From Methylobacter sp. (GTDB lineage: Bacteria > Pseudomonadota > Gammaproteobacteria > Methylococcales > Methylomonadaceae), in assembly GCA_004299305.1 (NCBI GenBank), contig SCPZ01000079.1, positions 1 to 64,000 of the forward strand: a DNA stretch of 64,000 nt, in the 5' to 3' direction. The notes below the pieces were generated by a model. It made no database searches. It was not told the origin of the DNA and saw only the letters and a list, made by a program, of their open reading frames with translations. Below, one piece after another: positions 1 through 64,000 of the stretch (its first letter is position 1; the number at the start of each line of letters is the position of its first letter). The translations under genes and the position numbers were made by a program.

Positions 1-43
1 CAACAAGTCTCGCCACAGGAATTGCTCAATGAAATCAAGCATT

Positions 44-134
44 CACATCCCTGTGCTCTCGGCAACTGCTCCTGCGTTGCTCTACCTCCTGCATCCTTGC
101 AGTCGTGGATCCCGGCAATCCCTGCCGGGATGAC
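44..134. repeat. Dispersed intergenic repeat (GGATCCCGGCAATCCC type)
   Basis: Positions 106-134 read tggatcccggcaatccc followed by tgccgggatgac, a palindromic unit that recurs in direct orientation at 28063-28091 and inverted at 27944-27972. The 16 bases at 44-59 (cacatccctgtgctct) also precede the copy at 28063, where they lie at 28048-28063. Here the two parts are separated by about 46 bases. No gene is visible in 1-198; this stretch appears to be intergenic DNA made of such repeats. Confidence 0.75.
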
Positions 135-198
135 GGTGTCACCCAGGCACTTGTGTATAAAGACGAGCGCCGGAGCGTGGGAACGATAAAGTCTTCCA

Positions 199-888
199 AT
201 GAAATTTTCCATCATCATCCCAGCCCTAAACGAGGCAAAAACCATCGCCTCGTGTCTGCTTGCATTGCAGCCCTTACGCAGCGACTGCGAAATCATCATT
301 GTTGACGCAACCAACGAACAGCCGCTTGCTAATTACCCTCACACCTGTTTGGCCGACCAAATTATCAGCTCGGAAAAAGGCCGCGCCCGGCAAATGAACA
401 TCGGTGCAAGCCATGCAAACGGGGATATTTTGATTTTCCTGCACGCCGACACCACTCTGCCCGAAAACGCCTTGCAATTAATCGAACAACACCTCGGCAA
501 CAAGCAATGGGGGCGTTTCGACATTCGATTAAGCGGGGATCATTTTATGTTGAACGTTATCGCCTGGATGATGAACAGCCGCTCCCGACTGACCGGCATT
601 GCCACCGGCGACCAAGTGATTTTTGTCACAAAAGAAGCGTTTGATGCAGCCGGACATTATCCCGAAATCGCCTTGATGGAAGACATCGCCTTGAGCAAGG
701 CGTTAAAAAAAATCAGCCCGCCGATTTATATTGACGCCAAAGTCGTCAGTTCCGGTCGGAGGTGGGAGCGCTATGGGCTATACAGGACTATACTGCTGAT
801 GTGGAGTTTGCGACTGCGTTACTTTTTCGGTGCAGATCCGCAACTATTGGCCGAACTTTATTGCAGGGGGACGTTTTGGAAACCATAA
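199..888 (+). CDS. TIGR04283-type family 2 glycosyltransferase
   Basis: A 229-residue GT-A fold glycosyltransferase. The N-terminus reads SIIIPALNEAKTI, the usual nucleotide-sugar entry strand, and FLHADTTLP near residue 94 holds the metal-binding Asp motif (HAD in place of DxD). Length and sequence fit the TIGR04283 family, first described as radical-SAM/selenodomain-associated transferase 2 and now often named an arsenosugar biosynthesis glycosyltransferase. No signal peptide is seen, so it should act in the cytoplasm. It overlaps the next gene by 13 bases, and a TIGR04282-type partner lies two genes downstream, so the three genes look co-transcribed. No arsenic methyltransferase or ArsS-like radical SAM protein is nearby, so an arsenosugar role is only a family-based guess. 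The Shine-Dalgarno sequence is weak. Confidence 0.8.
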   Translation: MKFSIIIPALNEAKTIASCLLALQPLRSDCEIIIVDATNEQPLANYPHTCLADQIISSEKGRARQMNIGASHANGDILIFLHADTTLPENALQLIEQHLGNKQWGRFDIRLSGDHFMLNVIAWMMNSRSRLTGIATGDQVIFVTKEAFDAAGHYPEIALMEDIALSKALKKISPPIYIDAKVVSSGRRWERYGLYRTILLMWSLRLRYFFGADPQLLAELYCRGTFWKP

Positions 889-1667
889 TCCGTTTATCCG
901 TCGCGCTAGGTATTTTCTGCATCATGATTGGCTGGGAATATATCAGCCCCAGAAGAGTGCAGCGCATCAGCCGCAAACAGCGCTGGCCGGTTAACCTGGG
1001 CCTTGCCGCATTGAACATGGCGATCATGCGTTTAAGCCTGGGCGGCATTGCCTATCTGGGCGCCGTAACCGCCGCAGGCCAAGGTTACGGCCTGTTAAAT
1101 CAATTTCCCGTCCCCGAATGGCTGTCGATTATAGCGACATTGCTGTTTCTCGATTTCGCCATTTACTGCCAGCATATTGTTTCGCATAAATGGCCGCTGC
1201 TTTGGCGTTTGCACCAAGTGCATCACACCGACTTGGAATTTGATGCCACGACCGCGGTGCGTTTTCATCCTCTGGAGATCATGATTTCGATGCTGTACAA
1301 GGTGTTGTGCATTGCTTTGATCGGCGCAAACCCGTGGGCGGTTATCGTATTTGAAATTATCCTTAACGGCGCGGCTACCTTTAACCACAGCAATATCAAC
1401 ATATCGTCGGCAATCGATAAAAAACTGCGTTGGTTGATCATTACCCCGGACATGCACCGCATCCATCATTCGACTGTTCCGGCAGAAATCGACAGTAACT
1501 ACGGCTTTTCCATTTCCTGCTGGGACAGGTTGTGTAGAACCTATATTGCGGAACCCCGGCAGTCGCAAACCAGTATGGCCATAGGTTTAAAGCCTTTCCC
1601 CGATCCGCATGAATTAGGTTTTTTGCAGTTATTGCTGTTGCCTTTTAAGGCGTTGCGGAAACGGTGA
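876..1667 (+). CDS. Sterol desaturase/fatty acid hydroxylase family membrane protein
   Basis: A 263-residue integral membrane protein of the fatty acid hydroxylase superfamily. The di-iron histidine motifs are visible: QHIVSH (HxxxH), LHQVHH (HxxHH), and MHRIHH near the C-terminus. Several hydrophobic segments surround them. The family uses a membrane-embedded di-iron centre to hydroxylate or desaturate lipids; the substrate here is unknown. The start is set at the TTG at 876 because AGGGGG at 865-870 lies five bases upstream; a longer reading from 762 would overlap the previous gene far more. The gene sits between two glycosyltransferase-type genes and overlaps the following GTG start by four bases, indicating a tight operon. 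Methanotrophs make hopanoids and sterols, but this short form is not diagnostic of either. Confidence 0.8.
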   Translation: METIIRLSVALGIFCIMIGWEYISPRRVQRISRKQRWPVNLGLAALNMAIMRLSLGGIAYLGAVTAAGQGYGLLNQFPVPEWLSIIATLLFLDFAIYCQHIVSHKWPLLWRLHQVHHTDLEFDATTAVRFHPLEIMISMLYKVLCIALIGANPWAVIVFEIILNGAATFNHSNINISSAIDKKLRWLIITPDMHRIHHSTVPAEIDSNYGFSISCWDRLCRTYIAEPRQSQTSMAIGLKPFPDPHELGFLQLLLLPFKALRKR

Positions 1668-2296
1668 CTTACAAATACCCCGATTCCGTGTTGATGATAT
1701 TTTGCAAAGCCCCGATTCCCGGCCAGGTCAAAACCCGTCTAATCCCGGAATTAACCGCCGAACAGGCCGCCGAACTTCATATCGAACTCGGCATAAAAAC
1801 GCTGCAACGGGCGACGCTAAACAGCTTATGTCCTGTGCAGCTGTGGTGCGCACCCAACGCCGACCATGATTTTTTTACGGCATCGAAAGCCGCCTATTCG
1901 CTAGCTCTAAAGCAACAACAAGGAGCCGATTTAGGCGAACGCATGAGCCGCGCTTTTTGTTCGGCGCTTGCCGAATACTCTCACGCTTTATTAATCGGTT
2001 GCGATTGTCCGTCATTAACCGGACAGGATCTGGAGCAAGCGTTAACCGCCTTAAGTCAAGGGAATGAAGTTGTGCTAGCTCCGGCAGAAGATGGGGGTTA
2101 TGTGTTGATAGGGCTCAACCGGCCTCACCCGGAACTTTTTGATAACGTGCCTTGGGGGACTGAATTAGTGTTAGGCCAAACCCGCAGCCGCATCGAACGC
2201 TATAAGCTTAGGCATCACGAACTGAGCGAGCAGTGGGATTTGGATACGCCGGGGGATTTGGAACGGTATCGTAGACTTCAAAACAATCGAACTTAA
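1664..2296 (+). CDS. TIGR04282/DUF2064 family glycosyltransferase-like protein
   Basis: A 210-residue protein with a GT-A-like fold. Key segments are FCKAPIPGQVKTRL near the N-terminus (the nucleotide-binding region of DUF2064 proteins), LLIGCDCPSL mid-protein, and LAPAEDGGYVLIGL, a strongly conserved family motif. It matches the TIGR04282 family, a common partner of TIGR04283 proteins (the gene at 199). The GTG start overlaps the preceding stop (GTGA), so translation is probably coupled. Its biochemical activity is poorly defined; it resembles molybdopterin-guanylyl and sugar-nucleotide transferases in fold. The 291 bases after it lead to the fhc operon and probably contain that operon's promoter, although I found no convincing -35/-10 pair there. 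Confidence 0.8.
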   Translation: MTYKYPDSVLMIFCKAPIPGQVKTRLIPELTAEQAAELHIELGIKTLQRATLNSLCPVQLWCAPNADHDFFTASKAAYSLALKQQQGADLGERMSRAFCSALAEYSHALLIGCDCPSLTGQDLEQALTALSQGNEVVLAPAEDGGYVLIGLNRPHPELFDNVPWGTELVLGQTRSRIERYKLRHHELSEQWDLDTPGDLERYRRLQNNRT

Positions 2297-2587
2297 AAAA
2301 CGCTTAGAGGTAGGGCAATGTGTGGAGCAATTGCCGAGAAGTCATAGATGGCGGCCGTTTTTCTATGAATGGCGTCAGCCTTGGCAAATAGCGCTTGGAT
2401 TTTGTTGCCGCTGTAGTCTGTGGAAAAACTCAGGTGGTAGGTTTTTGTCTTAATCTTTATAAGGGATTTTTCCGCTACGATAGCGCCATCTATTAAGGCG
2501 CTTGATCGGGCGAGATGCCAAGGTTGTACGAATAGAGGGCATCTGTCACAATAACGTCAATATAGTGACTAACAAAAGGACAGCTCT

Positions 2588-3847
2588 ATGGCTGAGATAA
2601 CTGAAGTACCTAGCCCTTTTTGCGGTATCGGCACGGATGACCTGTGCATTCAGGTTGACGGTGCATCGCTTAAAGTGGTTAAAAACGGCTGTGCGGTTAA
2701 TACGCCTGCTTTTGAACAGGCTATTACCGATACTCGTCCAAGAGTCGATGGGAAGGATGTTAGCCTGGCTGTGGCCGTGGCTAAAGCGGCAGTGTTGTTG
2801 AAAAATACCAATCAACCGGTTATCGGCGGCTGCGCAACGGATGTTAACGGGATGCGGGCGTTGCTGGCATTGGCTGACCGTAGCGGCGCTGTGGTCGATA
2901 ATATGAATTTTACCGGCGCACGGAATAACTTTCTGGCTTTGCAGGATTCCGGTTGGATGAATACCACGCTGGCTGAGGTAAAAAACCGCTGTGATTTATT
3001 GCTGGTGGTCGGTATCGATCTGGAAAGTTTTTCGCCGCGCTTTTTTGAGCGTTATCTATGGAATGAAGAATCCATGTTTTTGGACGATACCGGCAAGCGT
3101 CAGGTTATTTATTTAGGCAAAGCGCCTTCCGGTAACTCGTCTACCTCGCCAAACGGCCAAAAAGCGCAGGTTTTTGAGTGCGCAACCGAAGATTTGCCGG
3201 ATGTGGTCGCGGTATTAAGAGCGCTGGTTAAAGGCAATCCGATTCGTGTCGATTCGGTCGGTGGTATTACGGTTGCCGATTTACAAGAGATTGCCGATAA
3301 ATTAAAAGCCGCAAGCTATAGCGTAGTGACTTGGGCGGCTGGCGCCTTGGCTTATAGTCAGGCCGAATTGACGGTGCAGACGCTTTCTGAAATGGTTAAA
3401 GATATTAATAACCGGAATGCCCGTAGCTCCGGTTTGCCGTTAGGCGGCAAGGAAGGCGATCAGACCGCTAACCAGGTTTGCGGTTGGACGACCGGTTATC
3501 CGGCGCGTACCCGTTTTTCCAGCGGCTATCCTGAATATGATCCCTATTTGAATGATGCCAATTTCTTGTTGGCTAATGGCGAGGCTGATGTTTTGGTTTG
3601 GGTGCAGGCGTTTAATGCTAAAGCCATTCCTCCCGTAACCAACTTGCCGACCATTGTGCTGGGCCGTTCCGGGATGACTTTTGCCAAAGAACCGGATGTG
3701 TTTATTCCAGTCGGTACGCCGGGTATCGATCATGCCGGTCATGCTTATCGAATGGATAATGTGGTGGCGATACGGTTGAAAAAATTACGCGAATCCGGCC
3801 TGCCCAGTACGTCCGACGTACTTCATGCCATTGAACAAGCTTTGTAG
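2588..3847 (+). CDS. fhcB: Formyltransferase/hydrolase complex subunit B
   Basis: A 419-residue homologue of archaeal formylmethanofuran dehydrogenase subunit B (FwdB/FmdB). In methylotrophic bacteria FhcB is a structural subunit of the FhcABCD complex, which releases formate from formyl-H4MPT via a methanofuran-like coenzyme. The N-terminus reads PSPFCGIGTDD where archaeal enzymes have a Cys-rich [4Fe-4S] motif, so only one Cys remains. The absence of a usable cluster site agrees with the bacterial protein lacking redox cofactors. The start ATG follows AAAAGGA at 2574-2580. It is first in the order B-A-(toxin pair)-D-C, with 10 bases to fhcA. Cytoplasmic. Confidence 0.92.
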   Translation: MAEITEVPSPFCGIGTDDLCIQVDGASLKVVKNGCAVNTPAFEQAITDTRPRVDGKDVSLAVAVAKAAVLLKNTNQPVIGGCATDVNGMRALLALADRSGAVVDNMNFTGARNNFLALQDSGWMNTTLAEVKNRCDLLLVVGIDLESFSPRFFERYLWNEESMFLDDTGKRQVIYLGKAPSGNSSTSPNGQKAQVFECATEDLPDVVAVLRALVKGNPIRVDSVGGITVADLQEIADKLKAASYSVVTWAAGALAYSQAELTVQTLSEMVKDINNRNARSSGLPLGGKEGDQTANQVCGWTTGYPARTRFSSGYPEYDPYLNDANFLLANGEADVLVWVQAFNAKAIPPVTNLPTIVLGRSGMTFAKEPDVFIPVGTPGIDHAGHAYRMDNVVAIRLKKLRESGLPSTSDVLHAIEQAL

Positions 3848-3857
3848 GTAAGTAAAT

Positions 3858-5525
3858 ATGTTGATTAAATTAACAGGCGGGGCTGTTTATGATCCTGCCA
3901 GCGGGATTGATGGCGCGAAACAGGACATTTACATTCAGGACGGACGCATCGTCAACAAGCCGGTCGGCGATTTTAAGGTCGATAAGGAATACGATTTAAA
4001 AGGCAAAGTGGTAATGTCCGGTGCGATCGATATGCATACCCATATCGGCGGCGGCAAAGGTAATATCGCCAGAACTTTATTGCCGGAAGACCATCGCGCC
4101 GATCCCGTTGTGCGTACTGATATTACCCGCTCCGGCTGCGGTCATGCGATGCCCAGCACCTTCGTGACCGGTTATCGTTATGCGGAAATGGGTTATACCG
4201 CCGGTTTCGAGCCTGCGGTATTGCCGATTAACGCACGGCAGGCGCATATGGAAATGGCCGATATTCCGATTCTGGATAAGGGGGGTTATGTTTTGATGGG
4301 CAGCGATGATTATTTGCTGCGCATGTTGACGGCCAAAAAAGACCAGAAAGCCATCAATGATTATGTCGCTTTTACTATGCAAGCCGCTAAAGCGATTGGC
4401 GTTAAAGTCGTTAATCCCGGCGGTATTAGTGCGTTCAAGTTTAACCAGCGCAAACTGGAGCTGGATGAACAGAACAGCCATTATGGTGTGACGCCGAGAG
4501 AAATTCTAAAGGCACTGGCGACAGCGGTGAAGGAATTGGGCATTACCCATCCCTTGCATGTGCATGGCTGTAATCTGGGCGTGCCGGGCAACATGAATAC
4601 CACGCTGGACACTATTCAGGGCATAGGCGGTTTGCCGATGCATTTGACCCATATTCAGTTTCATAGTTACGGCACGGAAGGGGATTTCAAGTTCTCATCA
4701 GGCGCGGCGCAAATTGCCGAAGCCGTTAATCTTAACAAAAATATCACTATCGATGTCGGGCAGATTTTATTCGGCCAAACTGTAACCGCGTCAGGCGACA
4801 ACATGCGCCAATTTGCCAATCATAAACATGCCAGCCCGAATAAATGGGTGACTATGGATATTGAATGCGATGCGGGTTGCGGCGTTGTGCCGTTCAAATA
4901 CAAGGACCAGAACTTCGTTAATGCGCTGCAATGGGCGATTGGCCTGGAAACCTTTTTGCTGGTTGATGACCCGTGGCGTATTTTCCTGACCACGGATCAT
5001 CCCAATGGCGCGCCATTCACCAGCTATCCGCATTTGATCCGCTTGCTGATGGACAGAAGTTTCCGTAACGACGTGCTGGCGACTATTCATCCTGAAGCGC
5101 AAAAAATGACGACTTTGGCGTCAATTGAGCGTGAATACAGTTTGCAGGAAATCGCGATTATGACCCGCGCCGGTGCAGCCAGGCTGATCGGTTTGCAAGA
5201 TCGCGGCGGCTTGGCTGCCGGTAATTGGGCGGATATTACCGTTTATACCGACAACGTGGACCGACAGCTTATGTTTGAAAAACCGGATTATGTGTTTAAA
5301 GACGGTGAGCTGGTGGTGGTTGACGGCAAGGTTGTTCACTCTAAATGGGGTACAACCCATGTTGTTAAGCCCGACTTTGATGCATCGGTAGAAAAGGATT
5401 TGCAGAAATATTTTGATCGGTTCCTGACCATGAAACTGGGCAACTTTAAAATCAGCGATGATGAAATAACAGAGGATGGGCGCGGCAGTTTGACTGTGCA
5501 TCCGCTGAAAGGGAGTGTGGCATGA
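3858..5525 (+). CDS. fhcA: Formyltransferase/hydrolase complex subunit A
   Basis: A 555-residue amidohydrolase-superfamily protein homologous to FwdA, the subunit that hydrolyses the formyl group to formate at a dinuclear zinc site. The first metal motif is GAIDMHTHIG with His60 and His62; further His residues occur in HPLHVHGCN and LTHIQFHSYG, and LTTDHPNGAPF carries the catalytic Asp. Full length for the family. It lies 10 bases after fhcB. In most methylotrophs fhcD or fhcC would follow directly, but here a toxin-antitoxin pair lies between fhcA and fhcD. The 136 bases after the stop hold no recognisable gene, only a 40-codon open stretch ending at about 5632 whose origin I cannot identify. 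Confidence 0.93.
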   Translation: MLIKLTGGAVYDPASGIDGAKQDIYIQDGRIVNKPVGDFKVDKEYDLKGKVVMSGAIDMHTHIGGGKGNIARTLLPEDHRADPVVRTDITRSGCGHAMPSTFVTGYRYAEMGYTAGFEPAVLPINARQAHMEMADIPILDKGGYVLMGSDDYLLRMLTAKKDQKAINDYVAFTMQAAKAIGVKVVNPGGISAFKFNQRKLELDEQNSHYGVTPREILKALATAVKELGITHPLHVHGCNLGVPGNMNTTLDTIQGIGGLPMHLTHIQFHSYGTEGDFKFSSGAAQIAEAVNLNKNITIDVGQILFGQTVTASGDNMRQFANHKHASPNKWVTMDIECDAGCGVVPFKYKDQNFVNALQWAIGLETFLLVDDPWRIFLTTDHPNGAPFTSYPHLIRLLMDRSFRNDVLATIHPEAQKMTTLASIEREYSLQEIAIMTRAGAARLIGLQDRGGLAAGNWADITVYTDNVDRQLMFEKPDYVFKDGELVVVDGKVVHSKWGTTHVVKPDFDASVEKDLQKYFDRFLTMKLGNFKISDDEITEDGRGSLTVHPLKGSVA

Positions 5526-5661
5526 TAATGGCAGCGTTAACCTTGTCAGCTACGTCTTAGTCATAGGCAATGCCAAATACGTTACCGGCGATGAGACGGC
5601 ATCCGAATCAATGGACATAGCGATTAATTGACTGACACAAGTAACACACCGGAAAAATAAC

Positions 5662-5910
5662 ATGCCTACTACCATTTTTGCCGAGACGGCTGCGAGTCTC
5701 TCGGAACTAAAAAACGATCCAATTGCGACTGTAGCTGCTGGTGATGGTTTTCCGGTGGCTATTCTTGATCATGACGAACCTGCTTTTTATTGTATTCCAG
5801 CTAAAGCCTATGAAACACTGATGAATAAGCTGGAAGATGTCGAATTGGCGGCAATTGTTGAGTCGAGAAAATGCCAGGCAGAGGTCGACGTGGCTTGGGA
5901 TGAGCTTTAA
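5662..5910 (+). CDS. Phd/YefM-type antitoxin
   Basis: An 82-residue protein of the Phd/YefM antitoxin type. The N-terminal half (AETAASLSELKNDPIATV, then GDGFPVAILDHDEPAFYCIP) has the family pattern of a short helix and strand for DNA binding and dimerisation, with YETLMNKLED starting the C-terminal toxin-binding helix. Antitoxins of this class repress their own promoter and neutralise the partner toxin. It overlaps the toxin gene by 11 bases. Both genes are on the same strand as fhc and sit inside that operon, so they may be transcribed by fhc read-through as well as from their own promoter. The start is preceded by ggaaaaataac. Confidence 0.82.
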   Translation: MPTTIFAETAASLSELKNDPIATVAAGDGFPVAILDHDEPAFYCIPAKAYETLMNKLEDVELAAIVESRKCQAEVDVAWDEL

Positions 5911-6184
5911 ACTTCGCTTTAAAGAACAAGCGCTTCAAGAGTGGCATAGTCTCGATCATACTATTCGTGAACAGTTTGCTAAAAAATTACGGGCATTAAA
6001 AGACAATCCGCGCGTTAAAAGTGCAGGTCTTGGCGGCATGAAAGACTGTTATAAAATAAAACTGCGTAAAGTCGGATATAGGCTCGTTTATGAAGTGCGT
6101 GACCGAGAACTGGTAATATTGGTGGTCGCAATTGGTAAGCGAGAGCGGAATGCAGTATACAAGATGGCAGCAAAACGGCTATAA
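5900..6184 (+). CDS. RelE/ParE-family toxin
   Basis: A 94-residue RelE-type toxin. The reading MSFKLRFKEQALQEW then LDHTIREQFAKKL, with KDCYKIKLRKVGYRLVYEV and VAIGKRERNAVY, is the classic RelE pattern in which basic residues and a late Tyr/Arg act on ribosome-bound mRNA. The start at 5900 was chosen because it gives the standard RelE N-terminus and overlaps the antitoxin stop; an upstream start at 5837 would add 21 unrelated residues. The pair interrupts the fhc operon. Near-repeated bases lie at the two edges of the insertion (5646-5662 and 6204-6223), see findings. An mRNA-interferase function is inferred from family only. Confidence 0.85.
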   Translation: MSFKLRFKEQALQEWHSLDHTIREQFAKKLRALKDNPRVKSAGLGGMKDCYKIKLRKVGYRLVYEVRDRELVILVVAIGKRERNAVYKMAAKRL

Positions 6185-6237
6185 ACTTAATCTAAAAAAA
6201 TCAACACCAGAAAAATATTAACAATGAGTTTAACAAT

Positions 6238-7134
6238 ATGATTATTAACGGTGTAACCATAGACGCTACGTTTGCCGAAGCGTTTCCGATGAAAGCAACG
6301 CGTGCCATCATCACGGCGCAAAACGAAAAATGGGCGATGATTTCGGCGCAAGCCATGACCGGTTTCGCCACCTCGGTAATTGCTTGTGGTTGTGAAGCTG
6401 GGATTGAGCGGATTTTGGATCCTTCCGAAACCCCGGATGGGCGTCCCGGTGTTTCCATCATGATTTTTGCGATGGGCGGTAAAGGCTTGGCCAAGCAGCT
6501 TGAAACCAGGGCGGGGCAGTGTGTATTAACATCGCCGACTTCAGCCTTGTTTGCCGGTATTGATGGCGGTACGCGTATAGCGTTAGGTAAAAATTTGCGC
6601 TATTTTGGCGACGGTTTTCAGGTGGCTAAACTGATTGACGGCAAGCGTTACTGGCGTATTCCGGTCATGGATGGGGAGTTTTTAGCCGAAGCGACTACAG
6701 GGCAAGTCGACGCAGTCGGCGGCGGTAATTTTCTGGTGCTGGCTCAGTCGCAACCGCAAGCGTTGTCGGCATGTGAGGCGGCGATTGAAGAAATGCGTAA
6801 AATTCCGAATGTGATCATGCCTTTTCCTGGCGGCGTTGTACGTTCGGGGTCCAAGGTCGGTTCAAAATACAAGGCATTAGGTGCATCGACCAACGATGCG
6901 TTCTGTCCGACGTTAAAAGGCATGACCAAAACCGATCTGTCGCCGGAAATTGAATCGGTTATGGAAATCGTTATCGACGGTTTAACCAAAGAAGATATTG
7001 ATAAAGCTATGAGAGTCGGTATTCAGGCGGTTTGCGATTTAGGTGCTGCGAACGGTATCAAACGCATTAGTGCGGGTAATTACGGCGGTAAGCTGGGGCC
7101 GTTCCACTTTCACTTACAGGAGATTATGGCATGA
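6238..7134 (+). CDS. fhcD: Formylmethanofuran-tetrahydromethanopterin formyltransferase
   Basis: A 298-residue Ftr homologue. It transfers the formyl group between formyl-H4MPT and the methanofuran-type coenzyme within the FhcABCD complex, the last step before formate release. Length and segments such as DTFAEAF-like TFAEAFPMK, LDPSETPDGRPG, and CPTLKG near residue 226 are those of the family, as is the GNYGGKLGPFHFHL end. There is no good Shine-Dalgarno in front of its ATG (cacc-agaaaaatattaac), unusual for a gene needed in amounts equal to fhcA; the inserted toxin pair may have altered its translation. It overlaps fhcC by four bases (ATGA). Confidence 0.93.
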   Translation: MIINGVTIDATFAEAFPMKATRAIITAQNEKWAMISAQAMTGFATSVIACGCEAGIERILDPSETPDGRPGVSIMIFAMGGKGLAKQLETRAGQCVLTSPTSALFAGIDGGTRIALGKNLRYFGDGFQVAKLIDGKRYWRIPVMDGEFLAEATTGQVDAVGGGNFLVLAQSQPQALSACEAAIEEMRKIPNVIMPFPGGVVRSGSKVGSKYKALGASTNDAFCPTLKGMTKTDLSPEIESVMEIVIDGLTKEDIDKAMRVGIQAVCDLGAANGIKRISAGNYGGKLGPFHFHLQEIMA

Positions 7135-7946
7135 GTGCTTTAACCTTTACGCTGAAACAAAGGCCGGATCAACGCGTAGATATGTCACCGCTGGTTTGTC
7201 AAAAACTGGCTAACTTGGAGCTCGCTGAAATTGCCGCGCTCACCTTGCAGAACGGCAAACGCAAAATCCGGGTGGATGAATTTTTCGGTATTACAGGGTC
7301 TGATACGCAAAATATTGTGATAAAGAACAGTTTTAACAAGCTCGATTTTATCGGCAAGGAGCTAGATGGCGGGCGCATAACGGTTGAAGGCGATGCGGGG
7401 GCTTATCTTGGCTTGGGCATGAAAGCCGGTGAGATTGAGGTGTCTGGCGATGTCGGGCTTTATGCGGCTTGCGAAATGAAAAAAGGCTTTCTAACGATTA
7501 ACGGTAATGCCGGAGATTTTTTGGGGGCGGCCTTGCCGGGCAATAAAATGGGTATGAAAGGCGGAACCATTCTGGTTAAAGGCAATGTCGGAGAGCGTGC
7601 CGGGGACCACATGCGTCGCGGCAATATTCTGGTCGAGGGTAATGCCGGTGATTATTGCGGTTCCAGAATGACGGCAGGCACTATTGCTGTCATGGGACAG
7701 ACCGGCAGGTATTTGGGTTTTGCGATGCGGCGGGGAACGTTATTGTTGTGGAATCAACCTCAGTCATCGGCAAGATTTAATGATTGCGGTGCGCATACCT
7801 TGGCGTTTTTACCGATACTGTTTGCCTCATTTAAAAAACTTAATTCCAAATTTGCAGACAGCTCTGCGGCTTTTAACCGGGTGCAACGTTATGCCGGCGA
7901 TATGTCGGAAATGGGCCGTGGCGAGGTTTTAGTCAAAATAAGCTAA
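7131..7946 (+). CDS. fhcC: Formyltransferase/hydrolase complex subunit C
   Basis: A 271-residue FwdC-like protein with the right-handed beta-helix made of GxxGxxxG repeats that is also seen at the C-terminus of glutamate synthase. Successive repeats read GDAGAYLGLGMKAG, GDVGLYAACEMKKG, GNAGDFLGAALPG, GNVGERAGDHMRRG, GNAGDYCGSRMTAG and GQTGRYLGFAMRRG. FhcC is a structural subunit that holds the FhcA/FhcD assembly. It is coupled to fhcD by an ATGA overlap and is the last gene of the operon, followed by an intrinsic terminator at 7977. Confidence 0.92.
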   Translation: MSALTFTLKQRPDQRVDMSPLVCQKLANLELAEIAALTLQNGKRKIRVDEFFGITGSDTQNIVIKNSFNKLDFIGKELDGGRITVEGDAGAYLGLGMKAGEIEVSGDVGLYAACEMKKGFLTINGNAGDFLGAALPGNKMGMKGGTILVKGNVGERAGDHMRRGNILVEGNAGDYCGSRMTAGTIAVMGQTGRYLGFAMRRGTLLLWNQPQSSARFNDCGAHTLAFLPILFASFKKLNSKFADSSAAFNRVQRYAGDMSEMGRGEVLVKIS

Positions 7947-7976
7947 TCGAATAGTATTTGGGTTGAGAATGAACGA

Positions 7977-8007
7977 AAAGCCTCAGTATAAAAACTGGGG
8001 CTTTTTT
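7977..8007 (+). terminator. Intrinsic terminator after fhcC
   Basis: The stem AAAAGCC-TCAGT pairs with ACTGGGGCTTTT around a short AT loop and runs into a T tract. It lies 30 bases after the fhcC stop and directly before a MITE-like repeat. Confidence 0.8.
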
Positions 8008-8010
8008 ATT

Positions 8011-8117
8011 AGGCGATTGCCAAGAATAAATATACCTAAATGGCGCAGGATTTTTGCAACGCAGAAGACGGGCAAAAAGACCAGTCAGTTGGGTATATTT
8101 TTCGCAGGAAATCACCT
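8011..8117. mobile_element. MITE-like element, short copy (family A)
   Basis: A 107-base element starting aggcgattgccaagaataa and ending tgggtatatttttcgcag plus gaaatcacct. The ends form imperfect terminal inverted repeats of about 28 bases. A longer 163-base copy at 36684-36846 has the same ends and shares aaatggcgcaggattttt and acgcagaagacgg internally; this copy lacks the central ~56 bases. No coding capacity. It overlaps a false upstream extension of the radical SAM gene. Confidence 0.75.
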
Positions 8118-8135
8118 TGGCTTCCAAATAAAGTT

Positions 8136-8990
8136 ATGACAGTAATATTAACAACAACCAACCATAGCCGGGATATTGCCGGTTTAAAGTACGTTTACCC
8201 GGTGCTTTCCAGGCGAGCGGGCGGCTTGTCGATCGGCATTAATTTCAATACGAATAATGCCTGTAATTGGCGCTGCATTTATTGCCAGGTGCCTGATTTA
8301 AAAGTTGGTGCTGCGCCGGATTTGGATTTTCAGCTATTGGAGGATGAGCTGAGATTTTTTTTTGATGATGTGTTGAATGGCGATTTCTATCGGCGTTTTC
8401 AGGTGGATGAAGACAAGCGGGTCATTAAGGATATTGCTATTTCCGGTAATGGTGAGCCGACTAGCTTAAGGGAGTTTGATAAGGCTGTAGCTCTCATTGG
8501 CGAGGTGGCGGCAGAAGTCGGGGTTTTTCCGAAGAGTAATTTTGTGTTGATTACCAATGGTAGCTTGGTGCATAGGTCTAGTGTTCAACGTGGCCTGAAG
8601 AAGTTAAAGGAATATGGTGGGGAGGTGTGGTTTAAGGTGGATAGCGCTACGAAAGAGGGTAGGGCTTTAATAAATAATGCGGGGCAAAGTTGTCGGTTGA
8701 GCGTGGAGAATCTGTTGCTTTCAGCAAAGTTGTGCCCGACAAAATTGCAAACATGCTTATTGGATTATGATGAGCAGGGTTTGTCCCTGCGGGAAAAAAG
8801 CGCATTTCTTGATTTGCTAAAGGGGATTAAAGCAAAGGGTTGTGTGTTGAGGTGTGTGATGTTGTATACGATTGCAAGGCCGTCTCTCCAGCCGGAATCA
8901 GAACGGTTGGAGAGAATGTCGGTGGAGATGCTGCAGGCATTCGCTGATGAAATCAGGCTGTTGGGTTTTGATGTCTTGGTAAGCGATTAA
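8136..8990 (+). CDS. Radical SAM protein
   Basis: A 284-residue radical SAM enzyme. The [4Fe-4S]-binding motif CxxxCxxC is seen as ACNWRCIYCQ near residue 50, followed by ISGNGEPT, the GGE-like motif that contacts the SAM amino group. The barrel continues through LITNGSLV and VWFKVDSATKEG. It resembles COG0731-type radical SAM proteins; the substrate is unknown. The start at 8136 is preferred to one at 8040, because the extra 32 residues would be encoded by the MITE-like element. It ends one base before a convergent small gene, and no partner gene is evident. Confidence 0.78.
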   Translation: MTVILTTTNHSRDIAGLKYVYPVLSRRAGGLSIGINFNTNNACNWRCIYCQVPDLKVGAAPDLDFQLLEDELRFFFDDVLNGDFYRRFQVDEDKRVIKDIAISGNGEPTSLREFDKAVALIGEVAAEVGVFPKSNFVLITNGSLVHRSSVQRGLKKLKEYGGEVWFKVDSATKEGRALINNAGQSCRLSVENLLLSAKLCPTKLQTCLLDYDEQGLSLREKSAFLDLLKGIKAKGCVLRCVMLYTIARPSLQPESERLERMSVEMLQAFADEIRLLGFDVLVSD

Positions 8991-8991
8991 C

Positions 8992-9243
8992 TTAGGTTTT
9001 GATGTCCAGCAAAGATCCAGTCGTTTTTTTGTCGGCTTCAAGTAATTTGACTGCGGCCGAGGTTTCCAGTTCGGCTTCTTTTAAGCTAAGTACGGGCTTG
9101 ATAATGTCATTGGAATTGAATTCCGCGCTGCCGACTTCATTATTTTGCATGGGCAGTTTGGCAATCACTTGGGCGGCATCGGCTGATTTATGTTGGGCGG
9201 TATTAATTAGGTTAATAGCGCTGGAGGTTGGTGTAACGTTCAT
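8992..9243 (-). CDS. Small hypothetical protein
   Basis: An 83-residue protein, hydrophilic and probably helical, starting MNVTPTSSAINLINTAQHK and ending GSLLDIKT. The start at 9243 follows GGGGTACGAA on the minus strand, a good ribosome site; an ATG 18 bases upstream has none. The order of an N-terminal Ala/Ser/Thr-rich helix and a short LLDIK tail recalls YjfB-like putative motility proteins, but the similarity is too weak to assign. It is convergent with the radical SAM gene with one base between stops. Function unknown. Confidence 0.5.
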   Translation of the reverse strand: MNVTPTSSAINLINTAQHKSADAAQVIAKLPMQNNEVGSAEFNSNDIIKPVLSLKEAELETSAAVKLLEADKKTTGSLLDIKT

Positions 9244-9401
9244 TTCGTACCCCTTATGCATTGAATTGACTTTAAGTTAATACTACATCTATATAGGCAA
9301 TATGCAAAGACTGAATTGTGATTTCAATGTGTAAGTGTGAGCAATAAGGCAGTTTTTATGATGAACGACTAGGCGCGTATGGTTTTTTTAAAATTTATAG
9401 C

Positions 9402-9431
9402 TTGTTGCAGTTAGATAATTACGGATATAAT
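9402..9431 (+). promoter_or_regulatory. Sigma-70-type promoter for tRNA-Leu
   Basis: TTGTTG at 9402-9407 and a perfect TATAAT at 9426-9431 are separated by 18 bases. The -10 box ends 18 bases before the tRNA, which is the distance expected for a short tRNA leader. Confidence 0.6.
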
Positions 9432-9449
9432 TGCAAGTTCATTCAAAGT

Positions 9450-9534
9450 GCGAATGTGGCGGAACTGGTAGACGCGCTGGATTTAGGTTCCAGTAGGTTA
9501 TCCTGTGAGAGTTCGAGTCTCTCCATTCGCACCA
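9450..9534 (+). tRNA. tRNA-Leu (UAG)
   Basis: The acceptor arms GCGAATG (9450-9456) and CATTCGC (9524-9530) pair, and A-CCA is encoded. The anticodon stem CTGGA/TCCAG holds the loop TTTAGGT with anticodon TAG at 9484-9486. A long variable arm (class II) and T-loop GTTCGAGTC are present. It precedes tig by 110 bases. Confidence 0.97.
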
Positions 9535-9644
9535 CCCAATTCATATTTAAGAGTCGGCGATTCATCGCTGACTCTTCAGTTCTTTTGAGCCGTTTACCGG
9601 TATTCTATAAAAATTCTTATTTAAATTTTAGTTGAGGTAAAGAA

Positions 9645-10940
9645 ATGCAAGTTTCTGTCGAAAAGACATCAGAATTAAGCAGGAAAATGACTGTTAGCGT
9701 GCCTGAAGAAGTTTTTCAGGAGAAGCTGGCGGCACGCTTAAAGTCGTTAGCGCGCGAAGTTAAAATTGATGGCTTTCGTCCGGGTAAGGTACCCCAGCAC
9801 GTCATTAAGAAAATGTATGGAGACCGGGTTCGTGGTGAAATAGCCGGGGACTTGATTCAATCTACTTATTATAAAGCATTGCACGAACAGGATTTAAGAC
9901 CTGCCGGTCATCCGCATATTCATCCGTTAGATGAAGCTGATGGGTTTAAATATACCGCTGAGTTTGAGGTCTACCCTGAAATATCACTCGAAGGTGTTGA
10001 GCAAATTGAAGTGCTGCGCCCTGTTGCCTCTGTTCAGGATGTCGATGTTAATGACATGATTGAGAAGCTAAGAGACCAAAAGAAAAGCTGGGTCGTCGTT
10101 GAGCGCCCATCTCAAGAGCATGATCGAGTGACGATTAGTTTTTCAGGTGTTGCCGAAGGTGAAAACTTTACAGACGGAAAAGTAGAGAATTACCAAGTTG
10201 TTTGTGGTGCTAAACAAATGATCCCAGGCTTTGAAGATAATCTGATTGGTCTCAATACGGGGGGCAATAAAACTTTTGAGCTGCCTTTTCCTGAAGAATA
10301 CGGCAATGAAAAATTAGCTGCTAAGTTGGCTGAGTTTGAAGTTGAAGTCATTAGTGTTGAAGAGCCTGTGCTGCCGGAAATCGATGATGCTTTTATTAAG
10401 GCTTATGGTATTGATGGTTCTTTGGATGGTTTTCGTGAAGATATCCGAAGTAATTTGGAGGGTGAGCTGGAGCAGGCACTGCGTGGAAAGTTGAAAACTG
10501 CAGTGATGAATGCGTTGTATGAAAAAATTCAGATTGCCGTTCCGAATACAATGGTTGATCAGGAAGTCGAAAATATGATGAAGCCGTATATCGAAACGGC
10601 CAAAAGACAGAAAATGAAGTTGGATGATTTGAAATTGCCCAGAGATGTGTTTGAGGAACATGCGAAGCGTCGTGTGGCCTTGGGGTTGATTTTAAGTGAG
10701 ATTATTCATAAAAACGATATTAAGGTGGACGATAATAAAGTACGTTCTACTATTGAAGACATGGCAAAAAGTTATGAGCGTCCTGAGGATGTTATTAATT
10801 GGTACTATTCCGATGAAAGCCGTTTGAATGATGTACAGCAGATGGTCTTGGAAAATCAAGCTATCGACTGGTTGGTTACGCAGGCAAAAGTGACTGATGA
10901 GGCTATAAGTTTTAGTGAAGCCATGAGCAAACAAGGGTAA
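9645..10940 (+). CDS. tig: Trigger factor
   Basis: A 431-residue ribosome-bound chaperone and peptidyl-prolyl isomerase. The N-terminal ribosome-binding domain includes the signature loop FRPGKVP near residue 45. An FKBP-type domain follows (about 150-245, with GFEDNLIGL and FPEEYGNEKLAAK), then the C-terminal helical chaperone arms. Full family length is about 430. The start is preceded by gttgaggtaaagaa. It heads the conserved tig-clpP-clpX-lon order, with 9 bases to clpP, so chaperone and protease subunits are likely made from the same mRNA. Confidence 0.96.
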   Translation: MQVSVEKTSELSRKMTVSVPEEVFQEKLAARLKSLAREVKIDGFRPGKVPQHVIKKMYGDRVRGEIAGDLIQSTYYKALHEQDLRPAGHPHIHPLDEADGFKYTAEFEVYPEISLEGVEQIEVLRPVASVQDVDVNDMIEKLRDQKKSWVVVERPSQEHDRVTISFSGVAEGENFTDGKVENYQVVCGAKQMIPGFEDNLIGLNTGGNKTFELPFPEEYGNEKLAAKLAEFEVEVISVEEPVLPEIDDAFIKAYGIDGSLDGFREDIRSNLEGELEQALRGKLKTAVMNALYEKIQIAVPNTMVDQEVENMMKPYIETAKRQKMKLDDLKLPRDVFEEHAKRRVALGLILSEIIHKNDIKVDDNKVRSTIEDMAKSYERPEDVINWYYSDESRLNDVQQMVLENQAIDWLVTQAKVTDEAISFSEAMSKQG

Positions 10941-10949
10941 GGAGTTTAA

Positions 10950-11597
10950 ATGTATAACCGGTACATGAGTAATCAAATAATGGCTCCAGAAGCAGCTGGT
11001 GGGTTGGTCCCTATTGTTATCGAGCAAACTGCTCGAGGTGAGCGTTCTTTCGATATTTATTCAAGATTATTGAAGGAGCGGGTGATTTTTCTGGTGGGGC
11101 AGGTTGAAGATTACTCGGCTAATCTGATTGTTGCTCAGTTGCTTTTTTTGGAGTCGGAAAATCCTGATAAAGACATTCACTTGTATATCAACTCGCCCGG
11201 CGGTTCAGTAACGGCGGGTATGTCAATTTATGACACTATGCAGTTCATTAAGCCTGATGTCAGCACCATGTGTATTGGCCAGGCTGCCAGTATGGGAGCA
11301 TTGCTGCTGACTGGCGGAGCAAAAGGTAAACGGTATTGTTTGCCTCATTCAAGAATGATGATTCATCAGCCGTTGGGTGGCTATCAGGGGCAGGCATCTG
11401 ATATTGATATTCACGCCAGAGAAATTCTGTTAATCAGGGAAAAATTGAATAAAATTCTTTCCGAGCATACCGGTCAGCCGATAGAAAAGGTTCAGCAAGA
11501 TACTGACAGAGATAATTTCTTGAGTGCAAATGACGCGGTTAGTTATGGTTTAATTGATCAAGTGTTATCGAGCCGAGCAATTGTTGCTGATAAATAA
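10950..11597 (+). CDS. clpP: ATP-dependent Clp protease proteolytic subunit
   Basis: A 215-residue serine peptidase forming the tetradecameric ClpP barrel that works with ClpX. The catalytic triad is visible as Ser114 in [11 protein letters not shown], His139 in RMMIHQP and Asp188 in DTDRDNF, all shifted by three relative to E. coli full-length numbering. The N-terminus carries a short propeptide normally removed by self-cleavage. AAGGAG at 10939-10944 sets the ATG at 10950. It lies between tig and clpX. Confidence 0.97.
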
Positions 11598-11683
11598 CGG
11601 TTGGTATTTTTTTGTATTTCGATATATTCTTGCCCAATTGAAAGTAAAAACATCATCTCTGGATGTTTGCGGGAGTCCAATTT

Positions 11684-12958
11684 ATGAGTAATGACAAAAA
11701 CAGTAAAGATGATGATAAGCTGCTTTATTGTTCTTTTTGCGGTAAAAGTCAGCATGAGGTCAGAAAGCTTATTGCAGGGCCGTCGGTCTATGTCTGCGAT
11801 GAATGTGTAGAGCTTTGCAATGATATTATAAAAGACGAATTACTGGATGATTCCTCTTCTTTTGGCGGCGGCGAGTTGCCCAAACCGAAAGAGATAAAAG
11901 AGGAGCTGGATAATTATGTTATCGGGCAGGAAAATGCAAAAAAGATTTTGGCTGTGGCTGTTTATAACCACTATAAGCGTTTGCGCAGTAAGTCTAAAAA
12001 AGACGCGGTTGAATTAGCAAAAAGTAATATTTTGTTGATTGGACCTACCGGTTCAGGAAAAACCTTGCTGGCTGAGACTTTGGCTCGTTTATTGGATGTG
12101 CCGTTTACTATTGCTGATGCAACTACTTTGACAGAAGCCGGTTATGTAGGCGAAGATGTAGAAAATATTATCCAGAAGATTCTGCAAAAATGTGATTATG
12201 ATGTAGATAAGGCTGAGACCGGCATTGTTTATATCGATGAAATCGATAAGATTTCCAGGAAATCTGATAATCCGTCTATTACTCGCGACGTTTCAGGTGA
12301 GGGTGTTCAGCAGGCTTTGTTAAAGCTGATTGAAGGTACTATTGCTTCGGTTCCGCCGCAAGGTGGGCGCAAACACCCGCAACAGGAGTTTTTGCAAGTT
12401 AACACAGCTAATATCCTGTTTATAGTTGGTGGTGCTTTTGCTGGCTTGGATAAGGTTATTAAAGATCGCTCGGAAAAAGGCGGGATAGGTTTCTCTGCTG
12501 AAATAAAAACTAAAGACGAATCTAAAAATATTGGGCAACTTTTTGCTGAGGTCGAGGCTGAAGACCTGATCAAATACGGATTGATTCCTGAGTTTGTTGG
12601 TCGTCTTCCTGTTGTTGCTACCTTAGAAGAGCTGGATGAGAAGGCGTTGGTGCAAATATTGACCGAGCCTAAAAATGCACTGGTCAAGCAATATAAGCAT
12701 TTATTTGAGATGGAAGGTGCTGAATTGGAATTTAGGGATGATTCTTTAATTGCGATTGCCCGTAAAGCTATGGAAAGAAAAACAGGCGCCAGAGGGCTTA
12801 GGACAATTGTTGAAAATGTTCTGCTAAATACCATGTATGAGTTGCCGTCTGCGGATAATATTTGCAAAGTTGTTGTTGATGGTAGTGTTATTTTAGGTGA
12901 GTCAGAGCCTATTTTGGTTTATGAAACCGAAAAGAAAAAGGCTTTAGCTGAGTTTTAG
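11684..12958 (+). CDS. clpX: ATP-dependent Clp protease ATP-binding subunit ClpX
   Basis: A 424-residue AAA+ unfoldase. The zinc-binding domain at the N-terminus has YCSFCGKS and [11 protein letters not shown] (four Cys). Walker A is GPTGSGKT and Walker B is [11 protein letters not shown]; the sensor region and IGF-type ClpP-contact loop (GGIGFSAEI) follow. The start at 11684 follows GGGAG at 11671-11675; a start 21 bases further upstream has no support. An intrinsic terminator lies 18 bases after the stop, and the 86 bases after clpP may contain a separate promoter. Confidence 0.97.
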
Positions 12959-12976
12959 AGATTATTCCCGGACAAT

Positions 12977-13013
12977 AAAAGGGAGCTTTTGTTTTTTAAA
13001 GCTCCCTTTTTTT
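12977..13013 (+). terminator. Intrinsic terminator after clpX
   Basis: AAAAGGGAGCTTT pairs with AAAGCTCCCTTTT around a T-rich loop, followed by a run of T. It separates clpX from lon. The same GGGAGC/GCTCCC stem is used at 18167 after ppiD. Confidence 0.88.
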
Positions 13014-13054
13014 GTGCGGTAGATAACCAAAAAATACTATTTTGAGTCGGAATC

Positions 13055-13082
13055 CTTGCTATTTAAATTAACGCCCCCATAA
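13055..13082 (+). promoter_or_regulatory. Candidate sigma-32 (RpoH) heat-shock promoter for lon
   Basis: CTTGCTA at 13055-13061, a 13-base spacer, and CCCCATAA at 13075-13082 match the sigma-32 consensus (CTTGAAA, 13-14 bases, CCCCATnT) except at two positions of the -35 box and the last base. The site lies about 38 bases before the lon start and after the clpX terminator, as expected for heat-induced lon. Confidence 0.7.
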
Positions 13083-13119
13083 TTTTTCTTTCTAAGAAAA
13101 TTGGTATAAGGTTCCATTT

Positions 13120-15552
13120 ATGGAAACGCACAAAATGACAGAATTACAACAAATAAATGTACTGATTCCGGTTTTGCCGCTCAGAGATGTGGTTGTTTAT
13201 CCGCACATGGTAATTCCCTTGTTTGTCGGTAGGGAAAGATCGATTGATGCTTTAGATGCCGCGATGAAAGATAGCAAACAAATTTTGCTGGTCGCGCAAA
13301 GAGAAGCGGAAGTTGATGAGCCGGATATTGCTGATCTTTATGAGGTTGGAACGTTGGCTAATATTCTGCAAATGTTGAAATTACCCGATGGGACAGTCAA
13401 GGTTTTGGTTGAGGGTATTCAGCGTAGCAAGGTATTGCATTATAAAGAAACGGAAAGTTATTTTTCTGCTGTGGTAACGGAGATTTACGACATCTTAAAA
13501 TTAACCGAGCAAGAGCAGGATGTATTGCAGCGGACGGTAATTAATTCGTTTGATCAATACGTTAAACTGAATAATAAGATTCCGCCGGAAGTCTTGAATT
13601 CGCTGTCCGGTATTGACGATCCAAGTCGACTTGCCGATACGATGGCAGCTCATATGACTTTAAAGGTCAGTGAAAAGCAGGATATCCTTGAATCTGCAGA
13701 TATTGAAAAGCGTCTTGAAGGTTTGATGACCTTAATGGAAGGGGAAGTTGATCTTCTGGAGATGGAAAAAAGAATCCGGGTGCGCGTTAAGCAGCAAATG
13801 GAGAAAAATCAAAGGGAATACTATCTGAATGAACAGATGAAGGCGATTCAAAAAGAATTGGGGGATATGGATGATGTACCCAATGAAATTGACGAGCTGG
13901 CAAAGAAAATCGAAAGCGCCGGCATGTCAAAGGAAGCCAAAACAAAAGCAGATGCAGAGCTTAATAAACTTAAGCAGATGTCACCTATGTCGGCCGAGGC
14001 AACGGTGGTACGCAATTATATTGAATGGATGGTCAATGTGCCATGGAAGAAAAAAACCAAAGTGCGGCATGATTTAAAGGTTGCCGAACAGGTTCTGGAG
14101 GCTGAGCATTATGGTTTAGACAAGGTTAAAGAGCGTATTCTTGAATATCTTGCTGTTCAGCAGCGAGTCAAGCAGCTTAAAGGGCCGATTTTGTGTTTGG
14201 TAGGGCCTCCAGGCGTAGGCAAAACCTCGCTGGGCGAGTCTATTGCGAGGGCGACCAATCGCAAATATGTGCGTATGGCCTTGGGCGGTGTGCGTGATGA
14301 AGCTGAAATTCGCGGACATCGTCGTACCTATATAGGCTCTATGCCGGGTAAGATTTTGCAGAATCTGGCAAAAGTGAAAACGCGCAACCCGATGTTTTTG
14401 CTCGATGAAATCGACAAAATGGCTGCTGATTTTCGTGGAGATCCTGCGTCGGCTTTATTGGAGGTGCTGGATCCTGAGCAGAATCACACTTTTTCCGATC
14501 ATTATTTGGAAGTGGATTTCGATCTGTCCGATGTGATGTTTGTCGCGACCGCCAACACCATGAATATTCCGCCTGCATTGCTGGATAGGATGGAGGTTAT
14601 ACGCATTGCCGGTTATACGGAAGATGAAAAAATTAACATCGCAATCCGGTATTTGATCCCCAAACAAGTTAAAAATAACGGTCTTAAAGAACGGGAAATC
14701 CAGATCGCGGAAGAGGCGGTCAGGGATATGATTCGTTATTATTCTCGAGAAGCGGGGGTTCGGAGTCTTGAGCGGGAAATTTCGAAAATTTGCCGTAAAG
14801 TGGTTAAAGATTTGTTATTGAAGCCAAGAAAAACCAAGGTCGTGGTTAATTCTGAGAATTTGGATAAATATCTGGGCGTTAAGCGTTTTCATTACGGTCT
14901 TGCTGAAGAGAAAGATCAAATTGGACAGGTTACTGGCCTAGCCTGGACTGAGGTGGGAGGTGAATTATTAACTATTGAGACGGCGGTAATTCCTGGAAAA
15001 GGTAAGCATTCGGCGACGGGTAAGCTTGGCGATGTGATGAAGGAGTCCATTGAAGCTGCGATGACGGTAGTCAGGAGTCGCTCGGAAATCTTAGGAATTG
15101 ATAATGAACTGTTTCAGAAGAATGATATACATATCCATGTTCCTGAAGGAGCGACGCCAAAAGACGGTCCTAGTGCTGGCGTGGGTATGTGTACGGCCAT
15201 TATCTCGGCTTTGACCAAGATACCTGTTCGAGCTTGTGTCGCCATGACCGGTGAAATTACCTTGCGAGGAGAGGTGCTGCCAATTGGCGGTTTAAAGGAA
15301 AAGCTTTTGGCAGCTCATCGCGGTGGAATAACAACGGTTTTAATCCCCGCCGAGAATGAAAAAGATTTGGCTGAGATACCGGAAAATATCAAACAAAATC
15401 TGGAGATAAGGCCTGTTCATTGGATAGATGAGGTATTGGAAGTTGCTTTGCAATATATGCCTGTTCCGGTTGAAAAAATGGAAACTGAAGAATCAGGAAA
15501 AAATGAAGCCGAGGCTGTAAAAACAATAAAACCTGGTTTAACGGCGCATTAA
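13120..15552 (+). CDS. lon: ATP-dependent protease Lon
   Basis: An 810-residue LonA protease that degrades misfolded and regulatory proteins in the cytoplasm. Order: N-terminal substrate-binding LAN domain (about 1-210), coiled coil, AAA+ module (Walker A GPPGVGKT, Walker [10 protein letters not shown]), and the C-terminal serine-lysine protease domain. Ser685 in [10 protein letters not shown] and Lys728 in [11 protein letters not shown] form the dyad. The start at 13120 follows TAAGG at 13107-13111; an internal ATG 15 bases later lacks a ribosome site. The C-terminal tail after about residue 775 is charged and not conserved in general. Preceded by a candidate RpoH promoter. Confidence 0.96.
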
Positions 15553-15620
15553 GTTAGTCTGCGGTTTTGTCAATAAGCTAGCAAAACCGCAAAAATCATG
15601 GCCTCCGGGTTGGTTAATGC

Positions 15621-15650
15621 TTGACACTGCGTAAGCCCAGTTGTTATAAA
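15621..15650 (+). promoter_or_regulatory. Sigma-70 promoter for hupB
   Basis: A perfect TTGACA at 15621-15626 and TATAAA at 15645-15650 are separated by 18 bases (17 if TTATAA is used). It lies about 95 bases upstream of hupB, in the gap after lon. A stem-loop at 15561-15590 (GCGGTTTTG/CAAAACCGC) precedes it but has no T tract. Confidence 0.7.
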
Positions 15651-15746
15651 TACCAGTGTTTTTTTGTGTCGCTGAAGATGGGCATAAGAATTATCACGCT
15701 GATCTTCTAGAATATAATTTTAAAAATGACTTCCTAAGGGGGAATG

Positions 15747-16019
15747 ATGAATAAATCGGAACTTATTGATGCTATAGCAGAGTCTGCTGAATTAACTAAA
15801 GCGGATGCAGGTCGTGCATTGGATGGCTTTATCGGTGCAGTTACAAAAGCATTGAGCAATGGCGATTCAGTCGCTTTGGTTGGATTTGGAACATACGCTG
15901 TAAAAGAAAGAGCAGAGCGCAAAGGACGTAATCCACAGACTGGGGCTGAGATTACCATTAAGGCTGCAAAAATTCCTTCATTTAAAGCTGGTAAATCTTT
16001 AAAAGATGCTGTAAACTAG
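15747..16019 (+). CDS. hupB: DNA-binding protein HU
   Basis: A 90-residue histone-like protein that bends DNA as a dimer. [12 protein letters not shown] at the start and the beta-arm region [15 protein letters not shown] with the conserved Pro in RNP are diagnostic. Two ATGs occur in tandem (15744 and 15747). The second is taken because AAGGGGGA ends four bases before it and it gives the usual HU N-terminus. The lon-hupB-ppiD order is conserved in Gammaproteobacteria; here two tRNA genes are inserted after hupB. Confidence 0.95.
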
Positions 16020-16032
16020 TGTTTCTTTAGTC

Positions 16033-16108
16033 GGGTGCTTAGCTCAGCTGGGAGAGCATCGCCCTTACAAGGCGAGGGTCGGGGGTTCGAACCCCTCAGC
16101 ACCCACCA
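16033..16108 (+). tRNA. tRNA-Val (UAC)
   Basis: Acceptor GGGTGCT (16033-16039) pairs with AGCACCC, and A-CCA is encoded. The anticodon loop CTTACAA carries TAC at 16066-16068. D-arm AGCTCAGCTGGGAGAG and T-loop GTTCGAACC are standard. It is 13 bases after hupB and 6 bases before tRNA-Asp. Confidence 0.97.
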
Positions 16109-16114
16109 GACTTT

Positions 16115-16191
16115 GGAGTGGTAGTTCAGTTGGTTAGAATACCGGCCTGTCACGCCGGTGGTCGCGGGTTCGAGCCCCGTCCACTCCGCCA
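16115..16191 (+). tRNA. tRNA-Asp (GUC)
   Basis: Acceptor GGAGTGG pairs with CCACTCC, and GCCA ends the gene with CCA encoded. The anticodon stem CCGGC/GCCGG holds GTC at 16149-16151. T-loop GTTCGAGCC is standard. An intrinsic terminator follows within 6 bases. Confidence 0.97.
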
Positions 16192-16196
16192 AAATC

Positions 16197-16235
16197 AAAA
16201 AAGCCCCGGATCGATTGGTTCGGGGCTTTTTTTTT
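16197..16235 (+). terminator. Intrinsic terminator after tRNA-Asp
   Basis: AAAAAAGCCCCG pairs with CGGGGCTTTTTT around GATCGATTGGTT and continues in T. It ends the hupB-tRNA unit before ppiD. Confidence 0.92.
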
Positions 16236-16285
16236 GATTAAGATTTTTTGATTAAACCCAAGTCGTTTCTTTAGGACAGAGCATT

Positions 16286-18148
16286 ATGCTGACAAAAATT
16301 AGAGAAAAAGCACAAGGTGCTTTTGCATGGGGTATTTTGATAGTAATTTGTGTGCCGTTTGCTTTATGGGGCATTCAGAATTATTTGGATACTGGAGAAG
16401 AAGCGCCTGTTGCTTCGGTAGGCGATAAGGATTTTTTTCAGCGCGATGTTAACAGGGCTTATGAACAATATAGCCAGAACCTTCAAGGGATGACAATTGA
16501 CGAACAAAGCTTGAAAGCACAGGCCTTGGAAAAGCTGATAAAGGATGAAGTGTTATTGCAGCATGTACATGCCAAAGGCTTGGTCACAAGTGATGACACC
16601 GCGCGTGAATTTATACAGTCTCTGGCCTATTTTCAGGTGGATGGCAAGTTCGATGACAAGCGCTATAAAACAATGCTTAATTTACAAAAAATGTCCTCAG
16701 GAGAGTTTGTAAACAGAATCAAGAATGCGCTGATTATGGAACAGTTTCAGCGCAGTATTATAGATAGCAGTTTTGCAACGAAATATGATGTGGAAAGTTT
16801 TTTCAAAATCCAGAATCAGCAGCGCGATGTGGATTATGTCACTATTAATATGCAAAAACCGGCAGAACAGCCCTCAGACGATGAAGTGACGGCCTATTAC
16901 CAGCAGCATCAGGATTTATATCAAACCCCCGAACAGGTCTCTGTAGAGTACATAGAATTGTCGCTTGACGACATCGCCAAGACTATAGCGGTAACTGATG
17001 ACAAGCTGAAAGCTTACTACGAAGAGCAAAAAGATCAATATACCACCGCAGAACGAAGAAAAATCAGCCATATCCTGTTTGCAATCAATGACAAGACCGA
17101 CGAAAAAACCGCATTAGAAAAAGCCTTAAAAGCACAAAAAGAGTTGGCTAATAAAGATTTCGCGGCTTTGGCGGCAGAAGTTTCCGATGATAAGTTAACC
17201 GCTAAAACAGGCGGGGATTTAGGCCTGTTTAATGTAGGCGTTATGGAAAAATCGTTTGAAGATGCGGCGAGTGCTTTAAAGCTTGGAGAAGTTTCAAATC
17301 CCGTTAAATCGGCGTTCGGTTATCACTTGATTAAAGTCACCGAGTTAATGCCGGGAGAAACCAAGTCGTTCGATTCAGTTAAAAACGAAGTCACCAAGGC
17401 TTATCAAAAAGCTCAAGCAGAGAATACTTTTTATGAGTCCGGTGAAACTCTAACTGAAATGAGTTATGAAAATCCCGATAACTTAAAAACAGTGGCAGAT
17501 GCGTTGGGGGCGACCATTAAGAAATCAGCCATGTTTACCAAAGAGAAAGGCGATGGTATTGCAACGGACGATAAAGTTCGGAGCGCCGCCTTCACTGAGG
17601 AAGTTCTGCATGGCAACAATAGTACACCGATAGAATTGGGTGCCGATCGTTTGGTTGTATTGCGGTTGTTGGAACATAAGTCTGCTGCTGCTCGGGAGCT
17701 AAAAGACGTTAAGTCGGAAATTGTTGCTGTGTTGCAGGCTGATAAAGCATCGCGTCAGGCTATCGAAAAGGCCCGGCAGATTAAGGCCAGATTACAGGCA
17801 GGCGAGTCGGTCCAAACCGTAGCGGCTGAAAATAAGCTGCAAGTAAACACCATTGCAGGATTAACGCGCACTAAGGAAGATGTGCCTTTTGCGTTGAGTC
17901 AGGCGATTTTTAAGGCGGCTAAACCCGTAGCAGGCAAACCAACTGTTTTTATTACCGCATTGCCCGCTGGCGAGCAAGTGGTGGTGAGCTTGTCAAAAGT
18001 AACAGAAGGCGTAATGACTGAGGATGATAAAAAGCAGATGGATCTGGCGACCAAGAATATCGCCAAAGCTTTTGGTCAGACTGAATTCAATGCCTTGATA
18101 AACAGTTTACAGGCGGATGCTGATGTATCGGTGACTGCGCCTAAGTAA
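16286..18148 (+). CDS. ppiD: Periplasmic folding chaperone PpiD (SurA-like peptidyl-prolyl isomerase)
   Basis: A 620-residue inner-membrane-anchored periplasmic chaperone. One transmembrane helix near the N-terminus (ILIVICVPFALWGI, residues about 17-31) is followed by a SurA-like N-terminal region with long helices. A parvulin domain at about 255-355 includes ISHILFAI and GGDLGLFNVGVM plus VKSAFGYHLIKV, and a second degenerate domain lies C-terminal. PpiD sits at the Sec exit and helps outer-membrane proteins fold. Full length is typical (about 620). The gene is isolated by terminators on both sides. Confidence 0.93.
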   Translation: MLTKIREKAQGAFAWGILIVICVPFALWGIQNYLDTGEEAPVASVGDKDFFQRDVNRAYEQYSQNLQGMTIDEQSLKAQALEKLIKDEVLLQHVHAKGLVTSDDTAREFIQSLAYFQVDGKFDDKRYKTMLNLQKMSSGEFVNRIKNALIMEQFQRSIIDSSFATKYDVESFFKIQNQQRDVDYVTINMQKPAEQPSDDEVTAYYQQHQDLYQTPEQVSVEYIELSLDDIAKTIAVTDDKLKAYYEEQKDQYTTAERRKISHILFAINDKTDEKTALEKALKAQKELANKDFAALAAEVSDDKLTAKTGGDLGLFNVGVMEKSFEDAASALKLGEVSNPVKSAFGYHLIKVTELMPGETKSFDSVKNEVTKAYQKAQAENTFYESGETLTEMSYENPDNLKTVADALGATIKKSAMFTKEKGDGIATDDKVRSAAFTEEVLHGNNSTPIELGADRLVVLRLLEHKSAAARELKDVKSEIVAVLQADKASRQAIEKARQIKARLQAGESVQTVAAENKLQVNTIAGLTRTKEDVPFALSQAIFKAAKPVAGKPTVFITALPAGEQVVVSLSKVTEGVMTEDDKKQMDLATKNIAKAFGQTEFNALINSLQADADVSVTAPK

Positions 18149-18166
18149 AGTTGTTGAGCCGGAAAT

Positions 18167-18197
18167 AAAAAAGGGAGCTTAAAGCTCCCTTTTTTTG
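18167..18197. terminator. Bidirectional intrinsic terminator between ppiD and fabI
   Basis: AAAAAAGGGAGCTT pairs with AAGCTCCCTTTTTT almost without a loop. T runs on both strands let it serve ppiD (plus) and fabI (minus), which converge here. Confidence 0.88.
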
Positions 18198-18212
18198 TGC
18201 CAATTTTTTATG

Positions 18213-18995
18213 TTAAGACGCCGCTAACCCTGCAATATTATAGCCGCAATCTACAAAAGTGATTTCGCCGGTAATGCCTGACGCCAGATCGGAGCACATA
18301 AACGCCGCCGCATTGCCGACCTCTTCAATGGTGACGTTTTTCTTTAGCGGCGCAGTATCGGCAGCTTTACCGAGCATCGATTTAAAATCATTAATACCCG
18401 ATGCGGCGAGCGTTCTGATAGGGCCTGCTGAAATCGCATTAACGCGTGTACCTTCAGCGCCTAACGCAACAGCCATATAGCGAACATTGGCTTCCAAGCT
18501 GGCTTTGGCGACACCCATGACATTGTAGTTAGGGATAGCCCGGTCGGCCCCCAAATAAGTCAGGGTTAACAAAGAGCCGTTGCGGCCTTGCATCATTGCG
18601 CGTCCGGCCTTTGCCAGTGCAGTAAAGCTGTAAGAACTCACATCGTGAGCGATTTGAAAGTTTTCGCGGGTGGTGACATCAACATAATCGCCATTCAGCG
18701 CGTCGCGGGGGGCGTAAGCGACCGAATGAACGATGCAATCCAAGCCGTCCCAATGTTCGCCCAGTTTTTTAAATACAGTGTCGATATGTTCATCAATGCT
18801 GACATCGCATTCAATAGTAATGTTGGAATTACATTGCGCAGCCATTTCCTCGACGCGACTTTGCAGTTTTTCATTTTGAAAGGTAAAAGCTAATTCAGCG
18901 CCTTCCCGGTGCATGGCTTGTGCAATGCCCCATGCAATTGAACGATTACTGGCTAAACCTACAATCAAGACCCGTTTGCCCTGCATAAAACCCAT
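18213..18995 (-). CDS. fabI: Enoyl-[acyl-carrier-protein] reductase (NADH) FabI
   Basis: A 260-residue short-chain dehydrogenase-type enzyme for the last reduction step of each fatty acid elongation round. The N-terminus [19 protein letters not shown] has the FabI-type cofactor-binding loop. The active-site Tyr and Lys are in [15 protein letters not shown] (spacing YxxxxxxK), with [13 protein letters not shown] near the substrate flap. The start at 18995 is chosen because GGGAG lies six bases upstream and it matches the usual MGF start; an ATG six bases earlier would directly abut GGGAG. Monocistronic and convergent with ppiD. Confidence 0.94.
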
Positions 18996-19262
18996 TCTCA
19001 TCTCCCAGATGTTTTTGTTGTTACCGTAAAGCTTTAAGTATCTATGACCCTTTTATTGATGTCCAGTCTTTTGTCGTCGGCGCGACAAGTCGTATGAAAA
19101 TGAGGGACTTAAAATCCAATGCCTTTTTGATAAGCCATGATTTAGCAATGATCGGCGAACATATTAATGATCTTTTAACGATAGCGATTTTTCAAAAGAA
19201 TTTCTGATAGAAACCTGAATAACTGATGTTAAACTTAGTCCGGTTTAGTCCAGGAGCTCAAT

Positions 19263-19520
19263 ATGTATCAGGTCAATATACACCAAGCGAAAACACAATT
19301 ATCAAAATTGGTGGAAGAAGCCGCACAAGGTAAAGAAATTATTATTGCCAAAGCCGGTAAGCCGATGGCGAGGCTGCTTGCACTTGAGCAAGCGGGGCAT
19401 AAAACACGCCAGTCTGGCGGCTTAAAAGGTCAGATTTGGATTGCCGATGATTTTGATGAGGCAATGAGCGCTGAAGAATTAGCCTTGTGGCATGATGGGC
19501 CGATATTTCCGGTTGAGTAG
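19263..19520 (+). CDS. Phd/YefM-type antitoxin (VapB role)
   Basis: An 85-residue antitoxin. MYQVNIHQAKTQLSKLVEEA and GKEIIIAKAGKPMARLL are the hallmarks of the Phd/YefM N-terminal DNA-binding domain. The C-terminal part (WIADDFDEAMSAEELALW) resembles the segment that enters the PIN toxin active site. AGGAG at about 19252 gives a good ribosome site. It pairs with the PIN-domain gene 21 bases downstream. The pair is expected to repress its own promoter in the 260-base gap upstream, which shows no other feature. Confidence 0.88.
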   Translation: MYQVNIHQAKTQLSKLVEEAAQGKEIIIAKAGKPMARLLALEQAGHKTRQSGGLKGQIWIADDFDEAMSAEELALWHDGPIFPVE

Positions 19521-19541
19521 ATTTTAAAGGGTTGAACCACA

Positions 19542-19922
19542 ATGAAGCTACTTCTTGATACGCATATCCTGCTTTGGTGGTTAAACGACGATGAAAAACT
19601 GCCCGAAAAGGCGTATCAATTGATTAGCCGCGCAGACAACACTATTTATGTTAGCCACATTTCTTTATGGGAAATTCAAATAAAAGTCATGACCGGAAAA
19701 TTACATGCTGATCTAAAAGCCATTATAGAGCAGTTGCCGGTTAACGATTTTCTGGAACTTTCCACTCATGCAGATCATGTTATCGTTTTGTCTCAGTTGC
19801 CGCCATATCATCAAGATCCTTTTGACCGAATGCTTATCGCTCAGGCAATCAGCGAGCCTTTGCATTTGCTCACCCATGATAAAAATGTTTCACTTTATAG
19901 CGAGTCAATTATTCTGGTTTAG
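19542..19922 (+). CDS. PIN-domain ribonuclease toxin (VapC-like)
   Basis: A 126-residue PIN-domain protein. The acidic residues expected to hold Mg2+ are Asp6 in LLLDTHILLWW, Glu43 in ISLWEIQIK, and Asp92/Asp95 in HQDPFDRMLIAQA. It has the length and motif order of the VapC-like toxins that pair with Phd-type antitoxins and cut RNA. It is followed 15 bases later by an unrelated lipoprotein gene. Confidence 0.9.
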   Translation: MKLLLDTHILLWWLNDDEKLPEKAYQLISRADNTIYVSHISLWEIQIKVMTGKLHADLKAIIEQLPVNDFLELSTHADHVIVLSQLPPYHQDPFDRMLIAQAISEPLHLLTHDKNVSLYSESIILV

Positions 19923-19937
19923 CGGATCTTTTTATCT

Positions 19938-22088
19938 ATGAAGAGCAACTACAAAATTCTATTGTGTTTTAGCGTATTTTTGACAGCCTGTGATGCCACA
20001 CAATTTAATAGCCCCTACACAGAAGACCAAAGCGAGAGCAAGCAGGCGGTTTTGTACGAATCGTTTTCAGAGCGCCCCAAGCATATGGATCCGGCTGTCG
20101 CTTACAACGCCACTGAATATACCTTTATCGCGCAGATTTACGAACCGCCGTTTCAATATCATTACCTGAAAAGACCCTATCAAGTGGCGCCGCTAACCGC
20201 CACTCACATGCCTGAGGTTATTTACCTGAACCAAAAAGGCGAAAAGCTGGACTATGACGCAAATGAGCGCGTAAACGACAGTGATATTGCGTTTACCGAT
20301 TACATCATTGAAATCCAGCCCGGTATTCGCTACCAGCCGCATCCGGCGCTGGCTAAAAATGCCCAGGGCGATTATCAATACCACCAGTTGAGCCAAGCGC
20401 AAATAGATGCCGCGACATCGCTGTATGACTTTACAGCTACCGGCTCGCGCGAACTCACCGCCGAGGATTATGTTTATCAGGTCAAGCGTCTGGCGCATCC
20501 TAAAATCCAGTCGCCGATAGCCGAAATCATGAAAAATTATATTGTCGGTTTTGATGATTTTTCCAAACAGGTTAAAGATAAATCCAAGACAGCGATCAGG
20601 GATCTGCCGATAGAAGGAGCAATAGCGCTCAGCCGTTATCAATACCGTATTCGGATTAAAGGCAAATATCCGCAGTTTATCTACTGGCTAGCCATGCCGT
20701 TTTTCTCGCCGATGCCGTGGGAAGCGGATGTGTTTTACGACCAAGCGGGACTGGCCGACAAAAACATCACGCTGGATTGGTTTCCGTTAGGCACTGGGCC
20801 TTATCTGATGGCGGAGAATAACCCGAACCGGCGCATGATCCTGCTGAAAAACCCGCTGTTTCATCTTGAAACCTATCCGACTGAAGGCGAGCTTGAAGAC
20901 CGGCAAAAAGGCTTGCTGACCGATGCCGGAAAACAGCTGCCGTTTATCGATAAAGTGGTTTTCATGCTGGAAAAAGAAACCATTCCCTATTGGACAAAAT
21001 TTCTGCAAGGCTATTACGATGCGTCGGGTATCGCCTCGGACAACTTTGACCAAGCCATACAGTTTACCGGCAGCGGCGGAGTGGCCTTGACGCCGACCAT
21101 GCTGGAAAAAGGCATACAGTTACAAACCTCGGTGGCGGTTTCCAGTTTTTACATGGGCGTTAATATGTTGGATGCGACCATCGGCGGGGCAACCGAACAG
21201 GCTAGAAAATTGCGGCAGGCTATCGCTATCGCAGTCGATTATGAAGAATATATTTCCATCTTTACCAACGGGCGCGGCGTGGCGGCGCAAGGTGTTTTGC
21301 CTCCAGGCATCTACGGCTTTGCCGACGATGAAACAGGCATCAATCCTTATGTTTACGATAATCAGGATGGAAAAGCCCAGCGTAAAAAAATCGATGCAGC
21401 GCGACAACTGATGACCGAAGCCGGTTATGCGGGCGGTATAGACCCCAAAACCAAAGAAGCCCTGATTTTGTATTTTGATACCACGGCCACCAGTGTTGAC
21501 GATCGCCCCAGAATGAACTGGTATCGCAAACAATTTGAAAAACTGGGCATCAAACTGGTGATACGCGCCACCGACTACAACCGTTTCCAGGAAAAAATGC
21601 GCACCGGCAACGCGCAGCTGTTTGTCTGGGGCTGGAATGCCGATTATCCCGATCCCGAGAATTTCTTTTTCCTGTTGTACGGCGCAAATTCCAAAGTGCA
21701 AAATGGCGGCGAAAATGCCGCGAATTACCATAATCCCGAATTCGACCGATTATTCGAGCAAATGCGCAACATGGATAACAGCGAACAACGCTACCGGATT
21801 ATTCAGCAAATGCAGGAGATTGTGCGTCATGATGCGCCGTGGATTTTTGGCTATCATCCGAAGAATTTTTCGTTATTTCACGGCTGGTACAAAAACCTTA
21901 AACCGAACCTGATGGCGAATAACCAACTTAAATATACCCGCATCGATACGGCCGCCCGAGCCGAAAAAAGGCGGCAATGGAATGAGCCGGTATTTTGGCC
22001 TTTGGCGTTGGGCGGCGCGGTGTTTATATTGATGCTAATTCCGGCGATTAATGCCTATCGCCGCCGCGTTAGGGAGACTGTCCAATGA
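19938..22088 (+). CDS. Peptide ABC transporter substrate-binding lipoprotein
   Basis: A 716-residue SBP_bac_5 family protein. The N-terminal signal ends in the lipobox LTAC with Cys18, so it should be lipid-anchored. The binding fold includes FSERPKHMDPAVAYNATEY, GTGPYLMAENNPNR, AIAIAVDYEEYI and FVWGWNADYPDPENF, all typical of oligopeptide-binding proteins. It is longer than OppA (about 540) because of extra insertions. A C-terminal transmembrane helix (FWPLALGGAVFILMLIP) with a basic tail is unusual for a lipoprotein. It overlaps the first permease by four bases and starts a four-gene operon like yejABEF. Confidence 0.87.
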   Translation: MKSNYKILLCFSVFLTACDATQFNSPYTEDQSESKQAVLYESFSERPKHMDPAVAYNATEYTFIAQIYEPPFQYHYLKRPYQVAPLTATHMPEVIYLNQKGEKLDYDANERVNDSDIAFTDYIIEIQPGIRYQPHPALAKNAQGDYQYHQLSQAQIDAATSLYDFTATGSRELTAEDYVYQVKRLAHPKIQSPIAEIMKNYIVGFDDFSKQVKDKSKTAIRDLPIEGAIALSRYQYRIRIKGKYPQFIYWLAMPFFSPMPWEADVFYDQAGLADKNITLDWFPLGTGPYLMAENNPNRRMILLKNPLFHLETYPTEGELEDRQKGLLTDAGKQLPFIDKVVFMLEKETIPYWTKFLQGYYDASGIASDNFDQAIQFTGSGGVALTPTMLEKGIQLQTSVAVSSFYMGVNMLDATIGGATEQARKLRQAIAIAVDYEEYISIFTNGRGVAAQGVLPPGIYGFADDETGINPYVYDNQDGKAQRKKIDAARQLMTEAGYAGGIDPKTKEALILYFDTTATSVDDRPRMNWYRKQFEKLGIKLVIRATDYNRFQEKMRTGNAQLFVWGWNADYPDPENFFFLLYGANSKVQNGGENAANYHNPEFDRLFEQMRNMDNSEQRYRIIQQMQEIVRHDAPWIFGYHPKNFSLFHGWYKNLKPNLMANNQLKYTRIDTAARAEKRRQWNEPVFWPLALGGAVFILMLIPAINAYRRRVRETVQ

Positions 22089-23113
22089 CTCAATATATTA
22101 TCCGGCGACTTTTATACAGCCTGCCTTTGCTGATGGGCGTCAATATCTTAACCTTCGTGCTGTTCTTCGTTGTCAACAGCCCGGACGATATGGCGCGGAT
22201 GCAGCTCGGGCAAAAGCACGTTACCGAGCAGGCCATCGCGAACTGGAAACAACAACACGGCTACGATGTGCCGTTGCTTTGGAATAACGGCGCACAAGGC
22301 GAGAAAAAAATAACCGACACTATTTTTTATCAGAAATCGGTTGGCTTGTTTTTATTTCGCTTCGGTGTGTCCGAAAGCGGTCGCAACATCGGCGCAGACA
22401 TTAAAGAGCGCGCCTGGCCCAGTCTTGCCGTGGCCTTGCCGACCTTGATGGTTGGCTTGCTGGTGAATATTTGTTCTGCACTGATGATGGTGTTGTTCCG
22501 CAACAGTTATGTCGCCAAGGATGGTGTGTATGCCGCAAGCCGGTCGGGATCCGGCGCGGCGCTGGAACATGCGGGCATCGTGTTGTGCGTGATTTTGATG
22601 TCGATTTCCTCGCTGTTTTATATTATCGGCGGGCAGTTTGTTATCGGTAAGGTCTTAAGGCTGGTGCCCATTTCCGGTTATGACGACGGCATGGCGGCGA
22701 TTAAATTCCTGGTTTTGCCGGTGTTGATCGGCGTGTTTTCCGGCATAGGTTCGGGGGCGCGCTGGTACCGAACCTTGTTTTTAGAAGAAGTCGGAAAAGA
22801 CTATGTTCGCACCGCAAGAGCCAAGGGCTTGAGCGAAACCCAAACCTTGTTCCGGCATGTATTGCCCAACGCGATGATTCCTATTTTGACCGGTGTCGTG
22901 GTGGTGTTACCGCAATTATTTATGGGCAGCTTAATCATGGAATCGTTTTTTAGCATTCCCGGCTTAGGCAGTTACACCATAGATGCGATCAACAGCCAGG
23001 ATTTCGCTACCGTTCGCGCGATGGTTTTTCTGGGCTCGGTGTTATATATGATCGGGCTGTTGTTGACCGATATTTCCTACACCCTGGTTGATCCGCGCGT
23101 GAGGTTGTCGTAA
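22085..23113 (+). CDS. Peptide ABC transporter permease (YejB/OppB-like)
   Basis: A 342-residue inner-membrane permease of the BPD_transp_1 family. The N-terminal MTQYIIRRLLYSLPLLMGV is the standard OppB/DppB start. The EAA loop that contacts the ATPase reads DYVRTARAKGLSETQTLFRH, with the conserved G three positions later in the family pattern. About six transmembrane segments. ATGA overlap with the substrate-binding gene and TAATG overlap with the next permease imply coupled translation. Confidence 0.9.
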   Translation: MTQYIIRRLLYSLPLLMGVNILTFVLFFVVNSPDDMARMQLGQKHVTEQAIANWKQQHGYDVPLLWNNGAQGEKKITDTIFYQKSVGLFLFRFGVSESGRNIGADIKERAWPSLAVALPTLMVGLLVNICSALMMVLFRNSYVAKDGVYAASRSGSGAALEHAGIVLCVILMSISSLFYIIGGQFVIGKVLRLVPISGYDDGMAAIKFLVLPVLIGVFSGIGSGARWYRTLFLEEVGKDYVRTARAKGLSETQTLFRHVLPNAMIPILTGVVVVLPQLFMGSLIMESFFSIPGLGSYTIDAINSQDFATVRAMVFLGSVLYMIGLLLTDISYTLVDPRVRLS

Positions 23114-24456
23114 TGATTATTTTATGGACAGACGCGCTGATCTACTTGCTGATTGCTGTGATGCTGGCGCTTGGGCTGTACCTGCGCGGCAAAGAACACA
23201 TTCAGCGCCCGCTGCAACAAATAGGCTGCAATAAAATCGGCATGGTGTCACTGGTAGTGTTGCTGTTTTTTGTGTTGATCGGTTTGCTTGATTCCGTGCA
23301 TTTTAAGCCTGCCGATGATAAGCAAAACGAGATCGTCAGCCTGCTGGACTATTGGGCGACCCCGCTACGGGAACATGGCGAAAAAACCTATTCCGCGCCA
23401 TTTGCGACCACGCTGTACAGCAAGGAAATGATGATGTTGGAAGACGGTTCCATGCAATGGGGCTATCCGCGCCTGGAATTCGGCGGCAGGCATTTGACTA
23501 ATCCTGAGACGGAAACAATCCCCGATATTCTGCAAAAAGCGCTTTATGGCTGGGCTCAAGGCGCCAGCCTGATTGTTTTTTTCATATTCCTCATGTGGAC
23601 CTTATCCGCCGAACGTTATCAACGACTCACAGGCAATTCAACGGCGAAAGCGGTTCTGGCGGTCGTGTTTGTTATCGTATCGTGTAGTTACGCGTTAATT
23701 TACCTGTCCGGCTACTACCATGTGTTCGGCACCGACAAAGTCGGCGAGGACGTCTTCTATCAAGCTGTAAAAAGCATCCGCACCGGCTTGGTCATCGGCA
23801 CCTTAACCACGTTGATTATGCTGCCGATGGCGATTATCTTCGGCATCCTGGCCGGATTTTTTCGTGGTTGGGTCGACGACATCATTCAATACATCTACAC
23901 CACGCTCAATTCCATCCCCGGCGTGTTGCTGATCGCCGCCTCTATCCTGATGGTGCAAGTGTACATGGCCAATCACGAGGCGGACTTTACCAGCGTCATC
24001 GTCAGGGCCGATATGAGGCTATTGTTCCTGTGCATGATCCTCGGCGTGACCAGCTGGACAGGCTTATGCCGCTTGCTCAGGGCGGAAACCCTAAAGCTCA
24101 GGGAAATGGAATACGTCCAGGCTGCATCGGCCTTGGGCGTCAAGCAAGGCGCGATTTTACTGCGCCACATCCTGCCAAACGTGATGCACATTGTATTAAT
24201 CTCCGTGGTGCTGGATTTCAGCTCACTGGTGCTGGCCGAAGCGGTGCTGTCCTACATCAACATCGGCGTCGATCCGACCAGCTACAGCTGGGGCAATATG
24301 ATTAACGGCGCACGACTGGAAATGGCGCGCGAGCCTATCGTCTGGTGGTCGCTGACCGCCGCCTTTGTGTTTATGTTTGCGCTGGTGCTGGCAGCCAACT
24401 TGTTTGCAGACGTGGTGCAGGATGCGTTCGATCCGAGACGGAGCGGCAATGAATAA
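23113..24456 (+). CDS. Peptide ABC transporter permease (YejE/OppC-like)
   Basis: A 447-residue permease, about 100-150 residues longer than usual OppC or YejE proteins. The extra length is an N-terminal transmembrane segment and a long periplasmic insert before the BPD_transp_1 core. The EAA loop is EYVQAASALGVKQGAILLRH, and the C-terminal DAFDPRR is the family ending. The insert includes FHVFGTDKVGEDVFYQ-like sequence typical of OppC/DppC (HVFGTDKVGEDVFY here). It forms the heterodimeric channel with the preceding permease and overlaps the ATPase gene by eight bases. Confidence 0.88.
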   Translation: MIILWTDALIYLLIAVMLALGLYLRGKEHIQRPLQQIGCNKIGMVSLVVLLFFVLIGLLDSVHFKPADDKQNEIVSLLDYWATPLREHGEKTYSAPFATTLYSKEMMMLEDGSMQWGYPRLEFGGRHLTNPETETIPDILQKALYGWAQGASLIVFFIFLMWTLSAERYQRLTGNSTAKAVLAVVFVIVSCSYALIYLSGYYHVFGTDKVGEDVFYQAVKSIRTGLVIGTLTTLIMLPMAIIFGILAGFFRGWVDDIIQYIYTTLNSIPGVLLIAASILMVQVYMANHEADFTSVIVRADMRLLFLCMILGVTSWTGLCRLLRAETLKLREMEYVQAASALGVKQGAILLRHILPNVMHIVLISVVLDFSSLVLAEAVLSYINIGVDPTSYSWGNMINGARLEMAREPIVWWSLTAAFVFMFALVLAANLFADVVQDAFDPRRSGNE

Positions 24457-26068
24457 CCCTATACTGGCTATTGAGCATCTTAGCGTTACCTTCAACTATC
24501 GGCAGACCGTGGTCGATGACATCAGTTTTGCAATCCATGCCGGTGAAACCTTTGCATTAGTCGGCGAATCCGGTTCCGGCAAATCGATCACCGCCTTGTC
24601 GGTGCTCAGATTATTGCCGAACAATGCAAGGCTTAAGGCCGAAGCGATCAAACTGAATGGCGATGATTTATTGAAGCGTTCTGAATTCGAGCTGTGCAAA
24701 ATTCGCGGTCGACGCATCGGTTTTATTTTCCAGGACCCGATGTCCTCGCTGAACCCGGTGATGACCATCGGCAGCCAGATCGAGGAAGTCATCAAGTTGC
24801 ATTTCGACCTGCCTAGGGATGCGCTTAAGCAGCGGGCGCTGGAATTATTACAGCAGGTTGAAATCCCCGCACCGCAGCAGCGTATTAAAGACTATCCGCA
24901 CCAGCTTTCCGGCGGCCAGCGGCAACGGGTGATGATAGCCATTGCCTTGGCGGGCAAGCCGGATTTACTGATCGCCGATGAGCCGACCACGTCCTTGGAT
25001 GTGACCATCCAGGCGCAAATCCTGGCCTTGTTGAAAAACATCCAGCAACAAACCGGCATGGCCTTGTGGTTGATCAGCCATGACTTGGCGCTGGTGTCCA
25101 GCATCGCAGACCGGGTTGCGGTCATGCAGCAGGGTAAGATCGTCGAAACCGGCGCGACCGCCGAGTTCTTTAGCCAGCCCAAACACCCTTACACTCGCAA
25201 GTTGCTGAACGCGCTGCCATCGATGCAAAGCTGCTTAACACATAGCGCCGAGGAAAAGCCGCCGTTGCTGCAAGTCAGTGATTTTTATTGCTACTACCCG
25301 ATACGGAAAGGTCTATTCAAGCGAATCGTCGATTATGTGCGAGCCGTCGATGGCGTCAGTTTTAACATACAACAAGGCAAAACCCTGGCCCTGGTCGGCG
25401 AATCCGGTTGCGGCAAAACCACCCTGGGCAAGAGCTTGTTGAACCTGATACCCGGCAGCGGACGGGTCGTGATCAACGGCGTCGAATTGAACGCCTTAAG
25501 CGGTGAAGCCTTACGGCAACAACGCGCCAATATCCAGATTGTGTTCCAGGACCCGTTCTCGTCGATGAATCCGCGTATGTTGGTCGGCGACATCATCGCC
25601 GAAGGCATTAGGGCTTTGCATCCCAAGCTGAGCCCCGAGCAGCGCAAGGCCAGAGTCGGTCAACTGTTGCAGCAAGTCGATTTGCCGGAAGATTCGGCGC
25701 TGCGTTACCCGCATGAGTTTTCCGGCGGCCAGCGCCAGCGTATCTGCATAGCCCGCGCCCTGGCGGTCGATCCCAAACTGATCGTCTGCGACGAGCCGAC
25801 CAGCGCGTTGGATGTATCCGTACAAGCGCAGATTATCCAATTACTTAAAACCTTGCAGCAGGAAAAAGGCGTCAGCTATTTGTTCATTACCCATGATCTT
25901 GCCGTCGTCGCGGAAATCGCCGATGACGTGGCCGTGATGTACAAGGGCAAGATCATAGAGCAGGGCAGTGTGGCCGAGATTTTGACCCAGCCCAAACAGG
26001 CATATACCAAAAAACTGTTGGCTGCTGTGCCGGTTTTGGAAGTGGGTCAGTCAGCAGATAAACGCTGA
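24449..26068 (+). CDS. Peptide ABC transporter ATP-binding protein (two fused ATPase domains)
   Basis: A 539-residue protein with two complete ABC ATPase domains, as in E. coli YejF. Domain 1 has Walker A GESGSGKS, signature LSGGQRQRV and Walker [13 protein letters not shown]. Domain 2 (from about residue 270) has [17 protein letters not shown] and [13 protein letters not shown] family-specific oligopeptide/dipeptide C-terminal segment ([20 protein letters not shown]) follows each. The start at 24449 overlaps the permease stop and gives the usual N-terminus ([12 protein letters not shown]). It powers the importer encoded by the three genes before it. Confidence 0.93.
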
Positions 26069-26093
26069 TAAAATAGCCAGCCACTTGAGGTTA

Positions 26094-26192
26094 GGAATGC
26101 GCACGAAATAGCTTCGACAACTAGCCCCCTCTCCTGCTGGAGAGGGCCGGGGTGAGGAGAATAAAATATCTAAGTTATTTCGTACACATTCC
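26094..26192. repeat. Palindromic intergenic repeat with CCCTCTCC hairpin
   Basis: The ends GGAATGCGCACGAAATAGC and GTTATTTCGTACACATTCC are imperfect inverted repeats of about 21 bases (three mismatches). They enclose a CCCTCTCC-TGCT-GGAGAGGG hairpin at about 26128-26147, a type of repeat common between bacterial genes. It lies between the transporter operon and ettA; nothing else is seen in the 180-base gap. Confidence 0.6.
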
Positions 26193-26248
26193 TTAAGGAG
26201 CCTACTTCTGGTACTCTCTATCAACTTTAAACTGATGAATTAAACACT

Positions 26249-27916
26249 ATGGCGCAATACATATTCTCAATGAACCGGGTCGGCAAGATTGTTCCGCCCA
26301 AAAAATATATCCTAAAAGACATCTCACTGTCTTTTTTCCCCGGCGCGAAAATCGGCGTACTGGGTTTAAACGGCTCAGGTAAATCGACGCTGCTGCGCAT
26401 TATGGCCGGCATTGATAAGGAAATTGAAGGCGAGGCTATCCCGCTCAAAGGCATTAAGATCGGCTACCTGCCGCAAGAACCGCAACTCGACCCCAATAAA
26501 ACCGTGCGCGGTAATGTCGAAGAAGCGGTCGCGGAAATCAAGGCGGTTTTGGAACAACTTGACGCAGTCTATGCCGCTTACGCGCTACCCGATGCCGATT
26601 TCGATAAGTTAGCCGCTGATCAGGCGCGCCTGGAAGACATTGTTAATGCTTGTGACGGTCATAACCTGGAGCGCAAGCTGGAAGTTGCCGCCGATGCGTT
26701 GCGGCTGCCGGATTGGGATGCCGATGTCACCAAACTGTCCGGCGGTGAAAAACGCCGGGTGGCGCTGTGTCGCTTATTGCTGTCCAACCCCGACATGCTG
26801 TTATTGGACGAGCCGACCAACCATTTGGACGCCGAATCGGTCGCTTGGCTGGAACGGTTCCTGCACGATTACCCCGGCACCGTAGTCGCGGTCACCCATG
26901 ACCGATACTTCCTGGACAATGTGGCCGGTTGGATTCTGGAACTGGACAGAGGTTCCGGCATCCCGTGGGAAGGCAATTACTCCAGCTGGTTAGAGCAAAA
27001 GAGCAACCGATTGTTGCAGGAAGAAAAACAGGAATCTTCCCGCCAAAAAGCTATGAAAGAGGAGTTGGAATGGGTACGCTCCAGCCCCAAAGGTCGCCAT
27101 GCCAAAAGCAAGGCGCGTCTGGCCCGTTTTGAAGAACTGGCGTCATTCGACGTACAAAAACGCAACGAAACCCAAGAAATTTATATTCCACCCGGACCTC
27201 GTTTGGGCGACGTGGTGATTGAGGCTGACAACATCAGCAAGGCATTCGGCGACAAGCTGTTAATCAACGGCTTAAGTTTCAAGTTGCCGCCCGGCGGCAT
27301 CGTCGGCATTATCGGCCCGAACGGCGCGGGTAAAACCACGTTGTTCCGCATGATGGCCGGTGTCGATAAGCCCGATTCGGGCGCCTTGACGCTGGGGCAA
27401 ACCGTTCAACTCGCCTATGTCGATCAGTTGCGCGACGATCTGGATCCGAAGAAAACCGTGTTCGATGAAATTTCCGACGGACTGGATTTGATTACCGTCG
27501 GCAAATATGAAACGCCATCACGCGCTTATGTCGGTCGTTTTAACTTTAAAGGCGCAGATCAGGGCAAACGTATCGGCGATCTTTCCGGCGGCGAACGCAA
27601 CCGCGTGCATTTAGCCAAGCTGCTTAAAACCGGCGGCAACGTGCTGTTGCTCGACGAACCGACCAACGACCTGGACGTCGAAACCCTGCGCGCGTTGGAA
27701 GACGCGTTGCTGGCCTTCCCCGGTTGCGCGGTGGTTATTTCGCATGACCGCTGGTTCCTGGACAGAATCGCCACGCACATGCTGGCTTTTGAAGGCGACA
27801 GTAACGTGGTCTGGTTTGAAGGTAATTATGAAGATTACGAGGCCGACCGCCATCGCCGCTTGGGTAGCGATGCGGATAATCCGCATCGGTTGAAGTATAA
27901 GAAGCTGACTGGTTAA
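26249..27916 (+). CDS. ettA: Energy-dependent translational throttle protein EttA (ABC-F)
   Basis: A 555-residue ABC-F protein with two ATPase domains and no membrane domain. Domain 1: [25 protein letters not shown] and [14 protein letters not shown]. Domain 2: [24 protein letters not shown] and [11 protein letters not shown]. The linker between domains and the arm region (about residues 95-140) match EttA, and 555 residues is the exact usual length. EttA binds the ribosomal E site and gates the first peptide bond according to the ATP/ADP ratio. Single gene between repeat-rich gaps. Confidence 0.94.
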
Positions 27917-27943
27917 TATCAAACCACGAACGACTCAATCACT

Positions 27944-28091
27944 GTCATCCCGGCAGGGATTGCCGGGATCCAGAAGCCATGGATGGTAATGCTAAATCAA
28001 GCCGCAACCCTTGAGTAAGGCTTGTGTTTTTCATACATGCGTTCTAGCACATCCCTGTGCTCTGGATCCCGGCAATCCCTGCCGGGATGAC
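27944..28091. repeat. Inverted pair of GGATCCCGGCAATCCC repeats
   Basis: Two copies of the 29-base unit face each other: 27944-27972 on the minus strand and 28063-28091 on the plus strand. Both match the copy at 106-134 exactly by eye. The 90 bases between them hold cacatccctgtgctct at 28048-28063, also seen at 44-59. The block lies between convergent ettA and tusC-like genes and could form a large hairpin. Confidence 0.75.
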
Positions 28092-28115
28092 GCGAGTTAT
28101 ATAGATGTTTCCGAC

Positions 28116-28472
28116 CTACCCCGCAAACACCACATCAAACCGCTTCATCAATCCGGCTATATCTTTCCGGTAAAACTCCTGCACCGGCAAACACAAGTCA
28201 CCCGGTTTTAAGCCGCGTTCCTGTAGCGACTCTACTTCGGTATAAATGTCGTTCACATCGTAGATTTCCAGTGCCTTAAAAATAGCGGCGGTATCTTTCA
28301 TGCCCGCAATTTCAGGATTCTGGCTGTTTTTCAGCTGAAACACGCCATCGTCCAGCAACAAGATGCTGACGTGCTGGTCGAACGCGGCGGTGGTCAGAAT
28401 AATATCCAGCATTTCCTGAACCTGTGCCCCGCTGTGCGGAGGTTTACGCAGTACGAATAAATAACGCTTCAT
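28116..28472 (-). CDS. DsrE/DsrF-like family protein (TusC-like)
   Basis: A 118-residue protein of the DsrE/F/H fold. MKRYLFVLRKPPHSGAQVQEML fits the TusC/DsrF N-terminus, where an aromatic and a PPH-type segment precede the first helix, and VSILLLDDGVFQL is the central strand-loop of TusC. TusBCD passes persulfide sulfur on for tRNA 2-thiouridine synthesis; DsrEFH does the same in sulfur oxidizers. The TusD-like gene lies 125 bases upstream on the same strand, while no TusB/DsrH gene follows. TusC itself has no catalytic Cys, and none is seen at the DsrE position here. Confidence 0.7.
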   Translation of the reverse strand: MKRYLFVLRKPPHSGAQVQEMLDIILTTAAFDQHVSILLLDDGVFQLKNSQNPEIAGMKDTAAIFKALEIYDVNDIYTEVESLQERGLKPGDLCLPVQEFYRKDIAGLMKRFDVVFAG

Positions 28473-28597
28473 ATTAAAAATTGCAGCTGAGCATTCTCAA
28501 ATCCCGTTCGCCCTGAGCTCGGTCGGAGCCTGTCATGAGCTTGCCGAATGGGGAGAGGGGGATTTGGGAATGATTTGTGGTCTTTAGGTTCATGCTC

Positions 28598-28987
28598 TCA
28601 CCCGAATACGATAAAGCGGTCGGCTTCCAACGTGGCCTCGACCAGCTGTCCCAAACCGGAAATGCGAAAGCCCTCGGCCAGGTCATTATCCTGCTTGCCC
28701 TGCCGCTTGGCCTCGTCACTGCATAACAAGCCGCGCCGTTGGGCGGCGGAAATGCACACTACCAAGTCGATCTGATGTAACCTTGCCAGCTCGCTCCATT
28801 GCGCGGTGAACTGGAGTTCGTCATCCGGCGGCGTCGCGTATTTGAACGCATGGTAAATGCCGTCGTGGTAAAAAAACACCCGGAACACTTCATGCCCCTG
28901 AGCCAAGGCGGCATTGATAAATTGGTACGCGGTATACCCGGCATTGGACTGGTACGGGCTGGCGTTAACTTGAATGGCGAATTTCAT
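28598..28987 (-). CDS. tusD: Sulfur relay protein TusD/DsrE-like
   Basis: A 129-residue DsrE-family protein. Cys78 sits in LVVCISAAQRRGL, the same position as the sulfur-carrying Cys of TusD/DsrE, and the N-terminus (FAIQVNASPYQSNAGYTAYQF) has the family pattern. It would accept persulfide sulfur, from a TusA-like donor, in a complex with TusC/TusB. Length equals E. coli TusD (128). The TusC-like gene follows after a 125-base gap containing a repeat of the TTCGCCCTGAGC type (from about 28508), which is a wider gap than in typical tusDCB operons. Confidence 0.78.
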   Translation of the reverse strand: MKFAIQVNASPYQSNAGYTAYQFINAALAQGHEVFRVFFYHDGIYHAFKYATPPDDELQFTAQWSELARLHQIDLVVCISAAQRRGLLCSDEAKRQGKQDNDLAEGFRISGLGQLVEATLEADRFIVFG

Positions 28988-29040
28988 TGGGTTTTATAGT
29001 TCACAGGTAAACTCAACTTTGATTATCCAATACGTTGATC

Positions 29041-29095
29041 GGAGTTCAAAGCTGGCTTTGAACAATTTATACGTACAAGGCAAGCCTTGTACTCC
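29041..29095. repeat. Double-hairpin intergenic repeat (family C)
   Basis: Begins GGAGTTCAAAGC and ends GTACTCC. It contains two adjacent perfect palindromes: GTTCAAAGC-TG-GCTTTGAAC and GTACAAGGC-AA-GCCTTGTAC. The same plan (GGAGT, hairpin, hairpin, ACTCC) occurs at 62689-62732, and single hairpins of the family occur at 34339, 42801, 42836 and 58467. Confidence 0.75.
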
Positions 29096-29148
29096 AATCT
29101 TGTAGTTTGTCGTTCATAAACAGCATGCCCGACCTGACGGCTACCCAT

Positions 29149-29373
29149 CTATCGGGATAAAAACTCGGTCACGGAAATATCCGCTTGCTTCAAAATCGCA
29201 CGCAAAGTACCTTCCGGCATATCGCCTGGATGATTGGGTATCGTTGTATAACGGCTGGTGCCTGGGTTGTACCAAATCTCGTGGCTGCCTGCGGCCTGCC
29301 TGTCGAATTGAAACCCTAACTGCTTTAATCGCTTAACGATTTCACGATAACAAAAACCACCCAACTGACCCAT
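29149..29373 (-). CDS. hicA: HicA-type mRNA interferase toxin
   Basis: A 74-residue HicA-like protein with a double-stranded-RNA-binding fold. GFQFDRQAAGSHEIWYNP contains the catalytic His in the GSH motif, and TTIPNHPGDMPEGTLRAILKQADIS is the typical C-terminal half. It starts directly after the HicB stop (TAAATG). The family cleaves mRNA during stress. Order antitoxin then toxin, reverse of the E. coli hicAB order but common elsewhere. Confidence 0.88.
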   Translation of the reverse strand: MGQLGGFCYREIVKRLKQLGFQFDRQAAGSHEIWYNPGTSRYTTIPNHPGDMPEGTLRAILKQADISVTEFLSR

Positions 29374-29604
29374 TTAGCTGCCCACAACCAGCGGATAATC
29401 GAATGAATCCTCAGTTTGCTTGAGATTGGAAAGTTGATGGTGCTCGGCTTGCGCCTCTAAAAGCTTTTTGGCTACGTCACGTGCAATTTCCAAGGTTTCG
29501 GTTATTGTCCGTCCCTGGGCGATCAAGCCGGAAATATCGTCCGAAGTAGCTAAATAAACGCCTTCAGGCAGTTTTTCAATATGAAGATTAATAATTTGTT
29601 CCAT
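29374..29604 (-). CDS. hicB: HicB-type antitoxin
   Basis: A 76-residue HicB/DUF1902-like antitoxin starting MEQIINLHIEKLPEGVY. DDISGLIAQGRTITETLEIA is the usual core, where the degenerate RNase H-like fold binds HicA. The start at 29604 is set by GAGGGGG four bases upstream; a reading from 29679 runs into repeat DNA and has no ribosome site. It lacks a C-terminal DNA-binding domain, so autoregulation may use another route. A truncated second copy of its 5' end lies at 30159-30258. Confidence 0.85.
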   Translation of the reverse strand: MEQIINLHIEKLPEGVYLATSDDISGLIAQGRTITETLEIARDVAKKLLEAQAEHHQLSNLKQTEDSFDYPLVVGS

Positions 29605-29643
29605 GCGGCCCCCTCGGTAATTAAAAATATACTCGTAAGTTAT

Positions 29644-29704
29644 GTAGATACGCTGTGCGTACCTTTCGGTGTTCGGCATTAATGGTACGCACAGCGTACC
29701 CTAC
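29644..29704. repeat. GTACGCTGTGCGTACC inverted repeat element, copy 1
   Basis: Reads gtagatacgctgtgcgtacc, a 20-base centre, then ggtacgcacagcgtaccctac: two arms of about 20 bases that are inverted repeats. Copy 2 is at 30094-30155, and a half-copy (gcgtaccctacatggct) lies at about 29754-29770. Each full copy borders a hicB upstream region or the hicB fragment. Confidence 0.75.
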
Positions 29705-29777
29705 TTGACTTTACTATTTACAACTCAATCCCGCTTAATCTCGTGGACGTAAAGCGTACCCTACATGGCTACATGAC

Positions 29778-30062
29778 TTAAGCCGCCACGCGATGAACGC
29801 CCAAGCTTTCACGTTTTGCTTCCAGTTGCCACAAATCATAAGTCGACTGAGCGGCAAGCCACGATTCGGCGCTTTTGCCGAATGCCAACTCCAGCCGTAA
29901 AGCCATTTCAGGGCTGACACCCGTTTTGCCATTGACCAACGCAGAGACGGTTTTTCGGGTGACATTCAGCTTTTTGGCTGTTTGGGTAATGGTCAAATTT
30001 AGGGGTTGCAACCAGAGTTCATAAAGTATTTCGCCCGGATGTGGGGGATTGTACATTCGCAT
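29778..30062 (-). CDS. higA: HigA-family antitoxin (solitary)
   Basis: A 94-residue HTH_XRE antitoxin. [22 protein letters not shown] is the hallmark HigA N-terminus, and [32 protein letters not shown] is the helix-turn-helix. HigA binds DNA and neutralises the ribosome-dependent mRNase HigB. No HigB gene is adjacent on either side: upstream (30063-30283) there is only repeat DNA and a hicB fragment. It may therefore be an orphan left after loss of higB, or act as a simple repressor. Confidence 0.87.
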
Positions 30063-30093
30063 TAAAATACCTCGTTAGTGGTAGTCCAGTTAT

Positions 30094-30155
30094 GTAGGGT
30101 ACGCTGTGCGTACCTTTCGGCGTTCGGTATTGATGGTACGCGCAGCGTACCCTAC
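30094..30155. repeat. GTACGCTGTGCGTACC inverted repeat element, copy 2
   Basis: Reads gtagggtacgctgtgcgtacc, then ggtacgcgcagcgtaccctac after a 20-base centre; arms of 21 bases differ at one position. It lies upstream of higA and directly abuts the truncated hicB copy, whose reading frame ends in the repeat. Confidence 0.75.
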
Positions 30156-30158
30156 ATG

Positions 30159-30258
30159 GCTAAATAAACACCTTCAGGTAGTTTTTCAATATGAATATTA
30201 ATAATCTGTTCCATGCGGAAAATCCCGGTAATTGAAAATATAGTTGTAAGCCATGTAG
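30159..30258 (-). pseudogene. Truncated duplicate of hicB 5' end
   Basis: These 100 bases closely match 29549-29647, covering the hicB upstream region and the first 19 codons. Read from 30214 on the minus strand it gives MEQIINIHIEKLPEGVYLA and then stops within the adjoining repeat. The ribosome site is altered (gaaaatcccgg in place of the G-rich run), and no hicA copy follows. It is a non-functional remnant, formed by duplication or by a second insertion of related DNA. Confidence 0.8.
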
Positions 30259-30283
30259 GCTACCTGACTGTTTGGGAGTAGTA

Positions 30284-31078
30284 TTAAACACTGGGAACTG
30301 AATAAGTAATCTCTAGCAGATTGTAGTAATCGATGATTTCAAGAATCACCGTTGACTTATAGAAGCATGATATGCCGCTATGACCTGCATATCCCGCATC
30401 AATATGCAATGCATTAACGCCAATAAGATATCCGTGACGCGAGTCTGGAATGTTTGTCATTCCACGCGGAGGGGCAAAGACGGGGCCGCCAGATGAACCT
30501 GGAAAAGAAAACCCTTCATACGCAACGCACTGACCATGTGGCTCCCGATCCCATGAGTAATTGAACGCTGGATCACTCGCAATATGACCGCTCCGCAAAA
30601 TGGGTCTGTCTCCAAGTTTGTCATACTGATCAGGGAACCCCGTATAACAAACGAGATCAAACGGCCGTATTGACTTGTAAACTTCTGCATCCGCAAGATG
30701 ATCAAGCCCAAAGTGCCAATGCCAAGAGTCTGGGCCATCCAGATAAACTTTCGTCTCAATCAAAACGACGTCATTTTGAGGATCGGTATGGAAATACGTT
30801 TTTGCTTCCGGGTGAAAGCGAAACGTATAAGTAGAGTCATCGCTTCGTCGACCAGTAACTTCCAACTTCGTTAGAGCAAAATCTTTGTACTTTGCTGTTC
30901 TCTGGCGATAATCCAAGTCCAAAACGTGGCGATTCGTGATAAGCCACGCCTGCCCTTTTCCGACTTCTAACAAAAATGCAGATGCTCTACCAGTCTTAAT
31001 CGTCCCTTGAGTATCGCGATGCTCAGTTTCGACCATGTAAGCGGAGTAGAGGAATTGCTTAGCAGGTTCATGGAACAT
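30284..31078 (-). CDS. Trypsin-like serine peptidase, cytoplasmic
   Basis: A 264-residue protein with a chymotrypsin/HtrA-type catalytic triad: His51 in LITNRHVLD, Asp103 in PQNDVVLIE and Ser196 in PGSSGGPVF. There is no signal peptide, membrane helix or PDZ domain, so it is likely cytoplasmic, unlike most trypsin-like bacterial peptidases. Proteins of this general shape occur alone or next to effector genes in accessory regions. The neighbours here are an orphan antitoxin and cysZ, so no partner is evident. Substrate unknown. Confidence 0.75.
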   Translation of the reverse strand: MFHEPAKQFLYSAYMVETEHRDTQGTIKTGRASAFLLEVGKGQAWLITNRHVLDLDYRQRTAKYKDFALTKLEVTGRRSDDSTYTFRFHPEAKTYFHTDPQNDVVLIETKVYLDGPDSWHWHFGLDHLADAEVYKSIRPFDLVCYTGFPDQYDKLGDRPILRSGHIASDPAFNYSWDREPHGQCVAYEGFSFPGSSGGPVFAPPRGMTNIPDSRHGYLIGVNALHIDAGYAGHSGISCFYKSTVILEIIDYYNLLEITYSVPSV

Positions 31079-31155
31079 GGATTAAGTACCTAGCTATAAT
31101 ATAGACACCTTGTTTAGGTGTATTAGTCTCTAACAAACACTTTATCATCTACCGC

Positions 31156-31875
31156 TCAATCCCGCTTAACCGCATTAAAATAAAGCGTAGCCCCAATCAC
31201 CGCAGCCGGGGCGATGATAATATTCAGCACCGGAATGGTAAGCCCCAGCACCGCTAGTCCGCCAAAGCTTAACGCGCCCAGCCTTACGCTCTTGACCAAG
31301 TCTTTTTGCTCGGAAAACAACACACCCTGGTTTTCCAACGGATAAGCGAGGTATTCCAACGCCATACCCCAGGCCCCGAACAGCGCCCATAACAAAGGCG
31401 CGACGACATTGATACCGGGAATAATAGACAAGATCAGCAGCGGCAAGGCTCGGGTCGCCAGATAGCCGATGCGCTTGGTTTCCGCAACCAAGACTTTAGG
31501 CAAGGGCTGTTCGACGCTTGCGAAGGGTTTACCGCTTACCATAGCCAGCGTTTTTGCCGATAATTTTCCGTAAAAAGGCGCGGCCAGCAGATTCGCCAAG
31601 ACCGTAAAGCTGAAAAAGCCGGCGATAAAAAAGCTGATAAAAAACAGCGGCCATAATACCCAACTCAACCATTGCAGCCAGCCGGGGATAAACTGGTCGA
31701 TCAAATCCGAAATATAAAAATATCCTAAAGTCAGTGCAACGCTATACAGCATCACATTGATTAACATCGGAATGATGATGAATTTACGCAACTCCGGGCT
31801 GGTCAATAATTTCAGGCCCTTAAACAAAAAGCCGATAGCCAGCACCGGATTGTTGCCTGTTTTATCAAATTGCAT
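31156..31875 (-). CDS. cysZ: CysZ/EI24-type membrane protein
   Basis: A 239-residue inner-membrane protein of the EI24/CysZ family (PF07264 type). It has about four hydrophobic regions, beginning at PELRKFIIIPMLINVML and ending in LTIPVLNIIIAPAAVIGATLY. CysZ allows sulfate to enter the cytoplasm in E. coli. It overlaps the upstream mtnA by 11 bases and is likely co-transcribed with it. The main sulfate operon is 27 kb away (from 58.7 kb), so this would be a second sulfate route; the family also has members of unproven function. Confidence 0.75.
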   Translation of the reverse strand: MQFDKTGNNPVLAIGFLFKGLKLLTSPELRKFIIIPMLINVMLYSVALTLGYFYISDLIDQFIPGWLQWLSWVLWPLFFISFFIAGFFSFTVLANLLAAPFYGKLSAKTLAMVSGKPFASVEQPLPKVLVAETKRIGYLATRALPLLILSIIPGINVVAPLLWALFGAWGMALEYLAYPLENQGVLFSEQKDLVKSVRLGALSFGGLAVLGLTIPVLNIIIAPAAVIGATLYFNAVKRD

Positions 31876-32905
31876 TTCTTAATCCTCCCACGCCTTGCCC
31901 CGCAGGATTCAATATCACGCCGCGTTCGGTCACAATCGCTGCAATCAGGTCGGCCGGGGTCACGTCAAAGACCGGGTTCCAGGCGCTGACCTGGGAATCC
32001 TCGTTTAAATAACAGGCGGGCAATAATTCGTTGGGGTTGCGTTGTTCGATTTCTATCAGGTCGCCGTTAGGCATATTCCAGTCTATGGTCGAAGTCGGCG
32101 CTACCACCATCACTTTTACGCCATGCTGTTCGGCTAATACGGCCAGGGAATAAGTGCCGATTTTGTTTGCGACATCGCCATTGGCGGCGATACGGTCCGC
32201 GCCGACCACTATCCAATCGATCGCGCCGGACTTCATCAACCATGCCGCCGCCGAGTCGGCAATCAAGGTCGCCGGGATGCCGTCTTGAGACAGCTCCCAA
32301 ACGGTCAGTCTTGCGCCTTGCAGCCAGGGCCGGGTTTCACCCGCATAAACGTTGAGGCGTTGTCTTCGATAAGCGCTACGGATAACGCCTAACGCGGTGC
32401 CGTAACCGCCGGTTGCCAAAGCCCCGGCGTTGCAATGCGTCATCACGCCTTTAGCGCCGGTCAGAATATCGGCACCCAGTTCGCCCATTTTGTGATTGGC
32501 GGCAATATCGTCGTTATGGATTTTTTCCGCACAAGCCAGGATAGCCGCCAAGGGGTTATCAAGTTGCTTAGCCAGTTCGGCTTTCATTTGATCCAGCGCC
32601 CAAAACAAATTGACCGCCGTCGGCCTGGATTTTGCCAGCAGCTCTATATCGGCGGCCACTTTTTTCCGCCACTGATTGGACTGGGCATATTGCCTGCGAA
32701 CCGACAACACCACGCCGTAAGCGGCGGCTATGCCGATAGCCGGTGCGCCGCGAACCCGCATAGTGACAATGGCTTCGGCTACGCCGACCGCATCCTTGTA
32801 TTCATCGTAAACGATTTTTTCCGGCAATTGCCGCTGGTCCAGCACTTTTAAAGCATCGCCTGTCCATTGCAAGGCTTGTACGGTTTTGTTGTTTTGCATA
32901 GTCAT
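31865..32905 (-). CDS. mtnA: S-methyl-5-thioribose-1-phosphate isomerase
   Basis: A 346-residue aldose-ketose isomerase of the methionine salvage pathway, related to eIF2B. RVRGAPAIGIAAAYGV is the phosphate/substrate-binding motif, the catalytic Cys is in VMTHCNAGALATGGYGTAL, and the catalytic Asp is in IVVGADRIAANGDVANKIGTY. Full length. It is divergent from the deaminase-type gene at 32956 with 50 bases between, a shared promoter region. Together with that enzyme it suggests recycling of methylthioadenosine via methylthioinosine. No other mtn genes are in the window. Confidence 0.94.
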   Translation of the reverse strand: MTMQNNKTVQALQWTGDALKVLDQRQLPEKIVYDEYKDAVGVAEAIVTMRVRGAPAIGIAAAYGVVLSVRRQYAQSNQWRKKVAADIELLAKSRPTAVNLFWALDQMKAELAKQLDNPLAAILACAEKIHNDDIAANHKMGELGADILTGAKGVMTHCNAGALATGGYGTALGVIRSAYRRQRLNVYAGETRPWLQGARLTVWELSQDGIPATLIADSAAAWLMKSGAIDWIVVGADRIAANGDVANKIGTYSLAVLAEQHGVKVMVVAPTSTIDWNMPNGDLIEIEQRNPNELLPACYLNEDSQVSAWNPVFDVTPADLIAAIVTERGVILNPAGQGVGGLRNAI

Positions 32906-32955
32906 TTTTATTGGTAATAAAGTTATAATTTAGCAACTCAATAAAGGAATATCTT

Positions 32956-34269
32956 ATGATAGTTGTCGATAGCCTCATCCACGCTCGCTGGATTATACCC
33001 GTTGAACCGGAATCCGTAACCTTAGAACACCATACATTGGTTATTGATGGCGGCCGGATTATCGATTTGCTGCCGACCGATCTTGCCAAGCAAAAATACC
33101 AAGGCACAAGCACCGAAAACCTGGCAAACCACGCGCTGCTGCCCGGTTTAATCAACAGTCACACCCATGCCGCGATGACCTTAATGCGCGGTATTGCCGA
33201 CGATTTGCCGCTGATGGATTGGCTGCAAAACCATATCTGGCCGTTGGAGCAAAAATGGATGAGCGAGGCCTTTGTCAAAGACGGCACTGACTTGGCGATA
33301 GCCGAGATGATACTGGGTGGGACGACCTGTTTCAACGATATGTATTTTTTTCCGGAAGTCACCGCAACGCAGGCGAATCATCACGGCATCCGCGCCAGTG
33401 TCGGCCTGATTGTCATTGATTTTCCGACAGTCTGGGCCGAAAACAGCGAGGCCTATATTGAAAAAGGCTTGGCCTTGCATGAGCAATTACGTAATCACCC
33501 GCTGATTTCTACGCCGTTTGCGCCGCACGCGCCGTACACGGTATCGGACGAACCCTTGCAAAAGATTAAAACCTTTGCCGACGAACTGGAACTGCCTATC
33601 CATATGCATGTCCACGAAACGCTGCATGAAATCGAGCAGGAGCAGGAAAAAACCGGGACGCGGCCTTTGCAAAGATTGCACGAACTCGGCCTGATCGATC
33701 CATCGTTTATCGCAGTACACATGACCCAATTGACCGATGACGAAATCGTTCGTTTTGCCGAATCCGGCGCCCATATCGTGCATTGCCCGGAATCCAATTT
33801 AAAACTGGCCAGCGGCTTTTGCCCGGTCGCCAAATGCATCGCCGCAGGCATCAATGTGGCTTTGGGCACCGACGGCGCGGCCAGCAACAATGACCTGGAC
33901 ATGTTCGGGGAAATGCGCACCGCAGCATTACTCGGCAAAGCTGTTGCCGGTGACGCCAGCGCCATTCCGGCGATGACCGCCCTGCGTATGGCGACTATCA
34001 ATGGCGCCAAGGCCTTGGGTTTGGATCATGAAATCGGCTCGTTAAGCATCGGCAAAGCCGCCGACGTGATTGCTATTGATTTATCGCCTCTGGAAACCCA
34101 ACCGTTATATTGCCCGATTTCGCAGATTGTGTATGCCGCGAGCCGCCAGCAAGTCACCGATGTCTGGGTGGCCGGTAAGCGTTTGTTAAAGCAGCGCCAT
34201 CTGACTACGGTTAATATCAATGAGTTGAGGATCAAAATTGCCGAGTGGCAGCTTCGCTTATCGAGTTGA
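32956..34269 (+). CDS. mtaD: 5-methylthioadenosine/S-adenosylhomocysteine deaminase-type amidohydrolase
   Basis: A 437-residue TrzN/AtzA-family amidohydrolase. Metal ligands appear as His69 and His71 in LINSHTHAAMTLMRG, plus HMHVHETLHE, HCPESNLKL and GTDGAASNNDLDMF. Family members deaminate methylthioadenosine (MTA) and S-adenosylhomocysteine to the inosine forms. The divergent mtnA gene 50 bases away supports an MTA role. Guanine-deaminase or 8-oxoguanine-deaminase activity cannot be excluded from sequence alone. Cytoplasmic. Confidence 0.85.
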   Translation: MIVVDSLIHARWIIPVEPESVTLEHHTLVIDGGRIIDLLPTDLAKQKYQGTSTENLANHALLPGLINSHTHAAMTLMRGIADDLPLMDWLQNHIWPLEQKWMSEAFVKDGTDLAIAEMILGGTTCFNDMYFFPEVTATQANHHGIRASVGLIVIDFPTVWAENSEAYIEKGLALHEQLRNHPLISTPFAPHAPYTVSDEPLQKIKTFADELELPIHMHVHETLHEIEQEQEKTGTRPLQRLHELGLIDPSFIAVHMTQLTDDEIVRFAESGAHIVHCPESNLKLASGFCPVAKCIAAGINVALGTDGAASNNDLDMFGEMRTAALLGKAVAGDASAIPAMTALRMATINGAKALGLDHEIGSLSIGKAADVIAIDLSPLETQPLYCPISQIVYAASRQQVTDVWVAGKRLLKQRHLTTVNINELRIKIAEWQLRLSS

Positions 34270-34338
34270 AAGCGTAATTATCCAGGTCTCTCGTTTCCGG
34301 GTTGACCACCGTGTATGATAAATCCATGATGTTGTTTC

Positions 34339-34361
34339 GGAGTTCAAAGCTGGCTTTGAAC
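34339..34361. repeat. Single-hairpin copy of family C repeat
   Basis: GGAGTTCAAAGCTGGC followed by TTTGAAC forms a perfect GTTCAAAGC/GCTTTGAAC hairpin, identical to the first half of 29041-29095. It lies upstream of the Uma2 gene. Confidence 0.7.
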
Positions 34362-34406
34362 CTTTGAACAGGGCCCCTACATAGCTTTCACTTTGGAGAA
34401 AAGACG

Positions 34407-34982
34407 ATGAGTATCGCCGAACAATTGCAACAAAAGTATACCTATGCCGATTATGCCCAATGGCCCGAAGATGAACATTGGGAGTTGATTGACGGCGAGC
34501 CGTATGCCATGACCGCACCGCAACGGTTGCATCAGGATATTGTGTCCGAATTGTGCAGGCAAGTCGGTAATTACCTGCAAGGCAAACCTTGTAAATTTTA
34601 TGTCTCGCCCTTCGACGTACGCCTGCCGCGCAAAGATGAAGCCGACGCCGATGTCGAAACCGTGGTGCAACCCGACCTGAGCGTCATTTGCGATCCATCC
34701 AAGCTGGACAAGCAAGGCTGCCGTGGTGCGCCGGATTGGATTATTGAAGTGCTTTCGCCTTCCACCGCGCTGAAAGACATGAATACCAAACGCAGTCTGT
34801 ACCAGCAGCATGGGGTGCAGGAATATTGGCTTATCCACCCGGAAGATTGTTGGCTTATGGTGTACACGCTAGATGAACAAGGACGGTACGGACAACCCGG
34901 CGTGTTTGGTATGGATGAACCGACTGCGGTACAACGATTCCCGGATTTGAGCATAGACTGGTCGTTTATGTCAGCAGTTTGA
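34407..34982 (+). CDS. Uma2-family (DUF820) putative endonuclease
   Basis: A 191-residue protein with a PD-(D/E)XK-like fold. The core motifs are VVQPDLSVICDPSKL (the catalytic Asp region) and APDWIIEVLSPST (the ExK-like E in IIEVLSP), followed by KRSLYQQHGVQEYWLI. Such proteins are very abundant in cyanobacteria and methanotrophs, often in multiple copies, and their role is unproven. A good ribosome site (TTTGGAGAAAAGACG) precedes the ATG. No link with the neighbouring aldo/keto reductase is evident. Confidence 0.82.
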   Translation: MSIAEQLQQKYTYADYAQWPEDEHWELIDGEPYAMTAPQRLHQDIVSELCRQVGNYLQGKPCKFYVSPFDVRLPRKDEADADVETVVQPDLSVICDPSKLDKQGCRGAPDWIIEVLSPSTALKDMNTKRSLYQQHGVQEYWLIHPEDCWLMVYTLDEQGRYGQPGVFGMDEPTAVQRFPDLSIDWSFMSAV

Positions 34983-35079
34983 TGCACGGCATTTCCAGCA
35001 TTGCGCTAAAAACGGCGCAAGCCCTAACTCAGCTAATAGGCGAGGATGATAAAAGTCTACTATTTTTCCCGGAGTGCTT

Positions 35080-35931
35080 ATGAACGTTAACGACTTTTTG
35101 ACTTCCGCTTACGGCGTACAGATACCCCGGATTATTTACGGTACGGCTTGGAAGAAAGACGCAACGGCGACGCTGGTAGAGCAGGCTATCGGATTGGGTT
35201 TTCGCGGCATCGATACGGCCTGCCAACCCAAGCATTACAACGAAGCGGGGGTCGGTGACGGCGTGGCCGCCTGCCTGCATCGCGGGATAGACCGAAGCGA
35301 ACTTTATCTGCAAAGTAAATTCACGCCGCTCAGCGGCCAAGACCCGGCGCGACTACCTTATGATCCCAACGCCGACCTCAGCGCGCAAGTAGCGCAATCA
35401 TTCCAGGCCTCATTAAAAAACTTGCAAACCGCTTATTTGGATTGTCTGGTGCTGCATTCGCCGTTGGCAAACCCACCGCACACGCTTGAAGTCTGGCGGG
35501 CGATGGAGCAAATTTTTCACAGTGGCGGCGCGAAGCAATTGGGGATCAGCAACTGCTACGATCTGCGACAGCTTGAGCTGTTGTATGAAAATGTCACTAT
35601 CAAACCGGCGGTTATCCAGAACCGTTTTTATGCGGAAACCCAGTATGATCGGACTATCCGCGATTTTTGCCGTAAACATCGGATCATTTACCAAAGCTTC
35701 TGGACGCTGACCGCCAATCCCAATATCTTGGCGCACCCGACGCTGCAAACCCTGGCGGCGAAATACCGGCGCAGTGCCGCCCAGCTATTTTTCCGTTACC
35801 TGAGCCAAATCGATATTATTCCGTTAACCGGCGCCACTTCGGAAAACCATATACGCGAAGACTTGGCGATTTTCGATTTTGAACTGACCGCCGACGAGTG
35901 CAATGCCGTGGATAGGTTGCTTTGCTTATGA
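35080..35931 (+). CDS. Aldo/keto reductase family protein
   Basis: A 283-residue NADPH-dependent reductase with a TIM barrel. The catalytic tetrad is represented by Asp in FRGIDTACQP, Tyr in KHYNEAGVGDGVA, Lys in YLQSKFTP and His in CLVLHSPL. The C-terminal PLTGATSENHIREDL corresponds to the cofactor-phosphate loop. The start at 35080 has GGAG five bases upstream; a GTG two codons earlier overlaps that GGAG and is unlikely. It overlaps the following GNAT gene (TTATGA) and probably forms a two-gene unit with it. Substrate unknown. Confidence 0.85.
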   Translation: MNVNDFLTSAYGVQIPRIIYGTAWKKDATATLVEQAIGLGFRGIDTACQPKHYNEAGVGDGVAACLHRGIDRSELYLQSKFTPLSGQDPARLPYDPNADLSAQVAQSFQASLKNLQTAYLDCLVLHSPLANPPHTLEVWRAMEQIFHSGGAKQLGISNCYDLRQLELLYENVTIKPAVIQNRFYAETQYDRTIRDFCRKHRIIYQSFWTLTANPNILAHPTLQTLAAKYRRSAAQLFFRYLSQIDIIPLTGATSENHIREDLAIFDFELTADECNAVDRLLCL

Positions 35932-36446
35932 CGCTATTGATGTTCAAGGCGAAGCAACAGGATGCAGGGCAAATTGCCGCGCTGGTTAACTCGGCTTATC
36001 GCGGCGAAGTCAGTAAACAGGGTTGGACGACGGAAGCTGATTTACTGGCAGGGTGCAGAACCGATCCTGAAGAAATCCTGCGATTGATTTCAAGTGACGA
36101 TTCGATGTTTTTGCTGTGCAAGGCTGAAGCGGAACTGATAGGGTCGGTGCATTTGCAGAAACAGGCCGAGCAGGTTTACCTCGGCATGTTGGCAGTCAGT
36201 CCGCCGCTACAGGGCCGGGACATAGGCAAGCAATTGCTGGAAGCAGCCGAGCAAGCCGCGCAGGAAGCCTGGGCCGTCAATAAATCGGTTATGACCGTCA
36301 TCTCATGCAGGGACGAGCTGATCGCCTTTTACGAACGGCGCGGTTACCGGCGCACCGGGGTAAGCAAGGCATTTCCGGTGAACCCGGAGCTATGGACAGC
36401 CAAGGTTGCAGATTTGCGCTTGGAGATATTGGAAAAGGTTCTGTAA
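35928..36446 (+). CDS. GNAT family N-acetyltransferase
   Basis: A 172-residue acetyltransferase. The acetyl-CoA-binding motif A is VSPPLQGRDIGKQLLEAAE (the usual R/Q-x-x-G-x-G/A region), preceded by the VYLGMLAV strand, and FYERRGYRRTG is motif B with the conserved aromatic-x-R-x-G-Y. Start at 35928 overlaps the previous stop. Target unknown; GNATs of this type act on amino acids, small amines or protein N-termini. It is followed by a perfect 33-base palindrome that may end its mRNA. Confidence 0.8.
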   Translation: MTLLMFKAKQQDAGQIAALVNSAYRGEVSKQGWTTEADLLAGCRTDPEEILRLISSDDSMFLLCKAEAELIGSVHLQKQAEQVYLGMLAVSPPLQGRDIGKQLLEAAEQAAQEAWAVNKSVMTVISCRDELIAFYERRGYRRTGVSKAFPVNPELWTAKVADLRLEILEKVL

Positions 36447-36447
36447 T

Positions 36448-36480
36448 ACAGATAACATCCCTTGAAGGGATGTTATCTGT
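36448..36480. repeat. Perfect palindrome after GNAT gene
   Basis: ACAGATAACATCCCTT and AAGGGATGTTATCTGT form a perfect 16-base stem around a single G. It starts two bases after the GNAT stop. No T tract follows, so it is either a rho-assisted end or a repeat unit. The rest of the gap to 36683 contains no gene. Confidence 0.8.
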
Positions 36481-36683
36481 CCAAGCCTACGTTGGAGCGT
36501 AGCCGAACGATTGCCTTTTATGCGTTCCTCCTTAAACGGGAAGCCTACAAGGAGACTCGCCAAGAAAACGGCAAGCAAATTTGACGATACCCAAGCAGAT
36601 AGAGTACAACTTTCGGCTACGCTTTGATGGCGTAGCAATATTCACCGGTTTAGGTGGTAACTTTCACTAATAAAAGCGCGTTT

Positions 36684-36846
36684 AGGCGATTGCCAAGAAT
36701 AAATATACCCAAATGGCGCAGGATTTTTGTTCGTATTCAAGGCGTAAAAATGGGCGCATAGCGAGGAGCTATGCAACCATTTTTACAACGCAGAAGACGG
36801 ACAAAAAGACCAGTCAGGTGGGTATATTTTTCGCATGAAATCGCCT
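36684..36846. mobile_element. MITE-like element, long copy (family A), upstream of hydrogenase
   Basis: A 163-base element beginning aggcgattgccaagaataa and ending tgggtatatttttcgcatg plus aaatcgcct; the ends are inverted repeats of about 28 bases. It is the long form of the element at 8011-8117, with a central part containing gggcgcatagcgaggagc and the repeated atttttac segments. It ends 44 bases before the hydrogenase small-subunit start and fills most of its upstream region, so it could carry or displace the promoter. Confidence 0.75.
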
Positions 36847-36890
36847 TATGTATCGACGCGCTACAAACTAAGAAATATCACGAAGATTTT

Positions 36891-37832
36891 ATGACGACAG
36901 TCCTTTGGCTACAAACCGGCTCCTGCGGCGGCGATACCATGTCGATTCTATGCGCGGATAGCCCGTCGCTGGAAGAACTCGTGGATGAATACGGCATCGA
37001 AATGCTCTGGCAACCCTCCCTGTCCATAGAGCCGACGACCAGATTGGATAGTTTGATCGAGGCTATCATCGCGGATCGGCAAGTCCTCGACATTTTATGC
37101 ATTGAAGGCAGCATTATTACGGGCCCCAATGGCTCAGGCATGTACGATCCGTATCGGGGCCGTTCCAAAATGAGCCTGGTCAGTGAGCTGGCCGAAAAAG
37201 CCGAATACGTTGTAGCCCTGGGCACTTGTGCGTCGTATGGCGGCGTCCATGCCGCGCCTCCCAATCCGACCGACTGTCTCGGTTTGCAGTTCGACAAACA
37301 ATCTCCAGGCGGGCTATTGCCGAGCGAATGGCGCTCGCGCAAAGGCCTGCCGGTCATCAATATCTCGGGCTGTCCCGCTCACCCCAATGCGATGACCAAA
37401 ACCTTGGCCATGCTGGCATCGGGACTGCCAATAGAACTCGATTCTATTAACCGGCCCAAGACCTTTTTCAATAGTACTGTGCATCAAGGCTGCACCCGCA
37501 ATGAATATCACGAGTACGATGTGGAAGACACCGCGTTCGGCGGCAAGGCCTGCATGTTCTTTAACCTGGGCTGCCAAGGGCCGATCACGATGGCTATTTG
37601 CAATACCGAACTCTGGAATAATCGCAGCAGCAAGACCAGGGCAGGCGTGCCGTGTTTCGGATGCACTTCTCCCGAGTTCCCGCTGGATCAGGATTTGTTC
37701 CTCACTGAAAAAATCGGCACCATTCCGGTACATCTGCCATTGGGCGTAGAACGCGCCAATTACATGGCTTACAAAAGCTTGGCGCATGAAGCGGCTCCCG
37801 ACCGGGTGCTGAACAAGACGATGGACACTTAA
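36891..37832 (+). CDS. hupS: [NiFe] hydrogenase small subunit, group 2-like
   Basis: A 313-residue iron-sulfur subunit with no Tat signal and no C-terminal membrane helix, so it is cytoplasmic, as in cyanobacterial-type uptake (HupSL) and sensory (HupUV/HoxBC) group 2 enzymes. Cluster ligands: proximal Cys12, Cys113 (LGTCASYGG) and Cys161 (ISGCPAHPN), with Asp15 where the second Cys of CxxC is expected (SCGGDTMS). Distal His198, Cys201, Cys221 and Cys228; medial Cys237, Cys255 and Cys258. The start at 36891 gives the standard N-terminus TTVLWLQTG; upstream in-frame codons are encoded by the MITE-like element. It leads a four-gene operon with the large subunit two bases downstream. Confidence 0.9.
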   Translation: MTTVLWLQTGSCGGDTMSILCADSPSLEELVDEYGIEMLWQPSLSIEPTTRLDSLIEAIIADRQVLDILCIEGSIITGPNGSGMYDPYRGRSKMSLVSELAEKAEYVVALGTCASYGGVHAAPPNPTDCLGLQFDKQSPGGLLPSEWRSRKGLPVINISGCPAHPNAMTKTLAMLASGLPIELDSINRPKTFFNSTVHQGCTRNEYHEYDVEDTAFGGKACMFFNLGCQGPITMAICNTELWNNRSSKTRAGVPCFGCTSPEFPLDQDLFLTEKIGTIPVHLPLGVERANYMAYKSLAHEAAPDRVLNKTMDT

Positions 37833-37834
37833 CC

Positions 37835-39373
37835 ATGTCCAGAAGAATCATTCAAATCGACCTTAACCGGGTTGAGGGCGATCTCGATTTCCAGCTGGAA
37901 CTGGAAGACAATAAGGTCGTTGATGCCCGTTGTATCGGCTCCCTTTATAGGGGCTTCGAACAAATCCTCGTGGGCCGCACTCCCAAAGATTCCCTGGTGA
38001 TTACTCCCCGCATCTGCGGCATCTGCGGCACCGCGCAATTAAACGCTGCGGTGCTCGCCTTGGAACAGGTCGGCGGCATTCCCGTACCGCCTGCGGCTAT
38101 TCGTATCCGCAACCTGTGTTTGATGGCCGAAACGGTGCAAAGCGACCTGCGGCAATCCTTTATGTTTTTCACCGCCGACTTTTGCCATCCCAAATACGCC
38201 GAGCGCTCGTTTTATCAAAAAGCACGGACGGCCTTCCTGCCGTTTAAGGGCTCGGTTCATCGCGGCGCTCTCGAACATTCGCGGCATATCGTCGAAATTA
38301 TCGCCCTGTTTGGCGGTCAGTGGCCGCACTCCTCTTATATGTTGCCGGGCGGCGTGACGTCGCCTGCAAGTAGTCGCCACGTTATCGACAGCCTGTCCAT
38401 ACTGAACAAACTGACCCGCTGGTTCGAACAGAGCGTCATCGGCACAGACCTGGACTCCTGGTTGGCCTTGCAATCCGCCGACGAATTCTTCACCTGGTTG
38501 GGTGCGAAAGATGCCCACGCCGACAGCGCCATCGGACTGTTCACGCTGATGAGCCGCGACATAGGCCTGCATCGTTTGGGTTTTGGCACCCCGCACATGC
38601 TAAGTTACGGCGCTTATGACGACCCGGAGGATGCCGGGACTTTTCCGCCGCTACGCAAGCATTTGTTCAAGGCCGGTTTCCTCAATGGCGATACCGGCAA
38701 CATTGAGCCTTTCGAGCAAGCCGAAATCACCGAACATGTGCGCTATTCCTGGTTCCAGCCATATTCCGGCGGCCGTCATCCGTTTCAGGGCCTAACCATA
38801 CCGGATTATCAGCCTCATTCCGATCGCTACACTTGGTGCAAGGCGCCCCGCTATCAAAATAAAGTCGTGCAAACCGGCCCCTTGGCGGATGCGTTAATCG
38901 ACGGCGAGCCTTTGATCCGCTCGCTATACCAGGCGGAGGGCGGCAATGCCTGGCTGCGCCAGTTCGCCCGTTTACATCGTACCGCCAGGCTGTTGCATAA
39001 AATGCGGGAAATACTGCACGAGCTGGCCGCACAGCCTAACGACCCGCATATGATTTCCCCGGATGAGAAAGAAATTCCCGATGGCGAAGGCTTCGGGCTG
39101 GTAACGGCGGCGCGCGGCTCGTTGGGGCATTGGCTGCAAATTACCGACGGCGTTATTAGCCGCTATCAAGTCATTACGCCAACCGCCTGGAATGCATCGC
39201 CTAAAGACAGCGAAGGCCGGTACGGACATTGGGAGAGCAGTTTGATTGGCTTGACTGTCGACGATCCCGACGACCCTGTGGAAATCGGCCATATTATTCG
39301 CTCCCATGACCCCTGCCTGGTCTGTACCGTGCATCTACTCGACACCGGCAAGCGCATCACCGTATGGCCCTAA
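37835..39373 (+). CDS. hupL: [NiFe] hydrogenase large subunit, group 2-like
   Basis: A 512-residue catalytic subunit. The nickel ligands are all present: Cys61 and Cys64 in RICGICGTAQ, and Cys494 and Cys497 in DPCLVCTVH. Position 68, His in many hydrogenases, is Gln here. After His500 a 12-residue tail (LLDTGKRITVWP) remains, the segment normally cut off by a maturation protease once nickel is in place; the protease gene is next. H2-sensing hydrogenases of the HupUV class typically lack such a tail. H2 oxidation at the Ni-Fe site would feed electrons to the small subunit. No hyp maturation genes are in the window. Confidence 0.92.
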   Translation: MSRRIIQIDLNRVEGDLDFQLELEDNKVVDARCIGSLYRGFEQILVGRTPKDSLVITPRICGICGTAQLNAAVLALEQVGGIPVPPAAIRIRNLCLMAETVQSDLRQSFMFFTADFCHPKYAERSFYQKARTAFLPFKGSVHRGALEHSRHIVEIIALFGGQWPHSSYMLPGGVTSPASSRHVIDSLSILNKLTRWFEQSVIGTDLDSWLALQSADEFFTWLGAKDAHADSAIGLFTLMSRDIGLHRLGFGTPHMLSYGAYDDPEDAGTFPPLRKHLFKAGFLNGDTGNIEPFEQAEITEHVRYSWFQPYSGGRHPFQGLTIPDYQPHSDRYTWCKAPRYQNKVVQTGPLADALIDGEPLIRSLYQAEGGNAWLRQFARLHRTARLLHKMREILHELAAQPNDPHMISPDEKEIPDGEGFGLVTAARGSLGHWLQITDGVISRYQVITPTAWNASPKDSEGRYGHWESSLIGLTVDDPDDPVEIGHIIRSHDPCLVCTVHLLDTGKRITVWP

Positions 39374-39376
39374 GGT

Positions 39377-39829
39377 ATGGGGGTACGGCACATCATTTGT
39401 TTTGGCAATGAACTGCACGGGGATGACGGCTTTGGTATCAGTGTCTACGCCCAGCTTCGCCAATTGACTTGGCCGAGCGATGTCGAGGTGTTCAATGCGG
39501 GCATCGCCGGACTGAATGCACTCCGTTTTCTTGAGTCTTGCCAGCAGGCGATTCTGGTCGATGCCTTGGCTAACGTTGGTCATGTCGGCGAGGTTTGCCT
39601 ACTTAGGCCGGAAGATTTGGCCGACAGCCCCGTGCAACTCACCGGCCACGGCCAGGGAATTCCGTATTTGCTGGAGGCGCTTAAGGTTATCCGGGAACCG
39701 CTGCCGGATATTCTGATCGTGGGTGTTGAAATAGTCGCCGTTACCCCATTTTCTCCCGGCCTGTCCGATAGCACCGAGCAAGCCGTATCCAAAACCGTCC
39801 AATTGATACGAGGTCTTTTGCCGGAATGA
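39377..39829 (+). CDS. Hydrogenase maturation protease (HupW/HybD family)
   Basis: A 150-residue endopeptidase that removes the C-terminal tail of the large subunit after nickel insertion. The metal-sensing residues are visible: Glu13 in FGNELHGDDGFG (usually Glu or Asp), the Asp in LVDALANVGHVGEV and the His in LTGHGQGIPYLLEAL. Length is typical. It is three bases after the large subunit and overlaps the next gene by four bases (ATGA), so the protease and the signalling protein are made together with the hydrogenase. Confidence 0.9.
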   Translation: MGVRHIICFGNELHGDDGFGISVYAQLRQLTWPSDVEVFNAGIAGLNALRFLESCQQAILVDALANVGHVGEVCLLRPEDLADSPVQLTGHGQGIPYLLEALKVIREPLPDILIVGVEIVAVTPFSPGLSDSTEQAVSKTVQLIRGLLPE

Positions 39830-42456
39830 GCCGTCAGAGTTCAAATTTTCGCGATATTATCGTCGAATCGCTTACCTTCATTGACTTAGCCGATCCGCCA
39901 CGCTGGAAAGGCCGCTTGCGAGCGCCCGGTGAGCATCGCTCTATCGATATTCTTATTTTCAACATTGACGGCCAGTTCCAGGCAGTCCCGGCCCTCTGCT
40001 CTCATGAAGGTTACGATCTGACGCACTGTTCGTTAGTCAATGGGAATAGCCTTGTTTGTCCTGCACACAGCCAACGCATCGAGTTGAAAATTTCAAAATA
40101 CCGTGTCAAAGAACATGACGGTCAATTTTGGCTGTCCCTAAATGAAACCGACTCGCTGCCAACAACTGAAAATACCTTGTGTGACGGAGATTCCGAAACT
40201 GTGCTTCAGTTGCGGGAGGAAATCGCTAAACTACGGTTAGCCAACCTGAAACAGGAAAGGCAAATCCTCGTCATTACCCAAAGCATGGATGCCATGCTTT
40301 GCGAATCGGAACAGCAAAAGCTAAAACTCAAAGAAAAAATGCACCAGGAGCAAAGCCTCTGCCGCTTTGTTGATCGCGTCCTGGATACCATGGACGATCT
40401 CCTGTTCGTTATCGATACGGAAGGCCGGATTTTGCAACTGAATAGCGCAGTGGAGCGCGAACTCGGGCTTAGCGAAACTGAATTACTGGGAACCTGCATC
40501 GACGAATTGCTTCCTGCCGCCGAACAACAGCATCTTGCCGGGCATTTACCTGCCTTGTTCTGGCCGGTCCGATCGGTGTTGTTGGAAACCATCCGCCTTA
40601 CCGGATACTACACTGGTGAACATGGACTGTTAGGCAAAAATCGGGATAAGCAAACATCCATCTATTGGCTGAAGAGCAGCTTATTGCACTCGGAGCAGGG
40701 AAAGCTGGAAGGCGCCGTCGTAACCGCCTTGAACATCAACGAGTTGAAGGACAGGGAAACCCGGCTGCGACTGAGCGCCAAAGTCTTCGAAAATAGTAGC
40801 GAGGCGATTTTCATCACCGATCCGCAGGGCACTATACTGGAGGTTAATACAGCATTCTGCTCAATCACCGGCTATGAGCGCTCCGAAATGCTGGGTCGAA
40901 ATCCCCGTATGCTGAAATCGAAACTGCATGATCGATCATTTTATAAACATTTATGGCTGTCGCTATTGAATGCGGGGGAATGGAAAGGAGAAATCTGGGA
41001 CCGCCGGAAAAACGGCGAATTCTGCCCGATGTTGCTCAGCATCAACGCCGTCACCGACCAACGGGGCCAGTTAACGCATTATGTGGCAATCTCCACGGAC
41101 ATCAGTAATCAGAAACAAACTGAACAGGAACTCAAACAACTGGCGTACTACGATGTGCTCACCGGCCTTCCCAACCGGTTTCTGTTCAAGGATAGATTCG
41201 AACACGAAATCTGTTTGGCGCAACGTAATAACACCCGGCTCGCGTTGTTTTTTCTTGATCTTGATCATTTCAAGAACGTTAACGATACGCTCGGGCATTG
41301 GGCTGGCGACTGCTTGTTGCAGAGCATCGCAACGCGTATTCAAAACTGCTTACGTAAATCAGACACCGTTGCCCGTATGGGCGGAGACGAGTTTACCATC
41401 ATCCTGCCCGGATTAACCGGCATCATCGACGCCACCGATCTGGCCCGAAACCTGATCGATGTCGTGACCAGACCGGTGCAGATTAAAGACCATACGGTTT
41501 TCGTCGGCGTCAGTATCGGCATTGCGATTTTTCCCAATGACGGCAATGATTTCTATACCCTGACCAAACATGCCGATACTGCTATGTATGCGTCCAAAGC
41601 CAAAGGCCGGGGTATGTTCCAGTACTTCGAAGCGGGCATGAACGAGGCGGCGCACCAGAGGCTATTACTGGAAAACGCATTACGAATAGCCATAAAACAA
41701 GAAGAATTCCAGCTGTATTACCAGCCCAAAGCCGATAGCCATTTAATCAGGATAACCGGCGCTGAAGCGCTGATTCGCTGGAAGCGGCCCGGCTTCGGCA
41801 TTATTCCTCCGGACCGCTTCATCGCTATCGCCGAGGAAACGGCTTTAATTATTCCGCTCGGCAAATGGATATTGAAGACAGCCTGTTTGCAAGCCAATGT
41901 ATGGGCCGACAAATTGTCGGAATTTCGAATCGCTATCAATCTTTCGCCCCTGCAACTTTTGGCCGATGATTTTATCGATGTTCTCGATAGCATTCTGGCG
42001 GAAACCCGCACCAATCCCGAATGGATTGAATTGGAAGTGACCGAAGGCCTGGTCATGCATGACATCAAAAAAGCGACCGAGCGCTTACATCAAATCAAGG
42101 AGCGCGGTATTCACGTCGCCATGGACGACTTCGGCACCGGCTATTCATCGTTGTCCTATTTACAAAAACTGCCCATCCAAACGCTTAAAATAGACCGGTC
42201 ATTCATTAAGGCTTACAGCGACGATCCGGCCTCGAGCGAGGCGGCATTTATCAAGACTATCGTATCGCTGGGGCAGGTTTTGAATATGAAGATTGTCGCC
42301 GAAGGCGTAGAAACCGAATCCCAGTTGAGGCTATTACAGTCTTACGGCTGCCATGAGATTCAAGGATATTACCTCTCGCCGCCGCTGCCTGCTGATGAAT
42401 TTCAGGAACGCTGGATAGATCAGGGTATTGATGAAGCTAAAATCGTTCCGCTTTAA
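39826..42456 (+). CDS. Rieske-PAS-PAS-GGDEF-EAL signalling protein
   Basis: An 876-residue multi-domain protein. The Rieske [2Fe-2S] domain (about 10-108) has all four ligands: Cys58 and His60 in ALCSHEG, Cys78 and His81 in VCPAHSQ. A coiled coil (about 125-180) links to PAS 1 (about 181-300) and PAS 2 (about 317-435). The GGDEF domain has intact GGDEF at 519-523 and an inhibitory RxxD site (RKSD, 510-513). The EAL domain has EAL at 647-649 and DDFGTG at 767-772. So both c-di-GMP synthesis and breakdown motifs look intact. No membrane segment is present. Overlap with the protease gene and the operon position suggest the Rieske domain takes electrons from the hydrogenase; this is inference. 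Confidence 0.9.
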   Translation: MSRQSSNFRDIIVESLTFIDLADPPRWKGRLRAPGEHRSIDILIFNIDGQFQAVPALCSHEGYDLTHCSLVNGNSLVCPAHSQRIELKISKYRVKEHDGQFWLSLNETDSLPTTENTLCDGDSETVLQLREEIAKLRLANLKQERQILVITQSMDAMLCESEQQKLKLKEKMHQEQSLCRFVDRVLDTMDDLLFVIDTEGRILQLNSAVERELGLSETELLGTCIDELLPAAEQQHLAGHLPALFWPVRSVLLETIRLTGYYTGEHGLLGKNRDKQTSIYWLKSSLLHSEQGKLEGAVVTALNINELKDRETRLRLSAKVFENSSEAIFITDPQGTILEVNTAFCSITGYERSEMLGRNPRMLKSKLHDRSFYKHLWLSLLNAGEWKGEIWDRRKNGEFCPMLLSINAVTDQRGQLTHYVAISTDISNQKQTEQELKQLAYYDVLTGLPNRFLFKDRFEHEICLAQRNNTRLALFFLDLDHFKNVNDTLGHWAGDCLLQSIATRIQNCLRKSDTVARMGGDEFTIILPGLTGIIDATDLARNLIDVVTRPVQIKDHTVFVGVSIGIAIFPNDGNDFYTLTKHADTAMYASKAKGRGMFQYFEAGMNEAAHQRLLLENALRIAIKQEEFQLYYQPKADSHLIRITGAEALIRWKRPGFGIIPPDRFIAIAEETALIIPLGKWILKTACLQANVWADKLSEFRIAINLSPLQLLADDFIDVLDSILAETRTNPEWIELEVTEGLVMHDIKKATERLHQIKERGIHVAMDDFGTGYSSLSYLQKLPIQTLKIDRSFIKAYSDDPASSEAAFIKTIVSLGQVLNMKIVAEGVETESQLRLLQSYGCHEIQGYYLSPPLPADEFQERWIDQGIDEAKIVPL

Positions 42457-42915
42457 ATTGGGTAACTATTCAGCGTATGCTAAAAATGATTAATGGAACA
42501 CGGATGCCAAAAGTAGGCGCCTCTAGGCGACACTGATTAGACGGATAATCACCGATTAAAAACCCAGACTATTTTGAAAAAATCTGTGTAAATCTGTCCT
42601 ATCCGTGTCGCCTCGGCAATTGCTCCTGCATTGACTTCATGTCTTTCATGGTAATAAAAACAAGTTATAAACATTGCAGCGTGGCCGCACCCATTAGATG
42701 GAATATCCAACGTAACTGCTCACCATAATGCTAATGCTGGCTCCTGTCATGTTCAAAGCTTCCGCTCCTGCTCACGCTCCTTACCTACATCCATGTAGGC
42801 AAAGCCAGCTTTGAACTCCTATAGCACATTTTTCTGGAGTCCAAAGCTGGCTTTGGACAGTAAGAATCGGCTTTGCGGTTAAAAAGGGGGGAGTAGTTAC
42901 TGTCCAATTACGGTT
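42457..42915. repeat. Repeat-filled gap between signalling protein and M23 peptidase
   Basis: No gene is seen in these 459 bases. 42492-42612 is a family B repeat (aatggaacacggatgcc ... aatctgtgtaaatctgtcc ... atccgtgtcgcc); its left end is the inverse of 48545-48574. 42751-42819 begins gttcaaagc and ends gctttgaactcc with a CCTACATccATGTAGG hairpin inside. 42836-42858 is a perfect GTCCAAAGC/GCTTTGGAC hairpin of family C. Confidence 0.7.
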
Positions 42916-43872
42916 TTAGCAGCATTCAACGACATTGCCTTCCTGAGAAGGACTAAGCCTTTTAAGCCATGCGTCAACGGAGGGTTCCTCGGCTTGACCT
43001 GACTGATTGATAAATGTAAACGGCACAGAAACCAACTCCATGCCTTTGTTGACCTGAACCGCGAAATGCAAATGCGGACCGGAAGAAAATCCGGTGTTGC
43101 CCGAATAACCGATCAGCTGTCCGGCTGCGACCGCCAGGCCCGGATAAACCTGGGCTTTCTCCAATTCCAAGTGGGCATAAATCGCCATCGAGCCATCGTC
43201 ATGCAGGATCCTGATGCTGTTGGCTTTGGCGCTGTACGCCTTATTGATGCCGCCTTTATAAAAATCATCCTCGGCTTCCAGGACTATGCCCGCCCTGGCC
43301 GCGAAAACCGGGGTGCCAATCGGCATGACAATATCTACGGCATATTGGTTCTGTTGGTCGTTATGGCTAAATATGCCGCCAAAAGCCTGGGAAATTTGAA
43401 ACGATGTGTTGGGGGCTATCGGCGGCAAATAGCTTGCCGTGGAATTGTAATGCGTTAAAGGACTGCCGATCACATAGCGGTATTTAAGCTCAAGCCGCCA
43501 GGGCTCATGCTCATTGATGCCGTTGACTTCAAAAAGCGTAGCTGATTTTCCAGGATCAATAACAAACCGCTTGGGTAAGTCCGGCCTAGCCTGGACATTG
43601 TCCCGTTCGGAAAAATCTATTTCAACTTCCACGGGGCCTGCATAATCATTACGGATATAAAATTGGGGATGCCGCTCTTCACCCGACTGCAATAACCAGA
43701 CTAATTGCTTGGGCGCTACCTTCAGTTGTCTGACCTCAAGTTTTTGCTTGGTCTCCGTCAGCTTGTCGGTAAAATGCCATACGCCTTGTTCATCCTGGAA
43801 TTTATAGAGTTTTTGAGCGGCGGCATTGAACGAATACAGCAACACTATAAAAATTAACGCTGGTCTTTTCAT
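42916..43872 (-). CDS. Secreted M23 (LytM) peptidase with DUF4124 domain
   Basis: A 318-residue protein with a Sec signal peptide (ALIFIVLLYSFNAAAQ). A DUF4124-type segment follows (LYKFQDEQGVWHFTDK, residues about 22-37), and a C-terminal M23 metallopeptidase domain begins near residue 165. Zinc ligands lie in NQYAVDIVMPIGTPV (Asp) and GPHLHFAVQ (HxH); the first His is in FSHNDQQ or nearby and less clear. Such proteins cleave peptidoglycan crosslinks or activate amidases. The C-terminus ends in NVVECC. Divergently oriented small membrane-protein gene lies upstream on the same strand, 29 bases before its ATG. Confidence 0.85.
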   Translation of the reverse strand: MKRPALIFIVLLYSFNAAAQKLYKFQDEQGVWHFTDKLTETKQKLEVRQLKVAPKQLVWLLQSGEERHPQFYIRNDYAGPVEVEIDFSERDNVQARPDLPKRFVIDPGKSATLFEVNGINEHEPWRLELKYRYVIGSPLTHYNSTASYLPPIAPNTSFQISQAFGGIFSHNDQQNQYAVDIVMPIGTPVFAARAGIVLEAEDDFYKGGINKAYSAKANSIRILHDDGSMAIYAHLELEKAQVYPGLAVAAGQLIGYSGNTGFSSGPHLHFAVQVNKGMELVSVPFTFINQSGQAEEPSVDAWLKRLSPSQEGNVVECC

Positions 43873-43905
43873 GGCGCGCGTCCTATGAACAAAGAATATT
43901 GATTT

Positions 43906-44076
43906 TTACTCGTCAGGTTGGGTGGGAAAATAAGGGTCGGCGATCAAAACCGGGATAAACAGAATGATCATGACTGCAATCGCAACAAAAGCCGGATTAA
44001 TAACGCCTGATAACCAATAGGCTACCAAACTGCCCCACACCATGCGCATAGGCCTAGGCACTTTAACAGTTTTCAA
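43906..44076 (-). CDS. Small membrane protein (56 residues)
   Basis: A TTG start at 44076 follows AAGGAG six bases upstream, a near-ideal ribosome site. The 56 residues begin MKTVKVPRPMRMVWGSLVAY, contain one or two hydrophobic stretches (YWLSGVINPAF and VAIAVMIILFIPVLIA), and end DPYFPTQPDE. It is co-directional with the M23 peptidase gene (33 bases apart) and divergent from lnt. I do not recognise a family. The ribosome site and the clean amphipathic layout argue that it is a real gene. Confidence 0.6.
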   Translation of the reverse strand: MKTVKVPRPMRMVWGSLVAYWLSGVINPAFVAIAVMIILFIPVLIADPYFPTQPDE

Positions 44077-44244
44077 AATATACTCCTTAGTAGGGTAGAT
44101 GGGGCCGTTCTCATGAGGGATGCCAGGTATAGACTGCGTCTGTCTTGATAGTGGGCGGCACGTTGGTTTTTGGTATTATGACAGTTAATTTCAATGAGTG
44201 TCCATTCACAAAAAACGCTCATAAGCCGAGTCAAGAAAGAAAAC

Positions 44245-45750
44245 ATGCGTTATTCAAACAGTCAATATTGGGATTTTTGCGCCCCAATAGCCGGTATTTT
44301 ACTCACCTTATCTTTTGCCCCTTTCGATTATTCCTATTCGGCCCTGATTGCGTTGGTATTTTTGTTTGCCTGCTGGCAGAACGTATCAGCCAAACGCGCA
44401 GCCTTGCGCGGCTATTTATTCGGCTTGGGCGCGTTCGGTTCGGGCGTGTCCTGGGTCTACATCAGTATGCACGATTTTGGCGGAGCCGGTGTGCCGGGTT
44501 CGACTATTCTGACCGGCTTGTTCTGTGCTTTTTGGGCATTGTTTCCGGCTTTGGCGGGCTATCTTTCGCTGAAAATGGTCTCGATAAACAAGGGGAGGGC
44601 GCAGCTCCTGTTGTTCCCTGTCATCTGGATACTCGTTGAATATTTCCGAGGCTATTGGATACTAAACGGTTTTCCCTGGTTGCATATCGGATTCTCCCAA
44701 TTGGAAACGCCTTTGTCCGGGTACATAGCGATATTCGGCGTTTACGGTACCGGTTTTATCGCGGCGTTAACGGCTTCAGTCATTGGAGAAATTGTTCGGA
44801 GCGACAAAAAACGCTTATTAATCACTGCGCTTATTATTCTATGGGGAACGGGCGCGTTGCTGAGAAATCAGACATGGACGCATGAAATCGGGCGGCCCAT
44901 TCGCGTGTCGATGATTCAAGGCAATATCGCACAGGATCAAAAATGGCGGCCGGAAAATAAAATCAACACCTTGTTAAAATATAAAAAGATGACCGAAGAA
45001 CATTGGGATGCCAATATCATTATCTGGCCGGAAACGGCGATTCCCGCCTATCTGGATCAAGTCAAAGACGCTTTTTTAACGCCCTTGGCTAACGATGCCA
45101 AGCTGCACAATACCGACTTAATCATCAGCGTCCCGGTGCAGGAACGCGACCCGAATAAAAATTTCAATGCGGTGATAACCCTGGGCAAGGAACAAGGCAT
45201 GTATCGTAAAAGCCATTTATTGCCTTTTGGCGAATACCTGCCGCTGCAACCCTTATCGGGTTTTGTGCTGAACCTGCTCAATATAAGACTGGGGAATTTT
45301 ACGCCGGGAGCTGTAGACCAGCCCTTGATGAAAGCGGGCGGCTATCCGTTCATAACCCTGGTCTGTTATGAAGACGCATTCGGCGATTTGAGTATTCAAG
45401 GCTTAGCGGACGCGGCTTTTTTGGTTAATGTGACCAACGACGGCTGGTTCGGCAACTCAATAGAGCCGCATCAGCATATGCAAATGGCGAGAATGCGGGC
45501 GATAGAAACCGGGCGATTTTTGTTGCGGTCGACAAATACCGGTATAACGGCGATTGTTTCGCCAAAGGGCGAAATCACCGGCGAAGCCCCGTTGTTTGAA
45601 GAAACAGCGCTGACCGGAACAATAACCCCGATGGGCGGCATGACGCCTTATGCGATATGGGGCGACAAACCGGTTATTTTGGGGATGGTTGTTTTGTTGC
45701 TGGGTTTGATGGGGTATGGCAGGTTTTTTAAAATTAAAAGGTTAGCGTAG
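44245..45750 (+). CDS. lnt: Apolipoprotein N-acyltransferase
   Basis: A 501-residue inner-membrane enzyme that adds the third acyl chain to lipoproteins in the periplasm. Six or more N-terminal transmembrane helices are followed by a nitrilase-type domain with the catalytic triad: Glu in IIWPETAIPAY, Lys in YRKSHLLPFGEYLPL and Cys in TLVCYEDAFGD. VNVTNDGWFGNS is also characteristic. The start at 44245 follows aagaaagaaaac; a start 51 bases upstream has no ribosome site. Lnt activity would be used by the lipoprotein at 19938 among others. Confidence 0.93.
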   Translation: MRYSNSQYWDFCAPIAGILLTLSFAPFDYSYSALIALVFLFACWQNVSAKRAALRGYLFGLGAFGSGVSWVYISMHDFGGAGVPGSTILTGLFCAFWALFPALAGYLSLKMVSINKGRAQLLLFPVIWILVEYFRGYWILNGFPWLHIGFSQLETPLSGYIAIFGVYGTGFIAALTASVIGEIVRSDKKRLLITALIILWGTGALLRNQTWTHEIGRPIRVSMIQGNIAQDQKWRPENKINTLLKYKKMTEEHWDANIIIWPETAIPAYLDQVKDAFLTPLANDAKLHNTDLIISVPVQERDPNKNFNAVITLGKEQGMYRKSHLLPFGEYLPLQPLSGFVLNLLNIRLGNFTPGAVDQPLMKAGGYPFITLVCYEDAFGDLSIQGLADAAFLVNVTNDGWFGNSIEPHQHMQMARMRAIETGRFLLRSTNTGITAIVSPKGEITGEAPLFEETALTGTITPMGGMTPYAIWGDKPVILGMVVLLLGLMGYGRFFKIKRLA

Positions 45751-45940
45751 GCGCTTCACTTAATTGTAGAGATTCAGATGTGGTTGGTTATTTTCTAAAA
45801 CTCAGTTCCAATAAAATTGGAATCTGGCTAAAGTTGACCCATTGAAGTCAACAGACCTAGATCTAGGAATGACTATTTCCAGCAGTAAAGCGGATTTTTG
45901 ATTGCATGCATAGGTGACCTGATCGTGAGCCTATCACCTG

Positions 45941-46615
45941 CTATCCTAGTAAAGTCTCCTCAATGCGCGCTGAAAGCGGGTCAACAATATTGAAGCAAAG
46001 CGGGACTTCCATCTCTTGATGAACAAGATGCCCAGCCGCAGCTATGTCAACAGGACGTACCCGAGTTGTTTGTCCAATTCTAGCCCGTTGCGCCTCAATA
46101 TGCTCCGGCGACATCGAAGCAGAGATCAGCACAAGGATTCTTTCCGCCCATTCAGCATCTCCGGTTCGAGGCTGCCAAGTTTCAACATCTATAAATGGAA
46201 TGCCAAGTTCGTTGAATAACTCCACAATGAATGTAGCGCAGGTGAGTCCTTGACCTGGCTCGTTACCGATCCAAACGTTGTCCTTGAATACTACTCCACC
46301 AGGGTGGGCAACCGAATAAGGAATTTTGCCTTCATTCTCGTCAAGCCATGCATCAATCTTTGCTGCCAATATCCGCTGATCTTCTAGATTGAGATCAGGA
46401 GCGATCCAAAAAAAACGACTATCTGAAGGTCGGACTTCAACTCGCCGTGTGCGCAAATGGCCTTGAAGATCACCAATCATCAGACGGTTGTCGAACCGGT
46501 ACAACGCAGCTGCATGGAACTGCATGGTGGACGGATCTGATATTTGAACCATAAGCCCGAAGCGCATTGATTCATCAGGCCACGACTCTGGAATAAGTGG
46601 TTTTAAGCGTATCAA
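45941..46615 (-). CDS. Hypothetical protein, possible papain-like fold
   Basis: A 224-residue protein that I do not recognise as a named family. EPGQGLTCATFIVELFNELGIP (Cys followed by a hydrophobic helix) resembles the active-site Cys helix of permuted papain/NlpC-P60-like proteins, and VAHPGGVVF or AAAGHLVH could supply the His. This is pattern reading, not proof. The TTG start at 46615 lies one base after the stop of the preceding gene, so translation is probably coupled. It is last in a three-gene minus-strand module with the genes at 46617 and 47167. Confidence 0.6.
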   Translation of the reverse strand: MIRLKPLIPESWPDESMRFGLMVQISDPSTMQFHAAALYRFDNRLMIGDLQGHLRTRRVEVRPSDSRFFWIAPDLNLEDQRILAAKIDAWLDENEGKIPYSVAHPGGVVFKDNVWIGNEPGQGLTCATFIVELFNELGIPFIDVETWQPRTGDAEWAERILVLISASMSPEHIEAQRARIGQTTRVRPVDIAAAGHLVHQEMEVPLCFNIVDPLSARIEETLLG

Positions 46616-46616
46616 T

Positions 46617-47174
46617 TTACGAATAGCTCTTCAATCCACGTAGCAAGAAGCGCGGATCTCGCCCGCGCTTTTGGAGGAGTTGTTCAGTTTGAACGATCAA
46701 GGAATTCCAGCACGAAATTTGTGAGCGGATCGAAAATGTGTTCCGAAGTAGCGCAACCAAGACAATATCAGGAAGTCTTCCAAGATTGAAACTCGCTAGG
46801 TCGTCTGATAGCTTAGAAAACTCTTTTTTTGCCTTGAGTCGCATTGTCACCAGAGAAATCTCCTTGAGTGCCGCGTCTTCGTTTCCTTCGATGGTGAGTT
46901 GCAACACACTTGTAACCCACTCAGACAAAACAGCAGGCTTAGGTAGCGTAATTTTTATTGATACAGGACCAAGTTTTGTCGGAAACTTTACTTCAACTTG
47001 ACCAAACGTGGAATGTGTTGCCCGTTGATATATATTCTCGCCAGAAGAATTCGCAAGAAGATGAATCAAATTTTCCGCATATGAAATAATATCATTGCTC
47101 GAAGCATATACATTATGAGCCCCATATACATAAGGTAAATCCTTTTGCTTGAGAACTAAAGTAGTGTTATTCAT
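46617..47174 (-). CDS. Hypothetical protein in TIGR04255-containing module
   Basis: A 185-residue protein of unknown function. The sequence is predicted to be soluble, with beta-rich N-terminal half (TFGQVEVKFPTKLGPVSIKI) and a helical C-terminal half (GRLPDIVLVALLRNTFSI). It overlaps the TIGR04255-family gene by eight bases at its start and touches the next gene at its stop, so the three are translationally coupled. The lower GC content of this module compared with neighbouring genes suggests horizontal origin. Confidence 0.6.
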   Translation of the reverse strand: MNNTTLVLKQKDLPYVYGAHNVYASSNDIISYAENLIHLLANSSGENIYQRATHSTFGQVEVKFPTKLGPVSIKITLPKPAVLSEWVTSVLQLTIEGNEDAALKEISLVTMRLKAKKEFSKLSDDLASFNLGRLPDIVLVALLRNTFSIRSQISCWNSLIVQTEQLLQKRGRDPRFLLRGLKSYS

Positions 47175-47919
47175 ATATAGGCTCCAGTTCCTGTAATCCA
47201 GTGTTGCTTAGCAAGTCGAAGAAAAAAGTCTTGTTGGATGTGTGAATCGCCTCAAGCAAAGCTGGTAGTTTCGTTAAAAAATCGTCGAGTGCAAAGCTCT
47301 CTATCCGAAGCGTGTCAACATCAACCAGTACGCCATCCATAGTTACTCCATCAGGCTGTGTCGCAGTAGTTGGAGACATAATAGTAACAGCGTGTAGAAA
47401 AGGAAGCTCAACTATCTCTGTCCTGAGATGCGTCGTTTGATTTGATAATTTTCGGCTCGCGATTTCAATGTTTAAGTTGAATCGAGAAAGGGGGTCTGTA
47501 TCTCCCTGAATTTCTATGAAGTCAACATACTTCAGGGAGTGCTGATCTACGCCATTTACGGACGGCACATCCTTAAGTACTTTAAAGACTGTCTGAATCA
47601 TTTCGCTAAAGACCGACCAGCCTGCATAGGGCATTTGACAACCTACTCCCATCCATTTGGACCCTATTAGAACCGTGAATTGCTCATCGACCACGATACG
47701 CATTAGTGGCGCATTCTTGAGATTCGGGTCGTTATCACGCACTATTTGCGGTAGCTGCGCCATTGGTAATGTTTCAAACTTTGTCTGCTTACCCACAAGC
47801 TTTTGCAAAAGCAAACCTGGCAACAAGGCTTCTGCCGGAGTATCGCTATCAAAACTTACGCCGCAAACCACGTCTATTAGCGGCTCCTTTCCAAGCTTCG
47901 TCGGTAGTTTAGTGATCAT
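47167..47919 (-). CDS. TIGR04255 family protein
   Basis: A 250-residue protein that fits the TIGR04255 pattern: an N-terminal LPTKLGKEPLIDVVCGVSFD strand, TLRIESFALDDFLTKLPALLEAIH near the C-terminus, and a phenylalanine-rich ending. Members are sporadically distributed across bacteria in accessory regions and have no established function. It is the first gene of the coupled three-gene module. Co-occurrence with a possible peptidase gene resembles small defence or stress modules, but nothing here proves that. Confidence 0.65.
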   Translation of the reverse strand: MITKLPTKLGKEPLIDVVCGVSFDSDTPAEALLPGLLLQKLVGKQTKFETLPMAQLPQIVRDNDPNLKNAPLMRIVVDEQFTVLIGSKWMGVGCQMPYAGWSVFSEMIQTVFKVLKDVPSVNGVDQHSLKYVDFIEIQGDTDPLSRFNLNIEIASRKLSNQTTHLRTEIVELPFLHAVTIMSPTTATQPDGVTMDGVLVDVDTLRIESFALDDFLTKLPALLEAIHTSNKTFFFDLLSNTGLQELEPIYE

Positions 47920-48086
47920 ATAGCCCCAAAATATCCATAAATAGTGTCGTACTGAAAATCATTATAGGGTAAGTCTTCATTTGAAGACAGCCCTCATAAC
48001 TTACCTTGGCAGGGTAATCGCATTTGACTTTTTAAATTATTGAACAATCAATTTAGATACATTTAAAAGCCAATTTATTTAGGTCC

Positions 48087-48230
48087 TGAAGTTTCCCAGT
48101 TTTTGAGTCCGCACCCTATAAAGGAAAACGTATTAAATTGGGTTTTGCCATAAACTGAGCAAATTCTACGTTAAATACCTACACCGCATAGGCAACGGGA
48201 TTAGGCGTTTTAAAAACTGGGAAACTTCAG
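48087..48230. mobile_element. MITE-like element with perfect 19-base terminal inverted repeats
   Basis: CTGAAGTTTCCCAGTTTTT at 48087-48105 and AAAAACTGGGAAACTTCAG at 48212-48230 are perfect inverted repeats enclosing 106 bases without a reading frame. The flanking eight bases, TTTAGGTC on the left and TTGAGGTC on the right, differ at one position and look like a target-site duplication. The wider gap 47920-48585 has no gene; 48231-48509 shows nothing I can name. Confidence 0.7.
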
Positions 48231-48509
48231 TTGAGGTCTTTTTATGATCTTATGTTATTTTCTTAAAGGATTAAAATTTATATGTGTTTACCTTGGTTAT
48301 CTGTGGCTGGAGTAACCCGAAACGAATCCACCATGCCTCGAAATGAGCTGCTTTCGTGTGCATTCTAGTTACCACCATCTTAAACGACCGCTATTAGCCT
48401 TATCGGCCATTTATGAGTCCGCTTCTGGTTGAAAACAGCCAGTGAATCTGATTTTTAAAGCCGTCAGATCGCGTTTAAGGTTGTAATAGACGACACGATT
48501 GGCTTCGGC

Positions 48510-48574
48510 TTTTTTAAAAATCCGCGTAAATCCGTCCAATCCGTGTCGCCTACTTTTGGCATTCGTGTTCTATT
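48510..48574. repeat. Family B dispersed repeat (partial copy)
   Basis: Reads tttttaaaaatccgcgtaa, then atccgtccaatccgtgtcgcc, then tacttttggcattcgtgtt. The right part is the inverse of 42492-42519, and the left part matches segments of 42492-42612 and 58194-58302. Confidence 0.65.
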
Positions 48575-48585
48575 TCTAAACTAAA

Positions 48586-51267
48586 TCACAACCTCAAATC
48601 CTTAACAACCCGCACGGCTTCTTGGTCACCGGCGATGGTTTCAATACTGAAGCCAAGCTTGGTCACCAACGATAACATCGGCTGGTTAACAGCCAACACT
48701 TCGCCCTCAAAGAACGACATGCCTTTGGCTTTGGCGGTTTGCAACAAGGTTTTCAGCAGCCGGGTGCCTATGCCCATATGCTGGCAATCGTCTGCAACCA
48801 CCAATGCAAACTCTACGGAATGACCATCGGGGTTTACCATATAGCGTCCCACACCTAATTCATTCGCCATGCTTTTATCGTCGGTTACCGCAACAAAGGC
48901 CATTTCACGGTCGTAATCGATTTGGGTAAAACGCACCACCATTTCCGGCGTTAATTCCTGCAAAGATTGCATGAAACGGAAATACTTAGTGTGCTCGGAT
49001 AAGCGATGGACAAAATCTTTTTCCATGCTGGCATCTTCAGGACGAATAGGCCTGATCGTAACATTGACGCCAGTGGTTAATTGATGATGCTCGATTAACT
49101 GATGGGGATAAGGATGAATCGCCATGTGCGCATACGGGCTAAGCTGATGCGAGGTTTCCGCTTTAATGCGGGCGTCAACCGCCATGACGCCGTGTTCGTC
49201 GACGATCAACGGATTAATATCCAGCTCTAAAATCTCCGGCAGCTCGCTGACCATCGCTGAGACATTAAGCAATACGTCCACCAGGGCTTTTTTGTTGGCG
49301 AGCGGTAATTGACGGAACGCCTCCAAATATCTGGCCGCCTTGGTTTTGGCAATCATTTGCTCAACCATATAGGCATTGAGCGGCGGCAAGGCGACGGCGC
49401 TGTCCTGCAAGATTTCCACCATTGTGCCGCCCAAGCCAACGCTGATCGCAGGGCCGAATACAGGGTCCCTGACCACGCCTATCATCAGCTCGCGACCGCT
49501 GTCGGAATGGTACATAGGCTCAACCGTCATGCCGACTTCAGTAATTTCGGGATATTTTTGCTTAATCGCCGCTTCCATTTCCAGGAAATTGCGCGAAATA
49601 TCCTGAACGCTGTTGATGTTAAGCCGCACACCGCCAATATCGGATTTATGGCTGAATTCAGACATATTGATTTTTAATACCACCGGAAAGCGCATCGTTT
49701 CAGCGGCAATCATCGCGTCTTTGGCGCTGGAAACCTTGATAGTCTGGGTGATCGGAATATGGAATGCGGCCAGGATGGCTTTGGACTCCTGCGCGGTTAA
49801 AACTTGGCGGCCTTCCGAAAGCACCCGTTCGATAATCAAGCGAGCGCCTGCAACATCCGGTCTTGCCAGCTCATCACTAGGGGATGGGATCTGTTTTAGC
49901 AGGATCTGGTTCTGGGTATAGCTGGCCAGGAATGAAAACGCATCGACAGCAATTTCCGGCGTACTAAAATGGGCTACCTGGCTGTTGTCAAAAAGATCGC
50001 GGCCTTCCTGAACGCGTGCGCCGCCGGTCCATGATGCCAACACCGGCTTTTTGCTGGTTTTAGCGCCTTCAATAATGCATTCGGCTACTTGCGTTGGATT
50101 GGTCATCGCCTGAGGCGTCAAAATGACCAGGATGCCGTCGATATTTTTATCTTTAAGGCAGATTTCCAACGCTTTCTGGTAACGTTCGGAGGTTGCATCT
50201 CCCAGAATGTCGACCGGGTTGGCATGGGACCAATGCACCGGCAAAACCTCATTCAGCGCGGTTATGCTGGTGGGAGTCAGTTCCGCCATTTGTATGCCAA
50301 CATCTTCGGCGCGGTCGGTACTCATTACGCCGGGACCGCCGGCATTGGTAATAATCGCTAAGCGGTTTTTTTTGACCACATAATTGTTGGCCAAAACGCG
50401 GGCCGCAGAAAACAGTTCATTGATGTTATAAACCCTGACCACGCCGGCTCTTGCAATCGCGGCATCGAACACATTGTCGCCGCCGACCATCGCGCCGGTA
50501 TGCGACATAGCCGCTTTGCAGCCTGCTTCATGACGGCCTGATTTAATCAGGATTACCGGTTTTAAACGAGCCGCCGCTTTAAGGCCGCTTAAAAAACGAC
50601 GGGCATCACGTATGCCTTCAACGTACATCAAAATGCCGGTGGTTTTGCTGTCGGTTGCCAGGTAATCCAGCACTTCGCCAAAATCAATATCCGCCGCGCC
50701 GCCCATTGACACTACGGTCGAAAAGCCGATGTCTTGGGCTTTGGCCCAATCCAAAATCGCCGTACACACCGCGCCCGATTGAGACAGCAACGCCAGATTG
50801 CCGTCTTTAACCATGCCGTCGCCGAAGGTTGCATTGAGGTGTCCGCTGGGACGAATCACGCCCAGGCAGTTCGGGCCGATGATGCGAATGCTGTAGCGAT
50901 GGGCGATGTCCAAAACCTCCTGTTGCAGCCGTTTGCCTTCCGCACCCAGTTCGCCGAATCCGGCGCTGATAATGATGATGGAGGTGACGCCTTTTTCGCC
51001 GCATTGATGCACAATGCCGGGAACGCTGGGCGCTGGGGTCGCAATGACCACCAGGTCGAGATCTTCGGGAACGGCATTCAGGTCGGGATAGGCTTTTAAG
51101 CCTAATAAGGTTTCGCGTTTGTTGTTGACCGGATAAAGTCCGCCTTTGAAGCCCGCCTCCTGCATGTTAAGCAGCAGCCGATAGCCTACGCTTTCCTCGC
51201 GTTCGGATGCGCCGACGATAGCAACGGATTTGGGAGTGAAGAAACGGTTCAGATAATGAGGGCCCAT
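48586..51267 (-). CDS. Pat-like protein acetyltransferase (NDP-forming acyl-CoA synthetase/GNAT fusion)
   Basis: An 893-residue protein like E. coli PatZ (YfiQ/Pka). Order: CoA-binding Rossmann domain (SVAIVGASEREESVGY at the start), two succinyl-CoA-ligase-like domains (IIGPNCLGVIRPSG; LIKSGRHEAG; HWSHANPVDILGDAT), an ATP-grasp domain (about 480-700) and a C-terminal GNAT domain (about 720-893, with DDCQHMGIGTRLLKTLLQTA as the acetyl-CoA loop). Such proteins acetylate and silence acetyl-CoA synthetase and other enzymes. A conserved His that would mark true ligase activity is not evident at the usual site, fitting a regulatory role. Monocistronic. Confidence 0.9.
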   Translation of the reverse strand: MGPHYLNRFFTPKSVAIVGASEREESVGYRLLLNMQEAGFKGGLYPVNNKRETLLGLKAYPDLNAVPEDLDLVVIATPAPSVPGIVHQCGEKGVTSIIIISAGFGELGAEGKRLQQEVLDIAHRYSIRIIGPNCLGVIRPSGHLNATFGDGMVKDGNLALLSQSGAVCTAILDWAKAQDIGFSTVVSMGGAADIDFGEVLDYLATDSKTTGILMYVEGIRDARRFLSGLKAAARLKPVILIKSGRHEAGCKAAMSHTGAMVGGDNVFDAAIARAGVVRVYNINELFSAARVLANNYVVKKNRLAIITNAGGPGVMSTDRAEDVGIQMAELTPTSITALNEVLPVHWSHANPVDILGDATSERYQKALEICLKDKNIDGILVILTPQAMTNPTQVAECIIEGAKTSKKPVLASWTGGARVQEGRDLFDNSQVAHFSTPEIAVDAFSFLASYTQNQILLKQIPSPSDELARPDVAGARLIIERVLSEGRQVLTAQESKAILAAFHIPITQTIKVSSAKDAMIAAETMRFPVVLKINMSEFSHKSDIGGVRLNINSVQDISRNFLEMEAAIKQKYPEITEVGMTVEPMYHSDSGRELMIGVVRDPVFGPAISVGLGGTMVEILQDSAVALPPLNAYMVEQMIAKTKAARYLEAFRQLPLANKKALVDVLLNVSAMVSELPEILELDINPLIVDEHGVMAVDARIKAETSHQLSPYAHMAIHPYPHQLIEHHQLTTGVNVTIRPIRPEDASMEKDFVHRLSEHTKYFRFMQSLQELTPEMVVRFTQIDYDREMAFVAVTDDKSMANELGVGRYMVNPDGHSVEFALVVADDCQHMGIGTRLLKTLLQTAKAKGMSFFEGEVLAVNQPMLSLVTKLGFSIETIAGDQEAVRVVKDLRL

Positions 51268-51415
51268 TGTTACTCCAGAAATGGATGAAAGAAAATGTGT
51301 TTATAACATAAAATTCTAGCATCGGTGGCCACTTGCCTTGATTAAATTTTAGTGACAGAACCATAAGCGGCGCTAAATTGCTACACTAGCCTATTTTGAA
51401 TAGAGGGGAAGTATT

Positions 51416-51976
51416 TTGAAACGATTGATGACTCAGCCAAGGGCGTGTTGCGCGCGCCTTTTGATCGGCATATTTTTCAGCCTAATGCTTGATCAATCGG
51501 TATTCGCCCATGCCGGAGTCGATCACAGCAACAGTTGTTTTTTAACCGTGGGCGATACCCGATTGCGCATAAGCGGCTACCAGTTTCAACCGGAGCTGGA
51601 AGGCAAGCACTTTTGCCACTTTTTTCCTGAACTGGGGCAAATAGTGTTGGCGGTGGAGCCCATGACAGAGGGCCAGGAAAAGACCTTGGTCACACTGGAG
51701 TTGGCCGAGTTGACTTCGTTGCTAAATCCCGCCCAGGCATTTACAGTGATTAAACAGCAGCCGGAGCAATTGATCGATACAGGCCTTGCGTCCATCTCCC
51801 AAACCATCCCTCAGCGCGGTATCTACAGACTTAATATCATCTTGCAGAATAGTTCGGGCAATCGGCAGCAACAGCGCTTTATGTTTTTGGTGGGCGTTCC
51901 GGTGACGAAAATACTGGTGATTATTGCCGGGCTATTGTTGCTGGTGATTGGGTTTGTTGGGGTAAAAATAGGGTAG
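51416..51976 (+). CDS. Secreted or membrane-anchored protein of unknown function
   Basis: A 186-residue protein with a TTG start set by TAGAGGGGAAG at 51401-51411. It has an N-terminal signal peptide (LLIGIFFSLMLDQSVFA) and a C-terminal transmembrane helix (ILVIIAGLLLLVIGFVGVKIG). After the signal comes HAGVDHSNSCFLTVGDTRLRI, then LEGKHFCHFFPELGQIVLAV; the paired His and Cys residues could bind a metal or form a disulfide in the periplasm. I do not recognise the family. It stands alone between the Pat-like gene and the glycan operon. Confidence 0.65.
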   Translation: MKRLMTQPRACCARLLIGIFFSLMLDQSVFAHAGVDHSNSCFLTVGDTRLRISGYQFQPELEGKHFCHFFPELGQIVLAVEPMTEGQEKTLVTLELAELTSLLNPAQAFTVIKQQPEQLIDTGLASISQTIPQRGIYRLNIILQNSSGNRQQQRFMFLVGVPVTKILVIIAGLLLLVIGFVGVKIG

Positions 51977-52150
51977 GACGAGTTGATTCAAAGCGGTTTT
52001 AAGAAGCGCATACTTGCTAAGTTGGCAGCACCGTAAGACTTGGAAGTAACTGTAAGCGATAGCTTACATAAAAATGTGCGCGTATAGTGGGCCTTAAAAC
52101 CTCTAAATATTTGCAACAGAATCTATAGAAAGATTCGATTTCCACACAAA

Positions 52151-54340
52151 ATGAATCGCCCTCAAAAAAGAACACAACAACCAAGCCGCAATGATCCATG
52201 CACCTGTGGCAGCAGCAAGAAATATAAACACTGTTGTTTACGGCAGAATCAAGAGCCCGCCAAAGCAGCGCCAAGCCAGGAAATTCCTTTATCTCAGGCT
52301 CTTCAAATCGCCATTTCACATCATCGGGCCGGGCGTTTGCAGCAGGCGGAAGCTATTTGCCTGCAAATCCTTCAGGCAAATCCCGAGTATGCCGATGCAC
52401 TGAATTTGTCCGGTGTGATTGCATATCAAAAGGGTAAGTTAGACGCGGCTGCTTTATTGATTAATAAAGCGATCAGCCTTAATCCATCGGAGGCCGATTA
52501 TTACAGTAAATTGGGGCTTGTACTGCGAGCGCAACATAAATTAGAGGCTGCGATTGCATGTTACCAACAGGCCTTGTTAATTCAGCCGGGGTGTGCCGAT
52601 ACCTACAACAATCTGGGAGTGGCCTTTATCCATCAAGACAATCTGATCGCCGGTATTGAGTGTTATCGGAAGGCGCTTGCGATAACGCCCGACGATGTTA
52701 ACGCCCATATTAATGCAGCAGAGGCGCTAAGAGGCCTAGGCAAGCCGGACATAGCCGTTGAGCATTTACGCAAAGCGATTCATATCAAGCCGGATTCCGC
52801 CGAGGCCTACAGCAGTCTAGGACTTGCATTCATGGATCAAGGCAAATTAGACGCATCGGTAGGATGTTGTCAGAAGGCGCTGGCGATCAGGTCGAACTAT
52901 GCCGAGGCTTACTATAATCTTGCGCTTGTCTATAAAAAACAACATAGATTGGACAGCGCTACTGAATGCTACCGCAAAGCGCTTTCGATCAAGCCTGACT
53001 ACGCCGATGCCTATATTGGTTTGGGCGCTTTAGTGATGAAACAAGGTCAGCAAAAGCAAGCTTTCGCCCTTTATGAAAAAGGTTTGACGTTTAATCCATC
53101 CCACGCCCGTCTTCATCATGCCTTGATATTCGCAGCTAGCCGGTGGTGTGCAGATGACGGCGCCAAAGTGTTTGAGTTAAGCAAAAGATTTGGTAAGCAG
53201 TTCGAAAACGGTTTGGATAGCCTATCGCACCGGAATGATGCTATTCCAGACAAACGCATCAGGATTGGCTATGTTTCCGGGGATTTTCGCCAACATTCCG
53301 TGGCCTATTTTATCGAACCACTATTGGCGAGCCACGATAAGCAAAACGTTGAGACCTTTTGTTATTACAATTACCACCAGATAGACAGTGTTACCCAACG
53401 ACTAATGGGTTATGCCGATCATTGGCGTTCTATTTTCGGCATATCCGACCAAGATGCCGCACAACTGATCCGGCAAGACGCTATTGATATTTTGGTGGAT
53501 TTGTCAGGGCATACCGCTTTCAACCGTTTATTGCTGTTTGCGCGAAAGCCTGCCCCTGTGCAAGTGACCTGGCTCGGTTATCCCTCTACCTCAGGCTTAT
53601 CCGCGATGGACTACCGGTTGACCAATCGCTACGTAGACCCGCCGGGCTGGAACGATCAATATCACACGGAAAGACTAGTTCGCCTTCCGACTTCGACCTG
53701 TTTTCAACCGGAAAAAGCGCTTCCTGACGTTAATGCCTTACCGGCTTTACAGAATGGTTACCTTACCTTCGCGAGTTTTCATGCGGCCAATAAAATCACG
53801 CCGATAACGCTATCGTTGTGGGCAAAACTACTGTCCGCTTTGCCCAAGGCCAAGCTGGTGCTGTGCCCGGATACTTACAAAAATCAGATTACCAGACAGT
53901 TTCAGGCGCTGGGTATTACACCTGATCGTCTCGATTTTTTCGACCGGCAGCCATTACAGCAATACTTGGCTTTACACAACAAAATCGATGTCATGCTGGA
54001 CACATTGCCTTATAACGGCGGCACTGTTTCCAGGCATTCTTTATGGATGGGCGTTCCGGTATTGACGTTGGCGGGAAGGCCGGCGCTTTCTCGCGTTGGC
54101 TTATCGTTAATGATGCAAGTGGGACTGGAAGCATTTGTCGCAGAGAGCGATGCGGATTTTGTTAATAACGCGTGCCGTTGGGCGGATGACTTAGACGGGT
54201 TAGCCCAAATTCGAGGCAGTTTGCGCGAAAGAATGCATAATGCCCCTTTCGGCAAACTCGCGCTGGTGGTCAAGGAGTTGGAAGCGGCTTACCGGCAAAT
54301 GTGGCGTCATTGGTGCGAACAGCAAAAAACCGCGTCATGA
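52151..54340 (+). CDS. SEC-C/TPR/SPINDLY-type O-GlcNAc-transferase-like protein
   Basis: A 729-residue fusion. Residues 13-29 (SRNDPCTCGSSKKYKHCC) form a SEC-C zinc motif. About nine TPR repeats (about 50-340, with PDYADAYIGLGAL, SAEAYSSLGLAFMDQGKLD and similar) precede a GT41 glycosyltransferase domain (about 370-725), with IGYVSGDFRQHSVAYF, LVDLSGHTAFNRLLLFARKPAPVQVTW split over the catalytic region, DTLPYNGGTVSRHSLWMGVPV and LAGRPALSRVG. Relatives transfer GlcNAc or other sugars to Ser/Thr. The SEC-C head is unusual in this family. It overlaps the aminotransferase gene by four bases (ATGA). Confidence 0.88.
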   Translation: MNRPQKRTQQPSRNDPCTCGSSKKYKHCCLRQNQEPAKAAPSQEIPLSQALQIAISHHRAGRLQQAEAICLQILQANPEYADALNLSGVIAYQKGKLDAAALLINKAISLNPSEADYYSKLGLVLRAQHKLEAAIACYQQALLIQPGCADTYNNLGVAFIHQDNLIAGIECYRKALAITPDDVNAHINAAEALRGLGKPDIAVEHLRKAIHIKPDSAEAYSSLGLAFMDQGKLDASVGCCQKALAIRSNYAEAYYNLALVYKKQHRLDSATECYRKALSIKPDYADAYIGLGALVMKQGQQKQAFALYEKGLTFNPSHARLHHALIFAASRWCADDGAKVFELSKRFGKQFENGLDSLSHRNDAIPDKRIRIGYVSGDFRQHSVAYFIEPLLASHDKQNVETFCYYNYHQIDSVTQRLMGYADHWRSIFGISDQDAAQLIRQDAIDILVDLSGHTAFNRLLLFARKPAPVQVTWLGYPSTSGLSAMDYRLTNRYVDPPGWNDQYHTERLVRLPTSTCFQPEKALPDVNALPALQNGYLTFASFHAANKITPITLSLWAKLLSALPKAKLVLCPDTYKNQITRQFQALGITPDRLDFFDRQPLQQYLALHNKIDVMLDTLPYNGGTVSRHSLWMGVPVLTLAGRPALSRVGLSLMMQVGLEAFVAESDADFVNNACRWADDLDGLAQIRGSLRERMHNAPFGKLALVVKELEAAYRQMWRHWCEQQKTAS

Positions 54341-55440
54341 TTGACAACCGCTATTCGATTCGCTGCCTTAGCCCTGATTTGCCGAGTCTACAGGAATTAC
54401 TGCCATATCTTGAGCGCATAGACCGAAATAAATGGTATACCAATTTCGGTCCATTAGTGCTGGAGTATGAAAACCGCTTGGCAGACATAACTGGAGCGAG
54501 TATTGCGGGCGGACAATGCGTTACTCTTGCATCGGGCACAGCTGCGCTGGAATTGGCGATTGCTGCGCTCGATCTTCCCAAAGGCGCCAGAGTGCTATTG
54601 CCGTCATTTACTTTCCCCGCCACTTTGCTTGCGGTATTGCGTTGTGGTTTGCAGCCGGTTTTTTCCGACGTGGACGAGAATGACTGGACGCTTACCCCGG
54701 CCATTGCCCGCAGGGCTTTGCAATATGACCACTACGCCCTGATCCTGCCGGTTGCCTGCTTTGGCTTGGCTTTGCCCGACCAAGATTGGGATGCTTTCAC
54801 TCAGGACACCGGCATTGCGGTTATCATGGATGCTGCTGCGGCGCTGGGTTCCCAAAAAATAGGCAAAACGACCAGCGCGGTATTCAGTCTGCACGCAACC
54901 AAACCCCTGGGCATCGGCGAAGGCGGCGTGTTTGCAACAGCTGATCCCGGCATCGCCGAACGAGTTCGACAAATGAGTAATTTCGGCTTTCATCAGGGAA
55001 CGATCGGTTATTCGATCGCAACCAACGCAAAGTTAAGTGAATATGCGGCCGCTGTGGGATTGGCACAACTGGAACGTTGGCCAGCCTTGTTGGCGCGCCG
55101 CCGTTCCATCTGGGCGGCATACCGCGCCGCGCTACAGAACTTGCCGGAAGTCGGCGTGCAACCTTTTGCCGATCTTACGCCGCCCGCAGTATTGTCGGTA
55201 TGCTTGGTCACTGGAGCCGAAAAGGCTGCGCGCGAACTGGCAAAAACGGGCATAGAAACGCGTCGTTGGTACGCCCCGCCGTTGCATTGTCATTCGCTAT
55301 TTACCAGCATCGAGCAGACAGGCAGTTTGTCGGCAACAGAAATGCTATACCGTAATAGCTTGGGATTACCATTTCACGCCTTTTTGACCGATGCTGAGAT
55401 TCTGTCGGTTGTGGATAAATTGCAAAATATTGGAGAGTAA
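54337..55440 (+). CDS. DegT/DnrJ/EryC1/StrS-family aminotransferase
   Basis: A 367-residue PLP-dependent aminotransferase of sugar-nucleotide metabolism. SGTAALELAIAAL binds the cofactor phosphate, VIMDAAAALGS contains the PLP-ring Asp, and HATKPLGIGEGG contains the Schiff-base Lys. The start at 54337 overlaps the preceding stop; an upstream in-frame reading from 54301 lies within the glycosyltransferase gene. It probably aminates a keto-sugar whose product the following acyltransferase N-acylates. The exact sugar cannot be read from sequence. Confidence 0.9.
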   Translation: MIDNRYSIRCLSPDLPSLQELLPYLERIDRNKWYTNFGPLVLEYENRLADITGASIAGGQCVTLASGTAALELAIAALDLPKGARVLLPSFTFPATLLAVLRCGLQPVFSDVDENDWTLTPAIARRALQYDHYALILPVACFGLALPDQDWDAFTQDTGIAVIMDAAAALGSQKIGKTTSAVFSLHATKPLGIGEGGVFATADPGIAERVRQMSNFGFHQGTIGYSIATNAKLSEYAAAVGLAQLERWPALLARRRSIWAAYRAALQNLPEVGVQPFADLTPPAVLSVCLVTGAEKAARELAKTGIETRRWYAPPLHCHSLFTSIEQTGSLSATEMLYRNSLGLPFHAFLTDAEILSVVDKLQNIGE

Positions 55441-55442
55441 AA

Positions 55443-56123
55443 ATGGTGGCTGAATCCGTAGTAATTTTCGGCAATGGCGCGTTATCAAGCCTAGCCTGGT
55501 ACTGTTTGACACATGACAGCCCGTGGCAGGTCAAGGCATTCACTGTAGACCGGGCGTATTTACAAGATCCGGTTCACGAAGGCTTGCCGGTAGCGCCCTT
55601 TGAAGATTTAGCGTCACTTTATCCGCCGTCGGAAGTTGATCTTCTCATTCCGTTAGGATATACACAGATCAACGGCCTGCGCCGGGAACGCTATTTGCAA
55701 GCCAAGGCGCAGGGCTACAGCTTTATCAGCTATATTTCCAGCCGCGCCAGTACTTGGCCGGATTTACAGATCGGCGAAAACTGCCTGATATACGAACACG
55801 CCATTATCCAGCCTTTTGCCCGCATAGGAGATAACGTCATTATTCGTAGCGGCGCACATATTTCCCATCATTGTGAAATCGGCAGCCATACTTTTGTGGC
55901 GGCCGGCGCTTGTTTCGGCGGCAATGTCACTGTGTCGGAACAGGCCTTTGTCGGTTTGGGAGCGGTGCTGCGTGATGGCTTGCATTTGGCTGAACGCAGC
56001 TTTATCGGCGCGGGAGCCGTCGTTGTTGCCAATACCGAGGCGGACGGCGTCTATGTGGGTAATCCGGCTCGTAGAAGCGGCAGATCATCAATGGAAGTAA
56101 CGACAGGTAAAAGTACGGGATAG
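55443..56123 (+). CDS. NeuD-like hexapeptide acyltransferase
   Basis: A 226-residue protein with an N-terminal Rossmann-like part (SVVIFGNGALSSLAWYCL) and a left-handed beta-helix (about 110-210) of hexapeptide repeats, for example IGENCLIYEHAIIQPFARIG, IGSHTFVAAGACFGG and VGLGAVLRDG. Such enzymes acetylate the amino or hydroxyl group of sugars (PglD, NeuD, PerB). The catalytic-type His is in SGAHISHHCEIG. Two bases after the aminotransferase stop, so the two act in one pathway. Confidence 0.85.
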   Translation: MVAESVVIFGNGALSSLAWYCLTHDSPWQVKAFTVDRAYLQDPVHEGLPVAPFEDLASLYPPSEVDLLIPLGYTQINGLRRERYLQAKAQGYSFISYISSRASTWPDLQIGENCLIYEHAIIQPFARIGDNVIIRSGAHISHHCEIGSHTFVAAGACFGGNVTVSEQAFVGLGAVLRDGLHLAERSFIGAGAVVVANTEADGVYVGNPARRSGRSSMEVTTGKSTG

Positions 56124-56129
56124 AGGGTG

Positions 56130-56825
56130 ATGAAAATAGCAATTATGCAGCCTTATTTATTTCCGTATATCGGCTATTTTCAGTTGCTGAATGCCGTGGA
56201 TAAGTTTGTGTTTTATGACGATGTTAGCTTTATTAAGCAGGGATGGATTAACAGGAATCGCTTGTTGATATCGGGCGTACCGCGTTATTTCACTATTCCT
56301 ATTAGTCGTGCGAGTGCGACAAAAGAGATAAAAGACATCCTGATTTCAAAAAAATTACGGTGGCAAAATAAACTGTCTAATACACTGTATCATTCATATT
56401 CCAAGGCGGCGTATTATCCCCGCATCAATTGTTTGTTTAATGATGTCATATTGGCTAATGAGTGTTTTATTGCAGAGATGGCCAAACATAGCATAATTGC
56501 CGTTGCAGAATATCTCGGAATAAATGCCAGTTTTATAAGCTCTTCAAGCCAATATCATAATGCCGAATTGAAGGGCGTAAATCGCATACTTGATATATGT
56601 CGCCAAGAAAATGCAGATATATATTTAAACCTGCCTGGCGGCTGCAAGCTTTATGACCACTCAATGTTCGCGCGTTTTGGAATAGAGTTGCAAATAATTC
56701 AACCAAGTATAGATACCTATAAACAGTTTAATGGCGCGTTTCATCCAGGATTGTCCATACTTGATGTATTGATGTTTAATCACCGAGAGGCTTGTTCCAA
56801 GATGCTTGGTTTGCAGGTTACATAA
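56130..56825 (+). CDS. WbqC-family protein
   Basis: A 231-residue WbqC-like protein. KIAIMQPYLFPYIGYFQLL at the N-terminus, FVFYDDVSFIKQGWINRNR and the FHPGLSILDVLMF ending are family signatures. WbqC proteins occur in polysaccharide clusters; their activity is not well established. The ATG at 56130 is used because GAGGG lies just upstream; a GTG three bases earlier is too close to it. This gene is lower in GC than its neighbours in the operon, which may indicate separate acquisition. Confidence 0.85.
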   Translation: MKIAIMQPYLFPYIGYFQLLNAVDKFVFYDDVSFIKQGWINRNRLLISGVPRYFTIPISRASATKEIKDILISKKLRWQNKLSNTLYHSYSKAAYYPRINCLFNDVILANECFIAEMAKHSIIAVAEYLGINASFISSSSQYHNAELKGVNRILDICRQENADIYLNLPGGCKLYDHSMFARFGIELQIIQPSIDTYKQFNGAFHPGLSILDVLMFNHREACSKMLGLQVT

Positions 56826-56827
56826 TT

Positions 56828-57688
56828 ATGCTGACATCAAACATCATCATTAACCTCGCCCCTACCGGCTTGGTGCCAAGCAAAAACGACAATCCTTTTG
56901 TGCCGTTGTCGGCGGATGAAATTGTACGGGATGTCGGCCTTTGCATTGCCGAAGGCGCTTCTATCATTCATGTTCATGCCCGCGATGCCGAAGGTCTGGC
57001 AAGCGCCGATGCGGAACTATTCGCCGACATCATTCGTAATATTCGCACTGCATGCCCGGACATCGTAATTACCGCAACTACCAGCGGCCGTTTGTGGCAC
57101 GAATTCGAAAAGCGCTCGGCAGTGCTCGACCTGAAAGGGGACGCAAAGCCCGACATGGCCAGCCTGACCTTAGGCTCGCTGAATTTTTCCGGTAGCGCCA
57201 GCATCAACAGCCCTGACATGATTCAACAGCTGGCCGCCAAGATGCAGGCGCGCGGCATCAAACCGGAGCTTGAGATTTTTGACTTGGGCATGGTTAATTA
57301 TGCCAAGGTTTTGATTAAAAAAGGACTGCTGACTCCGCCTTATTATTTCAATATCTTGCTGGGTAATATGGCAAGCGCCCAGGCCAGCCTGCTGCACGTA
57401 GCGACCATCGTCAACGATTTGCCGGAAGAATCGATCTGGTGTCTGGCCGGTATTGGCGCCGCGCAATTGCCGATGAACAGCCTGGGCCTTGCAATGGGTT
57501 ACGGGGTGCGCGTCGGTTTGGAAGATAATCTGTGGCTAGACGCAGCGAGGACAGATCTTGCATCAAACCTCGAACTGGTCAAAAGGATCGCCGCATTGGC
57601 AAAACTTCTGGGGCGGCCTCCGGCAACACCTGAGCAAACACGACAGTATCTTGGATTGCCTTCGGTCTCCCTGGCAATATCTATATGA
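56828..57688 (+). CDS. BKACE-family (3-keto-5-aminohexanoate cleavage-type) enzyme
   Basis: A 286-residue TIM-barrel enzyme of the DUF849/BKACE family. IINLAPTGLVPSKNDNPFVPL at the start, then SIIHVHARDAEG with the zinc-binding HxH, are characteristic, as are TTSGRLW and LEIFDLGMVNY. BKACE members cleave beta-keto acids with acetyl-CoA. The start at 56828 follows the WbqC stop by two bases. Its position at the end of a glycan operon suggests a modified sugar or amino-acid side group, but the substrate cannot be told. Confidence 0.85.
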   Translation: MLTSNIIINLAPTGLVPSKNDNPFVPLSADEIVRDVGLCIAEGASIIHVHARDAEGLASADAELFADIIRNIRTACPDIVITATTSGRLWHEFEKRSAVLDLKGDAKPDMASLTLGSLNFSGSASINSPDMIQQLAAKMQARGIKPELEIFDLGMVNYAKVLIKKGLLTPPYYFNILLGNMASAQASLLHVATIVNDLPEESIWCLAGIGAAQLPMNSLGLAMGYGVRVGLEDNLWLDAARTDLASNLELVKRIAALAKLLGRPPATPEQTRQYLGLPSVSLAISI

Positions 57689-57777
57689 AAAACGTTAATG
57701 TCTCGAATGATTTTATATCCCTAACAGAGCTGAATAGCTCATGAGTATTCAGCCCTAAAAACACCGGAGGTTATTTA

Positions 57778-58041
57778 ATGCAGTGTCGAATCGGTTGTGG
57801 TGCTTGCTGTATAGCGCCATCTATTTCTTCAGCAATACCTTTACATCCTCTTGGTAAACCCGCTGCGGTGCGGTGTCTGCATTTGGATAATGAAAATAAA
57901 TGTTCTATTTTTATGCAGCCCAACCGACCTCTTGTTTGCCGTGGTTTTCAGGCAACTGAGGATGTTTGTGGCAGCACCAAGGAAGAGGCGTTGGCTATTT
58001 TGTCGGAATGGGAAATATTGACTGGCAGCAGGCAACCATGA
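57778..58041 (+). CDS. YkgJ-family cysteine-cluster protein
   Basis: An 87-residue protein with the YkgJ cysteine pattern: CRIGCGACC near the N-terminus, CLHLDNENKCSIF in the middle and RPLVCRGFQATEDVCG near the end. The family is thought to bind zinc or an iron-sulfur cluster. CCGGAGG-like caccggagg precedes the ATG with a good spacing. It stands alone after the glycan operon with 89 bases between. Function unknown. Confidence 0.85.
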   Translation: MQCRIGCGACCIAPSISSAIPLHPLGKPAAVRCLHLDNENKCSIFMQPNRPLVCRGFQATEDVCGSTKEEALAILSEWEILTGSRQP

Positions 58042-58193
58042 TCATAGGAGAAATCATTTTATCCATGAAAAACATTAAATATTTCAAAATGTTATAAAAC
58101 CGTAGGCCGTTACCCAAAGGGTGAGTTACTAAGGTAACGCGCAGAAAATAAACTACCGCATCCTAATAATCTTGACACCTTGGCAGCTAGAAA

Positions 58194-58302
58194 AATAGAA
58201 CACGGATGATACAGATAAGACGGATTTACACGGATTTTTTAGAATATTCTGCGCTTTTTAATCAGTGATTATCCGTTCTATCTGTGTCATCCGTGTTCTA
58301 TT
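58194..58302. repeat. Family B dispersed repeat with near-perfect terminal inverted repeats
   Basis: AATAGAACACGGATGATAC at the left and GTGTCATCCGTGTTCTATT at the right continue inward so that about 32 bases pair with three mismatches. The 109-base unit includes agacggatttacacggatt. Related copies lie at 42492 and 48510. The gap 58042-58734 also holds a family C hairpin (58467-58488) and otherwise no gene. Confidence 0.75.
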
Positions 58303-58466
58303 GTATTTAACACGGTATTTTATTTATTGCGAGTTGCCTAAATCAATACAACATATTGTTTTATTTGGTATCTTTCGTGCTTTTCGTGGATAAACTGCGG
58401 TTTTTAGGTTTATCAATTCCGCTGTCTATACTCACACCTTATTAAACCGCAAAGTCGATGTTGAGC

Positions 58467-58488
58467 AGTCCAAAGCCAGCTTTGGACT
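58467..58488. repeat. Single-hairpin copy of family C repeat
   Basis: AGTCCAAAGCC and GGCTTTGGACT are perfectly inverted around AGC-like centre bases (AGTCCAAAGCCAGC-TTTGGACT). It is the same unit as 42836-42858. Confidence 0.7.
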
Positions 58489-58616
58489 CTATGGTAAAGT
58501 CATATTTCCTTGGACACTGATTTTTACCGTTACAGCTAAAACGCATAAACCAAACAACTGAATTTTCTTGTCGATTGCTGCAAACAGCAAAAAACCGAAA
58601 AGCTAAATATCTTTTA

Positions 58617-58636
58617 ATTAGATATGCGCATCTAAT
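58617..58636 (+). promoter_or_regulatory. Candidate operator upstream of the sulfate operon
   Basis: ATTAGAT-ATGCGC-ATCTAAT has 7-base inverted arms and lies about 98 bases upstream of the yezD-like start. AT-rich dyads in this place are what a sulfur-responsive LysR-type regulator such as CysB could bind; the assignment is a guess from position. Confidence 0.3.
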
Positions 58637-58734
58637 AATGTCGTTTTATTAAACATAAAATTCTCTTTAAACTTTCCTCCAACATCAACGACAGGTTTTA
58701 CCTTCAGACGGTAATAGCCTTCAGGAGTATTGTC

Positions 58735-58908
58735 ATGGCGCTTAAATCGGAAACAACACAGAGAGAACCTCGAACGCTGGAAATCGCAAACCAGATTGCC
58801 GATATTTTGCAAGAGATCAAGTTCGGTTCGATTGAAATCACCATTCACGAAAGCAAGGTTGTACAAATCGAGCGTAAGGAGAAATTACGTTTTGATAGTA
58901 AAAAATAA
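58735..58908 (+). CDS. YezD-family small protein
   Basis: A 57-residue protein beginning MALKSETTQREP and continuing with IADILQEIKFGSIEITIHE and KVVQIERKEKLRF. This is the DUF2292/YezD pattern. AGGAG at 58722-58726 gives a clear ribosome site. YezD-type genes are repeatedly found in front of sulfur-uptake genes and are part of sulfur-limitation responses in some bacteria; the molecular role is unknown. Here it is the first gene before the porin and binding-protein genes. Confidence 0.85.
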   Translation: MALKSETTQREPRTLEIANQIADILQEIKFGSIEITIHESKVVQIERKEKLRFDSKK

Positions 58909-58945
58909 TTGCCCATTTCTACCGTAAAAAAAACGGCGATTGATA

Positions 58946-59005
58946 CTGCTATACCTGGGATAGCAGACCGACCGGACCACCGGATGAATATTTTTTTGAG
59001 GACTA
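58946..59005 (+). promoter_or_regulatory. Leader hairpin and shared leader motif before porin gene
   Basis: CTGCTAT/ATAGCAG (58946-58952 with 58960-58966) forms a perfect hairpin. It is followed by gaccgaccgg and by tttttttgaggactaa just before the porin start. A similar arrangement, hairpin then gaccgacagg then ttttttgaggacactaa, lies at 62850-62900 before the orphan ORF and cysT. Confidence 0.4.
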
Positions 59006-59010
59006 AGACC

Positions 59011-60504
59011 ATGAAACATTTTAAACGCACCGCTTTAGCCAGCGTGATCAACCTTGCTTTATTCGGTATTCCCGATGCTCATGCCGCCGATACCGAAGCG
59101 CTGGAGCGGCGCGTCCGCGAATTGGAAAGTCGCCTGGAAAAGCTGGACCAGGCGGCAGCGTTAGCTAACAAGCCTGTTGCAGCAACGCCTGACGTGGAAA
59201 AATTGACCCGTAAAGTGAATACTCTGGAACGTAAACTGGAGGTGCAAGATGAAGTGACTACCGGTGCGCTCCAAAAGCTGCCGGTATTCGAGGCGGGCGA
59301 AGGCGGCTTCAAAATTTCTTCTTCGGATAAAAAACATCAGGTGCGGATACGCGGCGCGGTGCAAACCGACGGGCGTTTTTATATAGGCGACAACGGCTTT
59401 ACAGGAACCGATAAATTCGAGCTTAAGCAAGGTCGTGTCTGGCTGGAGGGTTACTTTTTTAAAGACATCTATTTCAAGATCATGCCCGACTTTGCGGCGA
59501 GCAGCAATATTTTGCCTGATGCTTACCTCGACTATGCCTACCATCCGGCGGCCAGCCTGTTGGTCGGCAAGTTCAAGCCCTCAATCAGTCTTGAACGGTT
59601 ACAGGGCGACTCGGACGGCACCTTTTTGGAACGCGCTTTCCCCACTTATTTAGCCAGCAATCGCGATGTCGGTATACAGCTGCATGGCGCGTTTTCCAAG
59701 CCGGGCTATGCGGCGGAGAAAGTAGCCGGGCCTATAGACACCAAAAATACCTTCACTTACCAGATCGGCGTTTCCAACGGTTCCGGTGACGATGGCAGTC
59801 CAAATAATAATTCGCCCGATACCGATGACAATAAGGAAGTGAACGGACGTTTATTTGCCCATCCGTTCCATCACACCGGCTATTCCTGGTTGGAAGGTTT
59901 GGGACTCGGTGTGGCGGGTTCTGTCGGCAACCCGAATAAGCAGGCGCTTAAAGCGCAGGCTACGCCGTTGGGTAGATCTACCTATCTTGATTACAGCAAG
60001 GTTAACGCCGGTTTTGCTGCGCCGACATCCGATGGCGCTACTTACCGTATTTATCCGCAGGCTTACTGGTTTGCCGGTCCGTTTGGCGCTATCGGCGAGT
60101 ATGTTGTTTCGTCCCAGCACTTGGTCAGCGGAAAAACCGATGTTCAGCAGAACAATAAGGCTTGGCAGTTCCTGGCTTCTTATGTGCTGACCGGCGAGGA
60201 TAATAGTTTTGCCGGTGTGAAACCGATCCAGAATTTTGATCCGCTGAAAGGCAACTGGGGCGCTTTGCAGCTGGCCGCACGCTACAGCGAACTGGATGTG
60301 GATAATGATACCTTCCAGATTGTTGACCCGAACCTGTCCGCTTCTAAAGCCAAAGCCTGGACGATAGGCGCCAACTGGTACCTTAACAGCAACGCCGTTA
60401 TTCGGGCGGATTACGAAAATGTCTCTTTTGACGGCGGCGCGGCCAAAGGTAAAGATCTGGCCAACGAACAAGTCTTTGCCACGCGTTTCCAATTATCGTT
60501 TTAA
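59011..60504 (+). CDS. OprP/OprO-type anion porin
   Basis: A 497-residue outer-membrane porin. The signal peptide ends at PDAHA-AD, and a coiled coil (EALERRVRELESRLEKLDQ, about residues 25-60) precedes a 16-strand-type beta-barrel that ends in the expected terminal Phe (FATRFQLSF). DGRFYIGDNGF and LKQGRVWLEGYFFKDIYFK match the phosphate-selective porin O/P family. In this sulfate operon it more likely conducts sulfate. The start at 59011 follows GAGGA at 58998-59002; readings further upstream lack a signal peptide. Confidence 0.9.
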   Translation: MKHFKRTALASVINLALFGIPDAHAADTEALERRVRELESRLEKLDQAAALANKPVAATPDVEKLTRKVNTLERKLEVQDEVTTGALQKLPVFEAGEGGFKISSSDKKHQVRIRGAVQTDGRFYIGDNGFTGTDKFELKQGRVWLEGYFFKDIYFKIMPDFAASSNILPDAYLDYAYHPAASLLVGKFKPSISLERLQGDSDGTFLERAFPTYLASNRDVGIQLHGAFSKPGYAAEKVAGPIDTKNTFTYQIGVSNGSGDDGSPNNNSPDTDDNKEVNGRLFAHPFHHTGYSWLEGLGLGVAGSVGNPNKQALKAQATPLGRSTYLDYSKVNAGFAAPTSDGATYRIYPQAYWFAGPFGAIGEYVVSSQHLVSGKTDVQQNNKAWQFLASYVLTGEDNSFAGVKPIQNFDPLKGNWGALQLAARYSELDVDNDTFQIVDPNLSASKAKAWTIGANWYLNSNAVIRADYENVSFDGGAAKGKDLANEQVFATRFQLSF

Positions 60505-60522
60505 CCAACAGGAGTTTTACCC

Positions 60523-61533
60523 ATGAACAAAAATCTAAGCAACATCGTCTTTGCGGCCGTGTTAGCCGTATTGGCAGCCGGTGAGGTGCGTGCGGCGGAT
60601 ATTAAGTTGCTGAACGTATCTTATGATCCGACGCGCGAGCTGTACAAAGACTACAACACCGCCTTTTCCAAATATTGGAAAGCTAAAACCGGCGACAATG
60701 TGACCATTAACCAATCTCACGGCGGTTCGGGAAAACAGGCCCGTTCGGTACTGGAAGGCCTGGAAGCCGATGTGGTTACCTTGGCGCTAGGCTATGACGT
60801 CGATCAGCTCTACCAAAAGCGCAAACTGATTCCGGAAAACTGGCAAAGTTTGTTGCCTAACAACAGCTCGCCTTATACATCCACTATCGTATTCCTGGTG
60901 CGCAAGGGTAACCCGTTGGCTATTAAGGATTGGAATGACCTGGTCAAACCGGGCGTAAGCATTGTGACGCCGAATCCTAAAACCTCCGGCGGGGCGCGTT
61001 GGAACTATTTGGGCGCTTGGGCGTATGCGCTTAAACATAACAATAATGATGAAGCGGCGGCTAAAACGTTTGTCGGCCAGTTATTTAAAAACGCTGCGGT
61101 GCTGGATACCGGCGCTCGCGGTTCCACCACCACTTTTATCGAGCGGGAAATCGGCGATGTATTGATTGCCTGGGAAAACGAAGCCTATTTAGCTTTGCGC
61201 GAATTCGGCTCGGACAAGTTTGATATTGTGACGCCTTCATTGAGTATTTTGGCGGAACCGCCGGTCGCGGTAGTAGACGATGTGGCGCGCAAGCATGGCA
61301 CAGCCGAAGTCGCGACAGAGTATTTGAAGTATTTGTACAGCAAGGAAGGGCAGGACATCATAGGCAAGAACTTTTACCGTCCTACCGATCCTGAAATAGC
61401 CGCTAAGTACGCCAAGCAATTTCAACCTTTGGAGTTAGTGACTATCGCCCAGTTCGGCGGGTGGGATGCAACGCAGAAAAAACATTTTGCCGATGACGGT
61501 GTGTTTGACCAGATTTACGGACCGGGAAAATAG
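60523..61533 (+). CDS. sbp: Periplasmic sulfate-binding protein (first copy)
   Basis: A 336-residue binding protein with a signal peptide (ending EVRA-AD). [17 protein letters not shown] is the typical mature start, and [21 protein letters not shown] and [16 protein letters not shown] line the sulfate pocket. It captures sulfate (or thiosulfate) for the CysTWA transporter. Eighteen bases after the porin stop. A second copy follows at 61612, separated by a strong hairpin, and the two differ over much of their length. Confidence 0.93.
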
Positions 61534-61540
61534 TTAGAGC

Positions 61541-61568
61541 AGGTTCCCAATCACCGGATTGGGAACCT
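61541..61568 (+). terminator. Hairpin between the two sulfate-binding genes
   Basis: AGGTTCCCAATC and GATTGGGAACCT form a perfect 12-base stem with a 4-base loop (ACCG). No T tract follows, so it more likely attenuates or protects the upstream mRNA than fully ends transcription. Confidence 0.7.
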
Positions 61569-61611
61569 TGAAGCTTGATGACTAGCGGGATTTTTTCAAA
61601 TGAGGGAAATT

Positions 61612-62643
61612 ATGCTGACTAATATTTTAAAGACGCGATTTATTCGCCATGCACTTTATTTACTGGGTTTGCTGGCGCTATTTTTTGCGTTCAACGTGAG
61701 CGCTAAAGAATACACGCTACTGAATGTCTCTTATGATGTTTCTCGTGAGTTATATAAAGATGTTAATGCCGCATTCGCTGAGCAGTGGTCAAAGCAAAGC
61801 GGCGATAAAGTAACGATTCAGCAATCGCACGATGGTTCCAGCAAACAGGCGGGCGCTGTCATCAACGGCTTGGAAGCGGATGTCGTGACGATGAACCAAC
61901 AAACGGATGTCGACAAGATTGCCGCCAAGGGCTTGACCGATAAAGACTGGCGTAAACGTTTCCCGGATAACAGCGCGCCTTACACGTCGACTACGGTATT
62001 TTTGGTGCGAAAAGGCAACCCTAAAAACATCAAAGACTGGGACGACCTGATTAAACAACCCGATAACGTCGTGATCCTGTCCAATCCTAAAACCTCGGGC
62101 AATGCCCGTTACAGCTATTTGGCGGCATGGGGTTACGCCTTGCGCAAATTGGGCGGCGAACAAAAAGCACAGGAATTTGTTACGCAATTGTTCAGGCATG
62201 TGCCGGTTTTGAGCACAGGAGGACGTGCCGCAACTAATGCTTTTATTCAGGACAATACCGGCGATGTGTTGCTAACCTTCGAAAACGAAGCCGCCTTGAT
62301 TGCAAAGGACCTGGGCGCGGATAAGTTTGATGTCGTTATACCTTCAATCAGCATAGAAGCGGATCATCCGGTCGCGGTGATTGATCCTGTCGTCAAGAAA
62401 AAAGGCACGGGAAAGATTGCCGAAGCTTATCTTGGTTTTCTGTGGACGGATGCAGGGCAGGAAATAATCGCCAAGCATCATTATCGTCCGCGCAATCCCG
62501 ATATTTTAGCGCGCCATGCCGATGAATTCGCCAAGTTGGAGTTGTTTTCAGTGACAGACATCATCCCGGAAGGCTGGGCTGCCGCACAACGCATTCACTT
62601 TGCCGATGGAGGATTATTCGACCGGATTTATCAAAAGGAATGA
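61612..62643 (+). CDS. Periplasmic sulfate-binding protein (second copy)
   Basis: A 343-residue paralogue of the preceding gene. The signal peptide ends at FNVSA-KE, and YTLLNVSYDVSRELYKDVN, SHDGSSKQAGAVINGLEADVV and NPKTSGNARYSYLAAW parallel the first copy. GAGGGAA at 61602-61608 sets the start at 61612; an upstream ATG 12 bases before overlaps it. Having two binding proteins for one permease may widen the substrate range (sulfate, thiosulfate or another oxyanion). Confidence 0.92.
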   Translation: MLTNILKTRFIRHALYLLGLLALFFAFNVSAKEYTLLNVSYDVSRELYKDVNAAFAEQWSKQSGDKVTIQQSHDGSSKQAGAVINGLEADVVTMNQQTDVDKIAAKGLTDKDWRKRFPDNSAPYTSTTVFLVRKGNPKNIKDWDDLIKQPDNVVILSNPKTSGNARYSYLAAWGYALRKLGGEQKAQEFVTQLFRHVPVLSTGGRAATNAFIQDNTGDVLLTFENEAALIAKDLGADKFDVVIPSISIEADHPVAVIDPVVKKKGTGKIAEAYLGFLWTDAGQEIIAKHHYRPRNPDILARHADEFAKLELFSVTDIIPEGWAAAQRIHFADGGLFDRIYQKE

Positions 62644-62899
62644 GTTAAGGAATGAGTATGGAATAACTTAGGCGAGTTACCAATAGTCGGAGTGCAGGCT
62701 TCGCCTGCATGCGCAAGCAAAGCTTGCACTCCTGCTGAACACAGTTGTCGACTTTATTTCATGCTCGTTCCTAAGCAAAGTGTAGTTATCCAATCAACGA
62801 GAATCCGGTTAAAGAGCAAAACCATCGATTGAATGGAATTAAGATGACCTGTTGGGGGATGTCTCCCGACCGACAGGAATTAATTTTTTGAGGACACTA
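62644..62899. repeat. Double-hairpin repeat (family C) and leader before cysT
   Basis: The gap from 62644 to the cysT start (62979) is 335 bases. The repeat proper is 62689-62732: GGAGT, GCAGGC-TTC-GCCTGC, GCAAGC-AAA-GCTTGC, ACTCC. A stem cctgt...acagg enclosing GGGGGA/TCTCCC lies at about 62849-62878, then ttttttgagg. An orphan ORF starts at 62900. Confidence 0.65.
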
Positions 62900-62992
62900 A
62901 TGAAATCAACCTTATCTATTGTCGGCCTAGCGACACAGCCGCTTGCACAAAGCAGGCAAGCACCGGAGGAGAACGGCAATGGCGCGAAGTAG
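62900..62992 (+). CDS. Orphan 30-codon ORF overlapping the cysT start
   Basis: An ATG at 62900 preceded by TTGAGGAC (a good ribosome site) opens a 30-codon frame, MKSTLSIVGLATQPLAQ onward, that stops at 62992, 14 bases into cysT in another frame. It could be a leader peptide coupling translation to cysT, or the remaining 5' end of a deleted secreted-protein gene, since the leader resembles the one before the porin. No family is recognised. Confidence 0.35.
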   Translation: MKSTLSIVGLATQPLAQSRQAPEENGNGAK

Positions 62993-63806
62993 CATCATGC
63001 CCGGTTTTCGTCCGACCATCGGGTTCACCGTAGCCTATGTCTGCCTGGTGGTTTTAATCCCGCTAAGCACCCTGGTTTTTCGAAGCTTTCAGCTGAGTTG
63101 GGATGATTATGTTCATATTATTACCAACCAACGGGTGTTATCGTCGTTTCGAGTCAGTTTTTCCACCTCGCTGATTGCCGCTTTGGTTGCCAGTTTCTTC
63201 GGTTTTATTGTCGCCTGGGTGTTGGTGCGTTATTCATTTTTCGGCAAACGCTTTTTTCATGCCTTGATCGACTTCCCGTTTGCCTTGCCGACAGCGGTTG
63301 CCGGCATTGTGTTGGCGACTATTTTTCAGCCCAGCGGGTTCCTGGGTAAATTACTGATCGACGTGTTTGGCGTACAAGTTGCTTTTAAACCGCTGGGTAT
63401 CGTGATGGCGCTGATTTTTATCAGCATTCCGTTCGTCGTGCGCACCGTCGAACCGGTATTGCTGGAATTTGAATCATCAATGGAAGAAGCCGCATCCAGC
63501 CTGGGCGCTACGCGCTGGCAAGTGTTCGGCAAAATTATTTTCCCGAATGTTTTCCCTGCTTTGCTGACCGGTTTCGCATTGGCTTTTGCCCGAGGCGTGG
63601 GTGAATACGGTTCCGTGATCTTTATTGCCGGTAATCTTCCCTACGTATCGGAAATTGTGCCGCTATTGATTGTGACCAAGCTGGAACAATTTGACATAGA
63701 AGGCGCTACGGCCATTGCCTTGACCATGCTGGTTATCTCTTTCCTGCTGTTGTTATTGATTAATATGCTGCAATACTGGGTGCGCAAGCGCTCGGGACAA
63801 TTATGA
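62979..63806 (+). CDS. cysT: Sulfate ABC transporter permease CysT
   Basis: A 275-residue inner-membrane permease. The EAA loop reads EEAASSLGATRWQVFGKIIFP, and TGFALAFARGVGEYGSVIFIAGN is the conserved C-terminal region of CysT. Six transmembrane helices can be drawn. The start at 62979 is supported by CGGAGGAG about 9 bases upstream; readings from further upstream have no ribosome site. It pairs with cysW and takes sulfate from the two binding proteins. Confidence 0.93.
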   Translation: MARSSIMPGFRPTIGFTVAYVCLVVLIPLSTLVFRSFQLSWDDYVHIITNQRVLSSFRVSFSTSLIAALVASFFGFIVAWVLVRYSFFGKRFFHALIDFPFALPTAVAGIVLATIFQPSGFLGKLLIDVFGVQVAFKPLGIVMALIFISIPFVVRTVEPVLLEFESSMEEAASSLGATRWQVFGKIIFPNVFPALLTGFALAFARGVGEYGSVIFIAGNLPYVSEIVPLLIVTKLEQFDIEGATAIALTMLVISFLLLLLINMLQYWVRKRSGQL

Positions 63807-63819
63807 GGATGATTCGACT

Positions 63820-64000
63820 ATGAACGCTATGACTCAACCTGTAAGCCCGGCCAAGTTGGTCGAGCGTCAACCGCTGGCCTTGCAAGATGCAGATTGGGTC
63901 AGGTGGAGCTTGATCGCCATTGCGGTGAGCTTTATCAGCCTGTTTATCTGCCTGCCTTTGGGGCTGGTTATTTTTAAAGCCTTCTCTAAAGGCGTAGCGG
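63820..64000 (+). CDS. cysW: Sulfate ABC transporter permease CysW (5' part)
   Basis: The first 60 codons of a gene running off the window. After a hydrophilic N-terminus (MNAMTQPVSPAKLVERQP) the first transmembrane segment SLIAIAVSFISLFICLPLGL appears, as in CysW. It starts 13 bases after the cysT stop. The ATPase gene cysA is expected further on. Confidence 0.85.
   Translation, partial: MNAMTQPVSPAKLVERQPLALQDADWVRWSLIAIAVSFISLFICLPLGLVIFKAFSKGVA

Follow-up and report, generated by a model that had tools for sequence, protein, structure and literature searches.

Why should a protein with a Rieske domain in front of a full array of c-di-GMP domains be encoded directly behind a [NiFe] hydrogenase? 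The question is raised by 64,000 nucleotides of Methylobacter sp. DNA (contig SCPZ01000079.1)—hereafter the window—in which a unit of four tightly packed genes spans positions 36891–42456. All of its genes and domains lie on the + strand: the hydrogenase small subunit (36891..37832, 313 amino acids; cytosolic group 2 type, no Tat leader seen), the large subunit (37835..39373, 512 amino acids; group 2c-like), a maturation protease of HycI/HupD type (39377..39829, 150 amino acids), and a Rieske–coiled coil–PAS–PAS–GGDEF–EAL fusion (39826..42456, 876 amino acids). The open reading frames of the window reproduce the packing given in the original prediction, with spacings of 2 and 3 bases and then a 4-base overlap of the protease and fusion genes, by which the fusion is probably co-transcribed with the hydrogenase. 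For the small subunit, the frame is open up to an ATG at 36771, but comparison with relatives puts the start at the ATG at 36891. The arrangement is more than chance, since it is conserved with the Rieske fusion in 16 of 151 sampled genomes of the host family, Methylomonadaceae, and without Rieske in nine more. Our favored reading, held at a probability of roughly 55%, is that the unit is an H2 sensor in which a group 2c hydrogenase would exchange electrons with a tethered Rieske head and thereby gate c-di-GMP turnover.

The hydrogenase retains its active-site and cluster ligands. The small subunit (Pfam Oxidored_q6, 92 bits; NiFe_hyd_SSU_C, 84 bits) bears C12, D15, C113, and C161, which, going by standard hydrogenases, we take to hold the proximal cluster, H198, C201, C221, and C228, likewise assigned to the distal cluster, and C237, C255, and C258, assigned to the medial one. 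The large subunit (NiFeSe_Hases, 270 bits) shows the active-site motifs RICGICG (residues 59–65) and DPCLVCTVH (492–500) and, in the alignment, a 12-residue C-terminal extension after CTVH reading LLDTGKRITVWP. The protease (Pfam HycI, 50 bits; NCBIfam TIGR00072, 99 bits and over its cut-off) presumably matures the large subunit by removing this extension; the Methylobacter genome also encodes HypD as well as proteins bearing domains of HypB, HypE, and HypF type. The closest solved structure of the small subunit is that of Huc (7uur/7utd, E 1e-84). This respiratory nearest solved relative and the retained ligands are what an ordinary uptake hydrogenase would lead one to expect, with the c-di-GMP protein merely co-transcribed; yet the four-gene unit holds no electron-acceptor subunit, the genes flanking it are mostly dissimilar between genomes (near relatives excepted), and a signaling partner persists while its output domain changes. 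In the wider group of sensor-linked hydrogenases, 82 of 91 rows carry a downstream histidine kinase, GGDEF, or Rieske-sensor gene as scored with our own profiles—which favors sensing over energy supply and makes the uptake explanation quite improbable.

The large subunit was placed relative to groups 2a, 2b, and 2c. In a tree, all 29 of 29 chosen sensor-linked rows, the window included, fall on one side with support of 100/100, the opposite side consisting of three 2a-type and two 2b references plus four ungrouped rows, Huc itself not being included. Membership in group 2a (Huc type) was rejected on this basis, the three 2a-type references forming their own side with support of 100/100; membership in group 2b was rejected because HoxC and HupV stop at the active-site histidine of CTVH and have no C-terminal extension, while the window subunit continues beyond it. 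In the available excerpt of PMC4853749, the group 2c L2 motif is quoted as SFDxCLVCTVH, with which the SHDPCLVCTVH of the window agrees in 9 of 10 specified residues, and Thiomargarita is printed with the same F-to-H difference and still filed under 2c; this excerpt and that of PMC12810054 also cite Methylobacter as a source of group 2c. HydDB labels group 2c "diguanylate cyclase-linked (putative)" (PMC5037454), in agreement with the pairing of 2c and GGDEF/EAL named in the original prediction, and such an adjacent GGDEF and EAL protein—a 2c trait—is present here. By tree and literature, the Methylobacter large subunit thus most probably belongs with group 2c.

What sets the partner protein apart is its N terminus, a Rieske domain of ferredoxin type (39850..40137, approximately residues 9–104). 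Its Pfam match is short (residues 41–86), scoring 25.8 bits where 20.3 is the cut-off, and in the relatives L101 and L103 the Rieske profile does not reach E 0.001. The predicted structure shows the Rieske fold and resembles the electron-carrying dioxygenase ferredoxins; rank 7 of the structural matches is NirD, which has the Rieske fold but no cluster. A short, low-scoring match and the presence of NirD might suggest a docking fold devoid of a cluster. This is hardly credible, however, as all four ligands are retained in every Rieske copy examined, even though overall identity drops to about 30%. The claim of an intact domain with C58, H60, C78, and H81 (C-x-H … C-x-x-H) holds in 15 of 15 Rieske rows of the family alignment, from which the frame-split 16th member, L050, was omitted, and the CxH/CxxH motif is present in 14 of 14 rows of a second, overlapping set, in which the ligand stretch of L050 stands under L079, whose contig is equally long. 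With a dN/dS of 0.158 for its core, the Rieske domain is, judged from these sequences, under purifying selection.

Residues 107–122, with a pLDDT below 50 in the AlphaFold2 model, lie between the Rieske domain and a helix, as would fit a flexible tether. The helix itself—66 residues long, coiled-coil-like, and helical in the AlphaFold2 model (40192..40389, residues 123–188)—is presumed to be the element of hydrogenase docking and dimerization, and the "CC" profile made for it matches both Rieske-bearing and Rieske-less loci, 53 out of 109 in all. It is followed by PAS1 (40393..40734, approximately residues 190–303, from model secondary structure and Pfam PAS) and PAS2 (40798..41100, approximately residues 325–425; flavin binding only putative), Pfam PAS matching two stretches of the fusion, the best at 320–426. 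PAS2 is nearest in sequence to the PAS domains that bind flavin in MmoS and NifL, and its fold is also close. FAD-binding PAS pockets use a Trp in Falpha plus an Asn and/or a His (PMC10468136). Read by eye from the alignment, PAS2 retains one of these three diagnostic residues, W377, with D392 at the Asn position and a Pro at the His position, and for this reason a step from Rieske to PAS by electron transfer appears doubtful. Rieske ferredoxins typically have potentials of about −100 to −150 mV. If a PAS2 flavin sat at the potential of the MmoS flavin, given as −290 mV in the available part of PMC9668731, electron flow from Rieske to PAS2 would be uphill. The C-terminal half comprises a GGDEF domain (41143..41610, residues 440–595; Pfam 171 bits) and an EAL domain (41674..42384, residues 617–853; Pfam 232 bits). 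The GGDEF motif at 519–523 ([GS]GDEF), the RxxD site R510/D513, and the EAL catalytic signature are intact and conserved in the family alignment except in L063, whose row runs off its contig. The PAS–PAS–GGDEF–EAL architecture of the original prediction is confirmed.

Within the family, the fusion occurs in exactly those 16 genomes that hold this hydrogenase (counted as the same at ≥67% identity) and is always adjacent to it; one of the fusions is frame-split and one cut by a contig end, and this 16/16 linkage comes from searches begun with the fusion itself. In G528, another genome of the phylum sample, located via the Rieske module, a Rieske domain with the same coil sits on a 1012-residue GGDEF–EAL protein, again beside a hydrogenase of the same clade. 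A fusion unique to one genome, or unlinked elsewhere, is refuted by these cases. Homologous Rieske domains with the same coil are moreover joined to histidine kinases beside a related hydrogenase in five Rhodocyclales (L096, L097, L099, L101, and L103), and in SAR324 the Rieske is an open reading frame of its own beside a same-clade hydrogenase; these cases were located via the hydrogenase, so that their linkage is by construction. The predicted joining of Rieske and signaling protein is therefore real and not unique, its outputs extending beyond c-di-GMP to histidine kinases. Among 369 class and 398 phylum genomes—overlapping samples, screened with a Rieske–coil profile tuned to the module and with at most eight first-look candidates scored in the genomes shown—the only Rieske–coil fusions were that of the window and that of G528, both beside a hydrogenase. 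Five genomes re-searched with this profile gave one match each. In G663, a stand-alone Rieske lies on a 4-kb contig too short to tell linkage.

The nine family genomes without Rieske, together with Rieske-less operons in Sedimenticola, Gallionellaceae, and an Ideonella plasmid, establish that the Rieske domain is dispensable for pairing the hydrogenase with GGDEF–EAL. The Rieske-less partners retain the coil, so coil docking alone seems enough, and the model puts the Rieske head at the outer end on a flexible tether. The hydrogenase might signal through coil conformation, as has been discussed for HoxBC–HoxJ, with Rieske as an independent O2 or cell-redox input that vetoes or tunes the H2 signal; the host is an aerobic methanotroph, to which O2 is important. 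We regard this as rather unlikely; if Rieske were a general redox sensor, other signaling proteins should bear it too, and the adjacency of both sampled Rieske–coil fusions to the hydrogenase speaks weakly against it. Evolutionary gain and loss would also suit an accessory role, in which Rieske drains H2 electrons back to a cellular carrier and resets the hydrogenase while coil and PAS do the signaling. Its best structural relatives are shuttle ferredoxins, and the Rieske protein named for Huc-type 2a operons in the original prediction was encountered in two that were examined, where a protein of the NifU family carries the Rieske motif. Such a drain is distinctly unlikely, as it leaves its fusion to a signaling protein unexplained and no ferredoxin reductase-like gene was found by open reading frames and Pfam among the operon genes.

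In the H2-sensor reading, the small/large heterodimer would split H2 at the NiFe site and pass the electrons down its three Fe–S clusters, while the partner docks through the coiled coil in its N-terminal part. From the distal cluster, electrons would move on to the Rieske domain, which sits on a flexible linker just before the coil. Whether this domain is oxidized or reduced would set the coil/PAS state and thereby how c-di-GMP synthesis by GGDEF is balanced against breakdown by EAL; we infer the docking, the electron transfer, and the direction of any c-di-GMP change. The narrower proposal that the Rieske centre is itself the redox switch—wiring H2 electrons to the fused output protein, H2-to-c-di-GMP here and H2-to-kinase in Rhodocyclales—is tentative, at slightly less than even odds. 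How the H2 signal passes from a sensory hydrogenase to its partner is still under investigation even for HoxBC–HoxJ, according to the part of PMC6978683 available. A fused Rieske centre would offer a spectroscopic handle on this step, with ligands that can be mutated individually, and Rieske with GGDEF–EAL, Rieske with kinase, and the Rieske-less relatives of the same family form a natural comparison set. If the reading is true, H2 may help methanotrophs to set moving versus settling, and the recurrence in other bacteria suggests that H2 electrons may directly switch bacterial behavior.

Among known systems, group 2c (HydDB, PMC5037454) shares the cytosolic small–large pair and the adjacent GGDEF/EAL protein. 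The link from hydrogenase to c-di-GMP is hence already known, and the Rieske domain is the new element: the signaling partner of a group 2c unit would have gained—or kept—a Rieske head, of which the portions of the 2c literature at hand make no mention and which the EAL gene cluster table in the excerpt of PMC12727194 (EAL, GGDEF, PAS, and GAF) does not list. HoxBC/HupUV with HoxJ/HupT (2b) likewise pair a cytosolic hydrogenase with a signaling protein, but their output is a histidine kinase, and the available portions of that literature describe no Rieske domain. Huc of Mycobacterium smegmatis (2a; 7utd/7uur) is the closest solved structure for both window subunits, yet it is respiratory, with menaquinone at the distal cluster (excerpt of PMC10017518), and carries Asn at the position of D15 and Gln at that of H198 in the alignment. 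MmoS and NifL resemble the fusion in PAS2 but differ in their FAD residues, of which PAS2 keeps the Falpha Trp only. The Rhodocyclales Rieske–PAS–histidine kinases share the homologous front of Rieske, coiled coil, and PAS as well as the hydrogenase clade, and differ by a kinase output where the window fusion bears c-di-GMP enzymes.

The four genes of the hydrogenase operon are read in one direction and encode, by open reading frame (ORF) analysis, the small subunit (36891–37832), the large subunit (37835–39373), the maturation protease (39377–39829), and the 876-residue fusion (39826–42456)—the first three separated by 2 and then 3 bases, the last two overlapping by 4. Pfam places a Rieske domain at residues 41 to 86 of the fusion, followed by two PAS stretches, a GGDEF domain (440–595), and an EAL domain (617–853). 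This is the operon, gene spacing, and domain order of the original prediction, and the alignment of relatives bears out the residue numbers and motifs it had assigned to the fusion. The window covers 64,000 of the 66,254 bases of one contig, from its start, in a genome of 4.49 Mb. Throughout it, Rfam at gathering thresholds detects three tRNAs and nothing else; genes for trigger factor and Lon protease, both ordinary, occupy 9645–15552, with a tRNA nearby at 9450.

The fusion is not unique to this genome: hydrogenase-linked copies are present in 16 of the 151 sampled Methylomonadaceae genomes and in one genome of the phylum sample, G528. Sixteen family genomes encode a large subunit that shares 67% identity or more with that of the window, and exactly these match the fusion N-terminus with at least 158 bits—the next match among the 151 is a short Rieske protein at 39 bits. 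The order small subunit, large subunit, protease, fusion is kept in all 16, with the sensor frame-split at locus L050 and leaving the contig at L063. At the former (L050/L079, a Methylobacter MAG), the apparently split sensor gene consists of two overlapping frames of 416 and 469 aa. Nine further family genomes bear a large subunit of 59 to 61% identity in the identical four-gene order, with a GGDEF–EAL partner that starts at the coiled coil and carries no Rieske domain; in another (G034), a 43% relative is paired with a PAS–histidine kinase. Flanking genes are common mainly to near relatives and, hence, the conserved unit consists of these four genes. When the 200 bases before the small-subunit start are aligned across 16 loci of clade A, block-like conservation is seen only near the start codon; a strict sigma54 pattern is found in none of the 16, and promoter and terminator scans stay at or below chance.

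Named genomes were scanned with the large-subunit alignment, which confirmed 570 relatives; the best 80 were taken, and among these the top named relative is Methylobacter tundripaludum SV96 (93% large-subunit identity), in line with which the host is regarded as a Methylobacter. Our own profile detects the Rieske module in 14 loci among the best 80, all reached via the hydrogenase, so that their hydrogenase linkage is by construction. Eight are Methylobacter/Methylococcaceae fusions, five belong to Rhodocyclales (Dechloromonas, Zoogloea oleivorans, and three others) and continue from Rieske, coil, and PAS into HisKA and HATPase, and one, from SAR324, has a Rieske ORF, a single in-frame stop, and then a coil–PAS–kinase–receiver ORF. 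The two SAR324 ORFs (L086, 3813–6689) share a frame with one TGA between them, an apparent split. GGDEF–EAL partners that lack the Rieske domain are encoded in Sedimenticola, Gallionellaceae, Hydrogenophilales, Burkholderiaceae, Methylomonas, Sulfurimonas, and on one Ideonella plasmid. Histidine kinases are found in 35 of the 43 rows of a more distant hydrogenase clade, and in several of its sulfate reducers a GGDEF gene comes next. No signalling partner is detected by our own profiles in nine of the 91 rows of the sensor-linked group, some of which are explained by a contig end.

The wider genome samples—369 of the class and 398 of the phylum, which like the 151 of the family are partial and overlapping draws—were searched with a Rieske-plus-coil profile, with at most eight first-look candidates scored per genome in the rows shown. 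The class sample returned the window's own genome, a coil-only match in G010, and nothing else; the phylum sample yielded, besides the own genome, the G528 case and one match in G663, to a short Rieske protein. G528 encodes small subunit, large subunit, and protease followed by a 1012-aa Rieske–coil–PAS–GGDEF–EAL frame. For G663, no hydrogenase is seen beside the Rieske protein within the 4,029 bases of its contig. Five Rieske-bearing genomes searched again gave one match each. A literature search, mainly of the open literature and mostly without full texts, found no Rieske–GGDEF fusion.

Several relatives show other arrangements. Downstream of the large subunit at L107, the maturation protease is fused ahead of a histidine kinase in one 1061-aa frame (Pfam: HycI 39–154, HisKA 403–468, HATPase, receivers, and Hpt), and L093 and L094 have such a fusion in the same place, as judged solely by our own profiles; in these cases the protease may remain in the sensor complex. 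In sulfate reducers and relatives (L139, L141, L143, L144, L146, and L150), a GGDEF gene of its own comes after the kinase that is linked to the hydrogenase, which looks like a phosphorelay path leading from H2 to c-di-GMP. Two hydrogenase operons lie side by side at L119, L135, and L121 (a Desulfobacteraceae, a Desulfobacterales, and a Rhodocyclaceae genome), the first of which includes protease and kinase at L119 and L135.

A single clade of Rieske-bearing hydrogenases is rejected (p-AU 0.0025; 17 Rieske-bearing of 42 chosen rows), with four changes on the tree. Set against ten stand-alone Rieske proteins from the family, which represent one narrow type, the Rieske modules cluster with each other (16 rows, 100/100), so that one gain with three losses costs the same as four gains. 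Long branches are the large subunit of G528 (program-flagged) and the Rieske sequences of G528 and G663. A plasmid origin of the fusion is not supported: its N-terminus has no match at E 1e-5 among 72,556 plasmid records. The Ideonella plasmid holds one 2c-like operon, whose partner comprises coil, PAS, GGDEF, and EAL and no Rieske motif. On plasmids of Sphingopyxis and Sulfobacillus, operons of Huc type (2a) include a gene for a NifU-family protein (L180, 8841–9707; L181, 7821–8672) that has a Rieske motif at its C-terminus.

In a model of 440 residues, the Rieske beta domain is followed by a tether modelled with low confidence (107–122), a long helix (123–188), PAS1, and PAS2. PAS domains dominated its Foldseek and VIA-align results, and the Rieske part was therefore folded alone. 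The helix-segment profile matches 53 of 109 loci (a count that includes some duplicate records), among them all 30 with a Rieske module and many without one, whatever the output domain; by this profile, two loci of the same hydrogenase clade, L093 and L094, depart from the pattern. The helix is hence the leading candidate for the element that docks to the hydrogenase. The small subunit retains three cluster sites, its residues being allotted to individual clusters by standard hydrogenase numbering. Electrons would leave the hydrogenase at the distal cluster as in Huc, where they pass from there to menaquinone according to PMC10017518, and the Rieske head—flexibly tethered next to the putative docking helix—would be well placed to accept them.

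A further step, an electron relay from the Rieske centre to a flavin in PAS2, was considered. By sequence, PAS2 is nearest to flavin PAS domains (MmoS, E 7e-27, and NifL), and by fold it agrees with NifL and with LOV domains. PMC10468136 describes three FAD residues for flavin PAS domains, of which PAS2 keeps the Trp alone, and the relay is therefore not claimed; a redox-potential argument also speaks against it. GGDEF and EAL both look active by their motifs, which makes the sign of the response unpredictable from sequence.

The observation in the original prediction is confirmed, and its reading of H2 input and c-di-GMP output is partly supported: the fusion recurs beside hydrogenases and the large subunit is placed apart from 2a and 2b references. 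The step from Rieske to PAS in that reading is doubtful as electron transfer. Judged from sequence, the unit is a group 2c-like putative H2 sensor with a Rieske head on its signalling partner, and its best single explanation is a proposed direct electron transfer from hydrogenase to Rieske. Kinases encoded next to sister hydrogenases bear the same head, and this is the strongest evidence that its role lies in H2 signalling and not in c-di-GMP in itself. The window's genome has another, Hox-like hydrogenase set (contig C118, L176), with a large subunit and HoxU- and HoxF-like genes by domain, which may be a target of regulation. The hyp maturation cluster of this genome (contig C92, L175) contains a Shedu (SduA C-terminal) defence-like gene at 5994–6767, and also encodes HybE and a 417-aa match to a hydrogenase large subunit.

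Among solved structures, Huc is nearest to both subunits. In the alignment, the Huc small subunit has Asn at position 15, where the window has Asp (as do 82 of 95 rows), and Gln in place of H198. In a large-subunit tree of 38 chosen rows, 29 sensor-linked rows including the window form one side (100/100), apart from references of 2a type (L074 and two operons on plasmids) and of group 2b (HoxC from plasmid pHG1 of C. necator and HupV from Azospirillum). HoxC and HupV end at the active-site histidine, whereas the window's large subunit bears a C-terminal extension—also present in the other aligned sensor-linked large subunits—and has a protease gene in its operon. The mention in the original prediction of 2c hydrogenases beside GGDEF/EAL proteins agrees with the HydDB table, whose entry for 2c reads 'Diguanylate cyclase-linked (putative)' and 'may sense H2 and regulate processes through cyclic di-GMP production' (PMC5037454). 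PMC4853749 gives a 2c L2 motif, with a Methylobacter tundripaludum hydrogenase as best match there, and PMC12810054 reports 2c hydrogenases from Methylobacter. The pairing of hydrogenase and c-di-GMP is hence a known proposal, as far as these sources go, and the novelty here is the Rieske part.
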